This document shows, in pieces, positions 1-64,000 of a stretch of 64,000 bases of DNA (its first letter is position 1; the number at the start of each line of letters is the position of its first letter). A model generated the notes under the pieces. The model searched no databases and was not told the origin of the DNA. It worked only from the letters and a program-made list of their open reading frames with translations. Source of the stretch: Staphylococcus lutrae (lineage in GTDB: Bacteria; Bacillota; Bacilli; Staphylococcales; Staphylococcaceae); NCBI RefSeq assembly GCF_002101335.1, contig NZ_CP020773.1, positions 310,001-374,000 on the forward strand, given 5' to 3'. A program made the translations under genes and the position numbers.

Positions 1-102
1 TCGAATCAAATGTAAATGCGTATCTGTCGCAGCACACGTACGTGCAATATTCCCAGTATTTGCCGGTATTTCTGGCTGATATAAAACAACATGAATTGCC
101 AT
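1..102 (-). CDS. trmL: tRNA (cytidine(34)-2'-O)-methyltransferase, N-terminal part (runs off the window)
   Basis: The minus strand from 102 opens with [20 protein letters not shown] and stays open to the window edge, giving 34 residues. The [14 protein letters not shown] pattern is the first conserved motif of SPOUT-class RNA methyltransferases of the TrmL/YibK type, which methylate the wobble ribose of tRNA-Leu. The ATG shares one base with the queG stop codon (TAATG), so the two genes are translationally coupled and both act on the tRNA wobble base. Only the first fifth of the protein is visible, so the name rests on the N-terminal motif. Confidence 0.85.
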
Positions 103-1232
103 TATTCTTCTCTCCTTGTTTCTAAACCTTTAATCATTTCTATTTGTACTTCTTCAAGTTCGTTCTCATAATGTGACATAATATAATCTTTTGCAGCATC
201 ACCTAGAATTTGTCCAATCGCCCAAAACGCAGTGGCTCTAATCATCGGTCTCGCGTCCGTTTCAGCAACCTCTTTCAACGTAGGGATTGCAGATTCTTCT
301 TTGAAATGCGCTAAAGCAATGATTGCATTTCTTTGAATAGGCTTTTTACCTCTCCACGCACCCGCAAGATGACCAAACGTATTTTTAAATGTTTTATTAT
401 TCATTGTCAATAAAGGGACAAGTCGTGGTTTTAAAATGTCAGGTTCTAGATGAATATCCTCTTGTTCAGTGTTAATGCCGCGATTTTTAGGACAGACTTG
501 TTGACACGTATCACAACCGTATAATCGATTCCCAATTTTATAACGATATTCATCAGCTAAATAACCTTTTGTTTGCGTCAAAAAACTAATGCATTTTTGG
601 CTGTTCAGTTGCCCATCCCCTACAAGCGCACTCGTTGGACAACGATCTACACAAATCGTGCAATCACCACAACTGTCGAGTAACGGGTCGTCAGGTGGAA
701 ATGGAATGCTGACTAACATTTCACCCAAATAGGTCCACGTCCCTAAATCAGGGTTAATGACAAATCCATTTCTTCCTACAAATCCTAAACCTGCGCGTTC
801 AGCTACGGCTCTATCGGACAATACACCAGTGTCTACCATGGATAGGCACTCCACATCAGGAACCTTACTTTGAATAAAACGCGCAAGATCATTTAACCGT
901 CGTCTCATCATGACATGATAATCCTGTCCCCATGATGCACGTGCAAAAATGCCACGTCGATCTCCTCGAACACTTTTTGGCGCGCCTTTCATCTTATTAG
1001 GATAACCAACTGCAATGGCAATAATTGAACGTGCTGTCGGTAGCGACAACTTTGGTTCAGTACGTAAAGCGATGTCATCATGTTCAAATCCTGAAGCATA
1101 TCCCTTCGCATGATAATCGACTAATTTTTGTTTAAGTTCATCAAATGGATCTGCCGTTGTAAAGCCGATACTATTGATGCCGATGGTCTGTGCATAATCT
1201 ATGATCTCTTGTTTTAATTCCAATACATCCAT
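102..1232 (-). CDS. queG: epoxyqueuosine reductase QueG
   Basis: Last step of queuosine synthesis: cobalamin- and iron-sulfur-dependent reduction of epoxyqueuosine to queuosine at the tRNA wobble position. The 376-residue protein has the full family layout. Residue D134 (in MVDTG) matches the proposed active-site acid. Cysteines 188, 191, 194 and 198 form the first [4Fe-4S] motif. Cysteines 214, 240, 243 and 247 serve the second cluster. The last ~90 residues are HEAT-like repeats used for tRNA binding. The start follows a clear GAGGTGAC ribosome site. The stop codon overlaps the start of trmL, another tRNA-modification gene, on the same strand. Confidence 0.96.
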
Positions 1233-1338
1233 CTTGTCACCTCATTAAAATCGCCATTTTATTTTAACATATTTACCTACATTGCGGAGCGCTAAACAAT
1301 AGAAGACTTTTTTATTTTATTTTAACTAAAATGCATAC

Positions 1339-1384
1339 AAAAAATGACGTTTCAACCTTGGTTCAATCAGATTGAAACGTCATT
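1339..1384 (-). terminator. rho-independent terminator of the amino-acid ABC transporter operon
   Basis: A 13-bp perfect stem (AATGACGTTTCAA at 1343-1355 against its complement at 1372-1384) is followed on the minus strand by a run of T. It lies directly after the stop of the ATPase gene. Confidence 0.85.
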
Positions 1385-1407
1385 GATTCATTTAAACCTT
1401 TAACGAA

Positions 1408-2139
1408 TTAGACATTGTTAAGCACACGTTTTAAAAAGTTTTGTGTACGTTGATGTTGTGGATTTTCAAAAATTTCATGTGGTGTCCCATCTTCAACGAC
1501 TACCCCATCTGCCATGAAAATGACACGATCACTCACATTTTTTGCGAAATCCATTTCATGTGTTACGACAACCATTGTCATACCTTCTTTTGCTAAAGAT
1601 TTCATTACTGTTAAAACTTCTCCTACAACTTCAGGATCCAGAGCTGATGTAGGTTCATCAAATAATAATACATCTGGATTCATTGCTAATGCACGAGCAA
1701 TCGCAACCCTTTGTTTTTGTCCCCCTGATAATTGGTTCGGGTAAGCCTCTGCTTTTTCCTTTAACCCTACCTTATCTAATAAATCTAGCGCACGCGTTTT
1801 TAGTTGTTGTGCATCCCCTTTTTTCAATAATTGGGGTGCCAGCATAATATTATCAATCACTTTTTTGTGCGGGAATAAATTAAAGTTTTGAAAAACCATT
1901 CCCATTTTTTGACGCAACTCATCCACTTTTGTCCCCTTACTTGTTAAGTCACGTCCTTCGAAAATCACCTGTCCAGAAGTTGGCACTTCTAACAAATTCA
2001 TGCACCGTAATAAAGTACTTTTACCACTACCAGACGGACCAATAATGGCTACAACTTCACCTTTAGCGATTTTCATATCAATACCTGTTAAAACTTTAGT
2101 TGATCCGAACGATTTGTTTAATTTTTTAATTTTAATCAC
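1408..2139 (-). CDS. glnQ: polar amino acid ABC transporter, ATP-binding protein (GlnQ-like)
   Basis: Cytoplasmic ATPase that powers amino-acid uptake. The 243 residues carry an intact nucleotide-binding domain: Walker [10 protein letters not shown] at 34-42, Q-loop Q84, signature LSGGQ at 137-141, and Walker B running into DEPTSALD at 161-168. This family (GlnQ/ArtM/HisP) energises uptake of glutamine, arginine or similar polar amino acids; the substrate cannot be read from sequence. The start overlaps the end of the upstream binding-protein/permease gene by 8 bases, so the two are one operon and one transporter. A strong terminator follows. Confidence 0.93.
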
Positions 2140-3592
2140 TGACTCTCATTCTCCCTTCAATAAAGCTCATTAGACGTGAAAGTGTGAAAGTTAAAATAAA
2201 GTAAAGCACTGCTGCAATTAGTAAAGGTGTAAATGGATCAAACGAAACACCTTGAACAACTTGAGCATTAAACATAATTTCACTCACACCTATAACTGAA
2301 ACAATAGACGATTCTTTGATTACAGTTACAAATTCATTCCCTAAAGCCGGTAAAATATTTTTAATCGCTTGTGGCATAATGACTGATTTCATTGTTTGGC
2401 CATAACCCAAACCTAAACTACGTGCGGCTTCCATTTGACCTTTATCCACCGCATTAATCCCTGCACGTATGATCTCTGCAATATACGCTGAACTGTTAAT
2501 CACTAAAGCAATCGCACCACAAATGAAAGCTGAAATATCCAGTCCTAAAACTGCCGTTGTCCCAAAAAATACTAAGAATACTTGTACAAGTAATGGCGTT
2601 CCTCTTAAAAACTCAATATACGCTGATGCTAACCATTTAAGAGGTAGTATCTTACTAATTTTCATTAATGCAATCATTGCCCCTAAAACTGCGCCTAAAA
2701 CAACGCCAATAATTGAAATGAGAATTGTACTTTTCAATCCAGTAATAAAGAACGTTCCATATTTAGTGAAGAAGTTGCCATCATCGTTCATTGCATCATA
2801 AGCAATCTTTTCATAGTCTTTAATTAGATTTTTATCATTGACTTCAGCAATTGTTTTATTAATACGTGATAACAATTCCGGTGAATCTTTTGGAACCGCA
2901 ATGGCAGTAGGTTTATCCGAATCAGCAAATGTCGCATCTGAAAACGTTAAATCTTCGTTTTGAGCTAAGTACGCTTTACCCACAGCACTGTCCATCACGA
3001 TAGCGTCGACCTTGTTACTTTTAAGTGCCAAAATCACTTCAGGTAAACGTGTTAATGATTGAATGTCCGCACCTTCAATTTCCTTTTTTGCTAATTCTTC
3101 TTGTGTCGTTTGTTTTTGTACACCGATACGATGGTTCGCTAAATCTTTAAGCGTTTTGTATTTATCTTTATCTTTTTTACGAACAACAGCTGTTTGACCC
3201 ACAGTCATATAGTTATCCGAAAAGTCTACCTCTTTTTTACGCTCATCTGTTGGTGTCATTCCTGAGATAATAATGTCAATTTTCCCAGTTTTTAACGCCC
3301 CTAATAAACTGTCAAAAGACATATTGACTATTTTTAATTTGACACCGTTATCTTTCGCAATTTTTTTAGCGATTTCGATATCAATTCCTGCATACTCACG
3401 TTCCCCATTCACAGTATGTTCAAATTCCATTGGTGCATAATCAGCAGATAATCCGACCTTTAATTCACCCCGTTCTTTAATAACCTCCCATTGATCCTTA
3501 CTTGCTGCTTCTGCTTTTTTTGTCATCGGTAAACCTGTAAATAATAACAATACAATAAAAAGCATAGATAAACCTTTCCTCAAATGCTTCAT
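2132..3592 (-). CDS. amino acid ABC transporter, fused substrate-binding protein and permease
   Basis: A single 486-residue polypeptide combines both outer parts of the importer. A signal peptide (about residues 1-30) leads into a periplasmic-type binding domain of the SBP_bac_3 family (about 35-265), then a HisM/GlnP-like permease domain with several membrane segments and the EAA loop ([14 protein letters not shown]). I place the start at 3592, not the upstream in-frame ATG at 3610, because AAAGGGGGT lies 6-7 bases before 3592 and would be inside the longer reading frame. Such fusions are usual for Gram-positive GlnP-type transporters. It is co-transcribed and overlaps with the ATPase gene. 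Amino-acid specificity is not determined. Confidence 0.92.
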
Positions 3593-3621
3593 TACAGTAC
3601 CCCCTTTCAATATTATTGATT

Positions 3622-3650
3622 ATTATACATATATATGCAAATTTATGCAA
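3622..3650 (-). promoter_or_regulatory. sigma-A-type promoter of the amino-acid ABC operon
   Basis: On the minus strand TTGCAT (3650-3645), 17 bases, TATAAT (3627-3622), ending about 30 bases before the transporter start. The -35 element lies in a direct repeat of TTGCATA separated by about 10 bases, which could be a regulator site; the regulator is unknown. Confidence 0.65.
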
Positions 3651-3711
3651 TACATTATTCAGAAATTCTTCTAGTTTTATTTTTAGGATGTATCATGCCT
3701 TTTATAAATAT

Positions 3712-3746
3712 TTAAAAAAACACCAAACAATGTCTCATTTGGTGTT
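3712..3746 (-). terminator. terminator after the EIIC-like gene
   Basis: AACACCAAA and TTTGGTGTT (3719-3727 and 3738-3746) form a stem with a 10-base loop. On the minus strand a run of seven T follows. Confidence 0.8.
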
Positions 3747-3797
3747 TAGCCATACAGCTAGAAAATCGTTTATTTTGAAGATAGTCATCAATCCGCT

Positions 3798-4856
3798 TTA
3801 TTCTTTAGGAATCTCGAAACGGAAAATATCATTGCTATAACGTGGCAATAATTTTTTGCTGAACTGATGGACCACCCATCCAATGACAAACGGAATGATA
3901 AAGTAACCTAATATCAATAATAAAATATTGATCGTTGGGTTACCTTCCATACGATTAAAAGCATTAATAGGTCCTACAAATCCAGAGTAACCAAAACCAG
4001 CAGACATCGGTGTCCCCTGTATTCCTATTGTATATGCAATGAGTCCAGAGACAATACCATTAATTGTTAAAGGAATCATAATGATAGGGTTTTTTAAATA
4101 AACAGGAATCATCATTTTAGCGGCACCGACGAGCAATACGATGTTCACGCCAAGTCCGTTGACTTTCCATGATCCCATTAAAAATGTGACACACGCTGCA
4201 ACAACCCCCATATTTGCTGCACCGCTTCCAAGTCCACTTAAAGAAATAGCAGTGGCGATCGCAACAACCGAAATCGGTGTGACCATAAGTAATGCATATG
4301 TAATAGCAATTAAAATACTCATCACTAATGGATTAAGTTCTGTAAATGTATGAATGAGTTTTCCAAGTGATTGCGTGACTTGGCTTACGTATGGTAATGT
4401 AAACAGTCCCAGCATACCTGAGATGACTGGAATGACTGCAGGCAAAATGATGATTTCTAGCGATCCTAATTTTCCAGATAATAAAATGAATAATATGCTC
4501 GCAATCATGACGACGATAATCACGTTAATAATATCCCCTATACCATGCAACATAAATGCGCCATTTTTAAATTGAATCACACCAGAACCAATCATAGCTG
4601 ATGTGCCAACAAACGCGACCCCTGGACCAGGGAATTTAAATGCATGTGCCGCAAGTGCCCCGATGATAAATGCCATAAATGATTGAATCACAAGTACCAA
4701 CTGATACATGCTTTCTAAAAAAGGTCGTCCTTCTTTAAAGAATTTTAGTAATTCACCAAGTAATGCATTGGGCAATAATGCGATAACGACACCTGCCCCA
4801 ACTGCGTTTAAAATAACGCTAAAAAATTGTTTTTTATTGATTTGGTTTGTTACCAT
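3798..4856 (-). CDS. EIIC-like (PTS_EIIC_2 family) multi-pass membrane protein
   Basis: A 352-residue, almost wholly hydrophobic protein with about ten predicted membrane segments and glycine-rich loops. The overall pattern fits the EIIC-like Pfam family PTS_EIIC_2, a stand-alone membrane domain found in staphylococci and bacilli. No EIIA or EIIB domain or phosphorylatable histidine/cysteine cassette is linked to it here, so sugar phosphotransfer cannot be assumed. The gene is monocistronic, with a good ribosome site (GGAGGG, 8 bases before ATG), its own promoter and its own terminator. The substrate is unknown. Confidence 0.7.
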   Translation of the reverse strand: MVTNQINKKQFFSVILNAVGAGVVIALLPNALLGELLKFFKEGRPFLESMYQLVLVIQSFMAFIIGALAAHAFKFPGPGVAFVGTSAMIGSGVIQFKNGAFMLHGIGDIINVIIVVMIASILFILLSGKLGSLEIIILPAVIPVISGMLGLFTLPYVSQVTQSLGKLIHTFTELNPLVMSILIAITYALLMVTPISVVAIATAISLSGLGSGAANMGVVAACVTFLMGSWKVNGLGVNIVLLVGAAKMMIPVYLKNPIIMIPLTINGIVSGLIAYTIGIQGTPMSAGFGYSGFVGPINAFNRMEGNPTINILLLILGYFIIPFVIGWVVHQFSKKLLPRYSNDIFRFEIPKE

Positions 4857-4888
4857 CTCAGTTACCCTCCGCTCATTAGAATAGCTTA

Positions 4889-4917
4889 ATCATAATATAA
4901 GTTATTAAACGGAACAA
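4889..4917 (-). promoter_or_regulatory. putative promoter of the EIIC-like gene
   Basis: Minus strand TTGTTC, 17-base spacer, TATGAT; about 30 bases upstream of the start codon. Confidence 0.5.
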
Positions 4918-4982
4918 CACTATCTCGTCATTTTTTTAGATTTATTTTATCCCTTTAAAGTGTCAAATATGAATGAAAATTA

Positions 4983-5038
4983 AAAAGAACTTGAGTCATT
5001 ACACGTCTATCATACGTCTAACACACTCAAGTTCTTTT
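4983..5038 (-). terminator. terminator after the MAP-repeat gene
   Basis: AAAAGAACTTGAGT (4983-4996) pairs perfectly with 5025-5038 around a 28-base loop; T-rich on both exits, so it may work in either direction. Confidence 0.75.
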
Positions 5039-5088
5039 CTACGCAATCATTGCGTGAGATTCTATTGTACTTCGTGAGAATTTAATAA

Positions 5089-6468
5089 TTATTTAACGCC
5101 ATTCACGTTAATATCGATACTTTTAATTTGATGAATATCAATTTTATTAGCTGTCAATGGGGCATCAGATTTTAAACTAATAGTTTGTTTCTGACCATTT
5201 TTCCATGTTACTGTATATTGCGCTGTTTTTGCTGAATCAATTTGTGCATCAGTGACACGATACCCATGTTTTAATACACTCTTAACCTCGTTATTTAATT
5301 GGTGGAAGTTACTCGCACTATAGTTTGATAAATGAAGGTATGATTGTACGAATACAGTGTTACCGTTTAAAGTCACCGCATAAGGCACTGCATTAACAGC
5401 TGATTTCGCTTTACCTTTTTTTACGTTAACATCGATGCTTTTAATATCTTGAACATTAATAACGTTTGTTGGTAAAATTGCGCCTTGTTTTAAGCTGATT
5501 GTTTGTTTATGACCGTTTTTCCATGTCACAGTATATTCTGCAGTTTTTGATTTTTCAACTTGTGAAGCACTTAACTTGTATTCATTTTCTAATGCCGCTT
5601 TAATGTTTTGATTTAATTGATAAAAATTATTGGCATTACTATTTGATAATTTAAGGTAAGATTGTACAAAAGATGTCGCACCATCGATTGTCGTTGTGTA
5701 TGGTACTGATTTTACAACTTGTTTCTCTTGTTTGCTCATTACATCGATATCAATACGTTTAATATCAAAAATATTAATGAGTTGTGTTGGTAAAGCAGCA
5801 CCTTGTTTTAAACTAATTGTTTGTTTGTGACCGTTTTTCCATGTCACAGTGTAAGCCGCAGCTTTAGATTTTTCAATTTGTGATGCACCCAATTTATATT
5901 CTTTCTCTAATACACCTTTAATATTTTGGTTTAATTGATAAAAGTTATTCGCATTTTTTTCAGTTAACTTAAGATAAGATTGAACATAAGCTGTCGCACC
6001 ATCAATCGTAGCTGTGTAAGGAACTGAATTCTCTTTGTAGTTCGTCTTTTTATTTTCTACTTTAATATCTATATTTTTAATGTCATTCACATTAATTTTT
6101 TGAGTTGGTGTTACAGAACCCTGTTTTAAATTGATTGTTTGTTTCTTACCGTTTTTCCATGTCACTGTATATTGTGTTGTTTTTGATTTTTTTATTTGTA
6201 ATGAAGTCACATTGTACTCATGTTTTAAAGTTGTTTTAACTTTTTCATTTAACTGATAAAAGTTACTTGTGCTCGTTGTTGATAATTTAAGGTAAGATTG
6301 AACATATGATGTTGAACCGTCAATTGTTGTTGTATAAGACACTGTTTTAGACTGTACTTTATGTTGGTATTGTGATGCTGCATCTGCATTATTCCCCGCA
6401 GTTAATGATGCTGTTGATGTTAATATACCTAATGCTAAACCTGTGACCATAACTTTCTTCATATTCAT
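5089..6468 (-). CDS. secreted MAP-domain (Eap/Map-like) adhesin with four repeats
   Basis: A 459-residue exported protein. A signal peptide (positive MNMKK, hydrophobic core, AxA-type end near residue 31) precedes four homologous modules at about 44-137, 149-243, 255-349 and 361-457. Each module has the core YTTTIDG, VQSYLKL, NFYQLN, YTVTWKNG.KQTI and IDI.V. These are MAP repeats, a beta-grasp fold found in S. aureus Eap/Map, which binds host matrix proteins and blocks neutrophil serine proteases and complement. No LPXTG or lipobox is present, so it should be secreted and re-bind the surface. Modules 2 and 3 are the most alike; module 4 has diverged most. Start supported by AAAGGAG. Which host target it binds is not shown by the sequence. 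Confidence 0.9.
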   Translation of the reverse strand: MNMKKVMVTGLALGILTSTASLTAGNNADAASQYQHKVQSKTVSYTTTIDGSTSYVQSYLKLSTTSTSNFYQLNEKVKTTLKHEYNVTSLQIKKSKTTQYTVTWKNGKKQTINLKQGSVTPTQKINVNDIKNIDIKVENKKTNYKENSVPYTATIDGATAYVQSYLKLTEKNANNFYQLNQNIKGVLEKEYKLGASQIEKSKAAAYTVTWKNGHKQTISLKQGAALPTQLINIFDIKRIDIDVMSKQEKQVVKSVPYTTTIDGATSFVQSYLKLSNSNANNFYQLNQNIKAALENEYKLSASQVEKSKTAEYTVTWKNGHKQTISLKQGAILPTNVINVQDIKSIDVNVKKGKAKSAVNAVPYAVTLNGNTVFVQSYLHLSNYSASNFHQLNNEVKSVLKHGYRVTDAQIDSAKTAQYTVTWKNGQKQTISLKSDAPLTANKIDIHQIKSIDINVNGVK

Positions 6469-6513
6469 ACTTAATTACTCCTTTTCAAATTATTCTTGCT
6501 TGTTACACTTACA

Positions 6514-6541
6514 ACTATACACTAAATATACGCATATACAA
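6514..6541 (-). promoter_or_regulatory. putative promoter of the MAP-repeat gene
   Basis: Minus strand TTGTAT, 16-base spacer, TATAGT, about 45 bases before the start codon. Confidence 0.5.
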
Positions 6542-6754
6542 TTAAAGACCTATTAAATCATTTAAAATAAACCTTAAATGCTATTACTAATAATTAAAAT
6601 TTTTATTCAATTTTATAAATGACTTTTTTGCTCCAACTTTTAACGCGCCATCAAATGAACGTACTACGATCCGACAAGTAATCGTACATCTAAACGAAAA
6701 GTGCTTTGTTAATACGTACAAGACAGCCATTATACGTTTCCTTTTTCTGCATTT

Positions 6755-6796
6755 AAAAAGAAAAATCAGAGAAGTGAAATGAACCCCTCTCCGATT
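6755..6796 (-). terminator. terminator downstream of the small-peptide gene
   Basis: On the minus strand AATCGGAGAGG (6796-6786) pairs with 6774-6764 over 11 positions, including two G-U pairs that exist only in the minus-strand RNA, and is followed by a T-rich tract. This supports transcription leftward across 6800-7010. Confidence 0.65.
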
Positions 6797-6920
6797 TATT
6801 AATAGAAGCAAAAATATTAAGTTATATCAACGTATAAGTTAGTATTAAAATTATCAACAAACAAAGTACCGTTAATCTAGCAAAAATGTATGTTGGTTTA
6901 AAATTTCTTTTTTGAGGCCC

Positions 6921-7010
6921 TTAGGTTATCACTTCTTTAAGTAGCAAAACAATCGTAATAATCGCGAATAACACGAGTAGGATGCTCAATATTGAAGTTA
7001 CCATTTCCAT
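6921..7010 (-). CDS. 29-residue hydrophobic peptide (holin-like/type I toxin-like)
   Basis: A short gene encoding a single membrane span: it begins MEMVTSILSILLVLFAIITI and ends with a charged KEVIT tail. A good ribosome site (AAAGGAG, 9 bases before ATG) and a downstream minus-strand terminator argue that it is real. Length, lack of signal cleavage site and one helix resemble putative holin-like toxins (TxpA/Fst-type) and other staphylococcal membrane peptides. I saw no obvious antisense RNA promoter. It could be a type I toxin, a small regulatory membrane peptide or a relic. The function is not established. Confidence 0.5.
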   Translation of the reverse strand: MEMVTSILSILLVLFAIITIVLLLKEVIT

Positions 7011-7042
7011 AATAAAACTCCTTTCTAGAATATAAAGACACA

Positions 7043-7195
7043 CTACTTCACTTTCATTACTTTAAATGAGAGCACATAAAAAATGATAAACAAAATTAGT
7101 GTCATCATCAGACCCACTAACGTATGCGTGACTGGAGAACTATAATAATATGAAGGATCAATAACGTATAATCCTAGGCGATAACCTATAATTCT
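7043..7195 (-). pseudogene. possible C-terminal remnant of a membrane protein
   Basis: The minus strand is open for 50 codons between two stops, with no good start codon or ribosome site at its head. The translation ends in a hydrophobic segment (VGLMMTLILFIIFYVLSFKV) and a basic tail, like the last span of a membrane protein. It could equally be an unrelated open frame. The nearest in-frame ATG would give only about 20 residues. Confidence 0.25.
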
Positions 7196-7198
7196 CTA

Positions 7199-7545
7199 AA
7201 ATGATGAGGCATTTTAATATTGATCAAATCATTTAAGCCTAGAACACTCCAGTTCATCCAGTCATTAAATCTAGATTTTGAACGTTTAAAAGCAAGTCAC
7301 ATTTTATAGCACTTATTTTTTATCTTTTAGTAATTCTGTTTGTAATGTTTTTCTATACTTATCATTTTAATAATATTATATACTAAATCTATGTAAAATT
7401 TAACGAAAAGTTGGAAGCGTTACCATAAATAAACAAAACAATTAAACATACTAATGATTTAAACAATTATTTCAGGATAGACATCCCGCTTTGCAAGATC
7501 TCAATTTTCATTCCCCTTAATGCTATTTCAATTCATGCCGCTACA
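7199..7545. other. AT-rich intergenic stretch, no gene recognised
   Basis: No reading frame with a ribosome site, no repeat and no RNA gene could be recognised here. The base composition suggests decayed sequence. Confidence 0.5.
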
Positions 7546-7650
7546 TCATTTACAATATAAAATTGGGGCGTATAGTTGTTTCCTCAAGACGGGTCCACCA
7601 AATAAAAGGTATCCCTTTTCAGTCCATCTAGCAACATCATTTCGAGTCAT
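7546..7650 (-). CDS. 34-residue small protein, DUF1737-like
   Basis: Starts with ATG inside the last codons of the upstream membrane-protein gene (14-base overlap, different frame). The product contains WTEKGYLLFGGPV and ends LYAPILYCK. The spacing G-Y/W-x-L-x-G-G-P followed by Y-x-P-x-x-Y-x-K resembles the short DUF1737 motif seen in phage and chromosomal proteins of about 50-70 residues. The ribosome site is weak (GAAGATAA), so coupling to the overlapping gene would be needed. It may instead be a truncated copy. The role is unknown. Confidence 0.4.
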   Translation of the reverse strand: MTRNDVARWTEKGYLLFGGPVLRKQLYAPILYCK

Positions 7651-7939
7651 TTTTTATCTTCATATAATACCCGTAAAATGACAAACATATTAAAATACTT
7701 ATCAATATAAATATGATTCCTATGGTAGAATTTATTTCTAAAACATTGATTGCTAGACAGATAAATATGGTTGTTAACATAAGCGAAGTAATAAAGTACT
7801 TCACAACTTTATTTTTTAAATGTTCTGGAATTTTTTCAGGTTCAATTGAAGCGATAATATACAGGTTTTTAGATTTAATTAAATATATTGAACAAATTGA
7901 AGAAATTGTAAAAAGTACTATTGTTATAATCACATTCAT
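7637..7939 (-). CDS. small membrane protein of unknown function
   Basis: A 100-residue protein with three predicted membrane helices, at about residues 2-22, 49-69 and 73-93, separated by a short charged loop (EPEKIPEHLKNK). I choose the internal ATG at 7939 because GAGGTGAG lies 7 bases before it; the longer frame to 7999 has no ribosome site. It resembles no family I can name. It overlaps a downstream 34-residue gene and lies next to an insertion-sequence cluster, so it belongs to the variable part of the window. Confidence 0.55.
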   Translation of the reverse strand: MNVIITIVLFTISSICSIYLIKSKNLYIIASIEPEKIPEHLKNKVVKYFITSLMLTTIFICLAINVLEINSTIGIIFILISILICLSFYGYYMKIKNDSK

Positions 7940-8132
7940 TTTAATTCTCACCTCATTGTTATCGGAAATTAAATCTATTAACTCTTTAGTAGAAATCAAC
8001 TACGAAACGACCAACAGTTGCTTTTGGACATGTATGAGCGTTTAGCATACTAAAAAGGCTTTATTTCTTTTTACTATGCTTAATTTTCAACATTAAAAGA
8101 TGATAATCACACACTCCATGCGATTGAAAAAC

Positions 8133-8244
8133 TGATGTTAGACTCATTAACGGACACAGCGAATTGATAATAAATAGTTTATAATAATTGATGTTAGACT
8201 CATTAACGGACACAGCGAATTGATAATAAATAGTTTATAATAAT
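8133..8244. repeat. perfect tandem duplication of a 56-bp insertion-sequence end
   Basis: Positions 8133-8188 and 8189-8244 are identical 56-base units. Each holds the left terminal inverted repeat of the outer IS3-family element (core CGGACACAGCGAATT) plus adjoining AT-rich leader. The matching right end (core AATTCACTGTGTCCG) lies near 10724-10738. Confidence 0.95.
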
Positions 8245-8270
8245 ATTATTAATTTACGGGAGTGTCTGTC

Positions 8271-8558
8271 ATGACTAAGAGAAGATATGAGCATTACTTT
8301 AAGATGGAAGCAATAAAACTGGTTGAATCAGGTAGAAAAGTGACTGAGGTCTCAAGAGACCTTGATATACCGATACAAACACTTACAAAATGGCTGAGTA
8401 AGTATCGTGAAGGTGGCGAAGCATCTTTTGTTGGTAGCGGTAAATTAACACCAGTAAAACAAACGGAAGTCGAACTACAAAAGCGACTTAAGGAACTTGA
8501 AGAAGAGAATCGAATATTAAAAAAGGCTATGCACATCTTTGCCAAAGACCAGAAATAA
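8271..8558 (+). CDS. IS3-family transposase OrfA (outer element)
   Basis: A 95-residue DNA-binding protein of an IS3-family element: an HTH_Tnp_1 helix-turn-helix ([21 protein letters not shown]) followed by a leucine-zipper-like coiled coil (about 55-85). I start at the ATG at 8271, with GGGAG 8 bases upstream, rather than at the GTG at 8262. Near its 3' end the slippery heptamer A_AAA_AAG (8519-8525) would give the usual -1 frameshift into orfB and the OrfAB transposase. The partner orfB is interrupted, so this OrfA should have no catalytic partner from the same copy. Confidence 0.85.
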
Positions 8559-8812
8559 TTTATGAATTTATATATCAACACCGACACGAATTTCGTGTGA
8601 CTAAGATGTGCAAAGTATTAGGTGTTTCAAAAAGTGGATATTATGATTGGAAAAAACGTCCAACTTCATCACAACAAAAGAGACGTGATAGATTAAAAAA
8701 GGAAATCTATAAAGTTTATATTGGAAATCAAAAAAGGTACGGCAGTCCAAAAATCACAAAAGAACTGATGAAAGAAGGAATAAAGGTTTCACAGCGTACA
8801 GTAACAATATTG
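8525..8812 (+). pseudogene. IS3-family transposase OrfB, 5' fragment (outer element)
   Basis: After the -1 slip at 8519-8525 the frame reads KGYAHLCQ and continues through the HTH_21-type domain ([19 protein letters not shown], then [20 protein letters not shown]). It stops being OrfB at the junction ATATTG (8807-8812), where the inner element begins. The remaining catalytic part resumes at 10033. The short open frame past the junction is chimeric and not meaningful. Confidence 0.88.
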
Positions 8813-8828
8813 GAATGTCAACAGTTTC

Positions 8829-9635
8829 CTAGACACTTTTCATGTGTAGATCTTTAAACGCCACTGGTGTTAAATACTGTAATGAAGAATGTGGTCTAAA
8901 ATTGTTGTACCAATTTACATAATCAAATAATTCTGTCTCTAACTGTTCTAGGTTTTCAAATTTCATCTGTTTTACAAATTCGGTTTTTAGTGCTTTCATC
9001 GTTGCTTCTGCAACTGCGTTATCATAAGGACAACCTTTAGTACTTAATGAACGTTCGATTTCAAAAGTCTTTAATACTTCATCTATCAATTTGTTATCAA
9101 ATTCTTTACCTCTATCTGTATGAAATAGTGCGATTTGTTTTAGGTTATGATTAATTTTACTAATTGCTTTCACCACTAAATTTGCATCCTTATTTTTACC
9201 TGCACTGTAACCAACAATTTCTCTATTGAAGAGATCAATAAATAAACATATATAATGCCATCTATCTGCTACTTTTACATAGGTTAAATCACTTACCAAT
9301 GCATCCATTGGTTGTTCTCTATTAAAAGTGCGATTTAAATGATTTTTAATTAGTTTTTCATTTGTTTCTTTTGGATGATTTTTATATTTAGCTTTCGTAT
9401 AAACAGAAACTAGATTATATTTTTTCATGATACGACCAATCTTTCGTCTGGATACAGTGAGACCTTTGTCGTTTAATTTATTCTTAATTCGTCTTGTACC
9501 AAAGCTTTTTCTATTCGAATTAAACGTATCTATAATAATTTTTTCTAATTCTAAATCATCATCTTTTTGGCTTTGAGTATTTCTTTTTATTGATTCATAG
9601 TAAGTGCTTCTTGGTATTTTCAGGACTTTACACAT
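8829..9635 (-). CDS. IS3-family transposase OrfB (inner element)
   Basis: A 268-residue rve-type integrase-core transposase. HTH_21 region at about 20-75, then the DDE catalytic core: first Asp in LVSDLTYV, second Asp in [10 protein letters not shown], catalytic Glu in [12 protein letters not shown]. The C-terminal [17 protein letters not shown] signature is complete. The frame is open upstream of the listed ATG to about 9683, where it overlaps the end of orfA at a run of A. In life it is expected as an OrfAB fusion made by -1 frameshifting. No inactivating lesion was seen. Confidence 0.92.
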
Positions 9636-9676
9636 TGCTGATACTGAATATTGATGCGCATTCTTTTGAATGATTT

Positions 9677-9958
9677 CTATTTTCGTCCCATGATCAGCGC
9701 TGCTTGCTTTAAAATATCATTCTCCATTTTTAAATGTTGAACTTCTTTGCGTAATTTAATCAGCTCTTTTTCATCATCTGATAAGTTATCTTGATGATGA
9801 AATGAACCGGTGTTTTGATGTTGTTTTATCCATTTTCCTAATGCCGAAGGTGTTAAATCATACTCGCGTACAATTTCATTCCTAGGTTTACCATTTTCAT
9901 ATAATCTAACCATTTGTAACTTAAACTCTGAACTAAATGTTCTTCTTTCTCTTGTCAT
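9677..9958 (-). CDS. IS3-family transposase OrfA (inner element)
   Basis: A 93-residue DNA-binding protein with a helix-turn-helix (FKLQMVRLYENGKPRNEIVR, then YDLTPSALGKWIKQ) and a C-terminal coiled coil (about 62-88, ELIKLRKEVQHLKMENDILK) for multimerisation. It ends in an A-rich stretch where a -1 slip would join it to orfB. It differs clearly from the OrfA of the outer element, so the two insertions come from different IS types. Confidence 0.9.
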   Translation of the reverse strand: MTRERRTFSSEFKLQMVRLYENGKPRNEIVREYDLTPSALGKWIKQHQNTGSFHHQDNLSDDEKELIKLRKEVQHLKMENDILKQAALIMGRK

Positions 9959-10032
9959 AATATAATCGCCTACTTTCTTAATTTAACAATATCTATTCTC
10001 ATAGAATTTGTCCAATTAAGTGTAGACGATTC

Positions 10033-10638
10033 ATATTGATGAAAGAAATGGGTATCAGATCAATCACAAAGAAGAAATATAAAGCAACAACAGATTCTAA
10101 ACACAACCTACCTATATATCCGAATTTACTAAACCAACAATTTAAAGTTGAAAAGCCAGGTGTAGTATGGGTATCGGATATTACTTATATTTATACACGG
10201 GAAGGATGGCTGTATCTCGCAACAGTGATGGATTTATTCTCGAGAAGAATAATAGGTTGGTCAATGTCGAACAGAATGACGAAAGATTTAGTGATTTCAG
10301 CACTAGAAAGAGCATTTACTGCACAGCAGCCAACAGCAGGATTAATACACCATTCTGATAGAGGAAGTCAATATGCCTCAATAGAATATCAAAATATATT
10401 AAGAGAAAACGAAATAATAACGAGTATGAGTCGGAAGGGAAAATGTTATGACAATGCGTGTATAGAGTCATTTCACAGTATAATAAAGAAAGAACTCATT
10501 CATCATTGTAATTTTCAAACGCGTAATGAGGTAATGTTTAGAATTATAGAATATATTGTGACATTCTATAATTCCAAAAGAATTCATTCAACACTAAATT
10601 ATCTAAGTCCACTTGAATTTGAAAAAATGTTTTCATAA
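10033..10638 (+). pseudogene. IS3-family transposase OrfB, 3' catalytic fragment (outer element)
   Basis: Continuation of the split OrfB: it resumes at the duplicated target ATATTG with LMKEMGIRSITKKKYKATTD and contains the whole DDE core. First Asp in WVSDITYIYT, second in LIHHSDRGSQYAS, Glu in ACIESFHSIIKKEL; the end is HSTLNYLSPLEFEKMFS. An ATG at 10039 could start a 200-residue peptide lacking the DNA-binding domain, which would not be a working transposase. Confidence 0.88.
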
Positions 10639-10897
10639 AATGACCTGTTTAAAAATGAACTTATATGATTTTAATAAGTTTATTTTTGAACAGGAAACCG
10701 AGCAGAGCGAGGTAAAATTATAAATTCACTGTGTCCGATTTCTTGACACAAGTCCATTTAGACCATATTGATTTGCTGATCGAAGAACAAAAAAGTGGAG
10801 AACATAAAGTAACCCCTATTATTTATAGTAAAATACCAGATTAGTCAAGCGTCATAGTTAAAGTAGCAGGAAAAATTATATTGTAGGAGGATTGTTT

Positions 10898-12445
10898 ATG
10901 AAAGCTAAACAAAGGGATAAAGATTTATTTTTGAATAAATTTCCTAATTGCAGAATCATCATAGAAACAACTGGAACAACAAATTACCAAGGAACAGAAT
11001 ACAATGGTTCAATTATAGCTTCTTTTGAAGAGATAGCTTTCGTGTGTGAAAAAAAGAATTTTATATATGTAATTCCATGGTCGGATATAAACTCTGTTTC
11101 TTCCAAAAAAACATTTATGACTAATAACATTTATTTAACTTATGATGATTCATCTAAGAATTTAACATTTAAATTCACTAATGTTGAGTCTGTGACTGCT
11201 ATAGAAGTTTTATCTCGAGCAGTTAATGAACATAAAATGATGTTAAAAGCACATGATGATTTATTATACTCCAAGGAAAAAGAAATCGTCTTTTTAGAAA
11301 AAGATCTAAACAGAATTAAATCCGAACTAGACTATACTAACAATGAATTAAAAAAAGGAAATGTTAGTGAAATCAAACCAAATGAAATTCAAAAAACACC
11401 TCTTCAAAAAGAAAAAACAACTCCAAAAACTGAATTAAAAATCGATGATGTACATACAAAAGAGGACGAATTAATTGAAGAAGCAAACACAAACAAAAAT
11501 GAGCATGTCCAACATGTAGAAATAAAATCGGATTCAACTCAAGAAACTGAACTAAATGTTTATGATATTTTGATCCTTCACTTAAACAATAAGAGAATAG
11601 TGGGAAAAGAGTTAACAAATCATTATTTATTAATAGAAAAGCAAATTGATACAATGTTTCACATTGAAAATTTGCTAAAAAATGGTGTATTATCCATTAA
11701 GTCTGATTTTAACCACTCTTTAAGTTATTTAAAAGTTCCCGAATTAAAATCTATATTGAAAGATAACGGGCTTAAAGTCAGTGGCAATAAACCTGAACTA
11801 ATGAAACGGATTAAAGAAGATATTAAAGAAGAGGACGTAAACTTACCCAAAATTTACATTGCTACACATGCGGGTGAAAAGATAATTGAAAATACAAATT
11901 ACGTTCTTCACTTTTTTTATCAACCTTATATAATAAACTTGTCGGTTGCACATAAATTAGTCAAAAACCAGTATAACATTGACGATAAAATTGAATTTAT
12001 TTATTTAAAATTGATCGAAAATAAAAAACAAGATTCACATAGTTTAAAAAGTGTTGTTCAGAGATTAACTCACTATTACAAAACAATTAAGAAAGACAAA
12101 TCAGTGATTCGTAAATTTACAAATTATGCAATATATTTAGAATTTATTCAAGGACTTGAACATTTCGAATTCAACATAAAATATAGGTCGATAAAAGGAA
12201 GCCTATTAGAAATTTTTTACATCGATACTGAAAGTCTTGAATATTACGAAGATTTGATTTTGGTAGAAGATATTAACTTAAATGTGTTAAAAAAACTATT
12301 TTTCGCTGATGTGTCCTCGTTTGTATATGCAGACAAGAATATCTGTGATGATTTTTGTGACATCTTATTTTGTCATGTTAATAGAAATACCAATATTTCT
12401 ATTAATCAATTACCAGCAATTAGAAATTACATTTCATCTGAATAA
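10898..12445 (+). CDS. PH-like and SAP-domain protein of a prophage or mobile-element remnant
   Basis: A 515-residue cytoplasmic protein. Residues ~1-115 look like a bacterial PH-like beta domain (GSIIASFEEIAFVCEKKN, then VIPWSDINSV). Next come a coiled coil (about 125-150) and a low-complexity charged linker rich in K, E and T (about 150-210). A SAP motif follows at about 265-310 (LKVPELKSILKDNGLKVSGN, then KPELMKRIK), a helix-extension-helix often used for DNA binding. The C-terminal ~200 residues match nothing I recognise. The ATG at 10898 is preceded by AGGAGG at 7 bases; the TTG at 10892 is less likely. The next gene is an integrase stub in the same direction, as in the lysogeny region of staphylococcal phages. 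Function unknown. Confidence 0.6.
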   Translation: MKAKQRDKDLFLNKFPNCRIIIETTGTTNYQGTEYNGSIIASFEEIAFVCEKKNFIYVIPWSDINSVSSKKTFMTNNIYLTYDDSSKNLTFKFTNVESVTAIEVLSRAVNEHKMMLKAHDDLLYSKEKEIVFLEKDLNRIKSELDYTNNELKKGNVSEIKPNEIQKTPLQKEKTTPKTELKIDDVHTKEDELIEEANTNKNEHVQHVEIKSDSTQETELNVYDILILHLNNKRIVGKELTNHYLLIEKQIDTMFHIENLLKNGVLSIKSDFNHSLSYLKVPELKSILKDNGLKVSGNKPELMKRIKEDIKEEDVNLPKIYIATHAGEKIIENTNYVLHFFYQPYIINLSVAHKLVKNQYNIDDKIEFIYLKLIENKKQDSHSLKSVVQRLTHYYKTIKKDKSVIRKFTNYAIYLEFIQGLEHFEFNIKYRSIKGSLLEIFYIDTESLEYYEDLILVEDINLNVLKKLFFADVSSFVYADKNICDDFCDILFCHVNRNTNISINQLPAIRNYISSE

Positions 12446-12499
12446 CTTGCGTACCTCACCGTACACTTATTATTTTTTACTTTTTTGAGGAGGGATAGA

Positions 12500-12600
12500 A
12501 TGCGATTATATAAACGTGACGGTAAATGGGGATATAATATACACTATAATGCTAAAAGATACCGTAAGGCAGGTTACAGAACTAAAAAAGAAGCTGAATC
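12500..12600 (+). pseudogene. tyrosine-recombinase integrase, N-terminal stub
   Basis: A very good ribosome site (GAGGAGGGATAGA) precedes MRLYKRDGKWGYNIHYNAKR and then YRKAGYRTKKEAES. This is the three-stranded arm-binding domain that opens phage and ICE tyrosine integrases of Gram-positive bacteria. After codon 34 the sequence changes abruptly into an ISL3 transposase in another frame. The core-binding and catalytic domains (R, HxxR, Y) are gone. It marks a former integrated element, probably a prophage, at the end of the tRNA cluster. Confidence 0.75.
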
Positions 12601-13889
12601 TAAAAGTATCAAATTTAAAAATCACTGAATGTTTAGGTATTCAAACCTTCAAGAACGTTCAATCATTGTTTTATAAAGGGGTTTTAACTTATCAACCTAA
12701 AGGTTGTGAGTGTTGTGGTATCAAGAATGAGCAACACACAGTTATTAAAAATGGCTTTCGCAGTACAAGAGTGTATATGGGGCTTATTCTTGAAAGGCCT
12801 AGTTATCTTGTGTTAAAAAAGCAACGCTTCTATTGTAAAGCTTGTGGTCAAACTTTTACGGCTAAAACACCATATATAGAACCGCGTTGTACAATTTCTA
12901 ATGACGTAAAACTAATGGTGACGAGAAAGCTCGCCACTGTCATATCTGAAAAAGATATAGCGAATAGTGTTTTAGTTTCACCTTCAACTGTTCATCGGTA
13001 TTTGAAAGACCTAGGGGAAGCAGTAAAAACACAACCTAGTGATATATTGCCCCAACATTTATCCTTTGATGAATTTAAGTCAACTAATGATGTCGACAGC
13101 TCTATGAGCTTTATATACTGTGATAGTATCACGCATGATATTATTGATATCTTGCCAGATCGACGTAAGTTCAAGTTGGAAGAATACTTTTTAAGATTCT
13201 CAAGAAAGCAGCGTGAAGGAGTTAAAAGTGTTTCTATTGATATGTATCCACCATACATGTCGCTAATTCAATCATTATTTCCCAATGCAGATATTATCTT
13301 AGACCGTTTTCATATTGTTCAAGCGGTTAACCGTGAAATCAATCACAGTCGCGTTAAAACAATGAATAGTTTTAAGACTAAAGAAAAACCCAAGTACAAT
13401 AAATTAAAACGGTATTGGAAGCTTTTATTAAAATCTCCAATTGAATTAGACAGAGTCCATTATCACTCGTTCAGACTTTTTAATACATGGCATAGTCAGT
13501 ATAGTTTAGTACAATTCTTGTTAACTTTTGATGAAGAATTCCAATTAACGTATGAAGCAGGACATCATATTCTAGAAACCCTAAGATCAAATAACATTGA
13601 ACAATTAGAGGAAGCATTACAACGTTCGAAGAGTTTAAATATTTCAAATGGACTCAAACGTGTTATTAACACACTCATAAAATATATACCTTATATTTCA
13701 AATACGATTCAAAATCCTCATTTGACCAATGGTCCAATTGAAGGTATTAACAATAAAATAAAGCTTATTAAGCGTGTCTCTTATGGTTATAGAAATTTTT
13801 ATAACTTTAGAAATAGGATTTTAATTATTTCAAGGTTATACGTAAGTGAATATAAAAAACGTACTAAGCAACAAAAAATTGCCACTTAG
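12601..13889 (+). pseudogene. ISL3-family transposase, 5' truncated
   Basis: Encodes all but the first ~12 residues of the transposase found intact at 22096-23421. It includes the zinc-ribbon-like cysteines (CECCGI and FYCKACGQTF), the helix-turn-helix region and the DDE_Tnp_ISL3 catalytic domain. The open frame runs upstream to a GTG at 12516 through the out-of-frame integrase stub, so a hybrid protein with an unrelated N-terminus might be made, though no ribosome site fits it. Without a left inverted repeat the copy cannot move by itself. Confidence 0.85.
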
Positions 13890-13927
13890 TACGATATTTC
13901 TTCACCAACCGACGTTGACAAAGAGCC
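12601..13927 (+). mobile_element. ISL3-family element, left end deleted
   Basis: From 12601 to the right terminal repeat (ending GAGCC at 13927) this copy matches 22133-23459 apart from one base difference noticed: ATT in place of GTT at a single codon (Ile for Val). The first ~161 bp of the element, including the left inverted repeat and the start of the transposase, are absent and replaced by the integrase stub. No target duplication is visible. Confidence 0.93.
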
Positions 13928-13930
13928 AAA

Positions 13931-13960
13931 ATAAAAGAAACCCGTTATTTAAGGGTTTCT
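13931..13960 (-). terminator. terminator of the rRNA-tRNA operon
   Basis: AGAAACCC (13936-13943) pairs with GGGTTTCT (13953-13960); the minus-strand exit is T-rich (complement of AAAATAAAA). It lies past the last tRNA gene and 3 bases from the ISL3 right end. Confidence 0.85.
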
Positions 13961-13993
13961 AGTACGTTATGATGTGTAAATAATAACCATTTA

Positions 13994-14077
13994 TACCGGT
14001 GGTCGGGGTCGAACCGACACGTCTGTGAAGACACGGGATTTTGAGTCCCGCGCGTCTGCCAATTCCGCCACACCGGC
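13994..14077 (-). tRNA. tRNA-Leu(CAA)
   Basis: Class II tRNA with long variable arm; anticodon loop CTCAAAA. No encoded CCA. G1 pairs with T72, a wobble pair. It is the last gene of the operon and so the tRNA closest to the integrase stub. Confidence 0.95.
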
Positions 14078-14111
14078 TTGATATAAAAAAATCCAGCCTT
14101 TTATTGGAAAA

Positions 14112-14185
14112 TGGAGCGGAAGATAGGACTTGCACCTATACCTCTTTCCGGGAAGGAAAGTGTTCTAGAATTGAACTACTCCCGC
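14112..14185 (-). tRNA. tRNA-Gly(TCC), non-proteinogenic (cell-wall) type
   Basis: Anticodon loop CTTCCCG, CCA encoded. The T-loop reads GTGCAAGTC where ordinary tRNAs have GTTCRANTC, and the D-loop lacks the GG pair (AATTCTAGA). These are the hallmarks of staphylococcal glycyl-tRNAs that escape EF-Tu and donate glycine to the pentaglycine bridges built by FemXAB. Confidence 0.9.
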
Positions 14186-14209
14186 AGGATAAACATGTTC
14201 TATTAAAAA

Positions 14210-14284
14210 TGGAGCGGAAGATAGGACTTGCACCTATACCCCTTTCCAGGAAGGAAAGTGTTCTAAAAATTGAACTACTCCCGC
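14210..14284 (-). tRNA. tRNA-Gly(TCC), second non-proteinogenic copy
   Basis: Near twin of the preceding tRNA-Gly(TCC), with the same GTGCAAG T-loop and no D-loop GG. It differs in the D-loop (one extra base) and in the anticodon loop (CTTCCTG). CCA encoded. Confidence 0.9.
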
Positions 14285-14297
14285 ATAATCATATCAA

Positions 14298-14372
14298 TGG
14301 AGGCGGCAACCGGATTTGAACCGGTGAATAGAGGTTTTGCAGACCTCGGCCTTACCACTTGGCTATGCCGCC
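14298..14372 (-). tRNA. tRNA-Cys(GCA)
   Basis: Anticodon loop CTGCAAA in a GAGGT/ACCTC stem; standard T-loop; CCA encoded. Confidence 0.96.
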
Positions 14373-14380
14373 AAAAGGAA

Positions 14381-14452
14381 CTGGGCTAGCTGGATTCGAA
14401 CCAGCGAGTGACGGAGTCAAAGTCCGTTGCCTTACCGCTTGGCTATAGCCCA
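14381..14452 (-). tRNA. tRNA-Gln(TTG)
   Basis: Begins with T1 paired to A72, as is typical for bacterial tRNA-Gln; anticodon loop CTTTGAC; CCA not encoded. Confidence 0.95.
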
Positions 14453-14467
14453 TTAATTTTAAACAAG

Positions 14468-14541
14468 GGCGGTTGATGGGAATCGAACCCACGAATGTCG
14501 GAACCACAATCCGATGCGTTAACCACTTCGCCACAACCGCC
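14468..14541 (-). tRNA. tRNA-His(GTG)
   Basis: Anticodon loop TTGTGGT. The extra G at -1, opposite C73, required by HisRS is encoded; CCA is not. Confidence 0.95.
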
Positions 14542-14542
14542 A

Positions 14543-14616
14543 TGGCAGGGGCAGTAGGAATCGAACCCACATCAAAGGTTTTGGAGACCTCTATTCTACC
14601 GTTAAACTATGCCCCT
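14543..14616 (-). tRNA. tRNA-Trp(CCA)
   Basis: Anticodon loop CTCCAAA, discriminator G73, CCA encoded. Its end is one base from the neighbouring tRNA-His. Confidence 0.95.
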
Positions 14617-14623
14617 ATTGATA

Positions 14624-14707
14624 TGGTGGAGGGGGGCAGATTCGAACTGCCGAACCCGAAGGAGCGGATTTACAGTCCGCCGCGTTTAGCCACTTCGCTA
14701 CCCCTCC
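14624..14707 (-). tRNA. tRNA-Tyr(GTA)
   Basis: Class II with a long variable arm; anticodon loop CTGTAAA; A73 and CCA encoded. Confidence 0.95.
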
Positions 14708-14713
14708 AAAACA

Positions 14714-14789
<76 letters not shown>

Positions 14790-14797
14790 ACAAAAAG

Positions 14798-14870
14798 TGG
14801 TTCAGGACGGAATCGAACCGCCGACACAAGGATTTTCAGTCCTTTGCTCTACCGACTGAGCTACTGAACC
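14798..14870 (-). tRNA. tRNA-Phe(GAA)
   Basis: Anticodon loop CTGAAAA; no encoded CCA. Confidence 0.96.
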
Positions 14871-14880
14871 ATTTTAAAAA

Positions 14881-14957
14881 TGGCGGTCCCGACGGGAATC
14901 GAACCCGCGATCTCCTGCGTGACAGGCAGGCGTGTTAAACCGCTCCACTACGGGACC
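14881..14957 (-). tRNA. tRNA-Asp(GTC)
   Basis: Anticodon loop CTGTCAC; G73 and CCA encoded. Confidence 0.96.
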
Positions 14958-14968
14958 ACTTATAAAAA

Positions 14969-15042
<74 letters not shown>

Positions 15043-15056
15043 GTAATAGAAAATAA

Positions 15057-15149
15057 TGGCGGAGGAAGAGGGATTCGAACCCCCGCGAGCCGTTAAGCCC
15101 CTGTCGGTTTTCAAGACCGATCCCTTCAGCCAGACTTGGGTATTCCTCC
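15057..15149 (-). tRNA. tRNA-Ser(TGA)
   Basis: Class II; anticodon loop CTTGAAA; G73 and CCA encoded. Confidence 0.96.
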
Positions 15150-15157
15150 TAATTATA

Positions 15158-15231
15158 TGGACCTTGCAGGACTCGAACCTGCGACCGAACGGTTATGAGC
15201 CGTTAGCTCTAACCAACTGAGCTAAAGGTCC
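15158..15231 (-). tRNA. tRNA-Ile2(CAT), lysidine-type
   Basis: Anticodon loop CTCATAA but with a GGACCTTTAGCTCAGTTGG body that, from memory, matches the Bacillus tRNA-Ile(CAU), whose C34 is converted to lysidine by TilS to read AUA. It differs from the elongator Met gene next to it. No encoded CCA. Confidence 0.8.
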
Positions 15232-15255
15232 TAATAATATTTTCAACTAAAATAG

Positions 15256-15329
15256 TGGCGGCGGAGGGGATCGAACCCCCGACCTCACGGGTATGAACCG
15301 TACGCTCTAGCCAGCTGAGCTACGCCGCC
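15256..15329 (-). tRNA. elongator tRNA-Met(CAT)
   Basis: Anticodon loop TTCATAC; G1-C72 paired, unlike the initiator; no encoded CCA. Confidence 0.88.
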
Positions 15330-15356
15330 TTATAAAGTTTTAGTTATTAAATTAAA

Positions 15357-15432
15357 TGGTGGAGACTAGCGGGATCGAACCGCTGACCTCCTGCGTGCAA
15401 AGCAGGCGCTCTCCCAGCTGAGCTAAGCCCCC
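15357..15432 (-). tRNA. tRNA-Ala(TGC), distal copy
   Basis: Anticodon loop TTTGCAC; the acceptor stem has G-U wobble pairs; CCA encoded. Same sequence as the spacer copy at 19401-19476. Confidence 0.96.
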
Positions 15433-15453
15433 ATGTTAATCATTTTAAAGTAA

Positions 15454-15527
15454 TCGGGAAGACAGGATTTGAACCTGCGACCCCTTGGTCCCAAACCAAG
15501 TGCTCTACCAAGCTGAGCTACTTCCCG
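15454..15527 (-). tRNA. tRNA-Pro(TGG)
   Basis: Anticodon loop TTTGGGA; C1-G72 end; no encoded CCA. Confidence 0.96.
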
Positions 15528-15540
15528 TAAGGTAGTGTAG

Positions 15541-15614
15541 CGCGCCCGATAGGAGTCGAACCCATAACCTTTTGATCCGTAGTCAAACGCTCTATCCAAT
15601 TGAGCTACGGGCGC
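15541..15614 (-). tRNA. tRNA-Arg(ACG)
   Basis: Anticodon loop CTACGGA; A34 is expected to become inosine through TadA; no encoded CCA. Confidence 0.95.
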
Positions 15615-15625
15615 ATATCATATAA

Positions 15626-15714
15626 TGGTGCCGAGGACCGGAATCGAACCGGTACGGTGATCTCTCACCGCAGGATTTTAAGTCCTGTGCGTCTGCCAGT
15701 TCCGCCACCCCGGC
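15626..15714 (-). tRNA. tRNA-Leu(TAA)
   Basis: Class II; anticodon loop CTTAAAA; CCA encoded. Confidence 0.95.
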
Positions 15715-15720
15715 AAATAA

Positions 15721-15795
15721 TGGAGCAGAAGACGGGATTCGAACCCGCGACCCCAACCTTGGCAAGGTTGTATTCTACCACTGAACTACTTCTGC
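15721..15795 (-). tRNA. tRNA-Gly(GCC), ordinary translational type
   Basis: Anticodon loop TTGCCAA, normal GGTTCGAAT T-arm and D-loop GG, unlike the two TCC genes at 14.1-14.3 kb; CCA encoded. Confidence 0.95.
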
Positions 15796-15798
15796 AAA

Positions 15799-15880
15799 TG
15801 CGGGTGAAGGGAGTCGAACCCCCACGCCGTAAGGCGCTAGATCCTAAGTCTAGTGCGTCTGCCAATTCCGCCACACCCGC
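15799..15880 (-). tRNA. tRNA-Leu(TAG)
   Basis: Class II; anticodon loop CTTAGGA; no encoded CCA. Confidence 0.95.
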
Positions 15881-15881
15881 A

Positions 15882-15957
15882 TGGTGAGCCATAGAGGATT
15901 TGAACCTCTGACCCTCTGATTAAAAGTCAGATGCTCTACCAACTGAGCTAATGGCTC
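15882..15957 (-). tRNA. tRNA-Lys(TTT)
   Basis: Anticodon loop CTTTTAA; CCA encoded. Confidence 0.96.
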
Positions 15958-15962
15958 ATCAA

Positions 15963-16038
<76 letters not shown>

Positions 16039-16059
16039 TATTGAAACTTATCATTAAAA

Positions 16060-16135
16060 TGGTGGAGAATGACGGGTTCGAACCGCCGACCCTCTGCTTG
16101 TAAGGCAGATGCTCTCCCAGCTGAGCTAATTCTCC
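16060..16135 (-). tRNA. tRNA-Val(TAC)
   Basis: Anticodon loop CTTACAA; CCA encoded. First tRNA after the 5S gene. Confidence 0.96.
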
Positions 16136-16148
16136 AATAAAAAATCAA

Positions 16149-16262
16149 CCTGGCACCGTCCTACTCTCGCGGAACGTAAGTCCGACTACCATCGGCGCTA
16201 AAGAGCTTAACTTCTGTGTTCGGCATGGGAACAGGTGTGACCTCTTTGCCATTGGCACCAGA
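16149..16262 (-). rRNA. rrf: 5S ribosomal RNA
   Basis: About 114 nt. The minus strand starts TCTGGTG and ends GGTGCCAGG, which pair as helix I, and contains the conserved CCATGCCGAACACAGAAGTT stretch. It sits between 23S and the tRNA cluster. Confidence 0.96.
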
Positions 16263-16284
16263 TTCATCATATTGAATGTGTATA

Positions 16285-16309
16285 CATTCAAAACTAGATA
16301 GTAAGTATC
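16285..16309. other. 23S processing stem, 3' strand
   Basis: Pairs with 19359-19385: CATTCAAAACTAGATA here is the inverted complement of the segment just before 23S. The two bring the 23S ends together for RNase III. Confidence 0.75.
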
Positions 16310-16340
16310 GTATTTATCAATAAAACCTAATGAACATCAT

Positions 16341-19263
<2,923 letters not shown>

Positions 19264-19358
19264 TGTTATTAATTATGTGAGTCGTTTTTCAACGACTAGC
19301 GATTCATTTTTTGTTTCAAGCTTTTAAACGCTTGTCACTCGGTTTTGCTTGGTAAAAT

Positions 19359-19385
19359 CAATACTTACTTATCTAGTTTTCAATG
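19359..19385. other. 23S processing stem, 5' strand
   Basis: CAATACTTACTTATCTAGTT and following bases; complementary to 16285-16309 on the other side of 23S. Confidence 0.75.
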
Positions 19386-19400
19386 TACAATTAATATAAA

Positions 19401-19476
19401 TGGTGGAGACTAGCGGGATCGAACCGCTGACCTCCTGCGTGCAAAGCAGGCGCTCTCCCAGCTGAGCTAAGCCCCC
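19401..19476 (-). tRNA. tRNA-Ala(TGC), spacer copy
   Basis: In the 16S-23S spacer; anticodon loop TTTGCAC; CCA encoded; same sequence as 15357-15432. Confidence 0.96.
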
Positions 19477-19497
19477 AAAACAATATTTTAAATTTAA

Positions 19498-19574
<77 letters not shown>

Positions 19575-19604
19575 ATCTACATTTTAAATCCTCAAATGCA
19601 TGAG

Positions 19605-19637
19605 CATTCAAAACTGAATACAATATGTCACGTTAAT
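19605..19637. other. 16S processing stem, 3' strand
   Basis: CATTCAAAACTGAATACAAT and following bases; inverted complement of 21311-21345 upstream of 16S, forming the RNase III precursor stem. Confidence 0.75.
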
Positions 19638-19671
19638 CTGCTATCACCTATTGGTGATATTCCGTAATTAT

Positions 19672-21230
<1,559 letters not shown>

Positions 21231-21310
21231 GAAGTAAGCTTGATATAGCTCGTTGATTGTTTAAGTCAATCATTCTTGAAAGTACTGTTGAAGTACTCAA
21301 AATTATCGGA

Positions 21311-21345
21311 ATTAACGTTGACATATTGTCATTCAGTTTTCAATG
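21311..21345. other. 16S processing stem, 5' strand
   Basis: ATTAACGTTGACATATTGTC and following bases; pairs with 19605-19637 across the 16S gene. Confidence 0.75.
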
Positions 21346-21371
21346 TTCATTTTTTGCTGTTACAAGAATCA

Positions 21372-21400
21372 ATTATACTTCAAACAAATTATTGTGTCAA
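21372..21400 (-). promoter_or_regulatory. rRNA operon promoter P2 (proximal)
   Basis: Minus strand TTGACA (21400-21395), 17-base spacer, TATAAT (21377-21372): a perfect sigma-A consensus about 140 bases before mature 16S. Confidence 0.88.
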
Positions 21401-21407
21401 CATTTAT

Positions 21408-21919
21408 TTTAAAGTTTTTTTAATTCTTTGTTGATAAGTTGTTGTTTCATTCAACATTTATTATCATAAAGCGTTAGGAAGAAACATTCAAGCGTTAATT
21501 TTACACTTTTAAAAATTCATTTACACGTTTTCAACAATTAATGAATTTAGTATTTGTTCTCCTTGAAACGACTTTTTTATATTACCAAGGAGTTGCCTCA
21601 TCGTCAACATAAATCCCCACTTTAATTACGATAAAAATTACTATGTTGTTGCAAACTAACACGTAATTAAATCTTTTTACAAGAATAAATGTTTGGAACG
21701 TCACTTCATTTGGATTTTAAAACGTTTTTAAAGCGCAGACTTCATTGTTGTGATTGTCATTAACATCGCTAAATGCTTACCAATTTTTTAGAAATCGCAT
21801 TTCGACTCGCGTCTACTTTTCTCATAAACATGCGTTTTACTCGTTCCTAACGGTATGAATCATTCCTTTGCGTTCATAGATGTTTTTTTATCTGTTTCAA
21901 TAGTGCAAATCATAAATCA
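21408..21919. other. rRNA leader and upstream region without genes
   Basis: AT-rich stretch upstream of P2. Apart from P1 I see no coding frame, RNA gene or repeat in it. Confidence 0.6.
21579..21607 (-). promoter_or_regulatory. rRNA operon promoter P1 (distal)
   Basis: Minus strand TTGACG (21607-21602), 17-base spacer, TAATAT (21584-21579), about 205 bases upstream of P2. Tandem promoters are normal for Gram-positive rRNA operons. Confidence 0.65.
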
Positions 21920-21923
21920 AAAA

Positions 21924-21960
21924 ATAGAGCCCAATCAACTCGTTTAAGAATGTTGATTGG
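21924..21960 (-). terminator. terminator originally serving perR, now cut off by the ISL3 insertion
   Basis: CCAATCAAC (21931-21939) and GTTGATTGG (21952-21960) form a stem. On the minus strand it is followed by CTCTATTTTTTG. Before the ISL3 insertion at 21971/23460 it would have stood a few bases after the perR stop codon. Confidence 0.7.
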
Positions 21961-21971
21961 ACCATTTATTT

Positions 21972-23459
21972 GGTTCTATACTTTTAACGGTTGGTGAGTT
22001 TTTCACTGGCCGTTATTTTTGTTTTAAATACAAAAATAGCACAAATATCTCTATAATTGTAAGTGACAAAACCAACAAATTAAGGAGAGATATTCGTGCC
22101 TATGTATAATGATATATCAGAAATGATTGGAATAAAAGTATCAAATTTAAAAATCACTGAATGTTTAGGTATTCAAACCTTCAAGAACGTTCAATCATTG
22201 TTTTATAAAGGGGTTTTAACTTATCAACCTAAAGGTTGTGAGTGTTGTGGTATCAAGAATGAGCAACACACAGTTATTAAAAATGGCTTTCGCAGTACAA
22301 GAGTGTATATGGGGCTTATTCTTGAAAGGCCTAGTTATCTTGTGTTAAAAAAGCAACGCTTCTATTGTAAAGCTTGTGGTCAAACTTTTACGGCTAAAAC
22401 ACCATATATAGAACCGCGTTGTACAATTTCTAATGACGTAAAACTAATGGTGACGAGAAAGCTCGCCACTGTCATATCTGAAAAAGATATAGCGAATAGT
22501 GTTTTAGTTTCACCTTCAACTGTTCATCGGTATTTGAAAGACCTAGGGGAAGCAGTAAAAACACAACCTAGTGATATATTGCCCCAACATTTATCCTTTG
22601 ATGAATTTAAGTCAACTAATGATGTCGACAGCTCTATGAGCTTTATATACTGTGATAGTATCACGCATGATATTATTGATATCTTGCCAGATCGACGTAA
22701 GTTCAAGTTGGAAGAATACTTTTTAAGATTCTCAAGAAAGCAGCGTGAAGGAGTTAAAAGTGTTTCTATTGATATGTATCCACCATACATGTCGCTAATT
22801 CAATCATTATTTCCCAATGCAGATATTATCTTAGACCGTTTTCATATTGTTCAAGCGGTTAACCGTGAAATCAATCACAGTCGCGTTAAAACAATGAATA
22901 GTTTTAAGACTAAAGAAAAACCCAAGTACAATAAATTAAAACGGTATTGGAAGCTTTTATTAAAATCTCCAATTGAATTAGACAGAGTCCATTATCACTC
23001 GTTCAGACTTTTTAATACATGGCATAGTCAGTATAGTTTAGTACAATTCTTGTTAACTTTTGATGAAGAATTCCAATTAACGTATGAAGCAGGACATCAT
23101 ATTCTAGAAACCCTAAGATCAAATAACATTGAACAATTAGAGGAAGCATTACAACGTTCGAAGAGTTTAAATATTTCAAATGGACTCAAACGTGTTGTTA
23201 ACACACTCATAAAATATATACCTTATATTTCAAATACGATTCAAAATCCTCATTTGACCAATGGTCCAATTGAAGGTATTAACAATAAAATAAAGCTTAT
23301 TAAGCGTGTCTCTTATGGTTATAGAAATTTTTATAACTTTAGAAATAGGATTTTAATTATTTCAAGGTTATACGTAAGTGAATATAAAAAACGTACTAAG
23401 CAACAAAAAATTGCCACTTAGTACGATATTTCTTCACCAACCGACGTTGACAAAGAGCC
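21972..23459 (+). mobile_element. intact ISL3-family insertion sequence
   Basis: 1,488 bp with ~25-bp imperfect terminal inverted repeats (GGTTCTATACTTTTAACGGT on the left, GGCTCTTTGTCAACGTCGGT from the right) and the 8-bp target duplication ATTTATTT at 21964-21971 and 23460-23467, the size expected for ISL3. It carries one intact transposase gene. The preserved duplication suggests a recent single insertion. Confidence 0.95.
22096..23421 (+). CDS. ISL3-family transposase
   Basis: A 441-residue transposase. The N-terminal half has four cysteines in two pairs (CECC near residue 43, CKAC near residue 90) forming a zinc-ribbon-like DNA-binding unit, then a helix-turn-helix (about 125-155). The DDE_Tnp_ISL3 domain follows, with Asp in LSFDEFKS, Asp in VSIDMYPPY and the late Glu in NGPIEGINNKIK. 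I prefer the GTG at 22096, which has AAGGAG 8 bases upstream, over the ATG two codons later. It shares all but one noticed residue with the truncated copy at 12.6-13.9 kb. Confidence 0.93.
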   Translation: MPMYNDISEMIGIKVSNLKITECLGIQTFKNVQSLFYKGVLTYQPKGCECCGIKNEQHTVIKNGFRSTRVYMGLILERPSYLVLKKQRFYCKACGQTFTAKTPYIEPRCTISNDVKLMVTRKLATVISEKDIANSVLVSPSTVHRYLKDLGEAVKTQPSDILPQHLSFDEFKSTNDVDSSMSFIYCDSITHDIIDILPDRRKFKLEEYFLRFSRKQREGVKSVSIDMYPPYMSLIQSLFPNADIILDRFHIVQAVNREINHSRVKTMNSFKTKEKPKYNKLKRYWKLLLKSPIELDRVHYHSFRLFNTWHSQYSLVQFLLTFDEEFQLTYEAGHHILETLRSNNIEQLEEALQRSKSLNISNGLKRVVNTLIKYIPYISNTIQNPHLTNGPIEGINNKIKLIKRVSYGYRNFYNFRNRILIISRLYVSEYKKRTKQQKIAT

Positions 23460-23465
23460 ATTTAT

Positions 23466-23924
23466 TTATGCTTCTTTTTCAGCTTCTTTACAGGATTGAC
23501 AAACACCATAAATCTCCATTCTGTGATGTGTGACATCAAAATCAGTGACATGCTGTGCAAGTTGTTCAACTTCATGTAGTAGAGGATAATGAAAATCAAC
23601 TATTTTTCCACACTTTTCACAAATCACATGATAATGATTATGTGTTTCAAAATCAAAACGACTTGACGCATCTCCATAAGTTAACTCTTTTACAATACCC
23701 GTTTTTTTAAAAACTTTAAGGTTATTATAAATCGTTGCAACGCTAATATTTGGGAAGTCAGGTGATAATGATTGATAAATTTCATCAGCAGTTGGATGTG
23801 TATCTGCCTTGATTAAATAATTTAATATCGCTTGGCGTTGAGGTGTAATACGAACGCCCGCTTCACGTAAAGACGCTATCGACTCTTTTAATTGATGATC
23901 ATGTGATTCCAATTCAGTAGTCAT
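23466..23924 (-). CDS. perR: peroxide-responsive repressor PerR (Fur family)
   Basis: Metal-dependent repressor that loses DNA binding when iron-catalysed oxidation modifies its histidines. The 152 residues have a winged-helix domain (about 1-85) and a dimerisation domain. Regulatory metal ligands H43, D91, H97 and H99 are present; the Asp in RFDF favours PerR over Fur. The structural zinc site is C102, C105, C142 and C145. The ATG at 23924 aligns with homologue length and has GGGTGG just upstream; a GTG three codons earlier is possible. The ISL3 target duplication covers the first two bases of the stop-codon complement, so the gene is intact but its terminator is displaced. bcp, a peroxide-defence gene, is nearby. 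Confidence 0.93.
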
Positions 23925-23942
23925 TCGTTCCACCCGTCTTTC

Positions 23943-23997
23943 TTATTAATAATAATTCTTACTTAATAATATATACGGTTAGCACGATTATTGTCAA
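23943..23997 (-). promoter_or_regulatory. perR promoter with a PerR-box-like palindrome
   Basis: Minus strand TTGACA (23997-23992) and TATATT (23973-23968), 18-base spacer. Just downstream, about 23943-23966, the A/T palindrome around AGAATTATTATTAATAA resembles the Per box TTATAATNATTATAA, which suggests autoregulation. Confidence 0.55.
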
Positions 23998-24005
23998 TAC
24001 ATATG

Positions 24006-24956
24006 TTAGTATCCTTTGTTCGCATTTACGACATTCTCAACAAGCTTATTATCCTTGAGAAAGGATGTTAAATTGCGTGAGAATATGTCAGTCGCTCTTT
24101 TTTTGTTGTCTGAACGATTTCCTGAAATATGTGGCGTCATATAAACATTGTCCAAAGTGTAAAGTTCCGATTGTTCGTCTAATGGTTCTTTTTCAAATAC
24201 ATCTAAATACGCTTTGCGAATTTTTTTACTTTTTAGACTATCAATAATCACAGATTCAGGTGTAATTGTCCCTCTTCCTAAATTGACAAAAAGTGTATGA
24301 TCATTCATTGCCTCAAAATCAATTTCAGATAAAAGATGATACGTTTCTTCAGTTTCAGGTAATAAATTCACGACGATATCTGCTTGAGCAAAATGTTGCT
24401 GACGTTCTGATAATGGATAGGTTTCATCAAAATAGTCTGCTGGATGACCTGTTGTGTTTAACCCAATTGTTTTCATGCCAAATGTCTGTGCGACTTGTGC
24501 TGAGCGTTGTGGAATCCGACCTGTCCCTAAAAACAAAATACGTTGTTCGTTTAAAGATGCGGTGATTCGCTTGTTATTGTATACTTTCTGCTGTTGCTCT
24601 GCATAAGCTTCTTTCAATGCTTTGTAATCATCAAGAATATAAGCAAACAAAAACTCAGTTAATTGCTGTGCGTGTACACCTCCAGCATTAGTAAGTTGAA
24701 TCCCCTTCTCTTTTAAAGTTTCAAAAGGTAAGCTATTGACTCCTGTAGCATACCAAGCAATCCATTTCAAACGAGGTGATTGTTTGATAAATTGCGCATC
24801 TACTTCTGGATGATACGATATGACCACATCCATTTGTTCTTGTAAATCAACGGGTAATTCAGACGGATGTTTATAAAACTTAAAATCCACCTCAGGAAAT
24901 GCTTCTTTTAACCGTGTTTCTTCTTCGTCTAAACGCATTAAGCTTACTACTAACAT
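24006..24956 (-). CDS. D-2-hydroxyacid dehydrogenase family protein
   Basis: A 316-residue NAD-dependent oxidoreductase of the phosphoglycerate/D-lactate dehydrogenase superfamily. The Rossmann loop GTGRIPQRSAQVA is near residues 144-156. The catalytic Arg lies in NLGRGT, the Glu in FEKEPLDEQ and the His in MTPHISGNR. The substrate cannot be predicted; a 2-keto acid is likely. It starts 7 bases after bcp ends, with AAAGGATGAG as ribosome site, so it is co-transcribed with bcp and ends just before perR's promoter. Confidence 0.85.
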   Translation of the reverse strand: MLVVSLMRLDEEETRLKEAFPEVDFKFYKHPSELPVDLQEQMDVVISYHPEVDAQFIKQSPRLKWIAWYATGVNSLPFETLKEKGIQLTNAGGVHAQQLTEFLFAYILDDYKALKEAYAEQQQKVYNNKRITASLNEQRILFLGTGRIPQRSAQVAQTFGMKTIGLNTTGHPADYFDETYPLSERQQHFAQADIVVNLLPETEETYHLLSEIDFEAMNDHTLFVNLGRGTITPESVIIDSLKSKKIRKAYLDVFEKEPLDEQSELYTLDNVYMTPHISGNRSDNKKRATDIFSRNLTSFLKDNKLVENVVNANKGY

Positions 24957-24962
24957 CTGATC

Positions 24963-25424
24963 TCATCCTTTCAAAATTTCTTTTAGTTGTGCCATTTGCT
25001 CCTTCACTTTTACTTTTTCAATCACTTCGATAATTTGCCCCTCTTCATCTATGACAAAAGTTGTACGCACAATCCCCATTGATTCTTTGCCAAAACTTTT
25101 CTTAAGTTGATACACCCCTACTGCTTTAGAAAGTTCGTAATCCTCATCAACAAGTAAATCAAAATTAAGCTGATGTTTCTCGATAAAGTTTTGATGTTTA
25201 CGCATAGAATCCGCACTTATACCGTAAACTTGTACATTAAGTTCATTGAAATAACTGATGTGATCTCTAAAATCACACGCTTCAGTCGTACAAGTCGGCG
25301 TGTTGTCACGTGGGTAAAAATAAAGAATTGCTTTCTTCCCTTTTAATGAAGCTTTCGTAATTTCACTACCGTTTTGATTTTGTAGTTTAAATTCTGGAAA
25401 GACGTCTCCTTTTTTCAGCATCAT
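24963..25424 (-). CDS. bcp: thioredoxin-dependent thiol peroxidase (BCP/PrxQ family)
   Basis: A 153-residue peroxiredoxin that reduces hydrogen peroxide and organic hydroperoxides. Peroxidatic C45 and resolving C50 sit in the motif PTCTTEAC, the 1-Cys-plus-four-residue arrangement of the BCP/PrxQ subfamily. The thioredoxin-like fold runs through the whole length, with Thr and Arg (TFVID and region) in expected places. Genes for peroxide defence in staphylococci are often PerR controlled, and perR lies two genes away. It is divergent from the hemL paralogue at 25504. Confidence 0.93.
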   Translation of the reverse strand: MMLKKGDVFPEFKLQNQNGSEITKASLKGKKAILYFYPRDNTPTCTTEACDFRDHISYFNELNVQVYGISADSMRKHQNFIEKHQLNFDLLVDEDYELSKAVGVYQLKKSFGKESMGIVRTTFVIDEEGQIIEVIEKVKVKEQMAQLKEILKG

Positions 25425-25503
25425 AAAACCTTCTTTCTATTATCTTCTCATTTTATGATACGATAATATGTGAAAATATAAAATTAAAAGAGGTTGTTGA
25501 TTT

Positions 25504-26790
25504 ATGAATTTCAGTCAAAGCGAACAATTACAAAAACTATCCAATGAATATATTTTAGGTGGCGTTAACTCACCTTCACGTTCATATAAGGCTGTGGGAG
25601 GTGGTGCACCTGTCGTAATGAAATCTGGTAAGGGCGCTTATTTATATGATGTCGATGGCAATCAATATATTGACTATTTACAAGCTTATGGTCCAATTAT
25701 CACAGGACATGCACACCCACACATTACACAAGCGATTCAAGAGCAAGCCGCACAAGGGGTATTATTTGGCACACCGACAGAACTTGAAATTGATTTTGCC
25801 CGCAAATTAAGACATGCCATTCCTTCGTTAGAAAAAATACGTTTTGTAAATTCCGGGACAGAAGCAGTCATGACAACGATACGTGTCGCGAGAGCTTATA
25901 CGAAAAGAGATAAAATTATAAAATTTGCCGGCTGTTACCACGGTCATTCTGACTTAGTCCTCGTTGCGGCTGGAAGTGGTCCTTCTCAATTAGGTTCACC
26001 TGACTCTGCGGGTGTCCCAAAAAGTGTCGCTCAAGAAGTGATTACTGTGCCATTTAATCATATTGAAGCGTTTAAAGAGGCTATGTCATATTGGGGCGAT
26101 CAAGTTGCGGCTGTATTAGTTGAACCCATTGTTGGGAATTTCGGAATGGTTGAACCCGTACCTGGGTTTTTAGAAGAAGTTAATCGCATCACGCATGAAT
26201 ACGGAGGTCTCGTTATATACGATGAAGTCATCACTGCTTTTCGTTTTCATTATGGTGCAGCACAAGATTTATTAGGTGTTTATCCTGACTTAACTGCTTT
26301 TGGTAAAATCATCGGAGGTGGCTTACCTATTGGAGGCTATGGGGGCCGTCAAGAAATTATGGAGCAAGTTGCCCCTCTTGGCCCTGCCTATCAAGCCGGA
26401 ACAATGGCTGGAAATCCATTATCTATGAAAGCAGGTATTGCGCTGCTAGAAGTTCTGGAACAACCCGGAGTATATGAAAAATTGGATCAACTTGGTGCAA
26501 GATTAGAAGCTGGTTTACAAGATGCAATCGCACAATATCAAATTAAAGCTACGATTAACCGTGTTCGTGGCGCTTTAACACTTTATTTCACCGATGAAAA
26601 AGTTACGCATTATAATCAAGCCGATGCATCTGACAGCGCATTATTCGCAAAATTTTTCAAGCTTATGCTGCATCAAGGAATCAATTTAGCACCTTCAAAA
26701 TATGAAGCATGGTTCTTAACGACTGAACATACGATAGCAGATATTGATAAAACCATTGAAGCCGTCCGTTATGCTTTCAGTCAATTGTAA
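25504..26790 (+). CDS. gsaB: glutamate-1-semialdehyde 2,1-aminomutase
   Basis: PLP-dependent class III aminotransferase that converts glutamate-1-semialdehyde to 5-aminolevulinate, the haem precursor. The 428 residues include the PLP lysine K268 in [16 protein letters not shown], the Asp-Glu of [11 protein letters not shown] at 240-241, and [11 protein letters not shown]. aureus has two such genes, hemL and gsaB; the position beside bcp and perR matches gsaB. The start is supported by GAGG 10 bases upstream. It is divergent from bcp. Confidence 0.9.
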
Positions 26791-26883
26791 AGTTCTCTAT
26801 TGAAATTTAATGTGCAACAGTGTATAACTTGAATAAACCTACTCACTACAGTGGATTTATTATAATCAAAGGAGCGCGATGTT

Positions 26884-27978
26884 TTGAAACTGGGAGCTAG
26901 AATTTTGAAAACAGGTATTGCCATAGTCCTTGCGGTTTCTATTGCCTCACTATTACCTAATGATGCTGGTACAGTGACTGTCGCCGGTATTGCGGCAGTC
27001 GTGGCCATGCAACCAAGTGTTTATCGTACATTCAAAACCATTGTTGATCAATTCCAAGGCAATATCATAGGCGCCCTCCTTGCAGTATCGATGGTGACTG
27101 TTTTTGGCAATAACGTCCTGATCATGGGCGCCACTGTGATTTTATTAATTGCACTGCTTTTTAGAATGAAAATCGCACACGTGGCAACGTTAGCGACTGT
27201 GACAGCCTTGGTCATTATGGGTCAACATAATGGTTCATTTTATGCGTCAGCTTTCTATCGTTTTTCTCTTGTGATGATTGGTGTAATCAGTTCATTTATC
27301 GTGAACCTCACCTTTTTACCACCCAAGTTTGAAACGAAAATTTATTATAACTCTTTAAATATTTCAACCGATATTTTTAAATGGTTTAACTTAGTACTCA
27401 ATGACGCCACAGAGTTCAATTATGTCAAACAAGACTTGGAAAATTTACGCCAAAGGATTGTTAAACTTGAACAATTTCTCGAATTCTATAAAGAGGAACG
27501 TGTCTTTACAAAAAAGCAAATCTTTGCTCAAACAAGAAAGAAAATTTTATTTAAAGAAATTGTACTTGCGACTCGTGATGCATATGATGTGCTCAGACGA
27601 ATGAATCGCTATCAAAACGACTTAGTTCATCTGAATCAAACGTTACGCTTCCAAATCAAGTTAGAAATTGATGAATTGACACAATTTCACGAACAAATTT
27701 TAATCAGTATTACGAAAAAGGCCAAATTTGATGTCACCCATGACCAACACTTTGTTCCACATCCGTTGAAAAAAGATATTATTACTGCATTTCGTGAAGA
27801 AGTGGTTAACGATTCTCACCCAGACGGGTTTTCTTATGCCAATATTATGCATATTATTTCCGCTTTGGAGGAATATCGCTACAATTTAGAACATTTAGAT
27901 CGCCTCCGTGTCAGTTACTTCAAATACCATGCCAATGATCCTGAGATTGACATTGTTGAAGAAGACTTCGATCTATAA
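26884..27978 (+). CDS. ArAE/FUSC-family membrane protein (aromatic acid exporter family), paralogue 1
   Basis: A 364-residue protein. The N-terminal ~145 residues form four to six membrane helices with the ArAE_1 motif (GARILKTGIAIVLAVSIASL, GTVTVAGIAAVVAMQPSVYRTF). The C-terminal ~215 residues are soluble and helical, as in ArAE_1_C. The family is named for E. coli AaeB, an efflux component for hydroxylated aromatic acids, but the staphylococcal members have no proven substrate. The start codon is TTG at 26884: an ATG seven bases upstream runs into a stop, and AAAGGAG lies 9 bases before the TTG. A paralogue lies at 52873. Confidence 0.82.
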   Translation: MKLGARILKTGIAIVLAVSIASLLPNDAGTVTVAGIAAVVAMQPSVYRTFKTIVDQFQGNIIGALLAVSMVTVFGNNVLIMGATVILLIALLFRMKIAHVATLATVTALVIMGQHNGSFYASAFYRFSLVMIGVISSFIVNLTFLPPKFETKIYYNSLNISTDIFKWFNLVLNDATEFNYVKQDLENLRQRIVKLEQFLEFYKEERVFTKKQIFAQTRKKILFKEIVLATRDAYDVLRRMNRYQNDLVHLNQTLRFQIKLEIDELTQFHEQILISITKKAKFDVTHDQHFVPHPLKKDIITAFREEVVNDSHPDGFSYANIMHIISALEEYRYNLEHLDRLRVSYFKYHANDPEIDIVEEDFDL

Positions 27979-28061
27979 TTCTAATGATTCAACAGCTATG
28001 CCAACAAATGAACGTGTATTTAATCACTTAAGATTGTACAGCACTCATGCTTAAACAAAAT

Positions 28062-28102
28062 TTTTGGGAGTGGACATTCGTTTCCCCACTCCCATTTTTT
28101 AT
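28062..28102. terminator. bidirectional terminator between convergent genes
   Basis: GGGAGTGG (28066-28073) and CCACTCCC (28086-28093) form a stem with T-rich flanks on both strands; it serves the ArAE gene and the GltB-domain gene. Confidence 0.88.
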
Positions 28103-28115
28103 CACCCGATATCAT

Positions 28116-29708
28116 TTACACCTTTAAAGACGATTGAATCAATTTTAATTGATAGTCATGAATGGATTCAATTTGACCGTCCTTATGTTTCATTGTGACA
28201 TGCTCCGGTCCAATTTCTGTTGGGCTTTTCACCCCTACAGCCGCCGCAATATTAAATAACCCTTCATGCAAACTTGTGATATAGTTCATAACACGGTATT
28301 GTTTTTCATCAACAACAAGGGCTTCTTCTTTTTTAGGATCAGTTGTTGCAACACCTACTGGACAAGTGTTCTTATGGCATTGACGACTCATAATACAACC
28401 CACACTGATCATCATGCCTCTTGCAATATTAACTAAATCTGCACCCAATGCGAGTGCAATCGCAATTTTATCAGGCGTCACTAATTTGCCAGAAGCGAAA
28501 ATTTTAACTCTATCTCTTAAACCATACGCTTTAAGCAAACCATCAATGATCGGTAACGCTGTGAATAAAGGTAAACCTACACCATCTTGCAATTCTTGGA
28601 ATGTCGCCCCTGTTCCTCCTTCTCCACCATCAATCGTAATAAAGTCAGGATAGATGTTTAAAGATTTCATTGCATCAAGCAGCCGTATAAAATCATCTTG
28701 ACGACCTAAAACCATTTTAAAGCCAACAGGTTTTTGACTGATTTCTCGCATCGAATCAATCCATTTTAATAAATCTTCAGCATTACTGATCATTTCGAAG
28801 CGATTTGGTGAGTCGACAGTTTCATACGGTTTAATATGGCGAATTTTTGCAATTTCTTCTGTGACTTTCTTCCCTTCAATATGACCGCCACGCGTTTTTG
28901 CACCTTGCGCAAGTTTGATTTCAAACGCTTTGACTTGAGGTCGTGCAGCCAGTTCTTTAAACAGCGTTGTATCGAATTGTCCTGTTTCATCTCTCACACC
29001 GAATAGACCCGGTCCAATTTGAAAAATGATATCAACATCTCCAGCAAGATGATGGTCTGACAATCCCCCTTCTCCTGTGTTCATCCACGTATTCGCTTTA
29101 CCTAACCCTTTCGATAAGGCCGTTATGGCGTTTTTACCAAGGGCCCCATAACTCATTCCTGATTGGCCAACAAGTCGCTTCACATAAAATGGATGTTGGA
29201 TATCATGGCCAATTTTCACATAATGTTCAGGTGCCAAATAAAACGGCTTAATCTTTTTAGCTTGAATTTTTTCAAACCGGTTAATTAACGTTTCATTTTT
29301 AATATGATAAATAAACGTTGAAAGTAATTGAGACTGGTCGACGATTAATGCATCTTTTTGGGTCGGAAACATCGCGTTGTTAATAAAAAAACCACTATCG
29401 TAATGCTTTAGTGTTCCAAAGCTCGTCCCTCGTGAATTATACTTACCTGCTAAAACAATATTTTGATATTCCATTCGTGAAAATGGCTTATCTTCATTAT
29501 CATTTAGAAATAAGTACTGACGTAATTCTGGTCCGATTTGTTCCAAAAAGTAACGTACGTGGGCCAACACTGGATAATTACGTAACACACTATGTTGTTT
29601 CTGTCGTTTATCAAATATTAAAAACCCAATCACTGCAATCAATACAAAAATTAAAAATCCTACAAGTAAAATGGTTACAATAAGTTGTAATACTGTTAAG
29701 AATGTCAT
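28116..29708 (-). CDS. FMN-binding glutamate-synthase-domain protein (membrane anchored)
   Basis: A 530-residue protein with an N-terminal membrane helix (about 5-28) followed by a GltB central/FMN domain. The FMN-binding loops (GQSGMSYGALGKNA, DGGEGGTGATFQ, ASGKLVTPDKIAIALALGAD) and the three [3Fe-4S] cysteines (CIMSRQCHKNTC) are present. Amidotransferase and GltD parts are absent, so it is not a complete glutamate synthase; the true reaction of this widespread stand-alone family is not known. I start at 29708, because GGGAGGGG is inside the longer frame from 29723. Monocistronic. Confidence 0.85.
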   Translation of the reverse strand: MTFLTVLQLIVTILLVGFLIFVLIAVIGFLIFDKRQKQHSVLRNYPVLAHVRYFLEQIGPELRQYLFLNDNEDKPFSRMEYQNIVLAGKYNSRGTSFGTLKHYDSGFFINNAMFPTQKDALIVDQSQLLSTFIYHIKNETLINRFEKIQAKKIKPFYLAPEHYVKIGHDIQHPFYVKRLVGQSGMSYGALGKNAITALSKGLGKANTWMNTGEGGLSDHHLAGDVDIIFQIGPGLFGVRDETGQFDTTLFKELAARPQVKAFEIKLAQGAKTRGGHIEGKKVTEEIAKIRHIKPYETVDSPNRFEMISNAEDLLKWIDSMREISQKPVGFKMVLGRQDDFIRLLDAMKSLNIYPDFITIDGGEGGTGATFQELQDGVGLPLFTALPIIDGLLKAYGLRDRVKIFASGKLVTPDKIAIALALGADLVNIARGMMISVGCIMSRQCHKNTCPVGVATTDPKKEEALVVDEKQYRVMNYITSLHEGLFNIAAAVGVKSPTEIGPEHVTMKHKDGQIESIHDYQLKLIQSSLKV

Positions 29709-29900
29709 CTTTTCCCCTCCCATTTATTTTATTATACAAGAATTTGCAGTGAAAAATTAAGTAAAAAAATGATAATTTAAAATGGTTAAGATTTTAAAAT
29801 AGTCTTGTCAAAAAAGACCAAAATAACCATTTTACCACAGATGAAACGACTATTACTAAACATCATTCTAAATGGATACCCCATCCTAAACATGTCAATA

Positions 29901-29949
29901 AAAAAAGCAATAGTTATTTGTAGATTTCTCATCCACAGCAAACTATTGC
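29901..29949 (-). terminator. terminator of the ABC exporter gene
   Basis: GCAATAG (29907-29913) with CTATTGC (29943-29949), extended by partial pairing inside, then seven T on the minus strand. Confidence 0.8.
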
Positions 29950-29961
29950 ATACTTATAACT

Positions 29962-31698
29962 TTAGACATTTTGAATAGAATATAAGCGGTGATATGCCCC
30001 TTTTTGTTGCATTAAAACATCATGTGAACCTTGCTCTACAATTTGTCCATTTTCAATGACGACAATTTGATCTGCATGAGTAATTGTAGAAAGTCGGTGT
30101 GCCACGATAATTGTCGTCCGATCATGACTTAATGTATCCAATGCATCTTGAATGATGGCTTCACTTTCTAAATCTAAAGCGCTGGTTGCTTCATCCAAAA
30201 TGAGTATCGGCGGGTCATTCAAGAAAATTCGCGCTATGGCAAGTCTTTGTTTTTGGCCTCCTGAAAGTTTTACGCCGCGCTCACCTACTTCAGTTTCATA
30301 ACCTTTCGGCAGTGACATTATGAATTCATGGGCGTTCGCTAGCTGAGCCGCTTCAACGACTTCTTCAAATGTCGCATCCGGTCGTCCCAATAAAATATTT
30401 TCTCGTACTGTATCAGAGAATAAAATGTTATCCTGCTGTACCATACCAATCTGACGTCTTAAGCTGCCGAGATCAAACGCTTTGATGTCGTGTCCATCAA
30501 TTAAAATTTGACCCTCTGTAACGTCATAAAAACGAGGAATTAAGTTGATAAGCGTTGACTTACCACCGCCACTCATCCCTACAAAAGCAACTGTTTCACC
30601 ACGATGAATGTCTAAATTAAGTTGCTTCAAAATGTCATGTGCATCTGATTGATATTTAAACGAAACATTTTTTATTTGAATATGTCCTTGTTGAATAGGA
30701 ATAGGCTGTGCACCCGTTGTATTTTTTATGTCATATGGCTCATCAATCAATTGGAACACACGATCCATTGATGCAAAGCTTTGTGTCAATGTCGTAAAAG
30801 ATGAGACTAATCGACGCAATGGACCATAGAGTTGTTCAAGGTAGCTTACAAATGCCGCCAAAGTCCCGACAGTGACAGACCCTGTTATCGCTAAATACGT
30901 TCCATAACCAATCACGATTAATGGACCAATGTCTGTCACCGTATTAATCGCGGAGAAAGAGTAGGCGTTCCATCTCGTATGTTTAAACGCACTATTTAAA
31001 AAATTGATATTACGTTTATCAAAATTTTTCGCTTCATTATCCTCAATCGCAAAACTTTTAATAACAGCCATCCCATTTACACGTTCATGTAAAAAACCTT
31101 GAACCTCAGCTAGTTTTTGTGACCGTTGACGTGTCAATGCACGCAATCGACCAAAGAAAAAATAGACTGTTAAAATATAAAAAGGTAATACGATGACCGC
31201 TGAAAGGGTCAGTTGAACATCTAATACGAACATGACCGATAGTGCAATGATAATCGTAATACAATCCAACCAAATATTCATCAATCCAGTCATGATAAAG
31301 TCTTTCGTTTGTTCAACATCATTAATCACACGTGAAATCACTTCACCAGATTTATGATTTGCATAAAATTTAGAACTGAGTGCTTGCAAGTGATCATACA
31401 ATTTTTTTCGGATATCATACAAAATTTTGTTACTCGTCCACTGTGCCATATACTGTCTAAAAAATTCAATGGGCGGCCGAACGATAACAAAAATAAATGC
31501 AGCAACTAGCATGGCTATACCTAATCGCATTAATTTATCATCTACTGTTAATGCGGCATTATTAATAACATCATCAATCACAAATTTAATTAATAGCGGA
31601 ATCAATAAAGGAATACCAAATTTTAATATTCCAACAACTATAGTACCGAAAATCAGCCATTTATATGGCTTCACAAACTCTAAATAACGTTTTATCAT
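29962..31698 (-). CDS. multidrug ABC exporter, fused permease and ATPase (Sav1866-like)
   Basis: A 578-residue half-transporter: six membrane helices (about 1-320) fused to a nucleotide-binding domain, working as a homodimer to expel hydrophobic drugs or lipids. Walker [10 protein letters not shown] is near 374-382, signature LSGGQ near 478, Walker B with DEATSALD near 503, and the H-loop in IIVAHRLST. Length and sequence follow the structurally known S. aureus exporter Sav1866 throughout, including [20 protein letters not shown]. Monocistronic, with its own terminator. Confidence 0.93.
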
Positions 31699-32034
31699 AA
31701 AAAACCGTCCCCCAAAAATATCTGCTTTCCAAAGCGCACTTCAAATCGACTTGAATTGCGAGTCATGCATGTCTATGCCTTGTTTCAGTCTATCAACTAT
31801 TCGTCACAAACATGACACGTTTGCTTTTATTTCTTCACACTAGAATGTTTGACGTTGATGCTCCACTTAAAGATCAACACTACTCTAAAATAGGACGAAC
31901 TGAACGGGAGTAAGAACATGTGACTGCCTCACTCCCGTATGACGTCGCTTAGACATTTCGGTCAAATATTCATTATGCTTGCCTTTCATTCCCACCGTAT
32001 CTATTGTGCTCAATCACATGCATGTCAGACGATG
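31699..32034. other. intergenic region without gene
   Basis: A hairpin ACGGGAGT/ACTCCCGT (31904-31911 and 31931-31938) is the only structure; it lacks a T-run, so terminator function is doubtful. No ORF with a ribosome site. Confidence 0.45.
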
Positions 32035-32577
32035 CTATCCTTTACTAAGTTTTTGAAATCGTTGACGCCAAACTTTAATAAAATCAGGTGCAAATGGCCC
32101 TTTTTTCTGTTCAATCCACTGCTGTAAAATATCAACATTCCGTCTTAAAATCATATCGATGTCCTTAGGATAGTTCATCTGGTTCATATGTTGTTCATAT
32201 TCGTCTTCATCTAGTAAATGATACTTTCCATTAGGATAAACTTTAATATCTAAATCATAATCAATATATTTTAATGCTTCTTCATCACATACAAACGGGG
32301 ATGATAAGTTACAATAATAATACACACCATCTTCACGAAACATACAAATCACGTTAAACCAGTACTCTGAATGAAAATAAACAATCGCTGGTTCACGCGT
32401 AACCCAAGTTCGACCATCGCTTTCCGTCACAAGTGTATGATCATTGCCGCCAATGACGACATCTGCAGTCCCTTTTAAAATTGTCGTTTCCGACCAGACA
32501 CGGTGGATATTGCCATCGTGTTTGTAAGATTGAATTTTAATTGCTTCACCCTCTCGCGGTATACACGATTTGACCAA
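32035..32577 (-). CDS. nucleoside tri-/diphosphate phosphatase, YgaC/DUF402 family
   Basis: A 180-residue single-domain DUF402 protein. The family was shown in S. aureus (Ntdp) to hydrolyse nucleoside tri- and diphosphates with divalent metals. The [16 protein letters not shown] beta core, [12 protein letters not shown] and DEDEYEQH acidic metal-binding segments are all conserved. The start is a TTG at 32577 preceded by AAGGTGG at 9 bases; no ATG in frame gives the conserved IPREGE N-terminus. Upstream mutY is on the same strand, about 60 bases away. Confidence 0.85.
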
Positions 32578-32638
32578 CTTCTCACACCACCTTGATAAAA
32601 ATTCACTTCGTTATTATATCATATTCCTAACACGTTAC

Positions 32639-33691
32639 TTAATTATCCGCTTGACGCACTGCATTAAAAATTTGCGTCATCGAAACAGGGAAAGAATACT
32701 GTGTTTTATCCTCCGCTGCCATCCATTGTCTTCCTTTAACAATGTCCGCTTCTTCTGACGGGTCAATTTTCGCAAGATGCACATTTAAAATCCAAGTTAG
32801 GTGGGTAAATTGATGCTTCATTTGTACCACATTTTCTTGTATCGTGTTCAGTTGCTTTATACCAAGTACATTTAATTTATCCTCATATGAGGTTTCGTTT
32901 TCAAACATAGGGAATTGCCACATTCCCTTTAATAATGACACCGTTCGTTGCTCTATTAAATAATCTCCTGAATGGTTTTGAATGACGTAAACATCAAAGA
33001 CCACTGTTTTCTTTTTGAGCTTTTTAGTTTTCACCGGTCGTTCTAATACTGTGCCTTGCTGAAATGATTCACAATGTATCTGCACTGGACAAAACAAACA
33101 TAAGGGGGCTTTAGGTGTACAGACGAGTGCGCCTAATTCCATCATTGCTTGGTTAAAGTCCCCGGCCTGTTCGGTGACGTATGGCACCAATTCTTGTTCG
33201 TATGCTTTACGTGTGGACTGCAACGCGGTATCTCGAGTATCATCATTTAATCTTGACCAAACACGAAATACATTTCCATCAACTGTGGCAAGCGGTAAAT
33301 CAAAGGCGATACTCATTACAGCTGCTTGTGTATAAGGCCCTACACCTTTTAATGCTAAAAAAGTATCCGATTGTTGAGGGATTTTCCCTTGATGTTGCGC
33401 AACAACTTCTTTAGCTGCTGTATGGAAATGACGTGCCCGACTATAGTAACCTAGACCTTCCCATAATTTTAATACCTCCTCTTCCTTCGCTTTTGCCAAA
33501 TCATGAATCGTTGGATAAGCTTCTATAAAACGCAAGTAGTAATCACGTACTGTATCCACTTGTGTTTGTTGTAACATCACTTCACTAATCCAAATATAGT
33601 ATGGATTTTTAGTTTCTCTCCATGGCATTTGTCGTTGCGCTGCTTCAAACCATGTCAGTAAATGCGATTTAAAGGTCGTTTCATTTAACAT
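32639..33691 (-). CDS. mutY: A/G-specific adenine glycosylase MutY
   Basis: Removes adenine mispaired with 8-oxoguanine. The 350 residues show catalytic Glu37 in WISEVMLQQTQV and a helix-hairpin-helix (LKGVGPYTQAA) with Asp in ATVDGNVFRV. The [4Fe-4S] motif C-x6-C-x2-C-x5-C is in CTPKAPLCLFCPVQIHC. The last ~120 residues are the NUDIX-like domain that reads 8-oxoG. It is divergent from the YdjM-type gene at 33782, the same arrangement as yfhQ-yfhP in Bacillus. Confidence 0.95.
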   Translation of the reverse strand: MLNETTFKSHLLTWFEAAQRQMPWRETKNPYYIWISEVMLQQTQVDTVRDYYLRFIEAYPTIHDLAKAKEEEVLKLWEGLGYYSRARHFHTAAKEVVAQHQGKIPQQSDTFLALKGVGPYTQAAVMSIAFDLPLATVDGNVFRVWSRLNDDTRDTALQSTRKAYEQELVPYVTEQAGDFNQAMMELGALVCTPKAPLCLFCPVQIHCESFQQGTVLERPVKTKKLKKKTVVFDVYVIQNHSGDYLIEQRTVSLLKGMWQFPMFENETSYEDKLNVLGIKQLNTIQENVVQMKHQFTHLTWILNVHLAKIDPSEEADIVKGRQWMAAEDKTQYSFPVSMTQIFNAVRQADN

Positions 33692-33781
33692 TGAAATGCT
33701 CCTTATTCATTTGAAAAATTTTTGTACAATCTAAATATCGACTATAATAATATTAAGTTATTTTGAAAAGAGTGAGACAAT

Positions 33782-34759
33782 ATGGATACTGCAACACATA
33801 TTGCAATTGGTGTCGGATTGACTGCCCTTGCAACAACAGATCCTACAATGAGTGGAAACTTTGCGGCAACAGCAACAATACTCATTGGTGGTTCGCTAAT
33901 TCCTGATAGTGATACTGTACTAAAATTAAAAGATAATGCAACATATATCGCCAACCATCGAGGCATCACCCATTCGATTCCTTTCACATTATTTTGGCCT
34001 TTGTTAATCACGTTACTGGTCTATGTCTTTTTTAGACATGTGGATCCACTACACGTTTGGCTATGGGCACAGTTGGCTGTTTTTCTCCATGTTTTTGTAG
34101 ATATATTCAACTCTTATGGTACACAAGCCCTACGTCCTATTTCTAACAAATGGATTCAATTAAGTGTGATCAACACTTTTGATCCCATTATATTCATCAT
34201 TTTATTAGTAGGGATTATCGTGTGGATGTTAGGTGTACATCCTTATGCCGCGTTTAGCCCGATTGTTATAATTTTAATTGGCTACTATCTCATTCGTTTC
34301 CGAATGCGCAGTTGGCTGAAAAAACAAGCATTAAACCAAGTTGAGCATTTAGGCACACCGATTAAAGTTTTCATTGCGCCTACAATGCGCTTTATGCAGT
34401 GGCGTATCGCCATTCAAACTGCTGAACATGATTATGTGGGCCGTAGTTATGGACGTAATATTGTCTTTAGTGATAAAGTCAAACGCCAACCTTTTCCTAG
34501 TTCTGAAATTATGAAATATGCGCAATACGATCCAAATGTAAAAGCTTTTTTAAACTTTTCATCAATCTATCGTTGGCATGTTGCTCATGTCGATAACCAA
34601 ACCATCGAATTACGTTTTATTGATTTACGTTATTTAAAAAATGGCCATTATCAATTTGTTGCTATTTTACATCTTGATCAAGATATGAAAGTGATGCATT
34701 CTTATACTGGTTGGGTCTTTAGTGAAGAGAAATTAAAAAAGAAATTACTTGCACATTAA
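33782..34759 (+). CDS. membrane-bound metal-dependent hydrolase, YdjM/YfhP family
   Basis: A 325-residue protein with several membrane helices (about 10-200) and conserved metal-binding residues of the LexA-regulated YdjM superfamily: H6 near the start (MDTATHIAIG), D42/D44 in IPDSDTVL, H60 and H65 in NHRGITHSIPF, and HVFVDIFNSYG. The C-terminal ~115 residues form a soluble domain. The enzymatic reaction is unknown for the family. Divergent from mutY with ~90 bases between. A strong terminator follows. Confidence 0.78.
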   Translation: MDTATHIAIGVGLTALATTDPTMSGNFAATATILIGGSLIPDSDTVLKLKDNATYIANHRGITHSIPFTLFWPLLITLLVYVFFRHVDPLHVWLWAQLAVFLHVFVDIFNSYGTQALRPISNKWIQLSVINTFDPIIFIILLVGIIVWMLGVHPYAAFSPIVIILIGYYLIRFRMRSWLKKQALNQVEHLGTPIKVFIAPTMRFMQWRIAIQTAEHDYVGRSYGRNIVFSDKVKRQPFPSSEIMKYAQYDPNVKAFLNFSSIYRWHVAHVDNQTIELRFIDLRYLKNGHYQFVAILHLDQDMKVMHSYTGWVFSEEKLKKKLLAH

Positions 34760-34799
34760 TCCCCCTCGAAATATGTCCGTCACCTTATCTGCAATCTAT

Positions 34800-34842
34800 C
34801 CCCATATAAAAAGCCGAGGTCATCTCGGCTTTTTATATGGGG
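34800..34842. terminator. bidirectional terminator
   Basis: A 20-bp perfect stem around TCAT: CCCCATATAAAAAGCCGAGG and its complement. A and T runs inside the stem suit both directions; it separates convergent genes. Confidence 0.9.
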
Positions 34843-34891
34843 ATACAATTTTATATCCTACATATGAATCAAAATGCATGCGCTGATTTTA

Positions 34892-35689
34892 TTATGATTC
34901 ATCTTTGTCTGGCTGATGGTGCTCGTTAGGTCTAAGCTGAGATACATAGTCCTTTAATGCAAAACAAAACACAGTCATCAAACCAATGAAACAAATAAAG
35001 TAAAAATGATAACCTAAATGATTCATCGCTTCTCTTCCCACAATGATTGATTGTTGCATTCCATTGACCAAGTAATACATTGGGTTGAGCATCATCAAAT
35101 GCGTCAACCAACCATTATTGCTTGTTGGAATGTAAAGGATAGGTAATAAACAAAATGTAATGATCACGACGATAGCAAAAATACGTGACAACTTAGGATA
35201 TAATACGTAGATGAGTCCGAGTAAATTCGACAAAATAACAATAAATAATAGACTCATTACACTGTAAAAACCTACACCAATCCAAGTCGTATGTGTATTA
35301 AGTGGTTTTAATAATGCCATGACCATCATTATAATAACAATCACACCTGTGTATATGACGCTCGATAACAAAACATGAAAAAATGGGCTACTGTTAAAAT
35401 GTCGAGTCACATAGTAATCTCTTGGAAAAAAACGATAATGAATATAGATGGCAATCCAGATCACTGCAAAGATTAACAATCCTGTTAATCGGTAATCAAA
35501 CGTGGCCTGAGTCACTTCAGCAATTTTAAAAACCTTATAAGTTAGCGTTGTGAGTACTATGAACAAGATCCCCACTGCCAACGTTAATGCAGTCCATTTG
35601 CGATGCATATTGAGGCGATATATGCTATGCCTCATTATACTTCCACGATTATGAAAAAAATGAATGAACTTTTCTAGCACAGCAATCAC
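34892..35689 (-). CDS. TagG-like ABC-2 type permease
   Basis: A 265-residue membrane protein with six predicted helices (near 34-54, 68-86, 104-130, 138-160, 168-190 and 225-247). The loop LTHLMMLNPMYYLVNGMQQS before the last helices is the ABC2-permease signature found in teichoic-acid exporter TagG/TarG. It starts directly after the end of the degenerate TagH-like gene, so the two are co-transcribed. It is shorter and more divergent than genuine TarG, and the true tarGH operon usually lies beside tarB/tarA elsewhere. Probably a paralogous exporter or a regulatory membrane complex. Confidence 0.7.
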   Translation of the reverse strand: MIAVLEKFIHFFHNRGSIMRHSIYRLNMHRKWTALTLAVGILFIVLTTLTYKVFKIAEVTQATFDYRLTGLLIFAVIWIAIYIHYRFFPRDYYVTRHFNSSPFFHVLLSSVIYTGVIVIIMMVMALLKPLNTHTTWIGVGFYSVMSLLFIVILSNLLGLIYVLYPKLSRIFAIVVIITFCLLPILYIPTSNNGWLTHLMMLNPMYYLVNGMQQSIIVGREAMNHLGYHFYFICFIGLMTVFCFALKDYVSQLRPNEHHQPDKDES

Positions 35690-37219
35690 CTACAATTCTA
35701 TATAAATCCATTTGGAATTTTTAAGATCAGCCACCCAATAACCCGAATCTGTTTTCCCAATCCATAGATCGGATTTAATTTTAAATTCATCTTTAAACTT
35801 GTCTTGTTGCACAATTGGAAATGTAAAGCCGATTAAGCGATTTCGATCATCAAACAACATGTCTATCGGTTGTTCTACAATAGGTTCTACAAATCGTTGT
35901 TCATGTTCAGGGACAAGTGTTTCATTTACTTTTTTATGGTTGTGATGGAGCGCACTGTTGAAATAATCTATAGAAGTGAGGTAATTACTTTTCATAAATG
36001 GTTCAAGTTGTTTACGTTCTACTTCTTTATACAATGCAGCAGGATTAAGATATTCGAATGCATCCTTATCCGCTTGATAACTTTTATCGTCTACCTCTAT
36101 TTTATATGTCGTTTTATTTTCTCCTAAAATAGAAGCCACTGCATAACGTGGTAATTGGATCGCAGCGTGATTTCCTTCTATCGCAGTTAACGTCACTTCT
36201 TTATCTTTTACAATACCATAGGCCAACTTCTCAGTGTATGGGTCAGTATTAGATTTAGAAATCGTTGATTGCGTGGCTAATGGTGCACTGGCCACTTTCC
36301 CTATATTGTTAAATACGAATAAACCCGCGATACACATACCAACAAAAAACAAGGCGGATCCCGTCCAAATACGTGCTAAAAAGACAGGTGGCTGCGCATG
36401 CTGATAACGTTCAATACGTCTAAAATTGTAAGTCATTTCAGGCACACGCGTACGGTTGCGCTTCCAATCTTCATCAAAATGATGCATTTCTTCAGTTGAT
36501 TTTAACGAAGCCATATCACGCTGATGCGATAAGAAGTATGGGAGGACTTGATTAATCGACCCCTCTTTTCTAAGTTGTCCATGTGAGATCCAAGCCAAAT
36601 AGTTACTCACTGCCTTGATTTTATCGACATCATTGTCAATCGTAATCCATGACCATTCACGTTGAACATAGTCTTGATACATCGCTTTCGCTTTTTCGAA
36701 AAAGTCCGCATCTAAACGACTTAAAATATGACTCAAGATGACAATTTTCGCCTCTGATGCCCGCGCAAGACTAAATAACAGTTGAGCATATTGCGCATCT
36801 GTTAAATCCTTCACACGAGAGGTTTGTACATCGTCCAAGTGTGCATATTTTATAATTTGCGTCACTTTATGTTCTGGTGGATCATAAGGAAACAATTGAA
36901 TGACATCTTTGACATAATCTACGACTGCAACGTCTTCAACTGTTTTTTGGTTCATATTGACATAAAACAATGACGTGGTGCGCGCAATCCTTCCTTTATC
37001 CGGTTCAACAGTACCCGCTAATATTTCACCTACAAGTGATTTTGAGGATTCAGCTTCACCAATGATACCTAACGCTTCACCTTCGTATATATGTAAAGAA
37101 ATATTGTTTAATTCAATATCTTCTGGTTGATAACTAAAAGGTTTAAGCACATTTTGCTTTTTTTGATTTCGATAATAATGTGTGACATTAATCATCTTCA
37201 AGACAATTGAACTCCCCAT
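35690..37219 (-). CDS. TagH-like ABC protein with degenerate ATPase site and extracellular C-terminal domain
   Basis: A 509-residue protein. The N-terminal ~230 residues are an ABC ATPase fold, a membrane helix lies near 280-302 (RIWTGSALFFVGMCIAGLFV), and ~200 residues follow outside, the layout of TagH. The catalytic motifs are degraded. Walker A reads GEAESSKS (54-61, the Gly before Lys replaced by Ser). The signature reads LTDAQ in place of LSGGQ. Walker B ends ILSHIL, so both the Asp and the catalytic Glu are missing. The H-loop His is absent (ITIDND). It may bind but not hydrolyse ATP. Start at 37219 is uncertain; the ribosome site AAGGGA is 10-11 bases away. Confidence 0.75.
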   Translation of the reverse strand: MGSSIVLKMINVTHYYRNQKKQNVLKPFSYQPEDIELNNISLHIYEGEALGIIGEAESSKSLVGEILAGTVEPDKGRIARTTSLFYVNMNQKTVEDVAVVDYVKDVIQLFPYDPPEHKVTQIIKYAHLDDVQTSRVKDLTDAQYAQLLFSLARASEAKIVILSHILSRLDADFFEKAKAMYQDYVQREWSWITIDNDVDKIKAVSNYLAWISHGQLRKEGSINQVLPYFLSHQRDMASLKSTEEMHHFDEDWKRNRTRVPEMTYNFRRIERYQHAQPPVFLARIWTGSALFFVGMCIAGLFVFNNIGKVASAPLATQSTISKSNTDPYTEKLAYGIVKDKEVTLTAIEGNHAAIQLPRYAVASILGENKTTYKIEVDDKSYQADKDAFEYLNPAALYKEVERKQLEPFMKSNYLTSIDYFNSALHHNHKKVNETLVPEHEQRFVEPIVEQPIDMLFDDRNRLIGFTFPIVQQDKFKDEFKIKSDLWIGKTDSGYWVADLKNSKWIYIEL

Positions 37220-37234
37220 GCGCTAAAATCCCTT

Positions 37235-37549
37235 CTATATTTGTAATAATGAAATGGGTAAACCTTCTTCAGACTGAGTGCTATGGGTGCGATATCCCCA
37301 AGCAAACACGCCTTTGAGACGTTCCACCTTAAAGTCATCACCGGAGCCATCTTTAAGTCTGTATACCTGTCCCATTTCAATCTCATTTGTATCAATTAAA
37401 TAACTTTCTGCGATCACAACTTTATTTGCATAAACATCATACTCATTCATAATTCCGTTCATTTCAGCTTTACGCATTTTTTCTTTACTCGTTTGAATCA
37501 CTTGTAATATTTCTTGTCTATCCATCTCGCTAAAACGTTTTTCAATCAT
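37235..37549 (-). CDS. yfhH: YfhH/DUF1811 family protein
   Basis: A 104-residue soluble protein of the YfhH (DUF1811) family. It has an N-terminal helix pair (EILQVIQTSKEKMRKAEMNG) and a C-terminal SH3-like beta part (IEMGQVYRLKDGSGDDFKVE, then GVFAWGYR). I use the ATG at 37549, inside the end of recX (8-base overlap), since the GTG at 37561 belongs to recX codons. The family accompanies recX in Bacillus and Staphylococcus; its role is unknown. Confidence 0.8.
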   Translation of the reverse strand: MIEKRFSEMDRQEILQVIQTSKEKMRKAEMNGIMNEYDVYANKVVIAESYLIDTNEIEMGQVYRLKDGSGDDFKVERLKGVFAWGYRTHSTQSEEGLPISLLQI

Positions 37550-38345
37550 AGTCAATTCCACTTTCCATCATTTTTCGTTGGATATGATCATATTGATACC
37601 CTTTTCTTAATAATGCTTCAACCGTTTTCATGTATAAGGGCTTTCCTTCATATTTCTTCTGATATTTATTATAAACTTTCTCTAAATCTCGTTGCAATAA
37701 ATTATCCACCATTTCTGGATCTGAGGTGAAATCCAGTGCATCCAACACTTTAAAAATCGTATCATGTAGATACCCTTTTTGCTGCAAAGCGTGTTGAACT
37801 TTAAGTTTGACTTTAGCTGCCGGTCCTTGCTTCTGATTCATTATTTTATGCGCAAGTTGAACAATGGTGTCAAAGTCTTGTTCTTCTTCATATAATGCAA
37901 CACCCTCGCCAATTAACGCAGGTTCTACACCGGCTTGTACTAACTTTTGTCGAAATCGCTCTGGACCTTTATCAGTCGTACGCAACATCGTATTTTTCAA
38001 ACTGATCATGTAATCTCTATGATCAATGAATCGATGGCGTTCACAATAAGCCAGCGCCACTGACACAATGTCCTCTTCAAATCCTTGTCGCGATAAATGT
38101 GTATGAATTTCTTTTCGCGTCCTTTTGCGGAAGGATAAATATTGTATCGCTTGGTTCACTGCTTGTTGTACATGTTCCCGATCGCCCAGTGCCTTAAGCT
38201 GTCCTGAATCGATAGTATCTCCTTTTTTTATATTAAAAGCAACGAGCGTATCCATTGAAATACCTAACGCAAATGCGTCATCCACATAGATATTAAAACG
38301 CTCATGGTTGTTTTTCTGAACTTCTATTTTTGTGATTTTCGGCAT
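37542..38345 (-). CDS. recX: recombination regulator RecX
   Basis: A 267-residue RecX made of repeated three-helix modules that cap RecA filaments. Typical segments are RKRTRKEIHTHLSRQGFEED, HRFIDHRDY, KGPERFRQKLVQAGV and LQQKGYLHDTI. Start at 38345, because GGGGGGAG lies 4 bases before MPKITKIEV; the frame extends to 38384 without support. It overlaps yfhH downstream. The length fits staphylococcal RecX. Confidence 0.92.
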   Translation of the reverse strand: MPKITKIEVQKNNHERFNIYVDDAFALGISMDTLVAFNIKKGDTIDSGQLKALGDREHVQQAVNQAIQYLSFRKRTRKEIHTHLSRQGFEEDIVSVALAYCERHRFIDHRDYMISLKNTMLRTTDKGPERFRQKLVQAGVEPALIGEGVALYEEEQDFDTIVQLAHKIMNQKQGPAAKVKLKVQHALQQKGYLHDTIFKVLDALDFTSDPEMVDNLLQRDLEKVYNKYQKKYEGKPLYMKTVEALLRKGYQYDHIQRKMMESGIDYD

Positions 38346-38557
38346 GAATCTCCCCCCACTAAAATAACAAAAGGAGTAGTGCACGGATCTAACATGTTGA
38401 TTAGATATCTATGCGCTACCCACTTCTTTTATTGCACCGTCAACAGTCATTGACACACAATGATAGCCGCTTCATACATCCCATTCGCATTGCTTTTGTT
38501 TAAACAAATAAGAAAGGATTGGACTTGTGGTTAAATCTATTATGCCACACTTTAAAG

Positions 38558-39364
38558 CTAAGCACCAAGCTGTTGCAGTGCTTCTGTATACTGTTGCTCA
38601 TTGATATATTTTTGTTGTTTCATTTTTTCTAATGTCATTTTCGTTCGATTAATAAATGCTGGTGACATTTGATTCACATGATAAACGGAAGGTGCATTGA
38701 CTTTACTTGCTAAAATAGCACTTTGTAACACTGTTATATGAGGCAATGCATAATTTTGCTGATTCACTGTCGTTCCAAAATAATAATTCGCGGCCGATTC
38801 AATCGTATATTGGTTATCACCGTAGTAAATGTTATTCATATAATAACTCAAAATTTGATCTTTATTATAATGTGACTCTATACGCCTTGCTACAAACATT
38901 TCTTTTAGCTTACGTGTAATGGTTTGTTGATTGTCGTAATAATAATTTTTAGCAAGTTGCTGCGTAATCGTACTGCCCCCTTGTAAGCGATCTCTATCCC
39001 GCAAAGAAGCAAATATCGCACGTAAACTCCCACGATAATCAACACCTGAATGCTGATAAAAACGTCGATCTTCCACAGCAATAAATGCCCCTTTCGTATA
39101 ATCTGGCATTTGTGAAACAGGGACATAGCTTGCTTTTTTCTCGATGCTTTGCAAATCATTAACATCTGCACGTTGCGCCATGACATACATTAAACCGATA
39201 AATATGGCAACAACCATTACCATCAACAGCAAGATTGTTCTAAAAATCCGACGTGGTCTTTGCTTTTTAGGCGGTTGTCCTACTGGTCGATAATACGTGT
39301 TATGATAGGGTTCATTATTTGGCGGTATATTCGCGTGTTTTACCATTCGGTCTTTCCTTTTCAT
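38558..39364 (-). CDS. sgtB: monofunctional peptidoglycan glycosyltransferase SgtB
   Basis: Polymerises lipid II into glycan strands on the outer membrane face. The 268 residues have a short cytoplasmic segment, one membrane helix (about 43-63) and a GT51 domain. GT51 motifs: catalytic Glu98 in FIAVEDRRFYQHSG, GGSTITQQLAKNYYY near 135-150, RKLKEMFVARRIE and KDQILSYYMNNIYYG. There is no transpeptidase domain, which separates it from PBP2. In S. aureus sgtB responds to cell-wall stress; vraSR is in this window. Start supported by AGGTCATT before ATG. Confidence 0.93.
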   Translation of the reverse strand: MKRKDRMVKHANIPPNNEPYHNTYYRPVGQPPKKQRPRRIFRTILLLMVMVVAIFIGLMYVMAQRADVNDLQSIEKKASYVPVSQMPDYTKGAFIAVEDRRFYQHSGVDYRGSLRAIFASLRDRDRLQGGSTITQQLAKNYYYDNQQTITRKLKEMFVARRIESHYNKDQILSYYMNNIYYGDNQYTIESAANYYFGTTVNQQNYALPHITVLQSAILASKVNAPSVYHVNQMSPAFINRTKMTLEKMKQQKYINEQQYTEALQQLGA

Positions 39365-39553
39365 TCATAATGACCTACTTTCTCAATTTCAAATCACTTG
39401 TTAATGTGAGTGTAACAAGTCCCACTTCAATTGGCTATACGTTTTCATAAAAATCAGTCTGTAGCATGAGCATGAACTTTGAAAAAATGTTACGACCCGT
39501 GAAAAAATGGGTATATGACTGAAAATCAAAGAAATAGAAGGAGCAATTTAATT

Positions 39554-41299
39554 ATGGGAAAAGTAAAAGCAAATATGGCTTTAATTAAAGCATTGCAAGC
39601 GTGGGAGATCGATCACGTCTACGGTATTCCAGGTGATTCCATCGATGCCGTTGTAGATGGTTTGAAAGCAGTAGAAGACAAGATTCGATTTATACATGTT
39701 CGCCATGAAGAAGTGGCAAGTCTAGCCGCTGCAGCTTATACAAAATTAACAGGGAAAATCGGTGTTGCACTCGCCATAGGTGGACCTGGCGCCATTCACT
39801 TGTTAAATGGGATGTACGATGCAAAAATGGACAATGTTCCGCAATTGATTTTATCAGGCCAAGCAGACAGTCACAAACTTGGAACAAAAGCATTTCAGGA
39901 AGTGAATTTACCTCAATTATTTGAAGATGTGGCTGTATACAATTATCAACTTAAAGACAATGATGCAGACCGACTATTTGAAATTGTTGATGAAGCCATT
40001 CGTACCGCTTATCAGAAAAAAGGCGTTGCGGTTTTAACTTTACCCAATAATATATTAAACACCAAAGTCGATGATCACTTCCCTACTACTGTACCGCCTT
40101 ATCAACCCGAAATCAAACAACCGTTAAATCATGAAATTCAAAAAGCAGCAAAACTGTTCAATGAAAGTAAAAAACCCGTCATTTTAGTAGGAAAAGGGAC
40201 CGCTCATGCTAAAACAGAAGTACGTCAATTAATCGAAAAAGGGAAAATCCCAACCATTGTGACACTACCCTCAAAAACAATTGTGGGTGATCACCATCCA
40301 AATCAACTGGGTAATATTGGTAAAATTGGCTCTAAACCTTCTTACCAAGCGATGCAAAACGCCGATTTACTTATTTTAGCGGGGACCAATTATCCTTATG
40401 TGGATTATCTACCTAAAAAAGATATCCCTGCCATTCAAATCGACGCATCACCAGAAGCGATTGGACACCGCTTCAACATTGATGCCCCTATCGTAGGAGA
40501 TAGCAAACTTGCCTTACAAGCGTTGACCGAAGCGATTGAACCTGTTTCAAAACGTGACTTTTTAGATGAAATGTTAGCACATAAAGAAACTTGGCAACAG
40601 TGGATGGCTGAAGATTTGAAAAATGATGCCAATCCTATTCGTCCTGAACGCTTAATGGATGCCATCAATAAAGTTATTCATGAAGATACGATTATCGCTG
40701 CAGATGTTGGAACTTCAACCGTTTGGTCAACACGTTATTTGCAGCTAGGGATTAAAAATGACTTCATCATCTCAAGTTGGTTAGGAACAATGGGATGTGC
40801 CTTACCAACAGCCATCGCATCACGTATCGCTTATCCTGGCCGCCAAGTTATCGGCATTATCGGCGACGGGGCATTCGAAATGGTCATGCAAGACTTTGCG
40901 ACAGCTGTCCAGTATCGCTTGCCAATGGTCCTTTTCATACTAAACAATAGTGAATTATCGTTTATTAAGTATGAACAACAAGAAGCCGGTGAATTGGAAT
41001 ATGGTATTGATTTTAGTGATATTGACTTTGCTAAATTTGCCGAGAGTTGTGGCGGTATCGGATATACTTTGACAGATTCTAAAGATATTGATGGGATTGT
41101 GCAAACAGCCGTTCAGCAACATCGTCCAACGATTGTCAATGTATATGTTGATAAAAATGCGGCGCCACTTCCAGGTAAAATTGTACCTGAGCAAGCACTG
41201 AATTATGCAAAATGGGCTTACCGTAGCTTAACAGAAGATCATAAATTTATCTTTAAAGAGATGCCCTCACTCTCCACTGCTGTAAAACGATTCTTATAA
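39554..41299 (+). CDS. cidC: pyruvate oxidase (CidC-like)
   Basis: A 581-residue thiamine-diphosphate and FAD enzyme converting pyruvate to acetate and CO2 with electron transfer to quinone. Motifs: the N-terminal TPP glutamate in HVRHEEVASL (52-53), the FAD domain in the middle, and the TPP-binding GDGAFEMVMQDFATAVQY near residues 437-454. It aligns from memory along its whole length with S. aureus CidC but is encoded here alone, without cidA/cidB, between sgtB and a DJ-1 gene. I start at 39554, which has AAGGAG 10 bases upstream. It may be an additional copy of CidC; the rest of the genome would tell. Confidence 0.87.
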   Translation: MGKVKANMALIKALQAWEIDHVYGIPGDSIDAVVDGLKAVEDKIRFIHVRHEEVASLAAAAYTKLTGKIGVALAIGGPGAIHLLNGMYDAKMDNVPQLILSGQADSHKLGTKAFQEVNLPQLFEDVAVYNYQLKDNDADRLFEIVDEAIRTAYQKKGVAVLTLPNNILNTKVDDHFPTTVPPYQPEIKQPLNHEIQKAAKLFNESKKPVILVGKGTAHAKTEVRQLIEKGKIPTIVTLPSKTIVGDHHPNQLGNIGKIGSKPSYQAMQNADLLILAGTNYPYVDYLPKKDIPAIQIDASPEAIGHRFNIDAPIVGDSKLALQALTEAIEPVSKRDFLDEMLAHKETWQQWMAEDLKNDANPIRPERLMDAINKVIHEDTIIAADVGTSTVWSTRYLQLGIKNDFIISSWLGTMGCALPTAIASRIAYPGRQVIGIIGDGAFEMVMQDFATAVQYRLPMVLFILNNSELSFIKYEQQEAGELEYGIDFSDIDFAKFAESCGGIGYTLTDSKDIDGIVQTAVQQHRPTIVNVYVDKNAAPLPGKIVPEQALNYAKWAYRSLTEDHKFIFKEMPSLSTAVKRFL

Positions 41300-41307
41300 T
41301 CATCAAC

Positions 41308-41355
41308 AATGAGGCGCGTGGAATCCAACCCATCATTTCACACGCCTCATTTTTC
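41308..41355 (+). terminator. terminator of the pyruvate oxidase gene
   Basis: AATGAGGCGCGTG pairs with CACACGCCTCATT (one mismatch), followed by TTTTCTTTCT. Confidence 0.85.
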
Positions 41356-41439
41356 TTTCTGTCTCTCATCATGCCCTTCACTGCTAAGATTAAAAGTCCT
41401 AAATAAATTGTTTATATTAACAACATACAACGATAAAAA

Positions 41440-41482
41440 TTGAAAACGGACATGTGCCTTAGCCCATGCCCGCTTTCAATTC
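41440..41482 (-). terminator. terminator of the DJ-1/PfpI gene
   Basis: ATTGAAA and following bases pair with CTTTCAAT across an interrupted GGCATG/CATGTCC stem; T-rich exit on the minus strand. Confidence 0.65.
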
Positions 41483-41485
41483 TAT

Positions 41486-41998
41486 TTATTTAAGTTGATT
41501 CACAATTTCTCTATTAAAATCATCTAAGTCATCTGGTGTACGACTTGTGACAATATTCTTATCCACCACGACAGATTGATCTACCACATTTGCACCTGCA
41601 TTAGATAAATCTTTACGTACATTCAATACAGCTGTCACAGTGCGGCCTTTCAACTCATCTGTATCAATTAAGATTTGTGGTCCATGACAAATCGCAAACG
41701 CTGGTAAATCTTCTTGTAAGAAATATTTCGCGAATTTACCATATCGTTGTTCAGCGTCACCACGTAATAAATCGGGTGAAAAACCACCTGGTAAAAGTAA
41801 ACCATCATAATCTTCTGGCTTAGCGTCCGCAATGGATACATCAACACTCACTTTTTCACCATGTTTGCCGACAACTTCTTCCTCTGTCGAATTCCCTATA
41901 ACCACAGTTTGATGACCTGCCGCTTCAAGGGCTGCTTTAGGACTTGTAAATTCAATATCCTCAAATTCGTTTGCTAATAATACTGCAACTTTTGCCAT
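41486..41998 (-). CDS. DJ-1/PfpI superfamily protein
   Basis: A 170-residue type 1 glutamine-amidotransferase-like protein. The nucleophile elbow is C104-H105 in [10 protein letters not shown], with an acidic residue near E11/E13 (ANEFEDIE). It fits the PfpI/YhbO branch, whose members act as glyoxalase III/deglycase or stress chaperones; protease activity is doubtful for the small forms. A close S. aureus homologue is known structurally. A good ribosome site (AAAGGTGATG) precedes the ATG. Confidence 0.87.
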
Positions 41999-42071
41999 TT
42001 TGCATCACCTTTCTTTGTCTGTCTAGTGATACGATACCCTTTTAAAAATAGTTCAAACATGTTGACCAAAA

Positions 42072-42233
42072 TTAACGTCGTAACTGATTCACTTTCGCTT
42101 CTAATTGATCTAACAAATGAATCCATTCATCAATATCAGTAATATCAATATCATTCGGATCTACATGTTCAATTTCATTTAAAAACTGCGTGAGTCTTTC
42201 TTTCACTTGATTCATTGTTTGTGGCTCTTTCAT
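42072..42233 (-). CDS. small conserved acidic protein (SE1561-type)
   Basis: A 53-residue, highly acidic protein (MKEPQTMNQVKERLTQFLNE, then IDITDIDEWIHLLDQLE) predicted as two helices. AAAGGAG stands 10 bases before the ATG, so it is a real gene despite its size. It resembles a small staphylococcal family annotated as SE1561, without known function. It lies alone between the DJ-1 gene and the divergent radical SAM gene. Confidence 0.7.
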   Translation of the reverse strand: MKEPQTMNQVKERLTQFLNEIEHVDPNDIDITDIDEWIHLLDQLEAKVNQLRR

Positions 42234-42347
42234 ACTTTATGATTCTCCTTTATAATTGCAATAGTCATAGTTATATTAACATGGATTTGATAGGACTCAA
42301 TGTAAAAAATTAAATCTCATGTACTTTTAAGATGAGGAGTTAGAAAA

Positions 42348-43517
42348 ATGTTAACGACCCAAAAGGACCCGATTTCCATAATGAATGATCCATGGGAACC
42401 CTATACCGACATAATAGAAAACGGTCAATTGACACTAAGCAATGTAGAGTTTACTACGACTCATTTATGTAATATGCGTTGCAGTCATTGTGCTGTAGGC
42501 TATACTTTACAAACGAAAGACCCCGAACCATTACCGATATCTTTAATTTTGCAACGGTTAGAAGAAATTCCAACTTTACGGACGATTTCGATTACTGGGG
42601 GTGAACCTATGTTTTCGAAAAAATCCATACGAGAAGTCGTCAAACCGTTACTTCGATATGCTAAACAACGTGGCATTTATGTCCAATTAAATTCTAATTT
42701 GACTTTGCCATTAGAACGCTATTTAGATATTGCTGAATATCTTGATGTACTTCATATTTCACACAACTGGGGAACAATTGAAACATTCACAGACGTCGGT
42801 TTCGGCGCGATGGCACAACAACCCCCATTAAAAGCAAAATTAAAACTTTATGAACAAATGATAACAAATGCCCGTACATTAAGCGAACAAGGGTTGTTTG
42901 TTTCAGCAGAGACGATGTTGAATCGCGGGACGTACCCACACTTAAAAAAGATCCATCGTGAAGTCGTTCATGATATGAAATGTCGGCGTCATGAGATTCA
43001 TCCGATGTATCCAGCTGATTTTGCAAGTCAGCTTGAAGTACTGGATTTAAAAACAATCAAAACTGCAATTTCAGAATTGCTGGATTTCAGGGATTTAGAT
43101 ACGTGGATGTTATTCGGTACACTTCCTATTTTCCCATGTTTACAAGACGAATTCGATGCGCAGTTACGTCAAAAATTACAACAAGCGCCTAATGTCACAA
43201 CTCGAAATGATCCAGATGGACGTAGTCGACTCAATGTTAACGTCTTTACTGGAAATGTGATTGTGACAGACTTTGGTGATGAAACGGGCACCATTGCAAA
43301 TATTCGTACGTCACGATTGACCGATGTGTTTCAACGATGGTTAGAAAGTGCGTTATCTTCAGCTATCAATTGTCACTGTCCTCATTTTAAATGCTTAGGA
43401 CCTAATATCCTTGTTAAAAACATGTATTATCCAAATGTGGATTTCAAAACACAAGAAGCACGTATGCACCTCAATCATACAAAAACCGTTACAAATGGCA
43501 CAGAACACGCATACTAA
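42348..43517 (+). CDS. radical SAM protein, YfkAB-like
   Basis: A 389-residue radical S-adenosylmethionine protein. The cluster cysteines are C41, C45 and C48 (LCNMRCSHC, CX3CX2C), and the GGEP motif follows in SITGGEPMF. A C-terminal part with extra cysteines (NCHCPHFKC) could hold an auxiliary cluster. It follows the YfkAB family of Bacillus, whose reaction is unknown. Start supported by GATGAGGAG. Stand-alone gene with terminator. Confidence 0.82.
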   Translation: MLTTQKDPISIMNDPWEPYTDIIENGQLTLSNVEFTTTHLCNMRCSHCAVGYTLQTKDPEPLPISLILQRLEEIPTLRTISITGGEPMFSKKSIREVVKPLLRYAKQRGIYVQLNSNLTLPLERYLDIAEYLDVLHISHNWGTIETFTDVGFGAMAQQPPLKAKLKLYEQMITNARTLSEQGLFVSAETMLNRGTYPHLKKIHREVVHDMKCRRHEIHPMYPADFASQLEVLDLKTIKTAISELLDFRDLDTWMLFGTLPIFPCLQDEFDAQLRQKLQQAPNVTTRNDPDGRSRLNVNVFTGNVIVTDFGDETGTIANIRTSRLTDVFQRWLESALSSAINCHCPHFKCLGPNILVKNMYYPNVDFKTQEARMHLNHTKTVTNGTEHAY

Positions 43518-43524
43518 CTATTCA

Positions 43525-43572
43525 AAAAACATGAGACGACAAATCCATAGCGGGTCGTCCCATGTTTTCTTT
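43525..43572 (+). terminator. terminator of the radical SAM gene
   Basis: AAAACATGAGACGAC pairs with GTCGTCCCATGTTTT (one mismatch), followed by CTTTCTC and TTTTTT. Confidence 0.8.
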
Positions 43573-43879
43573 CTCTTTTTTACAACCATTGTGAGATGAA
43601 ATCAATGCCTCGATTGTTGACTTTATCCATGCAAAAAGCACGCCCACTACAAGATGAATCATCACTTCATCCATTGTAAAAAGGAGCGTGCCTTGAAAGA
43701 TCATTTGTAATCAAATCAGTCGTTTCATCTATGTTCAAACAGACTGAAACGCATTAGCCATCCATCATCGTCAATGGCGTTCTTACGTTTTCTATTGATG
43801 CAAGAGCTTTATCAAGCCTTTTTCATTCGTCTCATTACACATCTCAACTGACGTGTAACGCCTCTCATTCGAGTGTGTT
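43573..43879. other. intergenic region without recognisable gene
   Basis: Short open frames on both strands lack ribosome sites and match nothing known. Confidence 0.45.
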
Positions 43880-44398
43880 TTATTGCTTGTATTCCAATTC
43901 AGAAATAAATTGTAACGTCTCTTTACTTTCTTTTCGACGTGCTTTTCGACGCGCGACACGTGCTTCAGCTGTCTGATGAAACCATTTTTCTGCTTCCGAC
44001 TCTGGATAAACAGCCGGAATTTGTGTCGGTTTCCCCTGTTCATCTATAGCGACAAAAGTTAAAAAGCTCAGGGCTGCTAACACTTGTCTATTGTTTGGAA
44101 TATCCTCAATCAAAATTTGAACACAAATTTCCATAGATGAATTCCCTGCATACGACACCATTGCAATATACGTTAAAATATCGCCCTTGCGAATGGGTTT
44201 TAAAAAGTCAACCGAATCCGTTGAGGCTGTAACCACCGTTTGATTGGCATGTTTTTTGGCACATATCGCCGCAATTTCATCTATATTGGCCATCATTGTA
44301 CCGCCAAATAACGTCCCCAAATGATTCGTATCTTGAGGAAAGACTTGTCTAGATTTGAAAACTTTAGAATCTTGCATTGCTTTTTGATTTATTTTCAA
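43880..44398 (-). CDS. acyl-CoA thioesterase, hotdog fold (YkhA/YciA type)
   Basis: A 172-residue cytoplasmic thioesterase releasing CoA from acyl-CoA. The hotdog motif HLGTLFGGTMMANIDEIAAI includes the catalytic Asp near residue 40; a second strand region FLKPIRKGDILTYIAMV follows. The C-terminal ~35 residues are basic (EARVARRKARRKESKE). The start is most likely TTG at 44398, with AAGGTGG 7 bases upstream; an ATG at codon 8 would clip the conserved N-terminus only slightly. Confidence 0.85.
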   Translation of the reverse strand: MKINQKAMQDSKVFKSRQVFPQDTNHLGTLFGGTMMANIDEIAAICAKKHANQTVVTASTDSVDFLKPIRKGDILTYIAMVSYAGNSSMEICVQILIEDIPNNRQVLAALSFLTFVAIDEQGKPTQIPAVYPESEAEKWFHQTAEARVARRKARRKESKETLQFISELEYKQ

Positions 44399-44416
44399 TT
44401 TGAAACCACCTTTTTA

Positions 44417-45649
44417 TCAATCCAACCAATTTCCGTTTTTAAAGACTTGCTCTTCGGTTCCATCCACTTTAATACCGTAAATATTGAGATCACGACTGCC
44501 AATCATAAAGTCAACATGCGTCAATGAATCATTCAAGCCGTGTGCCTGTAGTTCTTCAGATGTCATTGTCGTACCGTTTTGAAGGTTAAAGGCATATGCC
44601 GCACCTAAAGCAATATGACATGATGCATTTTCATCAAACAAAGTATTGTAGAATATCATGTTTTTATTTGAAATCGGAGAATCTACAGGGACTAAAGCGA
44701 CTTCACCTAAACGACGCGCACCTTCGTCTGTGTTCAACAAGTCTGCTAATACAGTTTCACCTTTTTCAGCTTCAAATGCAACGACTTTGCCTTCTTCAAA
44801 TGTCAATTTGAATCCGTCAATAATTGCGCCGTTATAACTTAATGGGCGTGTATTCGTTACATAACCGTTCACATGTCGGCAGTCCGGAGCAGTAAAAACT
44901 TCCTCTGTTGGAATATTCGCGACAAAGACTTGCCCATTTTCAGTGTAACTTGCAGGCTCTTCCCAAATATGCCCTTCAGGTAGTCCGATATGCAAATCTG
45001 TTCCTTCTGAAACAAAGTGAAGCGCTTTGTATGCCTTATCATTTAACTGTTTAGCACGAACTTTTAAATTTTGAACATGTTGCTCCCAATTTTTAATTGG
45101 ATCGTTCCCGTCTACTCTCACAATGCTTAAAATATCTTCCAAAAATCGACTCATCGCTTCTTCTTCATTCAAATCTGGATAAACGCGCTGCGCCCAAGCT
45201 GGAGTCGGATATGCTGCTACCAGCCACGGAAAACTGTTCTTTTGCGCTGCCATCATATATGGTTTAAACGCTTGAGCGTATTGAAGTTGTGCCGTTTTAA
45301 TCTTTTCAGGTGCAATATCGTTTAACAAATGCGGGTCTGCTGACACCAAAGCCAATTGACACGCTCCACGATGCACATAGTCCATGCGTTCTTCAACGTC
45401 GTACGGTTTAAGATCATGCTCAAAATAAGATACCGGCTCATATTCATAGGCGAGTCGTTGTAATATTGGGTCGCTATAGTCTACTCTCACATCAGAAGCC
45501 CCCGCTTCATATGCTTCCTTGACAATCATTCTTGTGAATTCTATCGTCTCAACTGACGCGCGGATAAAAACAGGTTGTCCTTTCTGAACATTCATACCAA
45601 AACGAACGAGTAGTGTCGCATATTGTTGTAATCGTTGCGTTAATGTCAT
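44417..45649 (-). CDS. M29-family aminopeptidase (AmpS/AmpT type)
   Basis: A 410-residue metallo-aminopeptidase. Metal ligands are conserved in the C-terminal domain: Glu in NIPTEEVFTAPD and LGEVALVP, Tyr/His in the NTLFDENASCHIALG segment and Asp in HVDFMIGSRDLNIYG. The cytosolic family trims N-terminal residues from short peptides with Co2+ or Zn2+. Ribosome site GGGAGGC before ATG; UPF0435 gene just upstream on the same strand. Confidence 0.9.
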   Translation of the reverse strand: MTLTQRLQQYATLLVRFGMNVQKGQPVFIRASVETIEFTRMIVKEAYEAGASDVRVDYSDPILQRLAYEYEPVSYFEHDLKPYDVEERMDYVHRGACQLALVSADPHLLNDIAPEKIKTAQLQYAQAFKPYMMAAQKNSFPWLVAAYPTPAWAQRVYPDLNEEEAMSRFLEDILSIVRVDGNDPIKNWEQHVQNLKVRAKQLNDKAYKALHFVSEGTDLHIGLPEGHIWEEPASYTENGQVFVANIPTEEVFTAPDCRHVNGYVTNTRPLSYNGAIIDGFKLTFEEGKVVAFEAEKGETVLADLLNTDEGARRLGEVALVPVDSPISNKNMIFYNTLFDENASCHIALGAAYAFNLQNGTTMTSEELQAHGLNDSLTHVDFMIGSRDLNIYGIKVDGTEEQVFKNGNWLD

Positions 45650-45670
45650 TTAAAATGCCTCCCATTCAAA

Positions 45671-45874
45671 TTACTTTTTTGCTTGACCAAGGGCTTCAGT
45701 AATCCCTGTCATTTCACTTGGTGTAAAGTCACGCTTAGATGTGACAAATGCATGTATTTCTTCAATATCTTCGCGGTGTTTTTCTTCATAATGATCTGGG
45801 TCAATTAAGCCAGGATTCACTAAATTCAAACGGTCACGAATTTCAATAATCATTTCTTCTATTGATTTTGACAT
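45671..45874 (-). CDS. UPF0435/DUF1128 family small protein
   Basis: A 67-residue helical protein (SIEEMIIEIRDRLNLVNPGL, then DFTPSEMTGITEALGQAK), the DUF1128 family next to ptpA/aminopeptidase genes in Bacillus and Staphylococcus. I start at the ATG at 45874, preceded by AAAGGATGG. Function unknown. Confidence 0.82.
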   Translation of the reverse strand: MSKSIEEMIIEIRDRLNLVNPGLIDPDHYEEKHREDIEEIHAFVTSKRDFTPSEMTGITEALGQAKK

Positions 45875-46006
45875 GAATACCATCCTTTCATCCTCCATAT
45901 TTTATCAAAGTGTTGAATATTTGAAAAATTTTTGTCATAATCTCTTTCGAATGCGTTTAAAAAAAGATAAAATGGGCATATAGATTACAATATGGAGGTT
46001 AATGAC

Positions 46007-46465
46007 ATGACTACAGTTGCTTTTGTCTGTTTAGGCAATATCTGTCGCTCCCCAATGGCTGAAGCGATAATGCGTCAACGCCTAAAGGATCGCAATATTG
46101 ATGATATTGAAGTATACTCTAGAGGGACAGGACGCTGGAACCTCGGTGAACCCCCTCATGAAGGCACACAAAAAATCCTGAAGGCACATCACATTCCTTT
46201 TGATGAGATGAAGAGTGAATTATTGACAGACAAAGATCATTTTGATTTTGTCATTGCAATGGATCAAAGTAACATCACAAATATCAAACAGATCCATCCT
46301 CACCTTAAGGGACAACTATTTAAGCTGTTGGAATTCAGTGATAGGGCAGAAACAGATGTGCCCGACCCATATTATACAGACAATTTTGAAGAGGTATTTG
46401 ACATGATACAATCTTCTATAGACAATTTAATCAACTTTATTTTGAAAGAGACACGAAAGGGGTAA
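46007..46465 (+). CDS. ptpA: low-molecular-weight protein tyrosine phosphatase PtpA
   Basis: A 152-residue phosphatase: P-loop C8-x5-R14 in VCLGNICRSPMAEA and general acid in DVPDPYY near residue 118. In S. aureus PtpA is secreted during infection and dephosphorylates host proteins. Start at 46007, because GGAGG is 8 bases upstream of that ATG and the frame start at 45992 lies within it. Followed after 7 bases by a YtxH-type gene, so two genes form an operon ended by the hairpin at 46905-46947. Confidence 0.93.
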   Translation: MTTVAFVCLGNICRSPMAEAIMRQRLKDRNIDDIEVYSRGTGRWNLGEPPHEGTQKILKAHHIPFDEMKSELLTDKDHFDFVIAMDQSNITNIKQIHPHLKGQLFKLLEFSDRAETDVPDPYYTDNFEEVFDMIQSSIDNLINFILKETRKG

Positions 46466-46472
46466 CATCATT

Positions 46473-46760
46473 ATGCAAAACAAATTAATTCCTGGAATTT
46501 TACTTGGTGCAACAGTGGGTGGTGCCATTGCGCTTATCGATAAAAATACGCGCCGTTCAGTTCAAACAACACTTCATCAAATCAAAACGGGAGAACGTTC
46601 TAGTCAACCTTCTAAATTCAATCAAATCAAAGATGAAATCATGTACTGGAAAAATACGATTGATGAAATCCGCCGTAATAATCCAGAATTAGAACGTTCT
46701 TTATTAAATGCAAAAGACACATTAATGGCACGTAAAAACAATAAAAAAATCGGATTATAA
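46473..46760 (+). CDS. YtxH-like small membrane-associated protein
   Basis: A 95-residue protein: an N-terminal glycine-rich hydrophobic stretch (IPGILLGATVGGAIALI) followed by a charged helical region (IKDEIMYWKNTIDEIRRN). This is the YtxH pattern of Gram-positive general-stress or envelope proteins. Co-transcribed with ptpA. Role unknown. Confidence 0.7.
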   Translation: MQNKLIPGILLGATVGGAIALIDKNTRRSVQTTLHQIKTGERSSQPSKFNQIKDEIMYWKNTIDEIRRNNPELERSLLNAKDTLMARKNNKKIGL

Positions 46761-46904
46761 TGTTCGAAAATAACGACACCTAAAACGAATGACAAGTCGC
46801 AACAGCAAGGTATGGACAGCGAATGCAATTTCAAATCGATGCAATACTTAAATTGTAGTCGGTCGCCATGTCGTTCATATGCTTGATATTCGTCTAACTT
46901 GATC

Positions 46905-46955
46905 AGGGCAATTTCAATGCATACTTATGATGCCACGGAATTGCCCTTTTTAATT
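46905..46955 (+). terminator. terminator of the ptpA operon
   Basis: AGGGCAATT (46905-46913) with AATTGCCCT (46939-46947), then TTTTAATTTT. Confidence 0.85.
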
Positions 46956-46976
46956 TTATTGCGAAGGAGATTTATT

Positions 46977-48299
46977 ATGTCTAAAAAAGAAGCGCCAAAA
47001 GCGCCTGGGGTTGATTCTTCTAAAACCAAAAATCCAAATGATGACGCCCAGCAAAATACAAAAGAATCGGCGCCTGCACCCGATCGAAAAGGTGATGGGA
47101 ACGGTGAGATAGAAGCAAAACGCCATTTTGTTAAACCTCAGCCTTTTCAGTCAAAAGAAGCGCCAAAAGAAAATCAAACTTTCTTTGTATCACGTATTAA
47201 TAAACCTGTGAAATATACAGATCGTCCAAATTTCTTTAATTATTTAATTTATCGAATCGGTAAGGATGATGCTTCAGGCTTGGCGGCACAGCTGGCATAC
47301 TATTTTATGCTGTCCCTTTTCCCGATGCTGATTTTTATTTTGTCGCTCGTCCCATACTTCAACATCGACCGGGATGTCATCACAGCGCAAATTTCCAACA
47401 ATGCCCCTGCTGATACCGCTTCGATCATTACTGGTATTATCGATGATGTCATGGGAAATGCCAATGGCGGTCTCTTATCTATCGGGTTGATTTTAGCATT
47501 GTGGACGGCATCTAATGGTATGACAGCGCTCATGAACGCTTTTAATGTCGCTTACGATATCGAGGATAGCCGTAACTTTTTCGTTTCAAAACTATTAGCT
47601 GTCGTTTTTACGCTATTAATTGGCATCACTTTGCCTTTAACCCTCGTATTATTTACCTTTGGCCAACAAATCGGTAATTTATTATTTGGACCGTTAGGCT
47701 TAGATGAACAAGTCCGGTGGGTGTTTAGCGTATTACGAACGGCTTTACCAATACTTGCTGTCTTCATCGTCTTTATCATCATGTACACGTTTGCACCAAA
47801 CGTTAAAATTAAATTTAAATCGGTATTCCCAGGCGCAATATTCGCCACTGTCGTTTGGATTTTAGGTTCATTGGCATTTGGTTATTACGTGTCAAATTTT
47901 GCGAACTATTCTAAAACGTATGGAAGCATTGGTGGCATTATCGTCCTCATGTTGTGGCTGTATATCACAGGCTTTATTTTAATTATTGGGGCTGAAATCA
48001 ATGCCATTGTCCACCAACGTAAAGTGGTTAAAGGAAAAACACCAGAGGAACAAGTTTATGACGAACTTGAATTTAAAGGCGAGGAAGATCTCGTCCCAGC
48101 GTATAACAATTATGGGGAAACAGATGAATCATCAACTGAACAAACGGATCATCAGTCTAGCACACAACAAGCATCTCAGTCATCAAAAGATGAAACAGCG
48201 CCATCAGATGACCGAGCGCCACAATATCAATCACCTGAAAAAGCCGAACGAACAAACCCGGGTCGGTCAAAACATATTAAAACAACAGATGAACAATAA
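46977..48299 (+). CDS. YihY/BrkB-family membrane protein (formerly 'ribonuclease BN')
   Basis: A 440-residue protein with six or more membrane helices at about 105-345 (LAAQLAYYFMLSLFPMLIFI, NGGLLSIGLILALW, YGSIGGIIVLMLWLYITGFI). Disordered hydrophilic tails sit on both ends (N-terminal ~85 residues, C-terminal ~85 residues rich in S, Q, E and T). The old ribonuclease BN name was a misassignment; the function remains unknown. Start at 46977 with AAGGAG upstream. It is followed by the carbonic anhydrase gene at 28 bases. Confidence 0.85.
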   Translation: MSKKEAPKAPGVDSSKTKNPNDDAQQNTKESAPAPDRKGDGNGEIEAKRHFVKPQPFQSKEAPKENQTFFVSRINKPVKYTDRPNFFNYLIYRIGKDDASGLAAQLAYYFMLSLFPMLIFILSLVPYFNIDRDVITAQISNNAPADTASIITGIIDDVMGNANGGLLSIGLILALWTASNGMTALMNAFNVAYDIEDSRNFFVSKLLAVVFTLLIGITLPLTLVLFTFGQQIGNLLFGPLGLDEQVRWVFSVLRTALPILAVFIVFIIMYTFAPNVKIKFKSVFPGAIFATVVWILGSLAFGYYVSNFANYSKTYGSIGGIIVLMLWLYITGFILIIGAEINAIVHQRKVVKGKTPEEQVYDELEFKGEEDLVPAYNNYGETDESSTEQTDHQSSTQQASQSSKDETAPSDDRAPQYQSPEKAERTNPGRSKHIKTTDEQ

Positions 48300-48327
48300 G
48301 GTTTGTACATGATTGGGAGGAAGTCGT

Positions 48328-48909
48328 ATGACTTTATTAGAACACATATTACAATTCAATAAAAAATTTGTTGCTGAGAAAGCTTATGAAGCCTATGCGA
48401 CAAGTAAAACACCTTCAAAAAAAGCAGTACTCTTAACGTGCATGGATACGCGTTTACAGGACTTATCCACAAAAGCGCTTGGCTTTAATAATGGGGATTT
48501 AAAAGTCGTCAAAAATGCTGGTGCAACAATCAGTCATCCATATGGATCAACAATGAGGAGTTTACTCGTAGGTATCTATGCGTTAGGTGCAGAAGAAATC
48601 ATTATCATGGGACACAAAGATTGTGGCATGGGCCAAATTAATGTTGAACAGGTGGTAGCAACGATGCAACAGCGCGGTGTTCAGCCACATGTTTTTGACA
48701 TACTTGAACATTCTGGAATCGACGTGTCCAACTTTTTAAAAGGATTTGACAATGTATATGACAATGTCAAACAAAACATTGCTATGATTTATGCTCATCC
48801 ACTTTTTGACAATCAAGTCCCTGTACACGGTTTAGTGATTGATCCACATACAGGTGAATTGGAACTCGTTCACGATGGCTATGCCCATGCACATCAAAAC
48901 AATGAATAA
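48328..48909 (+). CDS. beta-carbonic anhydrase
   Basis: Interconverts CO2 and bicarbonate. The 193 residues have the beta-class zinc site: C38, D40 and R42 (LTCMDTRL) and H96 and C99 (GHKDCGMG). It fits the short YtiB-type of Firmicutes. Start at 48328, which has GGGAGGA 7 bases upstream. Probably co-transcribed with the YihY gene. Bicarbonate supply matters for growth in air; S. aureus is reported to depend on the MpsAB transporter instead, so whether mpsAB is also present in this genome is worth knowing. Confidence 0.9.
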   Translation: MTLLEHILQFNKKFVAEKAYEAYATSKTPSKKAVLLTCMDTRLQDLSTKALGFNNGDLKVVKNAGATISHPYGSTMRSLLVGIYALGAEEIIIMGHKDCGMGQINVEQVVATMQQRGVQPHVFDILEHSGIDVSNFLKGFDNVYDNVKQNIAMIYAHPLFDNQVPVHGLVIDPHTGELELVHDGYAHAHQNNE

Positions 48910-48961
48910 CTGAGTTAAAGATGAACAACACGCTTTCCACCATTGCGTTGATAAAATAAAA

Positions 48962-49074
48962 AATCGGACGAATCACATAAATTTATGATATGCGCCCGTC
49001 AAAGTAACCAATTTAAAATTGAAAACTTTGACGGGCGCATATCACAGATGATTGTCCTTTCCATCAGTCCGATT
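48962..49074. terminator. nested long hairpin between carbonic anhydrase and vraR
   Basis: A 19-bp perfect stem (48987-49005 with 49025-49043, core GCGCCCGTCAAAGT) is enclosed by a second inverted pair AATCGGAC/GTCCGATT (48962-48969 and 49067-49074). It separates convergent genes and should terminate both, although no classic T-run follows the inner stem. Confidence 0.6.
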
Positions 49075-49151
49075 GATGATGACGTCTGATTTTATTATTA
49101 AATTAGCGCATCTTAACGTCCTTTTCAATCCCCCTCTCTTATAGGATTCAC

Positions 49152-49781
49152 TTACTCTATTAAGCCATGTTGAAATGCATAAATAACAGCCTGCGTTCTA
49201 TCTTGAACTTCGAGCTTACTCAATATATTACTCACATGTGTTTTTACAGTTTTAATGGTAATGTGGGAGGCGCTTGCAATCTCTTGATTTGAATACCCTT
49301 TTGCAATCAATAATAATATTTCCATTTCCCGCTCTGTTAACAGCTCATATAATTCTGCACGTTGCTTCATACGATTGCGCATTTTAACTAAAACTTCAGC
49401 TTCAAATACGGACTCCCCTGCATTGGTTTTGCGGACTGCTTCCGCGATATCATTTGCACTCGTCGTTTTTAATATATAGCTATCTACCCCAGCATCAAGC
49501 GCACGATAAACTTCCTTGTCCTCGATGTAACTTGTCAGCATAACGACCTTAATTTGAGGTAAGTCTTTCTTAATTTGTGCTGTTGCTTCTACACCGTCCA
49601 TATCGGTCATCAACAAGTCCATTAAAATCAAATCCGGCTTAAGCGCATGAGCTTTTTCAATCGCTTCTTTACCTGAAGCCCCTTCCCCTACAACTTCAAT
49701 ATCCGGTTGTGTTGATAAATAACTTGAAATACCAATACGAACCATTTCATGATCATCTACAAATAATACTTTAACTGTCAT
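49152..49781 (-). CDS. vraR: cell-wall-stress response regulator VraR
   Basis: A 209-residue NarL/LuxR-family response regulator. The receiver domain has D9/D10 and phosphorylated D55 ([10 protein letters not shown]); the LuxR helix-turn-helix is at about 145-205 ([20 protein letters not shown]). On activation by VraS it switches on peptidoglycan synthesis genes. Start at 49781, with AGGAGG 6 bases upstream; the open frame beyond is vraS. Overlaps vraS by 11 bases. Length equals that of S. aureus VraR. Confidence 0.96.
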
Positions 49782-50814
49782 GTTTAGCCTCCTTTTCAAG
49801 TGGTGCTTTGACTTCAATTCTTGTTCCTGCATCGGGCAATGACACAATATGCAATGTCGCTCCAATTTCAATGGCACGCTCTTGCATATTTTTTAAACCA
49901 TAACTTTGTTCCAATTGATCATTCACATTAAATCCAATCCCATCATCTTGAATACGGAGCAACAAATGATCTTTAAGTTTTAATAATTCAACCGTCACTT
50001 GAGTCCCTTTCGCATGGCGTAATGTATTGGAAATCGCTTCTTGTGTAATTCTAAACAAATGATCTTCAATCCCTTTTGGCACTTCAATTTCATCAATTTC
50101 TTGAACGACTTTCATCGGAACTTTCCGCTGTAAATCTGTCACAAGCGATTTAATCCCCTCACCGAGTGATTTATTTTTTAATCCAATCGGTCTCAAATGA
50201 AGCAACAACGCACGCATCTCCAACTGTGAATCTTGAATCATTTTCTCAAGTGTTGGAATTTGTTGATCAAGGGGTGGCGCTAATTCCGTTTCTTTAATCG
50301 CAGACAACATCATACTAGCTGCAAAAAGCTGTTGAGAGACACTGTCATGCAATTCACGTGCGAGCCTTTGTCGCTCATCTTCAATTATTTTTTTCACCTT
50401 CAAATCATTTAAATTATATGATTCATTCGTTAAATTTTGAGTTTTAATTCGCATTTTATGAAGGGACTGATTAAGAGGAACCAATGCTTGATAAAGTTCA
50501 ATGGTTTCATTATAGAGTTCAATTTGTTGGTCATTAATCCCTACCGTCTCACCTTCAAATGCGCGCTCAATTTGTTGTTTGAGCCAATCGTTTTGTTGAT
50601 TAATTTTATAAGCAAGCACACTCCCAACGATAATACACAAAAAGATAACGACTAAGTTTAAAAATATGAAAACCGGTATCCCTAAAATTTGTGTATAAAA
50701 CATCCCCTGGAAATAAATAATGTTAGTAAAAACTTTATCAATAAAAAAGAACGTCGTTAACATACTGTAAACGAGTATTAACATCGATCCAATGGCTCGG
50801 ACGTAATGATTCAT
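49771..50814 (-). CDS. vraS: cell-wall-stress sensor histidine kinase VraS
   Basis: A 347-residue membrane kinase: two N-terminal helices (about 7-27 and 44-68) with a very short outside loop, a HisKA_3 domain with H156 in [10 protein letters not shown], and a HATPase_c domain with the N and G boxes ([19 protein letters not shown]). LiaS-type 'intramembrane sensing' kinase; with VraT it detects cell-wall antibiotics. Overlaps vraT by 4 bases (ATGA). Confidence 0.96.
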
Positions 50815-51512
50815 CGATAAATCACCTCAACATCTCCAATAAATGTTGAAATGAATAAATTCACTGTATAATTATCAGGTTTATGCTGAGATTGTTTTTG
50901 GATGTTATTATTTTCAATTTTAAAATGTTGCTGATCGAGTGACACATTCCCATAAAAAGCGGCTACATTTAAATTCACATTATAATTAAGGGGAACGATG
51001 ACTTGAACCTTGCCTACAATATGTCTTATGACGATATGGTTTTGCATTTTTAAATTTGCAGCTTTCGTCATATCAACGACGATATCCCCAATGCCGTGTT
51101 GAATTTGTAAATCTTCCCATTTATAAACATACACGGGTGTTTTTTGTTCACCAAACCATTTTTGTTTAATAAATGAGGGCGTATGCACATCTTCATCAAT
51201 TGATACAATTTCAAGTGGACGTCTTTTATACTTAATATACCGAAATGCGACGATAATCATAAAAATAAATAAAATCATCAGCGTATACTTATTTGATAAT
51301 AATGTGAATAAGATCATTAATGCGCCAATCCAAAAACATAACAAGCCACGCACTTTATGAAAATAAATATAACCGACATACATTAAAATACTGCCTAATA
51401 ACAATACAAATAAAAAACCTATCTTTTCAAAAAAGATATAATACAGATTTGCAATAATCATCAGCGCAGTAAAAATAATCAGTAGTTCAGTCGAAATATA
51501 TTTTTGTGTCAT
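50811..51512 (-). CDS. vraT: VraT (YvqF/LiaF-like) membrane regulator
   Basis: A 233-residue protein with four clustered membrane helices (about 10-100) and a soluble C-terminal LiaF-like beta domain ([26 protein letters not shown]). VraT is needed for VraSR signalling and beta-lactam resistance in S. aureus. Same length as the S. aureus protein, same operon order. Confidence 0.95.
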
Positions 51513-51524
51513 ATTTCCACCTTT

Positions 51525-51914
51525 CTAGTATGCATACATTAATGATTGAACAAAATCACATTCCTTTTTCATATTACCTTTGTCCTGACTGAGTTTAAGG
51601 AAGTAATGTTCTAACTGTGCATACGTTGTTTCAATTTCATTCAAATCGTTTTTTATCGAATTGATGTCACCACTTTCAATATTTTTCGCACTTGAAATAT
51701 GGTAATCATTCATTAAGTCGATATATTTATTTTCCAGTTCAATCGTTCGTCTGTCAATCATCATTCTCATTTGAGATTTTTTACGTTGAATATAAGTCAT
51801 CGCACAATCAATGTTTCGAATTTGAATGTCCAAGTGATTTAAATATTGACTTAACCATTGACGATAGACGTTACGAAAAAACGTTTCAAGATCTTTTTTT
51901 ATTAATTGTAACAT
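51525..51914 (-). CDS. vraU: VraU, first gene of the vra operon
   Basis: A 129-residue soluble helical protein without signal or known domain. Position and length identify it as VraU of the vraUTSR operon; its role is unclear even in S. aureus. GAGGTGA is 8 bases before the ATG. Confidence 0.9.
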   Translation of the reverse strand: MLQLIKKDLETFFRNVYRQWLSQYLNHLDIQIRNIDCAMTYIQRKKSQMRMMIDRRTIELENKYIDLMNDYHISSAKNIESGDINSIKNDLNEIETTYAQLEHYFLKLSQDKGNMKKECDFVQSLMYAY

Positions 51915-51937
51915 TGCAGAATCACCTCTATGTTACA

Positions 51938-51974
51938 ACTATTATAAAATGGTTCTATAACCATTTTAATAGGC
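51938..51974 (-). promoter_or_regulatory. vraUTSR promoter
   Basis: On the minus strand TATAAT lies near 51945-51940, with a poor -35 (TTAAAA type) 17 bases before it, as expected for an activated promoter. The region also forms the inverted pair AAAATGGTT/AACCATTTT (51946-51967). Confidence 0.5.
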
Positions 51975-51990
51975 TACAGAACCATTTGCT

Positions 51991-52010
51991 GTTCAGACTT
52001 AAGTCCGAAC
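51991..52010. promoter_or_regulatory. putative VraR operator
   Basis: GTTCAGACTTAAGTCCGAAC is a 20-bp dyad with one mismatched pair. Its centre, GACTTAAGTC, has the ACT-AGT arrangement reported for VraR sites. It sits about 20 bases upstream of the weak -35, proper for activation. Confidence 0.65.
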
Positions 52011-52012
52011 TT

Positions 52013-52870
<858 letters not shown>

Positions 52871-52872
52871 CT

Positions 52873-53871
52873 ATGAAGGAGAAATGGTATAAAAATTTAG
52901 TCGGCGCCCGCACTTTGAAAACAGGTCTTGCAACTTTCTTGACCGCTTTATTTTGTCTATCACTGAATCTTAATCCTATTTTCGCAATTTTATCCGCTGT
53001 TGTCACAATTGAACCGACGATTAAAGCTTCCATTCGTAAAGGATATAAGCGACTGCCTGCTACAGTCATGGGGGCATTTATAGCCGTTGTATGTACTTAT
53101 TTTTTAGGCGACCAATCCGCACTCACATATGGTTTGACAGCAACCCTCACCATTTATCTCTGCATTCGCTTTAATTTACATGTAGGGATTAATGTTGCAA
53201 CCTTAACTGCACTCGCCATGATTCCAGATATTCATGATCATTATGTATTCAATTTCTTTTCACGTTTGCTCACTGCTTTTATCGGTTTGGGGACAGCAGG
53301 CCTAGTGAATTTTATTATATTACCCCCGAAATATTATGACCAAATCGATCTACTTATCGCAAAAACTGAAAAAGAAATCTATCATTTGTTTGATTTGCGT
53401 ATGAAAGAGTTAGTCGTAGGACTCTTCCATTCGAAAAAAAGTGATCAAGCAGTGGAAAAACTTCACGTACTCAATACAAAAATAGAAGCATTAATCGGCT
53501 ATCAAAAAGATGAATTGAATTATCATAAAAATCGCAGTCAATCAGAAGCATGGTTGCGACTAAGAAAACTTACCAACCATGCTCATGAAAATCGACTCAT
53601 GATTACACATTTATCGAATATTATTTATCTTCCTAATGATGCCATGATGCTCTTTAATGACGAAGAAAAAATTGCGATGATTTCGATATCACAAAGAATT
53701 GATCAAATTATTAATTGTGGTACCTTCATCCCCGATCAACAAGCCGCATCAATATTAAAAAGTTCAGTTAAAGGATTAAACGAGTTCGATAATCATCAAG
53801 TTAAAATGCATACCATCTATGAAATTTTATTGATTTATCGTATCTTACTTTTAAGATATAAAGTAAAATAA
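52873..53871 (+). CDS. ArAE/FUSC-family membrane protein, paralogue 2
   Basis: A 332-residue relative of the gene at 26884. N-terminal ArAE_1 membrane block (GARTLKTGLATFLTALFCLS, IFAILSAVVTIEPTIKASIR), about 1-150, then a soluble helical C-terminal half. Shared landmarks are GAR-LKTG near the start and FI(V)LPPK(F/Y) at the end of the membrane part. Substrate unknown. Start 52873 with GGAGTTATGAACT before ATG. Followed by a good terminator. Confidence 0.82.
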   Translation: MKEKWYKNLVGARTLKTGLATFLTALFCLSLNLNPIFAILSAVVTIEPTIKASIRKGYKRLPATVMGAFIAVVCTYFLGDQSALTYGLTATLTIYLCIRFNLHVGINVATLTALAMIPDIHDHYVFNFFSRLLTAFIGLGTAGLVNFIILPPKYYDQIDLLIAKTEKEIYHLFDLRMKELVVGLFHSKKSDQAVEKLHVLNTKIEALIGYQKDELNYHKNRSQSEAWLRLRKLTNHAHENRLMITHLSNIIYLPNDAMMLFNDEEKIAMISISQRIDQIINCGTFIPDQQAASILKSSVKGLNEFDNHQVKMHTIYEILLIYRILLLRYKVK

Positions 53872-53873
53872 GT

Positions 53874-53912
53874 ACCCTGATGCGCATAAGACCATCAGGG
53901 TTTGCTCTTTTT
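53874..53912 (+). terminator. terminator of ArAE paralogue 2
   Basis: ACCCTGATG (53874-53882) with CATCAGGGT (53893-53901), then TTGCTCTTTTTT. Confidence 0.88.
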
Positions 53913-53973
53913 TCATCAATCAGGATACTCCTTCAAGTCACATCCCTCACTTTATTATATTATTCAATAATAT

Positions 53974-54021
53974 ATAAAAAATGTAGGGAAATCAGCACTT
54001 CTCAAATACTGATTTCCTACA
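53974..54021 (-). terminator. terminator of the sialidase operon
   Basis: TGTAGG-AAATCAG type stem (53982-53995 with 54009-54021, one bulge), followed on the minus strand by a run of seven T. Confidence 0.85.
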
Positions 54022-54048
54022 TCATCGTATTTTTATAAAATAATGACT

Positions 54049-55554
54049 TCAATATGACAATAAATCATTAATTTCATATACACGATATTTCATCGTATTT
54101 TTTAAATGTAATTGATTCCGAGACCAAGAATCATATTTTTCATATAATAATGCAACCTTATGATTTGGCGTCTCTGTTAATGCTGAATAGGAATAGCCTA
54201 CATTTTCACCATTCACTTGATGATGATGAATCCATTTCATATCAAGTGTTTCATGATCAACCCAACCTATCCAAATTTGACCATTATTACGGCCTTTGAT
54301 TGAGTTTGGCGTACTTAGAATAATGATATCCTTTCCATCTACCTTTTGCGAATACTTGATTACAGAAATCTGAGTCCCATATCTTGTTTGGTTCATCTGA
54401 CTTAAATATTGAATTTTATCCCATGTATTACCATTATCTAAACTCGTCATGTAGCCTATTTTACCTGTCGTTGTCCTTAAAAAGACCCTTATTACATTGG
54501 GTTGTAGTTCAATCATTTGTGCTTCAGCTGTTGCATTCGCAAATGGCAAAGTTGCTTTTTTGGAATGCCACGTCAGCCCATGATCATCACTATAAATAAA
54601 GATGAGCCCTTGATTCATATAAGAGGAAAAGATGAGCCGTCCATTTGATGTGGCTAGACCTTGTCCTGGGCTTAAATATGTCGCATTGTGATTCAAACCT
54701 AAAAGTGGTGGTAAAATTGTCGGATGCTCCCAATGTTGTCCGTCCATACTTGTTGTATACGATAAGTAGTTTGTAGGCGTCACTTTAAAGAGCGCATCTT
54801 TATAAAAAATATTCATCTTAACTTTTTTATTTTTATGATACTCTTGTAGCTGTGTGCCGTTAAACTTTACACTATACTGCGATACGTACAAATATTCATT
54901 ATTTTTAAGCAAATGATAATCTTGATCAACTTTATATTCCGTTGCAGTCTGTTTTTTATCATCAAAAATCAAACCATCTTCTCTAATTGAATAGTTGTAA
55001 TCTCTTTCATTGTTTAATCTTAATTTCAAATAATATTTTCCATTTATTTGCTTGAATCCTGAATCATTTTTTAGCGCATTATTGTTCCCTACACCAGCCG
55101 GCATCGTATCAGCCATTAAAAATATTTTGTGCGTAACTTTATCTTGTAAAATTGCTGAATCAATAAACGAAGCACTGCCTTGGATTTGCTTATTTTTGCC
55201 AATATTATCTCTGGGCCAATCAATTAATTGATTGTCGTAGTCATGAAATTGTAATGCGAAAGTAGGCGTTGACCATGTATTTCCATCTTCACTAATAGAA
55301 GTGGCAATGTTAATTTTACTTTTTGCATCATGCGTTCCACCGTATCGCGCATCAGCACTTGCAATTAACTTACCATTATCTAAAGTATACAATACTGGAA
55401 TTCTAAAGTAGTTTGCATTTGTAGCATCACCTGATTTGAAAATGGCTTGGTCTCCAACCGCAGTGTTAGCAGCTTTCACATTTTGATTCGAAAGTAATGA
55501 TAACATCACAGCAAGCAAAAGTATGAGGACAACATTGAAAGTCCTTTTCATCAT
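54049..55554 (-). CDS. secreted sialidase (GH33 neuraminidase)
   Basis: A 501-residue exo-sialidase cleaving terminal sialic acids from host glycans. Signal peptide about 1-28 (KRTFNVVLILLLAVMLSLL, ending NVKAA). The six-bladed propeller is marked by the FRIP motif at 50-53 (R51 of the Arg triad), candidate acid/base D76, and Asp boxes at 88-94 (SEDGNTW), 269-275 (SMDGQHW), 322-329 (SDDHGLTW) and 371-378 (SLDNGNTW). Glu349 and R360 and the Tyr pair 454/456 fit the rest of the site. An insertion at about 155-260 resembles that of streptococcal NanB-type enzymes. No carbohydrate-binding module and no LPXTG. ATG overlaps the transporter stop (ATGA). Whether hydrolytic or intramolecular trans-sialidase is not decidable here. 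Confidence 0.9.
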   Translation of the reverse strand: MMKRTFNVVLILLLAVMLSLLSNQNVKAANTAVGDQAIFKSGDATNANYFRIPVLYTLDNGKLIASADARYGGTHDAKSKINIATSISEDGNTWSTPTFALQFHDYDNQLIDWPRDNIGKNKQIQGSASFIDSAILQDKVTHKIFLMADTMPAGVGNNNALKNDSGFKQINGKYYLKLRLNNERDYNYSIREDGLIFDDKKQTATEYKVDQDYHLLKNNEYLYVSQYSVKFNGTQLQEYHKNKKVKMNIFYKDALFKVTPTNYLSYTTSMDGQHWEHPTILPPLLGLNHNATYLSPGQGLATSNGRLIFSSYMNQGLIFIYSDDHGLTWHSKKATLPFANATAEAQMIELQPNVIRVFLRTTTGKIGYMTSLDNGNTWDKIQYLSQMNQTRYGTQISVIKYSQKVDGKDIIILSTPNSIKGRNNGQIWIGWVDHETLDMKWIHHHQVNGENVGYSYSALTETPNHKVALLYEKYDSWSRNQLHLKNTMKYRVYEINDLLSY

Positions 55555-56999
55555 GCATTAACCTGTAACCTTTCACGTTCTTCTCTCAATTCTCTTGCAA
55601 TTCTATCCGTTGTCTTTTTATTCATTGGGTAACCAAAGATTAATATCAATGCTGCTACTAAGAATAATACTGCCGGTAAAAGGTTAGAAATCATATAAAT
55701 TCTCTCTTGAACCGCTGCAGATTGAAGTATACCTCCAGTTGTAGAGGATTGGTAGCCAATTAATGCAAGCATAAATCCTCCGATCCCTCCTGAAAATGCT
55801 TGAGCAACTTTTCTTGCAAAAGAGTTTAAACCGTAAACTGTACCATCTTCACGTAATCCAGTGTTATATTGGTGTGCGTCAATAACATCTGTGATTAAAG
55901 CCCATACGATAACGTTAAACACTGAATAGCCAATTGTTGCGAAAAACATTAATGTGACATATACCCATGCATTGGTTGTATGCAAGAAAAATAGTAGAAA
56001 AAACATAATTGATGAGAATGGCAGAGCAACCATTGTTACTTCTTTTTTACCGAATTTTCTTACAAAATAGATTGTAGGTGCTGCTACCAAGACTACAGTC
56101 CCCCAGTTAAATAACATTGCAATAGACATCGCTTTTGGATTGTGGAAATAATCATTAAATAAATATGTTGTCGTTGTACCGTATAAAATTTGTGTTAATA
56201 CAACAAAGAAGTCCACAATAATTAATATCAAAATCGCTCTGTCAGTAAATAGTCCTTTTAATAGTTTACCCACTGTCACTTTTTCTTTTTTCTTAATTTG
56301 TACACGTTCAACTAACATGTGATGAATAATATTGTATATAATAAACGCAATCGAACAACTGATGATTGCGATAATAAAGAAACGCATACCAGAGATGGTC
56401 TTTTCACCGTGTGCATTTGTTGTGTAGATAAACATAGGAATTAAAAATCCTGTTGAAGACATCCCAATTGCCGCACCCACACTTCTGAATGTTGATAATG
56501 CTGCACGATCATCTGGATGGTCACTGATTGCCGCTGCCATTGAACCGTATGGAATATTGATTGCAGACAATACTACACCAAAAATTAAATAAGTGACAAA
56601 AATGTATGCAATTTTAGCACCGTCATTCCAATCGTGAACTAAAGGCAAAAAGAGCAATAATGAAATCATACAAAACGGATATTTCATACGTCTAATCCAC
56701 GGTTTAAATCGTCCTTCAGGCGTTAATTCCGCTACATCAATCATACGTCCTACTGATACATCGGCAAATGCATCAATAATTCTTGAAATTAAAAATAAAA
56801 TCCCTACAATACTTCCTGCAATACCTAATACGTTAGTGTAATAAATCATTAAAAAGCTGTTCACAAGGCCGAGAATCGCATCATTACCAATGTCACCTAA
56901 CATATAACCAATTTTATCTTTCATTCCAAATGGCTTTGCATTCACTTTGATTGCAGTCATATTTTGACTGTTTGAAACTGCACCTTCTTTTTGTTTCAT
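55551..56999 (-). CDS. GPH-family sugar:cation symporter, probable sialic acid (derivative) transporter
   Basis: A 482-residue MFS-fold transporter of the glycoside-pentoside-hexuronide (MelB) family with twelve predicted helices. GPH landmarks: the N-terminal KDKIGYMLGDIGNDAILGLV, the Asp-rich helix FLISRIIDAFADVSVGRMID, and the loop GRFKPWIRRMKYPF. Substrate is inferred only from context: it is translationally coupled to a sialidase and preceded by a NanOx-like oxidoreductase. Sialic acid, 2,7-anhydro-sialic acid or a sialylated product are candidates. A 37-base gap separates it from the oxidoreductase gene. Confidence 0.85.
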   Translation of the reverse strand: MKQKEGAVSNSQNMTAIKVNAKPFGMKDKIGYMLGDIGNDAILGLVNSFLMIYYTNVLGIAGSIVGILFLISRIIDAFADVSVGRMIDVAELTPEGRFKPWIRRMKYPFCMISLLLFLPLVHDWNDGAKIAYIFVTYLIFGVVLSAINIPYGSMAAAISDHPDDRAALSTFRSVGAAIGMSSTGFLIPMFIYTTNAHGEKTISGMRFFIIAIISCSIAFIIYNIIHHMLVERVQIKKKEKVTVGKLLKGLFTDRAILILIIVDFFVVLTQILYGTTTTYLFNDYFHNPKAMSIAMLFNWGTVVLVAAPTIYFVRKFGKKEVTMVALPFSSIMFFLLFFLHTTNAWVYVTLMFFATIGYSVFNVIVWALITDVIDAHQYNTGLREDGTVYGLNSFARKVAQAFSGGIGGFMLALIGYQSSTTGGILQSAAVQERIYMISNLLPAVLFLVAALILIFGYPMNKKTTDRIARELREERERLQVNA

Positions 57000-57036
57000 A
57001 TCTTACATCACCTTTTTAATGTATTCCTCTTTGATG

Positions 57037-58158
57037 CTATTTGGCGTCAATAATTTCACTTAAAGCAACTTTTCTATCCTCTACGTTGGATAGTGTTGCC
57101 GCATCTGCTGTGGCAATCGCTTCCTCTGCTGCCGTACCATCTAAAAGTTTCAAATATTCTTCCGATACCTCTTTACCATGCAGCACTTCGTTAAAAAACT
57201 TCATTTCTTTTTGAATTAAAGTATTTAACCATAAAGGCGTCCGCTTACCAGGATGACCGTATTGAATAGCCCCATCCATTTCTGTACCATGATAAATTTG
57301 TGTACGATTATCGTCTTCTTCTTGTGTTTCATGAATTAAGAAATGTGTTTCTTTTCCATCTACTCTTAAAGTTCCACCCGTATCATACATATTTAACATG
57401 ATGGCACCTTTAGTTCCTTCGATTAGGACATAGTGTTCACCCCATCTAAAAGCTGAACCCCATTCAAGATGTGCATAGCGATTGCCTGAAAATTCTAAAT
57501 TCATCATAATAAAATCATCTTCGTCACCAAACGCTTCTCCTTGGTGTGCAATGTCAGAGGCCGTCATCGTTACTTTTTCAGGTAATCCTCCCATGATGAA
57601 CTGAACACAATCTAATTCATGAATATGATGATATAAGTGCCCCCCTGATTGATCTCTCATTTTCTTCCAAGAAATACTAGGTTGTGCCTCTTCCCAACCA
57701 TTCCGAGTTGATTTTACAAACAAGATGTCCCCAATCACACCTTTTTGAATCAATTCTTTTGCATGATGTACCCCATTGAAAAAGTTCATGATATGACCCG
57801 CCATAAATGTTACGCCTGCTTCTTTACAAGCCGTTACCATATCCACACAATCTTGATAATTTAATGCAATTGGCTTCTCACAAAAAACATGTTTTTTATT
57901 TTTGGCTGCTTCAATCACAGGTTCTTTGTGTAAATGATTAGGTGTTGCCACAATCACACAATCTACCGCTTCATCCGTAACTAATTCTTGTAAGTTCTTT
58001 GCGCATTTACACCCTAATTCTGTAGCAATTGTTTCTCCATTTTCTGGATCATAGACCGATACAATTTTAGCGCCTTTGTTTTCTTGCATTGCTCTGGCAA
58101 GTTCTGCACCAAAATATCCTGTACCCACTACCCCATAACCTATCGTTTTTTCTAACAT
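57037..58158 (-). CDS. Gfo/Idh/MocA oxidoreductase, YjhC/NanOx-like
   Basis: A 373-residue NAD(P)-dependent oxidoreductase. Rossmann loop GVVGTGYFGAELA (9-21), the EKP motif at 94-96 with catalytic K95, and the histidine-rich active-site helix GGHLYHHIHELD (172-183). From memory it follows E. coli YjhC and Ruminococcus gnavus NanOx closely over its length, including SGGHLYHHIHELDC and HETQEEDD. These enzymes convert 2,7-anhydro-Neu5Ac to Neu5Ac through redox steps. First gene of the three-gene operon. Other Gfo/Idh activities on sugars remain possible until compared directly. Confidence 0.8.
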   Translation of the reverse strand: MLEKTIGYGVVGTGYFGAELARAMQENKGAKIVSVYDPENGETIATELGCKCAKNLQELVTDEAVDCVIVATPNHLHKEPVIEAAKNKKHVFCEKPIALNYQDCVDMVTACKEAGVTFMAGHIMNFFNGVHHAKELIQKGVIGDILFVKSTRNGWEEAQPSISWKKMRDQSGGHLYHHIHELDCVQFIMGGLPEKVTMTASDIAHQGEAFGDEDDFIMMNLEFSGNRYAHLEWGSAFRWGEHYVLIEGTKGAIMLNMYDTGGTLRVDGKETHFLIHETQEEDDNRTQIYHGTEMDGAIQYGHPGKRTPLWLNTLIQKEMKFFNEVLHGKEVSEEYLKLLDGTAAEEAIATADAATLSNVEDRKVALSEIIDAK

Positions 58159-58182
58159 TTGAAAAACCCCTTTCTAACATTA

Positions 58183-58226
58183 TGTAAGCCTTTTCAAATT
58201 ATATATTGAAATTTATTTAATTACAA
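58183..58226 (-). promoter_or_regulatory. sialidase operon promoter with cre-like site
   Basis: Minus strand TTGTAA (58226-58221), 17-base spacer, TATAAT (58203-58198). TGAAAAGGCTTACA (58196-58183) overlaps the expected transcription start and matches the CcpA site consensus TGWAANCGNTNWCA except for one central base. This points to repression when glucose is present. Confidence 0.65.
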
Positions 58227-58240
58227 TGACATTAAATTAT

Positions 58241-58600
58241 GAAACAGATTTCAAAGTGCATATTATTTCTGAATTTTTATAGAAATCAAGGTAATTCATA
58301 CCTACTAATCATGGATATTCTCTTATATTTGTTACAATATATGGGTTTAAAGTCATATGTATCAGCTATTTTTTCTAAATAATCTGAATATTCACGTTAT
58401 TATAGTATCCTTTTGAAAATTTATTTCACTATAGTCTCGCAATTTATTTTTCATATTTCAGCATGATTTAACATTCTAAGACAGTGGCTGATTGCCCTGC
58501 AAACCTCCAATTACTTTGGTATATTAATGTAGTGATGATGTCATACCCTTTCAAAATCGTAAATCTTTATTATTCCTTGTATCAGAGAAAATCGGGTGAA
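58241..58600. other. intergenic region upstream of the sialidase operon, no gene seen
   Basis: AT-rich, with no ORF carrying a ribosome site. In particular no RpiR- or GntR-type regulator gene accompanies the operon here. Confidence 0.5.
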
Positions 58601-58610
58601 TCATTAAAAG

Positions 58611-58661
58611 AGGATAAAACCACAATGGAATAATTATCCATCCTGATTTTATCCTTATTTT
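58611..58661. terminator. hairpin, likely terminator of murT-gatD
   Basis: AGGATAAAA (58611-58619) with TTTTATCCT (58647-58655); T-rich on both exits. It lies about 170 bases past the gatD stop. Confidence 0.55.
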
Positions 58662-58832
58662 CTCATCGATTAATTTGGCTAAAAGCAACGGTGTAACCAT
58701 TATCATATTTAACATCCCATGCTTTGCTTTTCACGACTTGCAATCAGACTAACTGTTATTCTCAACTTAAAGATACATAAATTTTAAGAGACTTGTGTAT
58801 CGGCTGATCCTCTATTGAGGCCTTCTTAAATA

Positions 58833-59561
58833 TCATGCTTTACTATTTTTGCGTGCGCGTTCAATTAAAACACGTTTCGCTTGTTCTTCTTCAGTATTTT
58901 CAATATTCAAAGGTTCGAACGGAATGCCTTTGCGCTCTGCAGCTGCTGCAAGCAAATAATCTGTCACTTCATGATTTTTAGGTAAGATAGGTCCATGTAA
59001 ATACGTTCCTAATAGATTTTTATAATGTAAGCCTTCTTGCCGATCTGTATCATTATTTCCATATCCGTACGTTACTTTTCCTAATGTATCATAAGGATGA
59101 TATGTACGACCTCCATGGTTTTCGAAACCGACAATCGTTCCAAAAGTGTCACTTTCAATCACAATATCCCCTGTTAAACGATCAGTTCGGGACTCTGTGT
59201 AAAAATCTAAAATATGTAACCCTTCCAATTCTTGTCCATCCGGCGTCACATACTTTTCACCTAAAAACTGATACCCCCCACAGACTGTTAATCCTGGCAA
59301 TCCATCTTCAATCGCTGCTTTAAGTTCTGTTTTAATCTTCCGCAACGATTCCGTTGCTAAACTTTGTTCACGGTCACTTCCCCCACCAATAAAGAAAATA
59401 TCCGCTTTGGAAAGATCAACGTTTTCTGTATCATTAACATCTACAACATGTAACTGTATTCCACGTTGTTTTGCACGATATTTCATAGCGATAATGTTCC
59501 CAATATCACTATACAAATTTAATTTATCTGGCATAAAGTGATACACCGTTAATTCTTTCAT
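58833..59561 (-). CDS. gatD: lipid II isoglutaminyl synthase, glutaminase subunit GatD
   Basis: Frees ammonia from glutamine for MurT, which amidates the alpha-carboxyl of D-glutamate in lipid II. The 242 residues keep the catalytic pair C94 ([11 protein letters not shown]) and H189 (GTYLHGP) and substrate-binding R128, at the same numbers as in S. aureus GatD. CobB/CobQ-like class I amidotransferase. Starts one base after murT's stop codon, so the two subunits are co-translated. Confidence 0.95.
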
Positions 59562-59562
59562 T

Positions 59563-60873
59563 TTATTCCGCCTCCTTAAAAGAGCGATTCAATTGTTCTA
59601 GCATAGGTGCTAAAGAGGTATAGTTAGGAATAGCGACTGTAAAGCTATCATATGCCATTGTACGTGCTGTCGCCTTGTGAATATCTTTCTCGACGATGAC
59701 CGGTGCAGACACTTCAGCAAGTTTTAAGCGGAGTTGCAACTCTTCAGCACGTGTACCTGTCACAATAATGGCTTCAATCTCCTGCTGATTTAATTTTTCA
59801 AAGTCCGCATCGTATATCCATGACGTATCTCTACCATCTGCTGCATTATCATTCAAACTAAACACATATATTTTTGATTCAGTGAGCTTTTCACCCATTG
59901 CAATCGAGGCATTCATCCCAGCAGGGTTTTTCGCTAAATTGATCAATGCTTTTTTATGTCCTTTTTCAAAATATTGCATACGTCCATTATCTGAAGTATA
60001 CGTTTCAAAGCCTTTACGTATCGCCTCATCATTTAAACCGAGTTCTCTTAATACCGTATACGCTGCGAGTGCATTATAAGCATTAAAATCTCCAGCAATT
60101 TTCATATCAAAGGTTGTCCCATTCACGCACATTGTGAGAAACGGATTAACTGAAAATGATGAGATTTCATACTGTGGCGTCTGACGATTGAATCCGCACT
60201 GACATGTAAAATGCCCCAATTGATTGTAGTGGATATGTGTGTAATTTAACAACGCACCACAATTTGGACAATAACGACTTTCATTCATTGTTGACTGTTC
60301 AAATGCATAAGCATTCGCTTTCATTCCATAATATGTAACGTTATCGCTGGCCACTTTTAAACGTGTCACAAAAGGATCATCCGCATTCAAAAGTAACTGA
60401 ATGCCTTTATTTTGAATGGCTGAAATGATACGATTCACCATTATATCAATTTCACCAAAACGGTCCATTTGATCTCTAAAAAAGTTAGTCAACACCATTT
60501 TTGTCGGTGTGATTTCATTTAAAACACGGGGAATTGAACCTTCATCAATTTCAATAATCGCAATTTTTGTATCAGCAGTCGATTGAATGATAAATGCAGA
60601 CGTAATACCTGCCGCCATATTCGCCCCTTCATTATTGTGAATAATATTAATATGATTTGCTTTTAATGTATGACCGATTAAATTGGAAGTTGTTGTCTTA
60701 CCATTGGTTCCACTAACAAAGACCACTTCGTCTACACGACTCGCCAATTTTCGTAATATGTTTTGATCCACTTTTCGCGCGACTTGTCCTGGTAAGTCTG
60801 TTCCTTTACGTCCGATTGAACGACTTGCTTTTCTAGTCAATTTTGCCAAATTAATTGCTGTCCATTGTCTCAT
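59563..60873 (-). CDS. murT: lipid II isoglutaminyl synthase, ligase subunit MurT
   Basis: A 436-residue Mur-ligase-like enzyme. ATP loop GTNGKTTT at 55-62, central domain, and a zinc ribbon of four cysteines C202, C205, C224 and C226 inserted in it. The C-terminal DUF1727 domain carries [13 protein letters not shown], which contacts GatD. Start at 60873 (MRQWTAI), as in S. aureus; the frame extends to 60918 but the ribosome site GGAGGAG would then be internal. Amidation by MurT-GatD is needed for efficient cross-linking and beta-lactam resistance. Confidence 0.95.
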
Positions 60874-61012
60874 ATTCAACATTCTCCTCCGATTTCCTAC
60901 AATATTATAACATGGCAACTGAAATTACCAAATGAAAAGATTAATTTGATTCAAAGCCATACGATGCCCCATAAAACAACGCTACTTGATACTCGATTGA
61001 CGCGAATTCACT

Positions 61013-61040
61013 TTGAATATTCCCGCCTTTTATGTAAAAT
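61013..61040 (+). promoter_or_regulatory. putative ftnA promoter
   Basis: TTGAAT, 16-base spacer, TAAAAT, about 35 bases before the ftnA start. Confidence 0.5.
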
Positions 61041-61075
61041 AAATACTGTACCATCAATTTAGAGGGGTGACTGAT

Positions 61076-61579
61076 ATGTTAAATGAAAAGTTATTACAGG
61101 CATTAAATCGCCAGATGAATCATGAATTCTTTGCCGCACATGCCTATATGGCGATGGCCGCTTATTGTGATTCAAATTCGTACGAGGGCTTTGCGAATTT
61201 CTATCTTCAACAAGCTAAAGAAGAACGTTTTCATGGTCAAAAAATATATGATTATATCAATGATCGTGGAGAAAAAGCATTATTTAGCCAACTTGATGCA
61301 CCAAAAGTTGATTTCAATAGCATTGTTGAAACGTTTGAAGATGGTTTGAAACAAGAACAAGATGTGACACGCCGCTTCTATGACTTGTCAGAGATTGCAC
61401 GTGAACATAAAGATTACGCCACAATTTCATTTTTAAATTGGTTTTTAGATGAACAAGTCGAAGAAGAATCGATGTTCGAAAAACATATTGATTATTTAAA
61501 ACGAATTGGTGACGACGCAAATGCGCTTTACCTTTATGAAAAAGAGTTGGGTGTGCGTCAATTTCAAGTTGAAGCATAA
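61076..61579 (+). CDS. ftnA: ferritin FtnA
   Basis: A 167-residue iron-storage ferritin of the 24-mer type. Ferroxidase ligands E17, E50 and H53 ([19 protein letters not shown]), then E94 and the Q/E pair in the second helix pair ([14 protein letters not shown]). Start at 61076, with GAGGGGTGA 6 bases upstream; the GTG at 61067 is inside that site. In S. aureus ftnA is controlled by PerR and Fur, linking it to perR in this window. Monocistronic, with a terminator near 61616-61669. Confidence 0.95.
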
Positions 61580-61615
61580 TTTGGATAATGAATATTTTTC
61601 ATTAGTTTGAGATTA

Positions 61616-61669
61616 AGGGTGGAAATACGACGGTGTGCATTGCATCGGAATTTTCCACTCTTTTTCATT
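61616..61669 (+). terminator. ftnA terminator
   Basis: AGGGTGGAAAT pairs with ATTTTCCACTCT over a long loop, followed by TTTTTC. Confidence 0.7.
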
Positions 61670-61834
61670 ATAATTTGTAGTTATTATTCATAGAAGGACT
61701 TGTCTTCCAAGATTTATGTCAAAATCAATTGGCCACATTGCCCGCTTCCACTTTTCATCTTCTTGCTTTGTTGTGATGTCTTTCGTCATTGTGCTAGTAT
61801 AGAGTTAACATTTTGAAAGGATGTGAGATAAGAG

Positions 61835-62392
61835 ATGGCGAACCATTTTGTTGCCTTGGATTTCGAAACGGCCAATGCAAAACGGACAAGCATTTGTTCG
61901 ATTGGGATGGTCAAAGTTGTTGATCATGAAATCGTGGCCACATTTAATACACATGTCAATCCGAACGATTACTTTTCTCCACGTCATATTGAAATCCATG
62001 GCATCCGTCCTACAGATGTGCAAGATGCCCCTTATTTTACAACCGTTTATCCCTATATGATGTCATTTATTGGGTCACTTCCCGTTGTGGCACATAACGC
62101 TGCCTTTGATATGTCCGTCCTACATGCCAGTATTCAGGCTGCGCAACTTGCCACACCTCGTATGACTTACTTTTGTTCGTATCAATTGGCAAAGCGTACG
62201 ATTGCGACAGAGCGTCATGGACTTAAACACATGATGGATCATTTCAAACTTGATTTTCATGGGCATCATGATGCGTTAAATGATGCTCAAGCCTGTGCAA
62301 TGATTACGTATCGCCTGCTCAAACATTACCCGAGTCTGGACCATGTGCTTCAAATTTATGGAAAACAATTGACCGATAAAGACGAACTATAA
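61835..62392 (+). CDS. DEDDh 3'-5' exonuclease (DnaQ-like)
   Basis: A 185-residue exonuclease of the DNA polymerase III epsilon type. Exo [10 protein letters not shown] (D9, E11), Exo [15 protein letters not shown], and Exo [15 protein letters not shown] with the catalytic His and Asp. In staphylococci it is a stand-alone proofreading or repair nuclease whose partner is unknown; PolC carries its own exonuclease. It converges with dinB, and the two stop codons overlap by 6 bases. Confidence 0.87.
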
Positions 62393-63457
62393 AAAATCAT
62401 ATATTGTCATATTTCTAAAAAAAGCATCCTGTAAGCCCCCCACTGTCACACCAACGAGTCGTATAGGAACTTCTGCCTCTTTCAACTCATAATACAAATC
62501 AAAAGCTATTTGATATATTTCCTCTGCATCTCTGACGGGGGTCAATAAACTTTGTTGTTTTGAAAAGTTTTCGAACTGTCCTGTTTTAATTTTAACGGTA
62601 ACCGTTCGACCCGCCTTGTTTAATTGTTCAAGCCGTTGCGCAATTTTCTGACTCAGCATTTCAATTTTTTGCAGTATTTCTTCATCATCATTTGTATCAA
62701 GTGAAAAGGTCCGTTCTGCCCCAACACTTTTACGAACCCTTTCTGACTTTACTTCTCTATCATCATGCCCCCTTACCCGTTCATACAAATGGTGCCCACG
62801 TTTACCGAATAGATATACCAATTCTCGTTCCGATTTTTCATATAAATCACGCCCATTGTAAATGCCATTTTTATGCATTTTTTCTTTCGAAGCTTTCCCA
62901 ACACCTGGAAAATCTCCGATATCTAGAGCCATTAAGATGTCATGAACATGTTGATAATCTATAATCGTTAAACCATTCGGCTTATTCATACCACTCGCGA
63001 GTTTCGCTAAAAACTTATTATACGAGACACCTGCGCTTGCTGTCAGCTGTGTTTTTAAATATATGTCACGACGAATATATTGTGCAATTTTTGAGGCTGG
63101 AAGATCCGGGCGCACAAGTTCAGTAATATCTAAGTAAGCTTCATCTAAAGAAAGCGGTTCTACCCACTCAGTATAGCTTTTAAAAATGTCCATAATATCT
63201 TGAGAAGCTGCCTTATATGCTTCAAAGCGCGGGGTGATGTAGTAACCATCCGGACACAATTGGTATGCACGCGCCATTGGCATTGCAGAATGTACCCCCA
63301 TCGCACGCGCTTCATATGACGCAGTAGAAACGACGCCTCGACCACTTGCTTTCCCTCCAACGATAACCGGTTTACCCCGTAAGTTCGGATTATCTCTCAC
63401 TTCAACTTGTGCAAAAAAGTAATCCATATCAATGTGTATGATACGTCGCGCTTTCAC
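62387..63457 (-). CDS. dinB: DNA polymerase IV (DinB, Y family)
   Basis: Error-prone lesion-bypass polymerase. The 356 residues have the catalytic acids in [12 protein letters not shown] and [12 protein letters not shown], the helix-hairpin-helix [17 protein letters not shown], and the little-finger domain. The start is GTG at 63457 with AAGGAGG 7 bases upstream; this gives the length of the S. aureus enzyme. The C-terminus lacks a clear QLxLF beta-clamp motif; [14 protein letters not shown] may serve weakly. Confidence 0.94.
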
Positions 63458-63507
63458 CGAGATTCCTCCTTCCTTAAAATTTCGTGCTATACAATCATCA
63501 TACTTCA

Positions 63508-63552
63508 AAAATAAAGAACCTTCACACGTAAATCATGACGTGGAAGATTCAT
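63508..63552 (-). terminator. terminator of the last membrane-protein gene
   Basis: GAACCTTCACACGT-type stem (about 63516-63529) with ACGTGGAAGATTC (63538-63550), mismatches inside; T-rich exit on the minus strand. Confidence 0.6.
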
Positions 63553-63559
63553 TGTGGAA

Positions 63560-63994
63560 TTAAGCCGAATGTTCCGTCGGCTTTTTACGATAAACGACTA
63601 AACCTGCTTCAGTCATTTCAAAATACTGCGCTTTTTTATCTCTTAACGCTAAAAACACTAAGTAAAATGACAATAAGCTATATCCCATATAAATCGCAAA
63701 CATAAAAATAATCGATGTGTAAGGGACATTGATGAATACAATGAATATCAGCATCCCTACCAATGCGATAGGCATTAACATCGTCGTTGAAAATGTCATT
63801 CGATTAAAATAATAGTGCGGTAAAAAGGTTAATAAAACCCCATTTCTAATTTGATATGTCCGTGATTGAGCGGAGATGAGTTTCAATAATATCATCTTAA
63901 TCACTTCATGACACAACACGACAACTAAAAATCCTAAAATGCCTATGACAATATTCATTAAAAAGTGCTGTTCTTGTAACGAAATGATCGCCAT
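63560..63994 (-). CDS. DUF3267-like membrane protein (metalloprotease-like), start uncertain
   Basis: A protein of at least 144 residues with four predicted helices. LCHEVIKMILL lies at the position where DUF3267 proteins have HExxH; here the second His is Lys, so zinc protease activity is doubtful. Family assignment rests on this motif and topology only. The frame stays open to the window edge, six bases beyond the ATG, so the true start may lie outside. Confidence 0.55.
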   Translation of the reverse strand: MAIISLQEQHFLMNIVIGILGFLVVVLCHEVIKMILLKLISAQSRTYQIRNGVLLTFLPHYYFNRMTFSTTMLMPIALVGMLIFIVFINVPYTSIIFMFAIYMGYSLLSFYLVFLALRDKKAQYFEMTEAGLVVYRKKPTEHSA

Positions 63995-64000
63995 TGACCA

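Follow-up and report, generated by a model that had tools for sequence, protein, structure and literature searches.

In Staphylococcus lutrae, a gene for a secreted sialidase lies beside genes for a transporter and an oxidoreductase, which raises the question of which form of sialic acid the three products handle, and whether enzyme and importer are chemically matched. It is highly likely that this operon serves to channel 2,7-anhydro-Neu5Ac: host sialic acid is probably cut off in ring-closed form, imported and reconverted to ordinary sialic acid. The core of the system, the importer and its link to NanOx, is already published, so the window (the whole stretch of DNA analysed, 64 kb) mainly places the system in its genome.

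Organization and recurrence of the operon

Three protein-coding genes make up the locus at 54049-58158, in transcriptional order:

57037..58158, minus strand: Gfo/Idh open reading frame (373 aa), predicted NanOx/NanY anhydro-sialic acid oxidoreductase
55551..56999, minus strand: NanG (ST8) GPH:cation symporter (482 aa), predicted importer of 2,7-anhydro-Neu5Ac
54049..55554, minus strand: putative secreted GH33 intramolecular trans-sialidase (501 aa) with NanB/RgNanH-type residues

The original prediction of a three-gene operon holds in its coordinates and strand, in the 37-base gap between the oxidoreductase and GPH genes (57000-57036) and in the four bases (ATGA) shared by the GPH stop and the sialidase start. 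Profile searches gave BNR_2/BNR_3 for the sialidase, the N and C domains of GFO_IDH_MocA for the oxidoreductase, and MFS_2 and TIGR00792 GPH (283.9 bits, cut-off 231.35) for the symporter. An Rfam search of 5201 bases returned 0 matches.

The same gene order is found in Staphylococcus pseudintermedius (G050), in a third Staphylococcus (G056) in which two of the genes carry stop codons, and on plasmids of Ligilactobacillus salivarius; this recurrence indicates that the order is not due to chance. In 398 genomes sampled evenly across the class, matches at E 1e-100 were confined to the S. lutrae genome and S. pseudintermedius. In a plasmid search (11 records), all three genes occurred together only in L. 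salivarius, in 5 records, 3 of them with at least 80% of the query. Protein identities to S. pseudintermedius and G056, respectively, are 95% and 90% for NanG (95 and 89 by tblastn), 89% and 85% for NanOx, 75% and 74% for the sialidase, and 90% and 86% for gatD. These values fit vertical descent, with relocation in S. pseudintermedius, and recent horizontal import into S. lutrae was rejected on the same grounds.

Identity of the oxidoreductase

Against the PDB, the oxidoreductase scores 590 bits to the solved RgNanOx and 548 to YjhC. All five catalytic residues are kept (K95, K165, H177, H178 and H180, corresponding to RgNanOx K93, K163, H175, H176 and H178, an offset of 2), and both expected motifs were found, EKP at K95 and GGHLYHHIHELD starting at residue 172. 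An ordinary inositol or sugar dehydrogenase adjoining a sialidase by accident is scarcely conceivable. The Pfam matches are indeed generic and the best NCBIfam match is iolG, but the latter reaches 126 bits, far under the cut-off of 355, and the next kind of PDB entry after RgNanOx and YjhC scores 83 bits; HHIH and both lysines are moreover conserved. In a tree of 47 rows, which has long outgroup branches and does not include RgNanOx, the protein groups with NanOx relatives (group support 93/90) and stands apart from paralogues in its own genome that are 25% identical. The E. coli row of this tree is an unannotated open reading frame of L127, taken as NanY by its score (547.9 bits, compared with 547.6 for the YjhC entry). 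The bit-score gap and the tree thus reject the dehydrogenase identity, and the phylogeny bears out the assignment to the NanOx/YjhC type. The oxidoreductase is a NanOx/NanY by these sequence features, predicted to convert 2,7-anhydro-Neu5Ac.

Active site of the sialidase

The catalytic set of the sialidase is complete, with the arginine triad R51, R360 and R422, the acid D76, E344 and the nucleophile Y456. A putative signal peptide spans about residues 1-28, as judged by eye from the sequence, and the catalytic domain contains an inserted (I) domain, as in NanB. Its signature residues, A77, the loop GNNN at 156-159 and T342, are those seen in NanB and RgNanH, which make the 2,7-anhydro form. 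The threonine under the glycerol group in RgNanH (T557) and the Y607/W698 stack are matched by T342, Y392 and W477, RgNanH residues being mapped through the NanB alignment and not by direct alignment. A check of residues separating trans-sialidases from hydrolases had been proposed; the active-site comparison puts the enzyme with the intramolecular trans-sialidases, for which release of 2,7-anhydro-Neu5Ac is predicted, and a hydrolytic sialidase was rejected.

It is very improbable that the enzyme makes Neu5Ac2en like NanC and that the NanOx encoded here processes this compound. NanC is marked by a Phe following the acid Asp, another Phe within the 396 loop and a Ser two residues ahead of the Glu; at all three positions, mapped by residue number with NanC itself not an alignment row, the S. 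lutrae enzyme differs (A77, GNNN, T342), and a NanC-type product was rejected on these residues. In addition, S. lutrae NanG failed to sustain growth on Neu5Ac2en (PMC10955332).

An N-terminal CBM40 is reported for NanB, NanC and RgNanH and is common but not catalytic. In a domain scan, CBM40 (PF02973) was absent from the sialidases of the S. lutrae operon and of S. pseudintermedius and from the G056 open frame, that is, from the staphylococcal NanG-linked sialidases, and present in 4/4 other staphylococcal sialidases scanned. This lack of CBM40 was not found in the accessible literature on NanOx/NanG. A primary role in unmasking host surfaces for virulence, with sugar uptake secondary, seems improbable: sialidases are termed bacterial virulence factors in PMC4646021, but this one shares its operon with an importer and an oxidoreductase, behind a NanR-like palindrome, and is devoid of CBM40, which binds sialosides in NanC. 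As a compact natural catalytic domain, the CBM40-free enzyme could serve for production of 2,7-anhydro-Neu5Ac.

The GPH importer and known systems

The GPH protein retains D40 of S. lutrae NanG, and its gene is linked to NanOx. The gene is NanG/ST8, and very probably the NanG of S. lutrae DSM 10244 (B5P37_01885; Wu et al. 2024, PMC10955332), with which both D40 and the NanOx linkage are shared. That paper showed 2,7-anhydro-Neu5Ac to be the only form imported by this NanG when expressed in E. coli; its accessible text names neither a sialidase beside nanG nor a regulatory site. A GPH partner had been expected to be a novelty; with these 2024 import data, it is already in print, and GPH linkage to NanOx was reported in 2020 for Lactobacillus salivarius by Bell et al. 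(PMC7535918). That nanOx-GPH cluster matches all three genes, order included, at ~73% DNA identity. It differs in being plasmid-borne near nanA, nanE and yhcH, and in its sialidase, which carries CBM40 and is split in both records examined. The idea that the NanG relative in G030 is broken was rejected, the TAG being its own end stop. The ST families were reportedly identified by Severi et al. in 2021, according to citations by Wu et al.

Literature accessible on Ruminococcus gnavus (NanH, SAT2/SatXYZ, NanOx) points to the same kind of sialidase, NanOx chemistry and imported 2,7-anhydro-Neu5Ac, but its transporter is ABC, not GPH, and NanH carries CBM40. In streptococci and staphylococci, SiaX-sialidase-NanOx clusters likewise combine sialidase, importer and NanOx, and differ in their NanC-like active-site residues and in having an SSS importer. 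Both Neu5Ac and Neu5Ac2en are carried by S. lutrae SiaX (PMC10955332).

In the proposed pathway, NanG would import 2,7-anhydro-Neu5Ac, not free Neu5Ac, as published for S. lutrae NanG in E. coli, and NanOx would convert it to Neu5Ac with NAD+ as cofactor, as published for RgNanOx and EcNanY. Neu5Ac could then be passed to a NanA/NanE/NagB route whose genes lie at two further loci. Catabolic nan genes had been expected elsewhere in the genome; a nanA-like gene and nanE were indeed found there, along with nagB, and nanK was not found in that search. The likely benefit would be a private good, since organisms taking up only Neu5Ac could not use the released form.

Candidate regulatory elements

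Several candidate elements flank the operon:

58240..58253, no strand assigned: palindrome TGAAA-N4-TTTCA located 5' of the promoter, NanR-like by comparison with the published NanR consensus
58198..58226, minus strand: sigma-70-like promoter TTGTAA-17-TATAAT (10/12)
58183..58196, no strand assigned: CRE-like site immediately following the -10 box, with one mismatch whichever strand is read
53987..54017, minus strand: terminator-like hairpin with T tail, 3' of the sialidase gene (14 pairs, 4 G-C)

The promoter is one of three 10/12 sites in the scanned region and the sole one on the minus strand, promoter-like sites not being above expectation (28 observed, 26.1 in shuffles). The CRE scan gave 15 matches vs 7 expected, a number reached in 3/100 shuffles, and 1 terminator-like site was found vs 2.3 expected in shuffles. 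The NanR-like palindrome also stands before the second NanOx cluster of S. lutrae, an arrangement not found in the accessible literature on NanOx/NanG, and before nanR in 6/6 staphylococcal SiaX clusters scanned. Of 8 distinct SiaX loci scanned in streptococci, just one (L126) has the strict palindrome before nanR, nor was this palindrome found before L. salivarius nanOx. Together, palindrome and CRE-like site may provide sialic acid induction and glucose repression, jointly with the second cluster.

Proposed matching of sialidase and importer

The second NanOx cluster is SiaX-linked, lies outside the window and holds the fossil of a lost NanC-type sialidase; the reverse decay is seen in another Staphylococcus. 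Neither was found in the accessible literature. More broadly, the active-site type of a sialidase tracks the linked transporter: a NanC-like signature occurs in 10/10 distinct SiaX-linked sialidases, and a NanB-like one in 13/14 SAT2-linked and 4/4 NanG-linked sialidases, these counts representing clades and not independent events. The importer is known; that it is paired with an enzyme of fitting type seems to be a more general rule. We consider it reasonably likely that these are chemically matched private channels, in which sialidase type, making either 2,7-anhydro-Neu5Ac or Neu5Ac2en, is co-inherited with an importer that accepts the product (NanG/SAT2 or SiaX, respectively), each with its own NanOx, and that staphylococci formerly carried both channels together in a single genome, controlled by a single NanR-like regulator, before losing either of the two. 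The rule was not found in the accessible literature (including PMC10955332, PMC7535918 and PMC10017367), and Severi et al. (2021) may already show S. lutrae clusters with sialidases. If true, it would make the released sialic acid form and its importer predictable from sequence, explain two NanOx genes from different clades in one genome, and allow the private-good idea to be tested simply on mucosal surfaces.

Organization and distribution of the operon

At the level of gene arrangement, the original prediction of a three-gene operon was right in its ORFs, strand, 37-base gap and ATGA overlap. The features, in 5' to 3' order on the minus strand, are:

58226-58198, minus strand: promoter-like pair, 5' of the first gene (nanOx)
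57037-58158, minus strand: NanOx oxidoreductase ORF, 373 aa
55551-56999, minus strand: GPH symporter (NanG) ORF, 482 aa
54049-55554, minus strand: sialidase ORF, 501 aa
54017-53987, minus strand: terminator-like hairpin, 3' of the last gene (sialidase)

Promoter-like and terminator-like sites of these kinds are no more numerous than expected from shuffled sequence. A CRE-like site lies directly 3' of the -10 box.

Among 83 Staphylococcus genomes, NanOx was found at E 1e-80 in seven, NanG at more than 50% identity in four (100, 95, 90 and 52%), and a sialidase at least 74% identical in three. In the window and in genome G056 the trio lies between gatD and a FUSC-type gene (flanking names gatD, murT, map, FUSC and fabI were assigned by eye). 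Six other genomes were compared at this site, G029 being left out; five of these (S. pseudintermedius, G021, G018, G036 and G035) have an empty site, and in the sixth, G067, the FUSC gene falls outside the fetched stretch. The S. pseudintermedius trio stands at another place, after fabI. G+C content is 37.2% in the window and 37.7% in the published genome of S. lutrae ATCC 700373 (PMC5481585).

A probable channel for anhydro-sialic acid

The predicted function, a channel for anhydro-sialic acid, is well supported by sequence. Among PDB entries, the window NanOx matches RgNanOx (6z3b/6z3c) with 590 bits and YjhC (6o15) with 548 bits, the next kind of entry reaching 83. Mutants of RgNanOx at K93, K163, H175, H176 and H178 are reported to lose activity (Bell et al. 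2020, PMC7535918), and the counterparts K95, K165, H177, H178 and H180 are present here. In a tree of 47 rows, the protein falls inside the NanOx group (93/90), together with an E. coli ORF taken as NanY and apart from generic Gfo/Idh paralogues; it is joined to S. pseudintermedius NanOx (100/99), and weakly to that of L. salivarius (99/18). The transporter scores 283.9 bits against TIGR00792 (GPH; cut-off 231.35) and carries Asp at residue 40. S. lutrae NanG has been reported to let transport-null E. coli grow on 2,7-anhydro-Neu5Ac but not on Neu5Ac or Neu5Ac2en, and to be crippled by D40A; the SSS importer SiaX of this species was described as allowing growth on Neu5Ac and Neu5Ac2en and none on 2,7-anhydro-Neu5Ac (Wu et al. 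2024, PMC10955332). A GPH partner had been predicted to be a distinct version of such systems, a novelty overtaken by print: a GPH gene was linked to NanOx in L. salivarius by 2020 (PMC7535918), ST8/NanG was listed in a 2023 review (PMC10017367), and S. lutrae NanG followed in 2024.

The 52% NanG relative (L055:10013-11404, genome G030) is intact and may act on another sugar; it lies in a different sugar locus that has no relatives of the sialidase or of NanOx, flanked by two genes that resemble Gfo/Idh members by eye. Genome G067 has another staphylococcal NanOx (L145:6494-11917) with 53% identity to that of the window. It adjoins a full ABC sugar importer, made up of a binding protein, two permeases and an ATPase, and no sialidase ORF was seen in the fetched stretch.

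Sialidase type and linked importer

Sialidases from the gathered loci (37 rows) were classified by residues after fragments below 300 aa (UCC118) had been set aside along with loci present in duplicate (for example L013), and six identical-protein pairs were collapsed before distinct sialidases were counted. Those linked to SiaX all carry the NanC-like F77, SFR(E/D) and S342 (10/10 distinct; eight streptococcal, two staphylococcal). NanB-like residues are found with the two other importers: A or S77, GNxN and T342 in 4/4 NanG-linked sialidases, two of them in broken genes, and S77, GNxN and T342 in 13 of the 14 linked to SAT2 (11 of the 14 streptococcal), SAT2 linkage being defined by an ABC binding protein and two permeases like those of locus L109, whose families were checked. 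The exception (L019; A77, GFSN, F342) runs off a MAG contig. Three distinct sialidases (L021/L118, L072 and L074) whose fetched stretch shows no linked transporter have F77 and S342; two of these, the staphylococcal L072:8498-10651 and L074:8211-10310, carry CBM40 but have the loop SSAG, and no NanOx is linked to them within the stretch either. In the pairing survey, a match at E 1e-100 was found in 20 of 284 Streptococcus genomes.

Because each locus entered the set through its similarity to the NanOx or the sialidase of the window, the sample is not unbiased. Moreover, in the sialidase tree the F77/S342 group forms a single clade (100/100) and the NanG-linked sialidases of staphylococci form another (99/100), so the counts are not independent events and the pairing is one between clades. 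Importer specificities have been measured for few proteins in the sources cited: two from S. lutrae (NanG and SiaX), the SiaX of C. butyricum (PMC10955332), and R. gnavus SAT2. The match of sialidase chemistry to importer is worth following.

A second NanOx cluster and its probable decay

The window's genome has a second NanOx gene, nanOx2 (2150163-2151260), whose product is 63% identical to the window NanOx. It belongs to a separate clade (100/100, 13 rows), and the two genes are therefore not a recent duplication. SiaX lies within the fetched stretch for 11 of these 13 rows; of the others, L021 ends at a contig edge, and no SiaX is seen in L014, which comes from a Bifidobacteriaceae MAG. The order in S. 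lutrae (RpiR regulator, nanA-like, SSS transporter, YhcH, nanOx) fits the published arrangement, in which a single gene separates siaX B5P37_10005 from nanOx B5P37_10015 (PMC10955332).

In the SiaX clusters of G056 and G067, a sialidase (701 or 682 aa) with NanC-like residues lies between yhcH and nanOx. The same place in S. lutrae is a 109-base gap, in which 20 codons (L052:12062-12121) match the C-terminal end of the sialidase of G067 at 55% identity (local score 63 against 42 for the best of 300 shuffles). This remnant suggests that S. lutrae very probably once had a NanC-type enzyme there. The opposite decay is seen in G056, where the SiaX cluster retains its sialidase and the NanG trio is broken, with one internal stop codon each in nanOx and the sialidase; its nanR is split over two frames. 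A clean reciprocity is contradicted by G021, G036 and G018, whose SiaX clusters have no sialidase and which also lack a close NanG; the L143 stretch does contain a weak match of 45 residues, but at another place. S. pseudintermedius also speaks against it, since it carries the NanG trio and a search at E 1e-80 found no second NanOx there. The decay of either channel among staphylococci is also worth following.

Regulation and downstream pathway

A palindrome, TGAAA-N4-TTTC(A/T), occurs 5' of nanOx in the window, S. pseudintermedius and G056 (3/3) and 5' of nanR in 6/6 staphylococcal SiaX loci (L052, L071, L073, L142, L143 and L144); the nine occurrences belong to two sets of orthologues and do not count as nine separate finds. 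It occurs once in the window, against about 1.9 expected per 64 kb on both strands. It resembles the pneumococcal NanR site reported as TCTGAAACTACTTTCAAA (PMC12713135, PMC4509764). As counter-evidence, the strict form was found 5' of nanR in only one of eight distinct streptococcal SiaX loci and not 5' of L. salivarius nanOx, and the palindrome is absent both from L068, which carries nanE, and from L145, where NanOx is linked to the ABC importer.

Catabolic nan genes had been expected elsewhere in the genome, which held for nanE (298 bits, cut-off 189) and, below its cut-off of 281, for a nanA-like gene at 2147097 in locus L052 (218.7 bits); nanK could not be assigned among the two ROK proteins, one of which is glucokinase. 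The adjacent pair nanE and nagB (nagB 252 bits, TIGR00502 cut-off 236.9) extends from about 1587.6 kb, and its neighbours are a PTS gene and one with weak similarity to nanR.

Elsewhere in the window, two 1328-base copies of a transposase-like gene (12601-13928 and 22133-23460; 99.9% identical, ISL3-like by eye) enclose a block that includes 26 tRNA genes and may also contain rRNA genes, and diverged tandem repeats, about 70% identical and spaced by roughly 320 bases, occupy 5102-6344.
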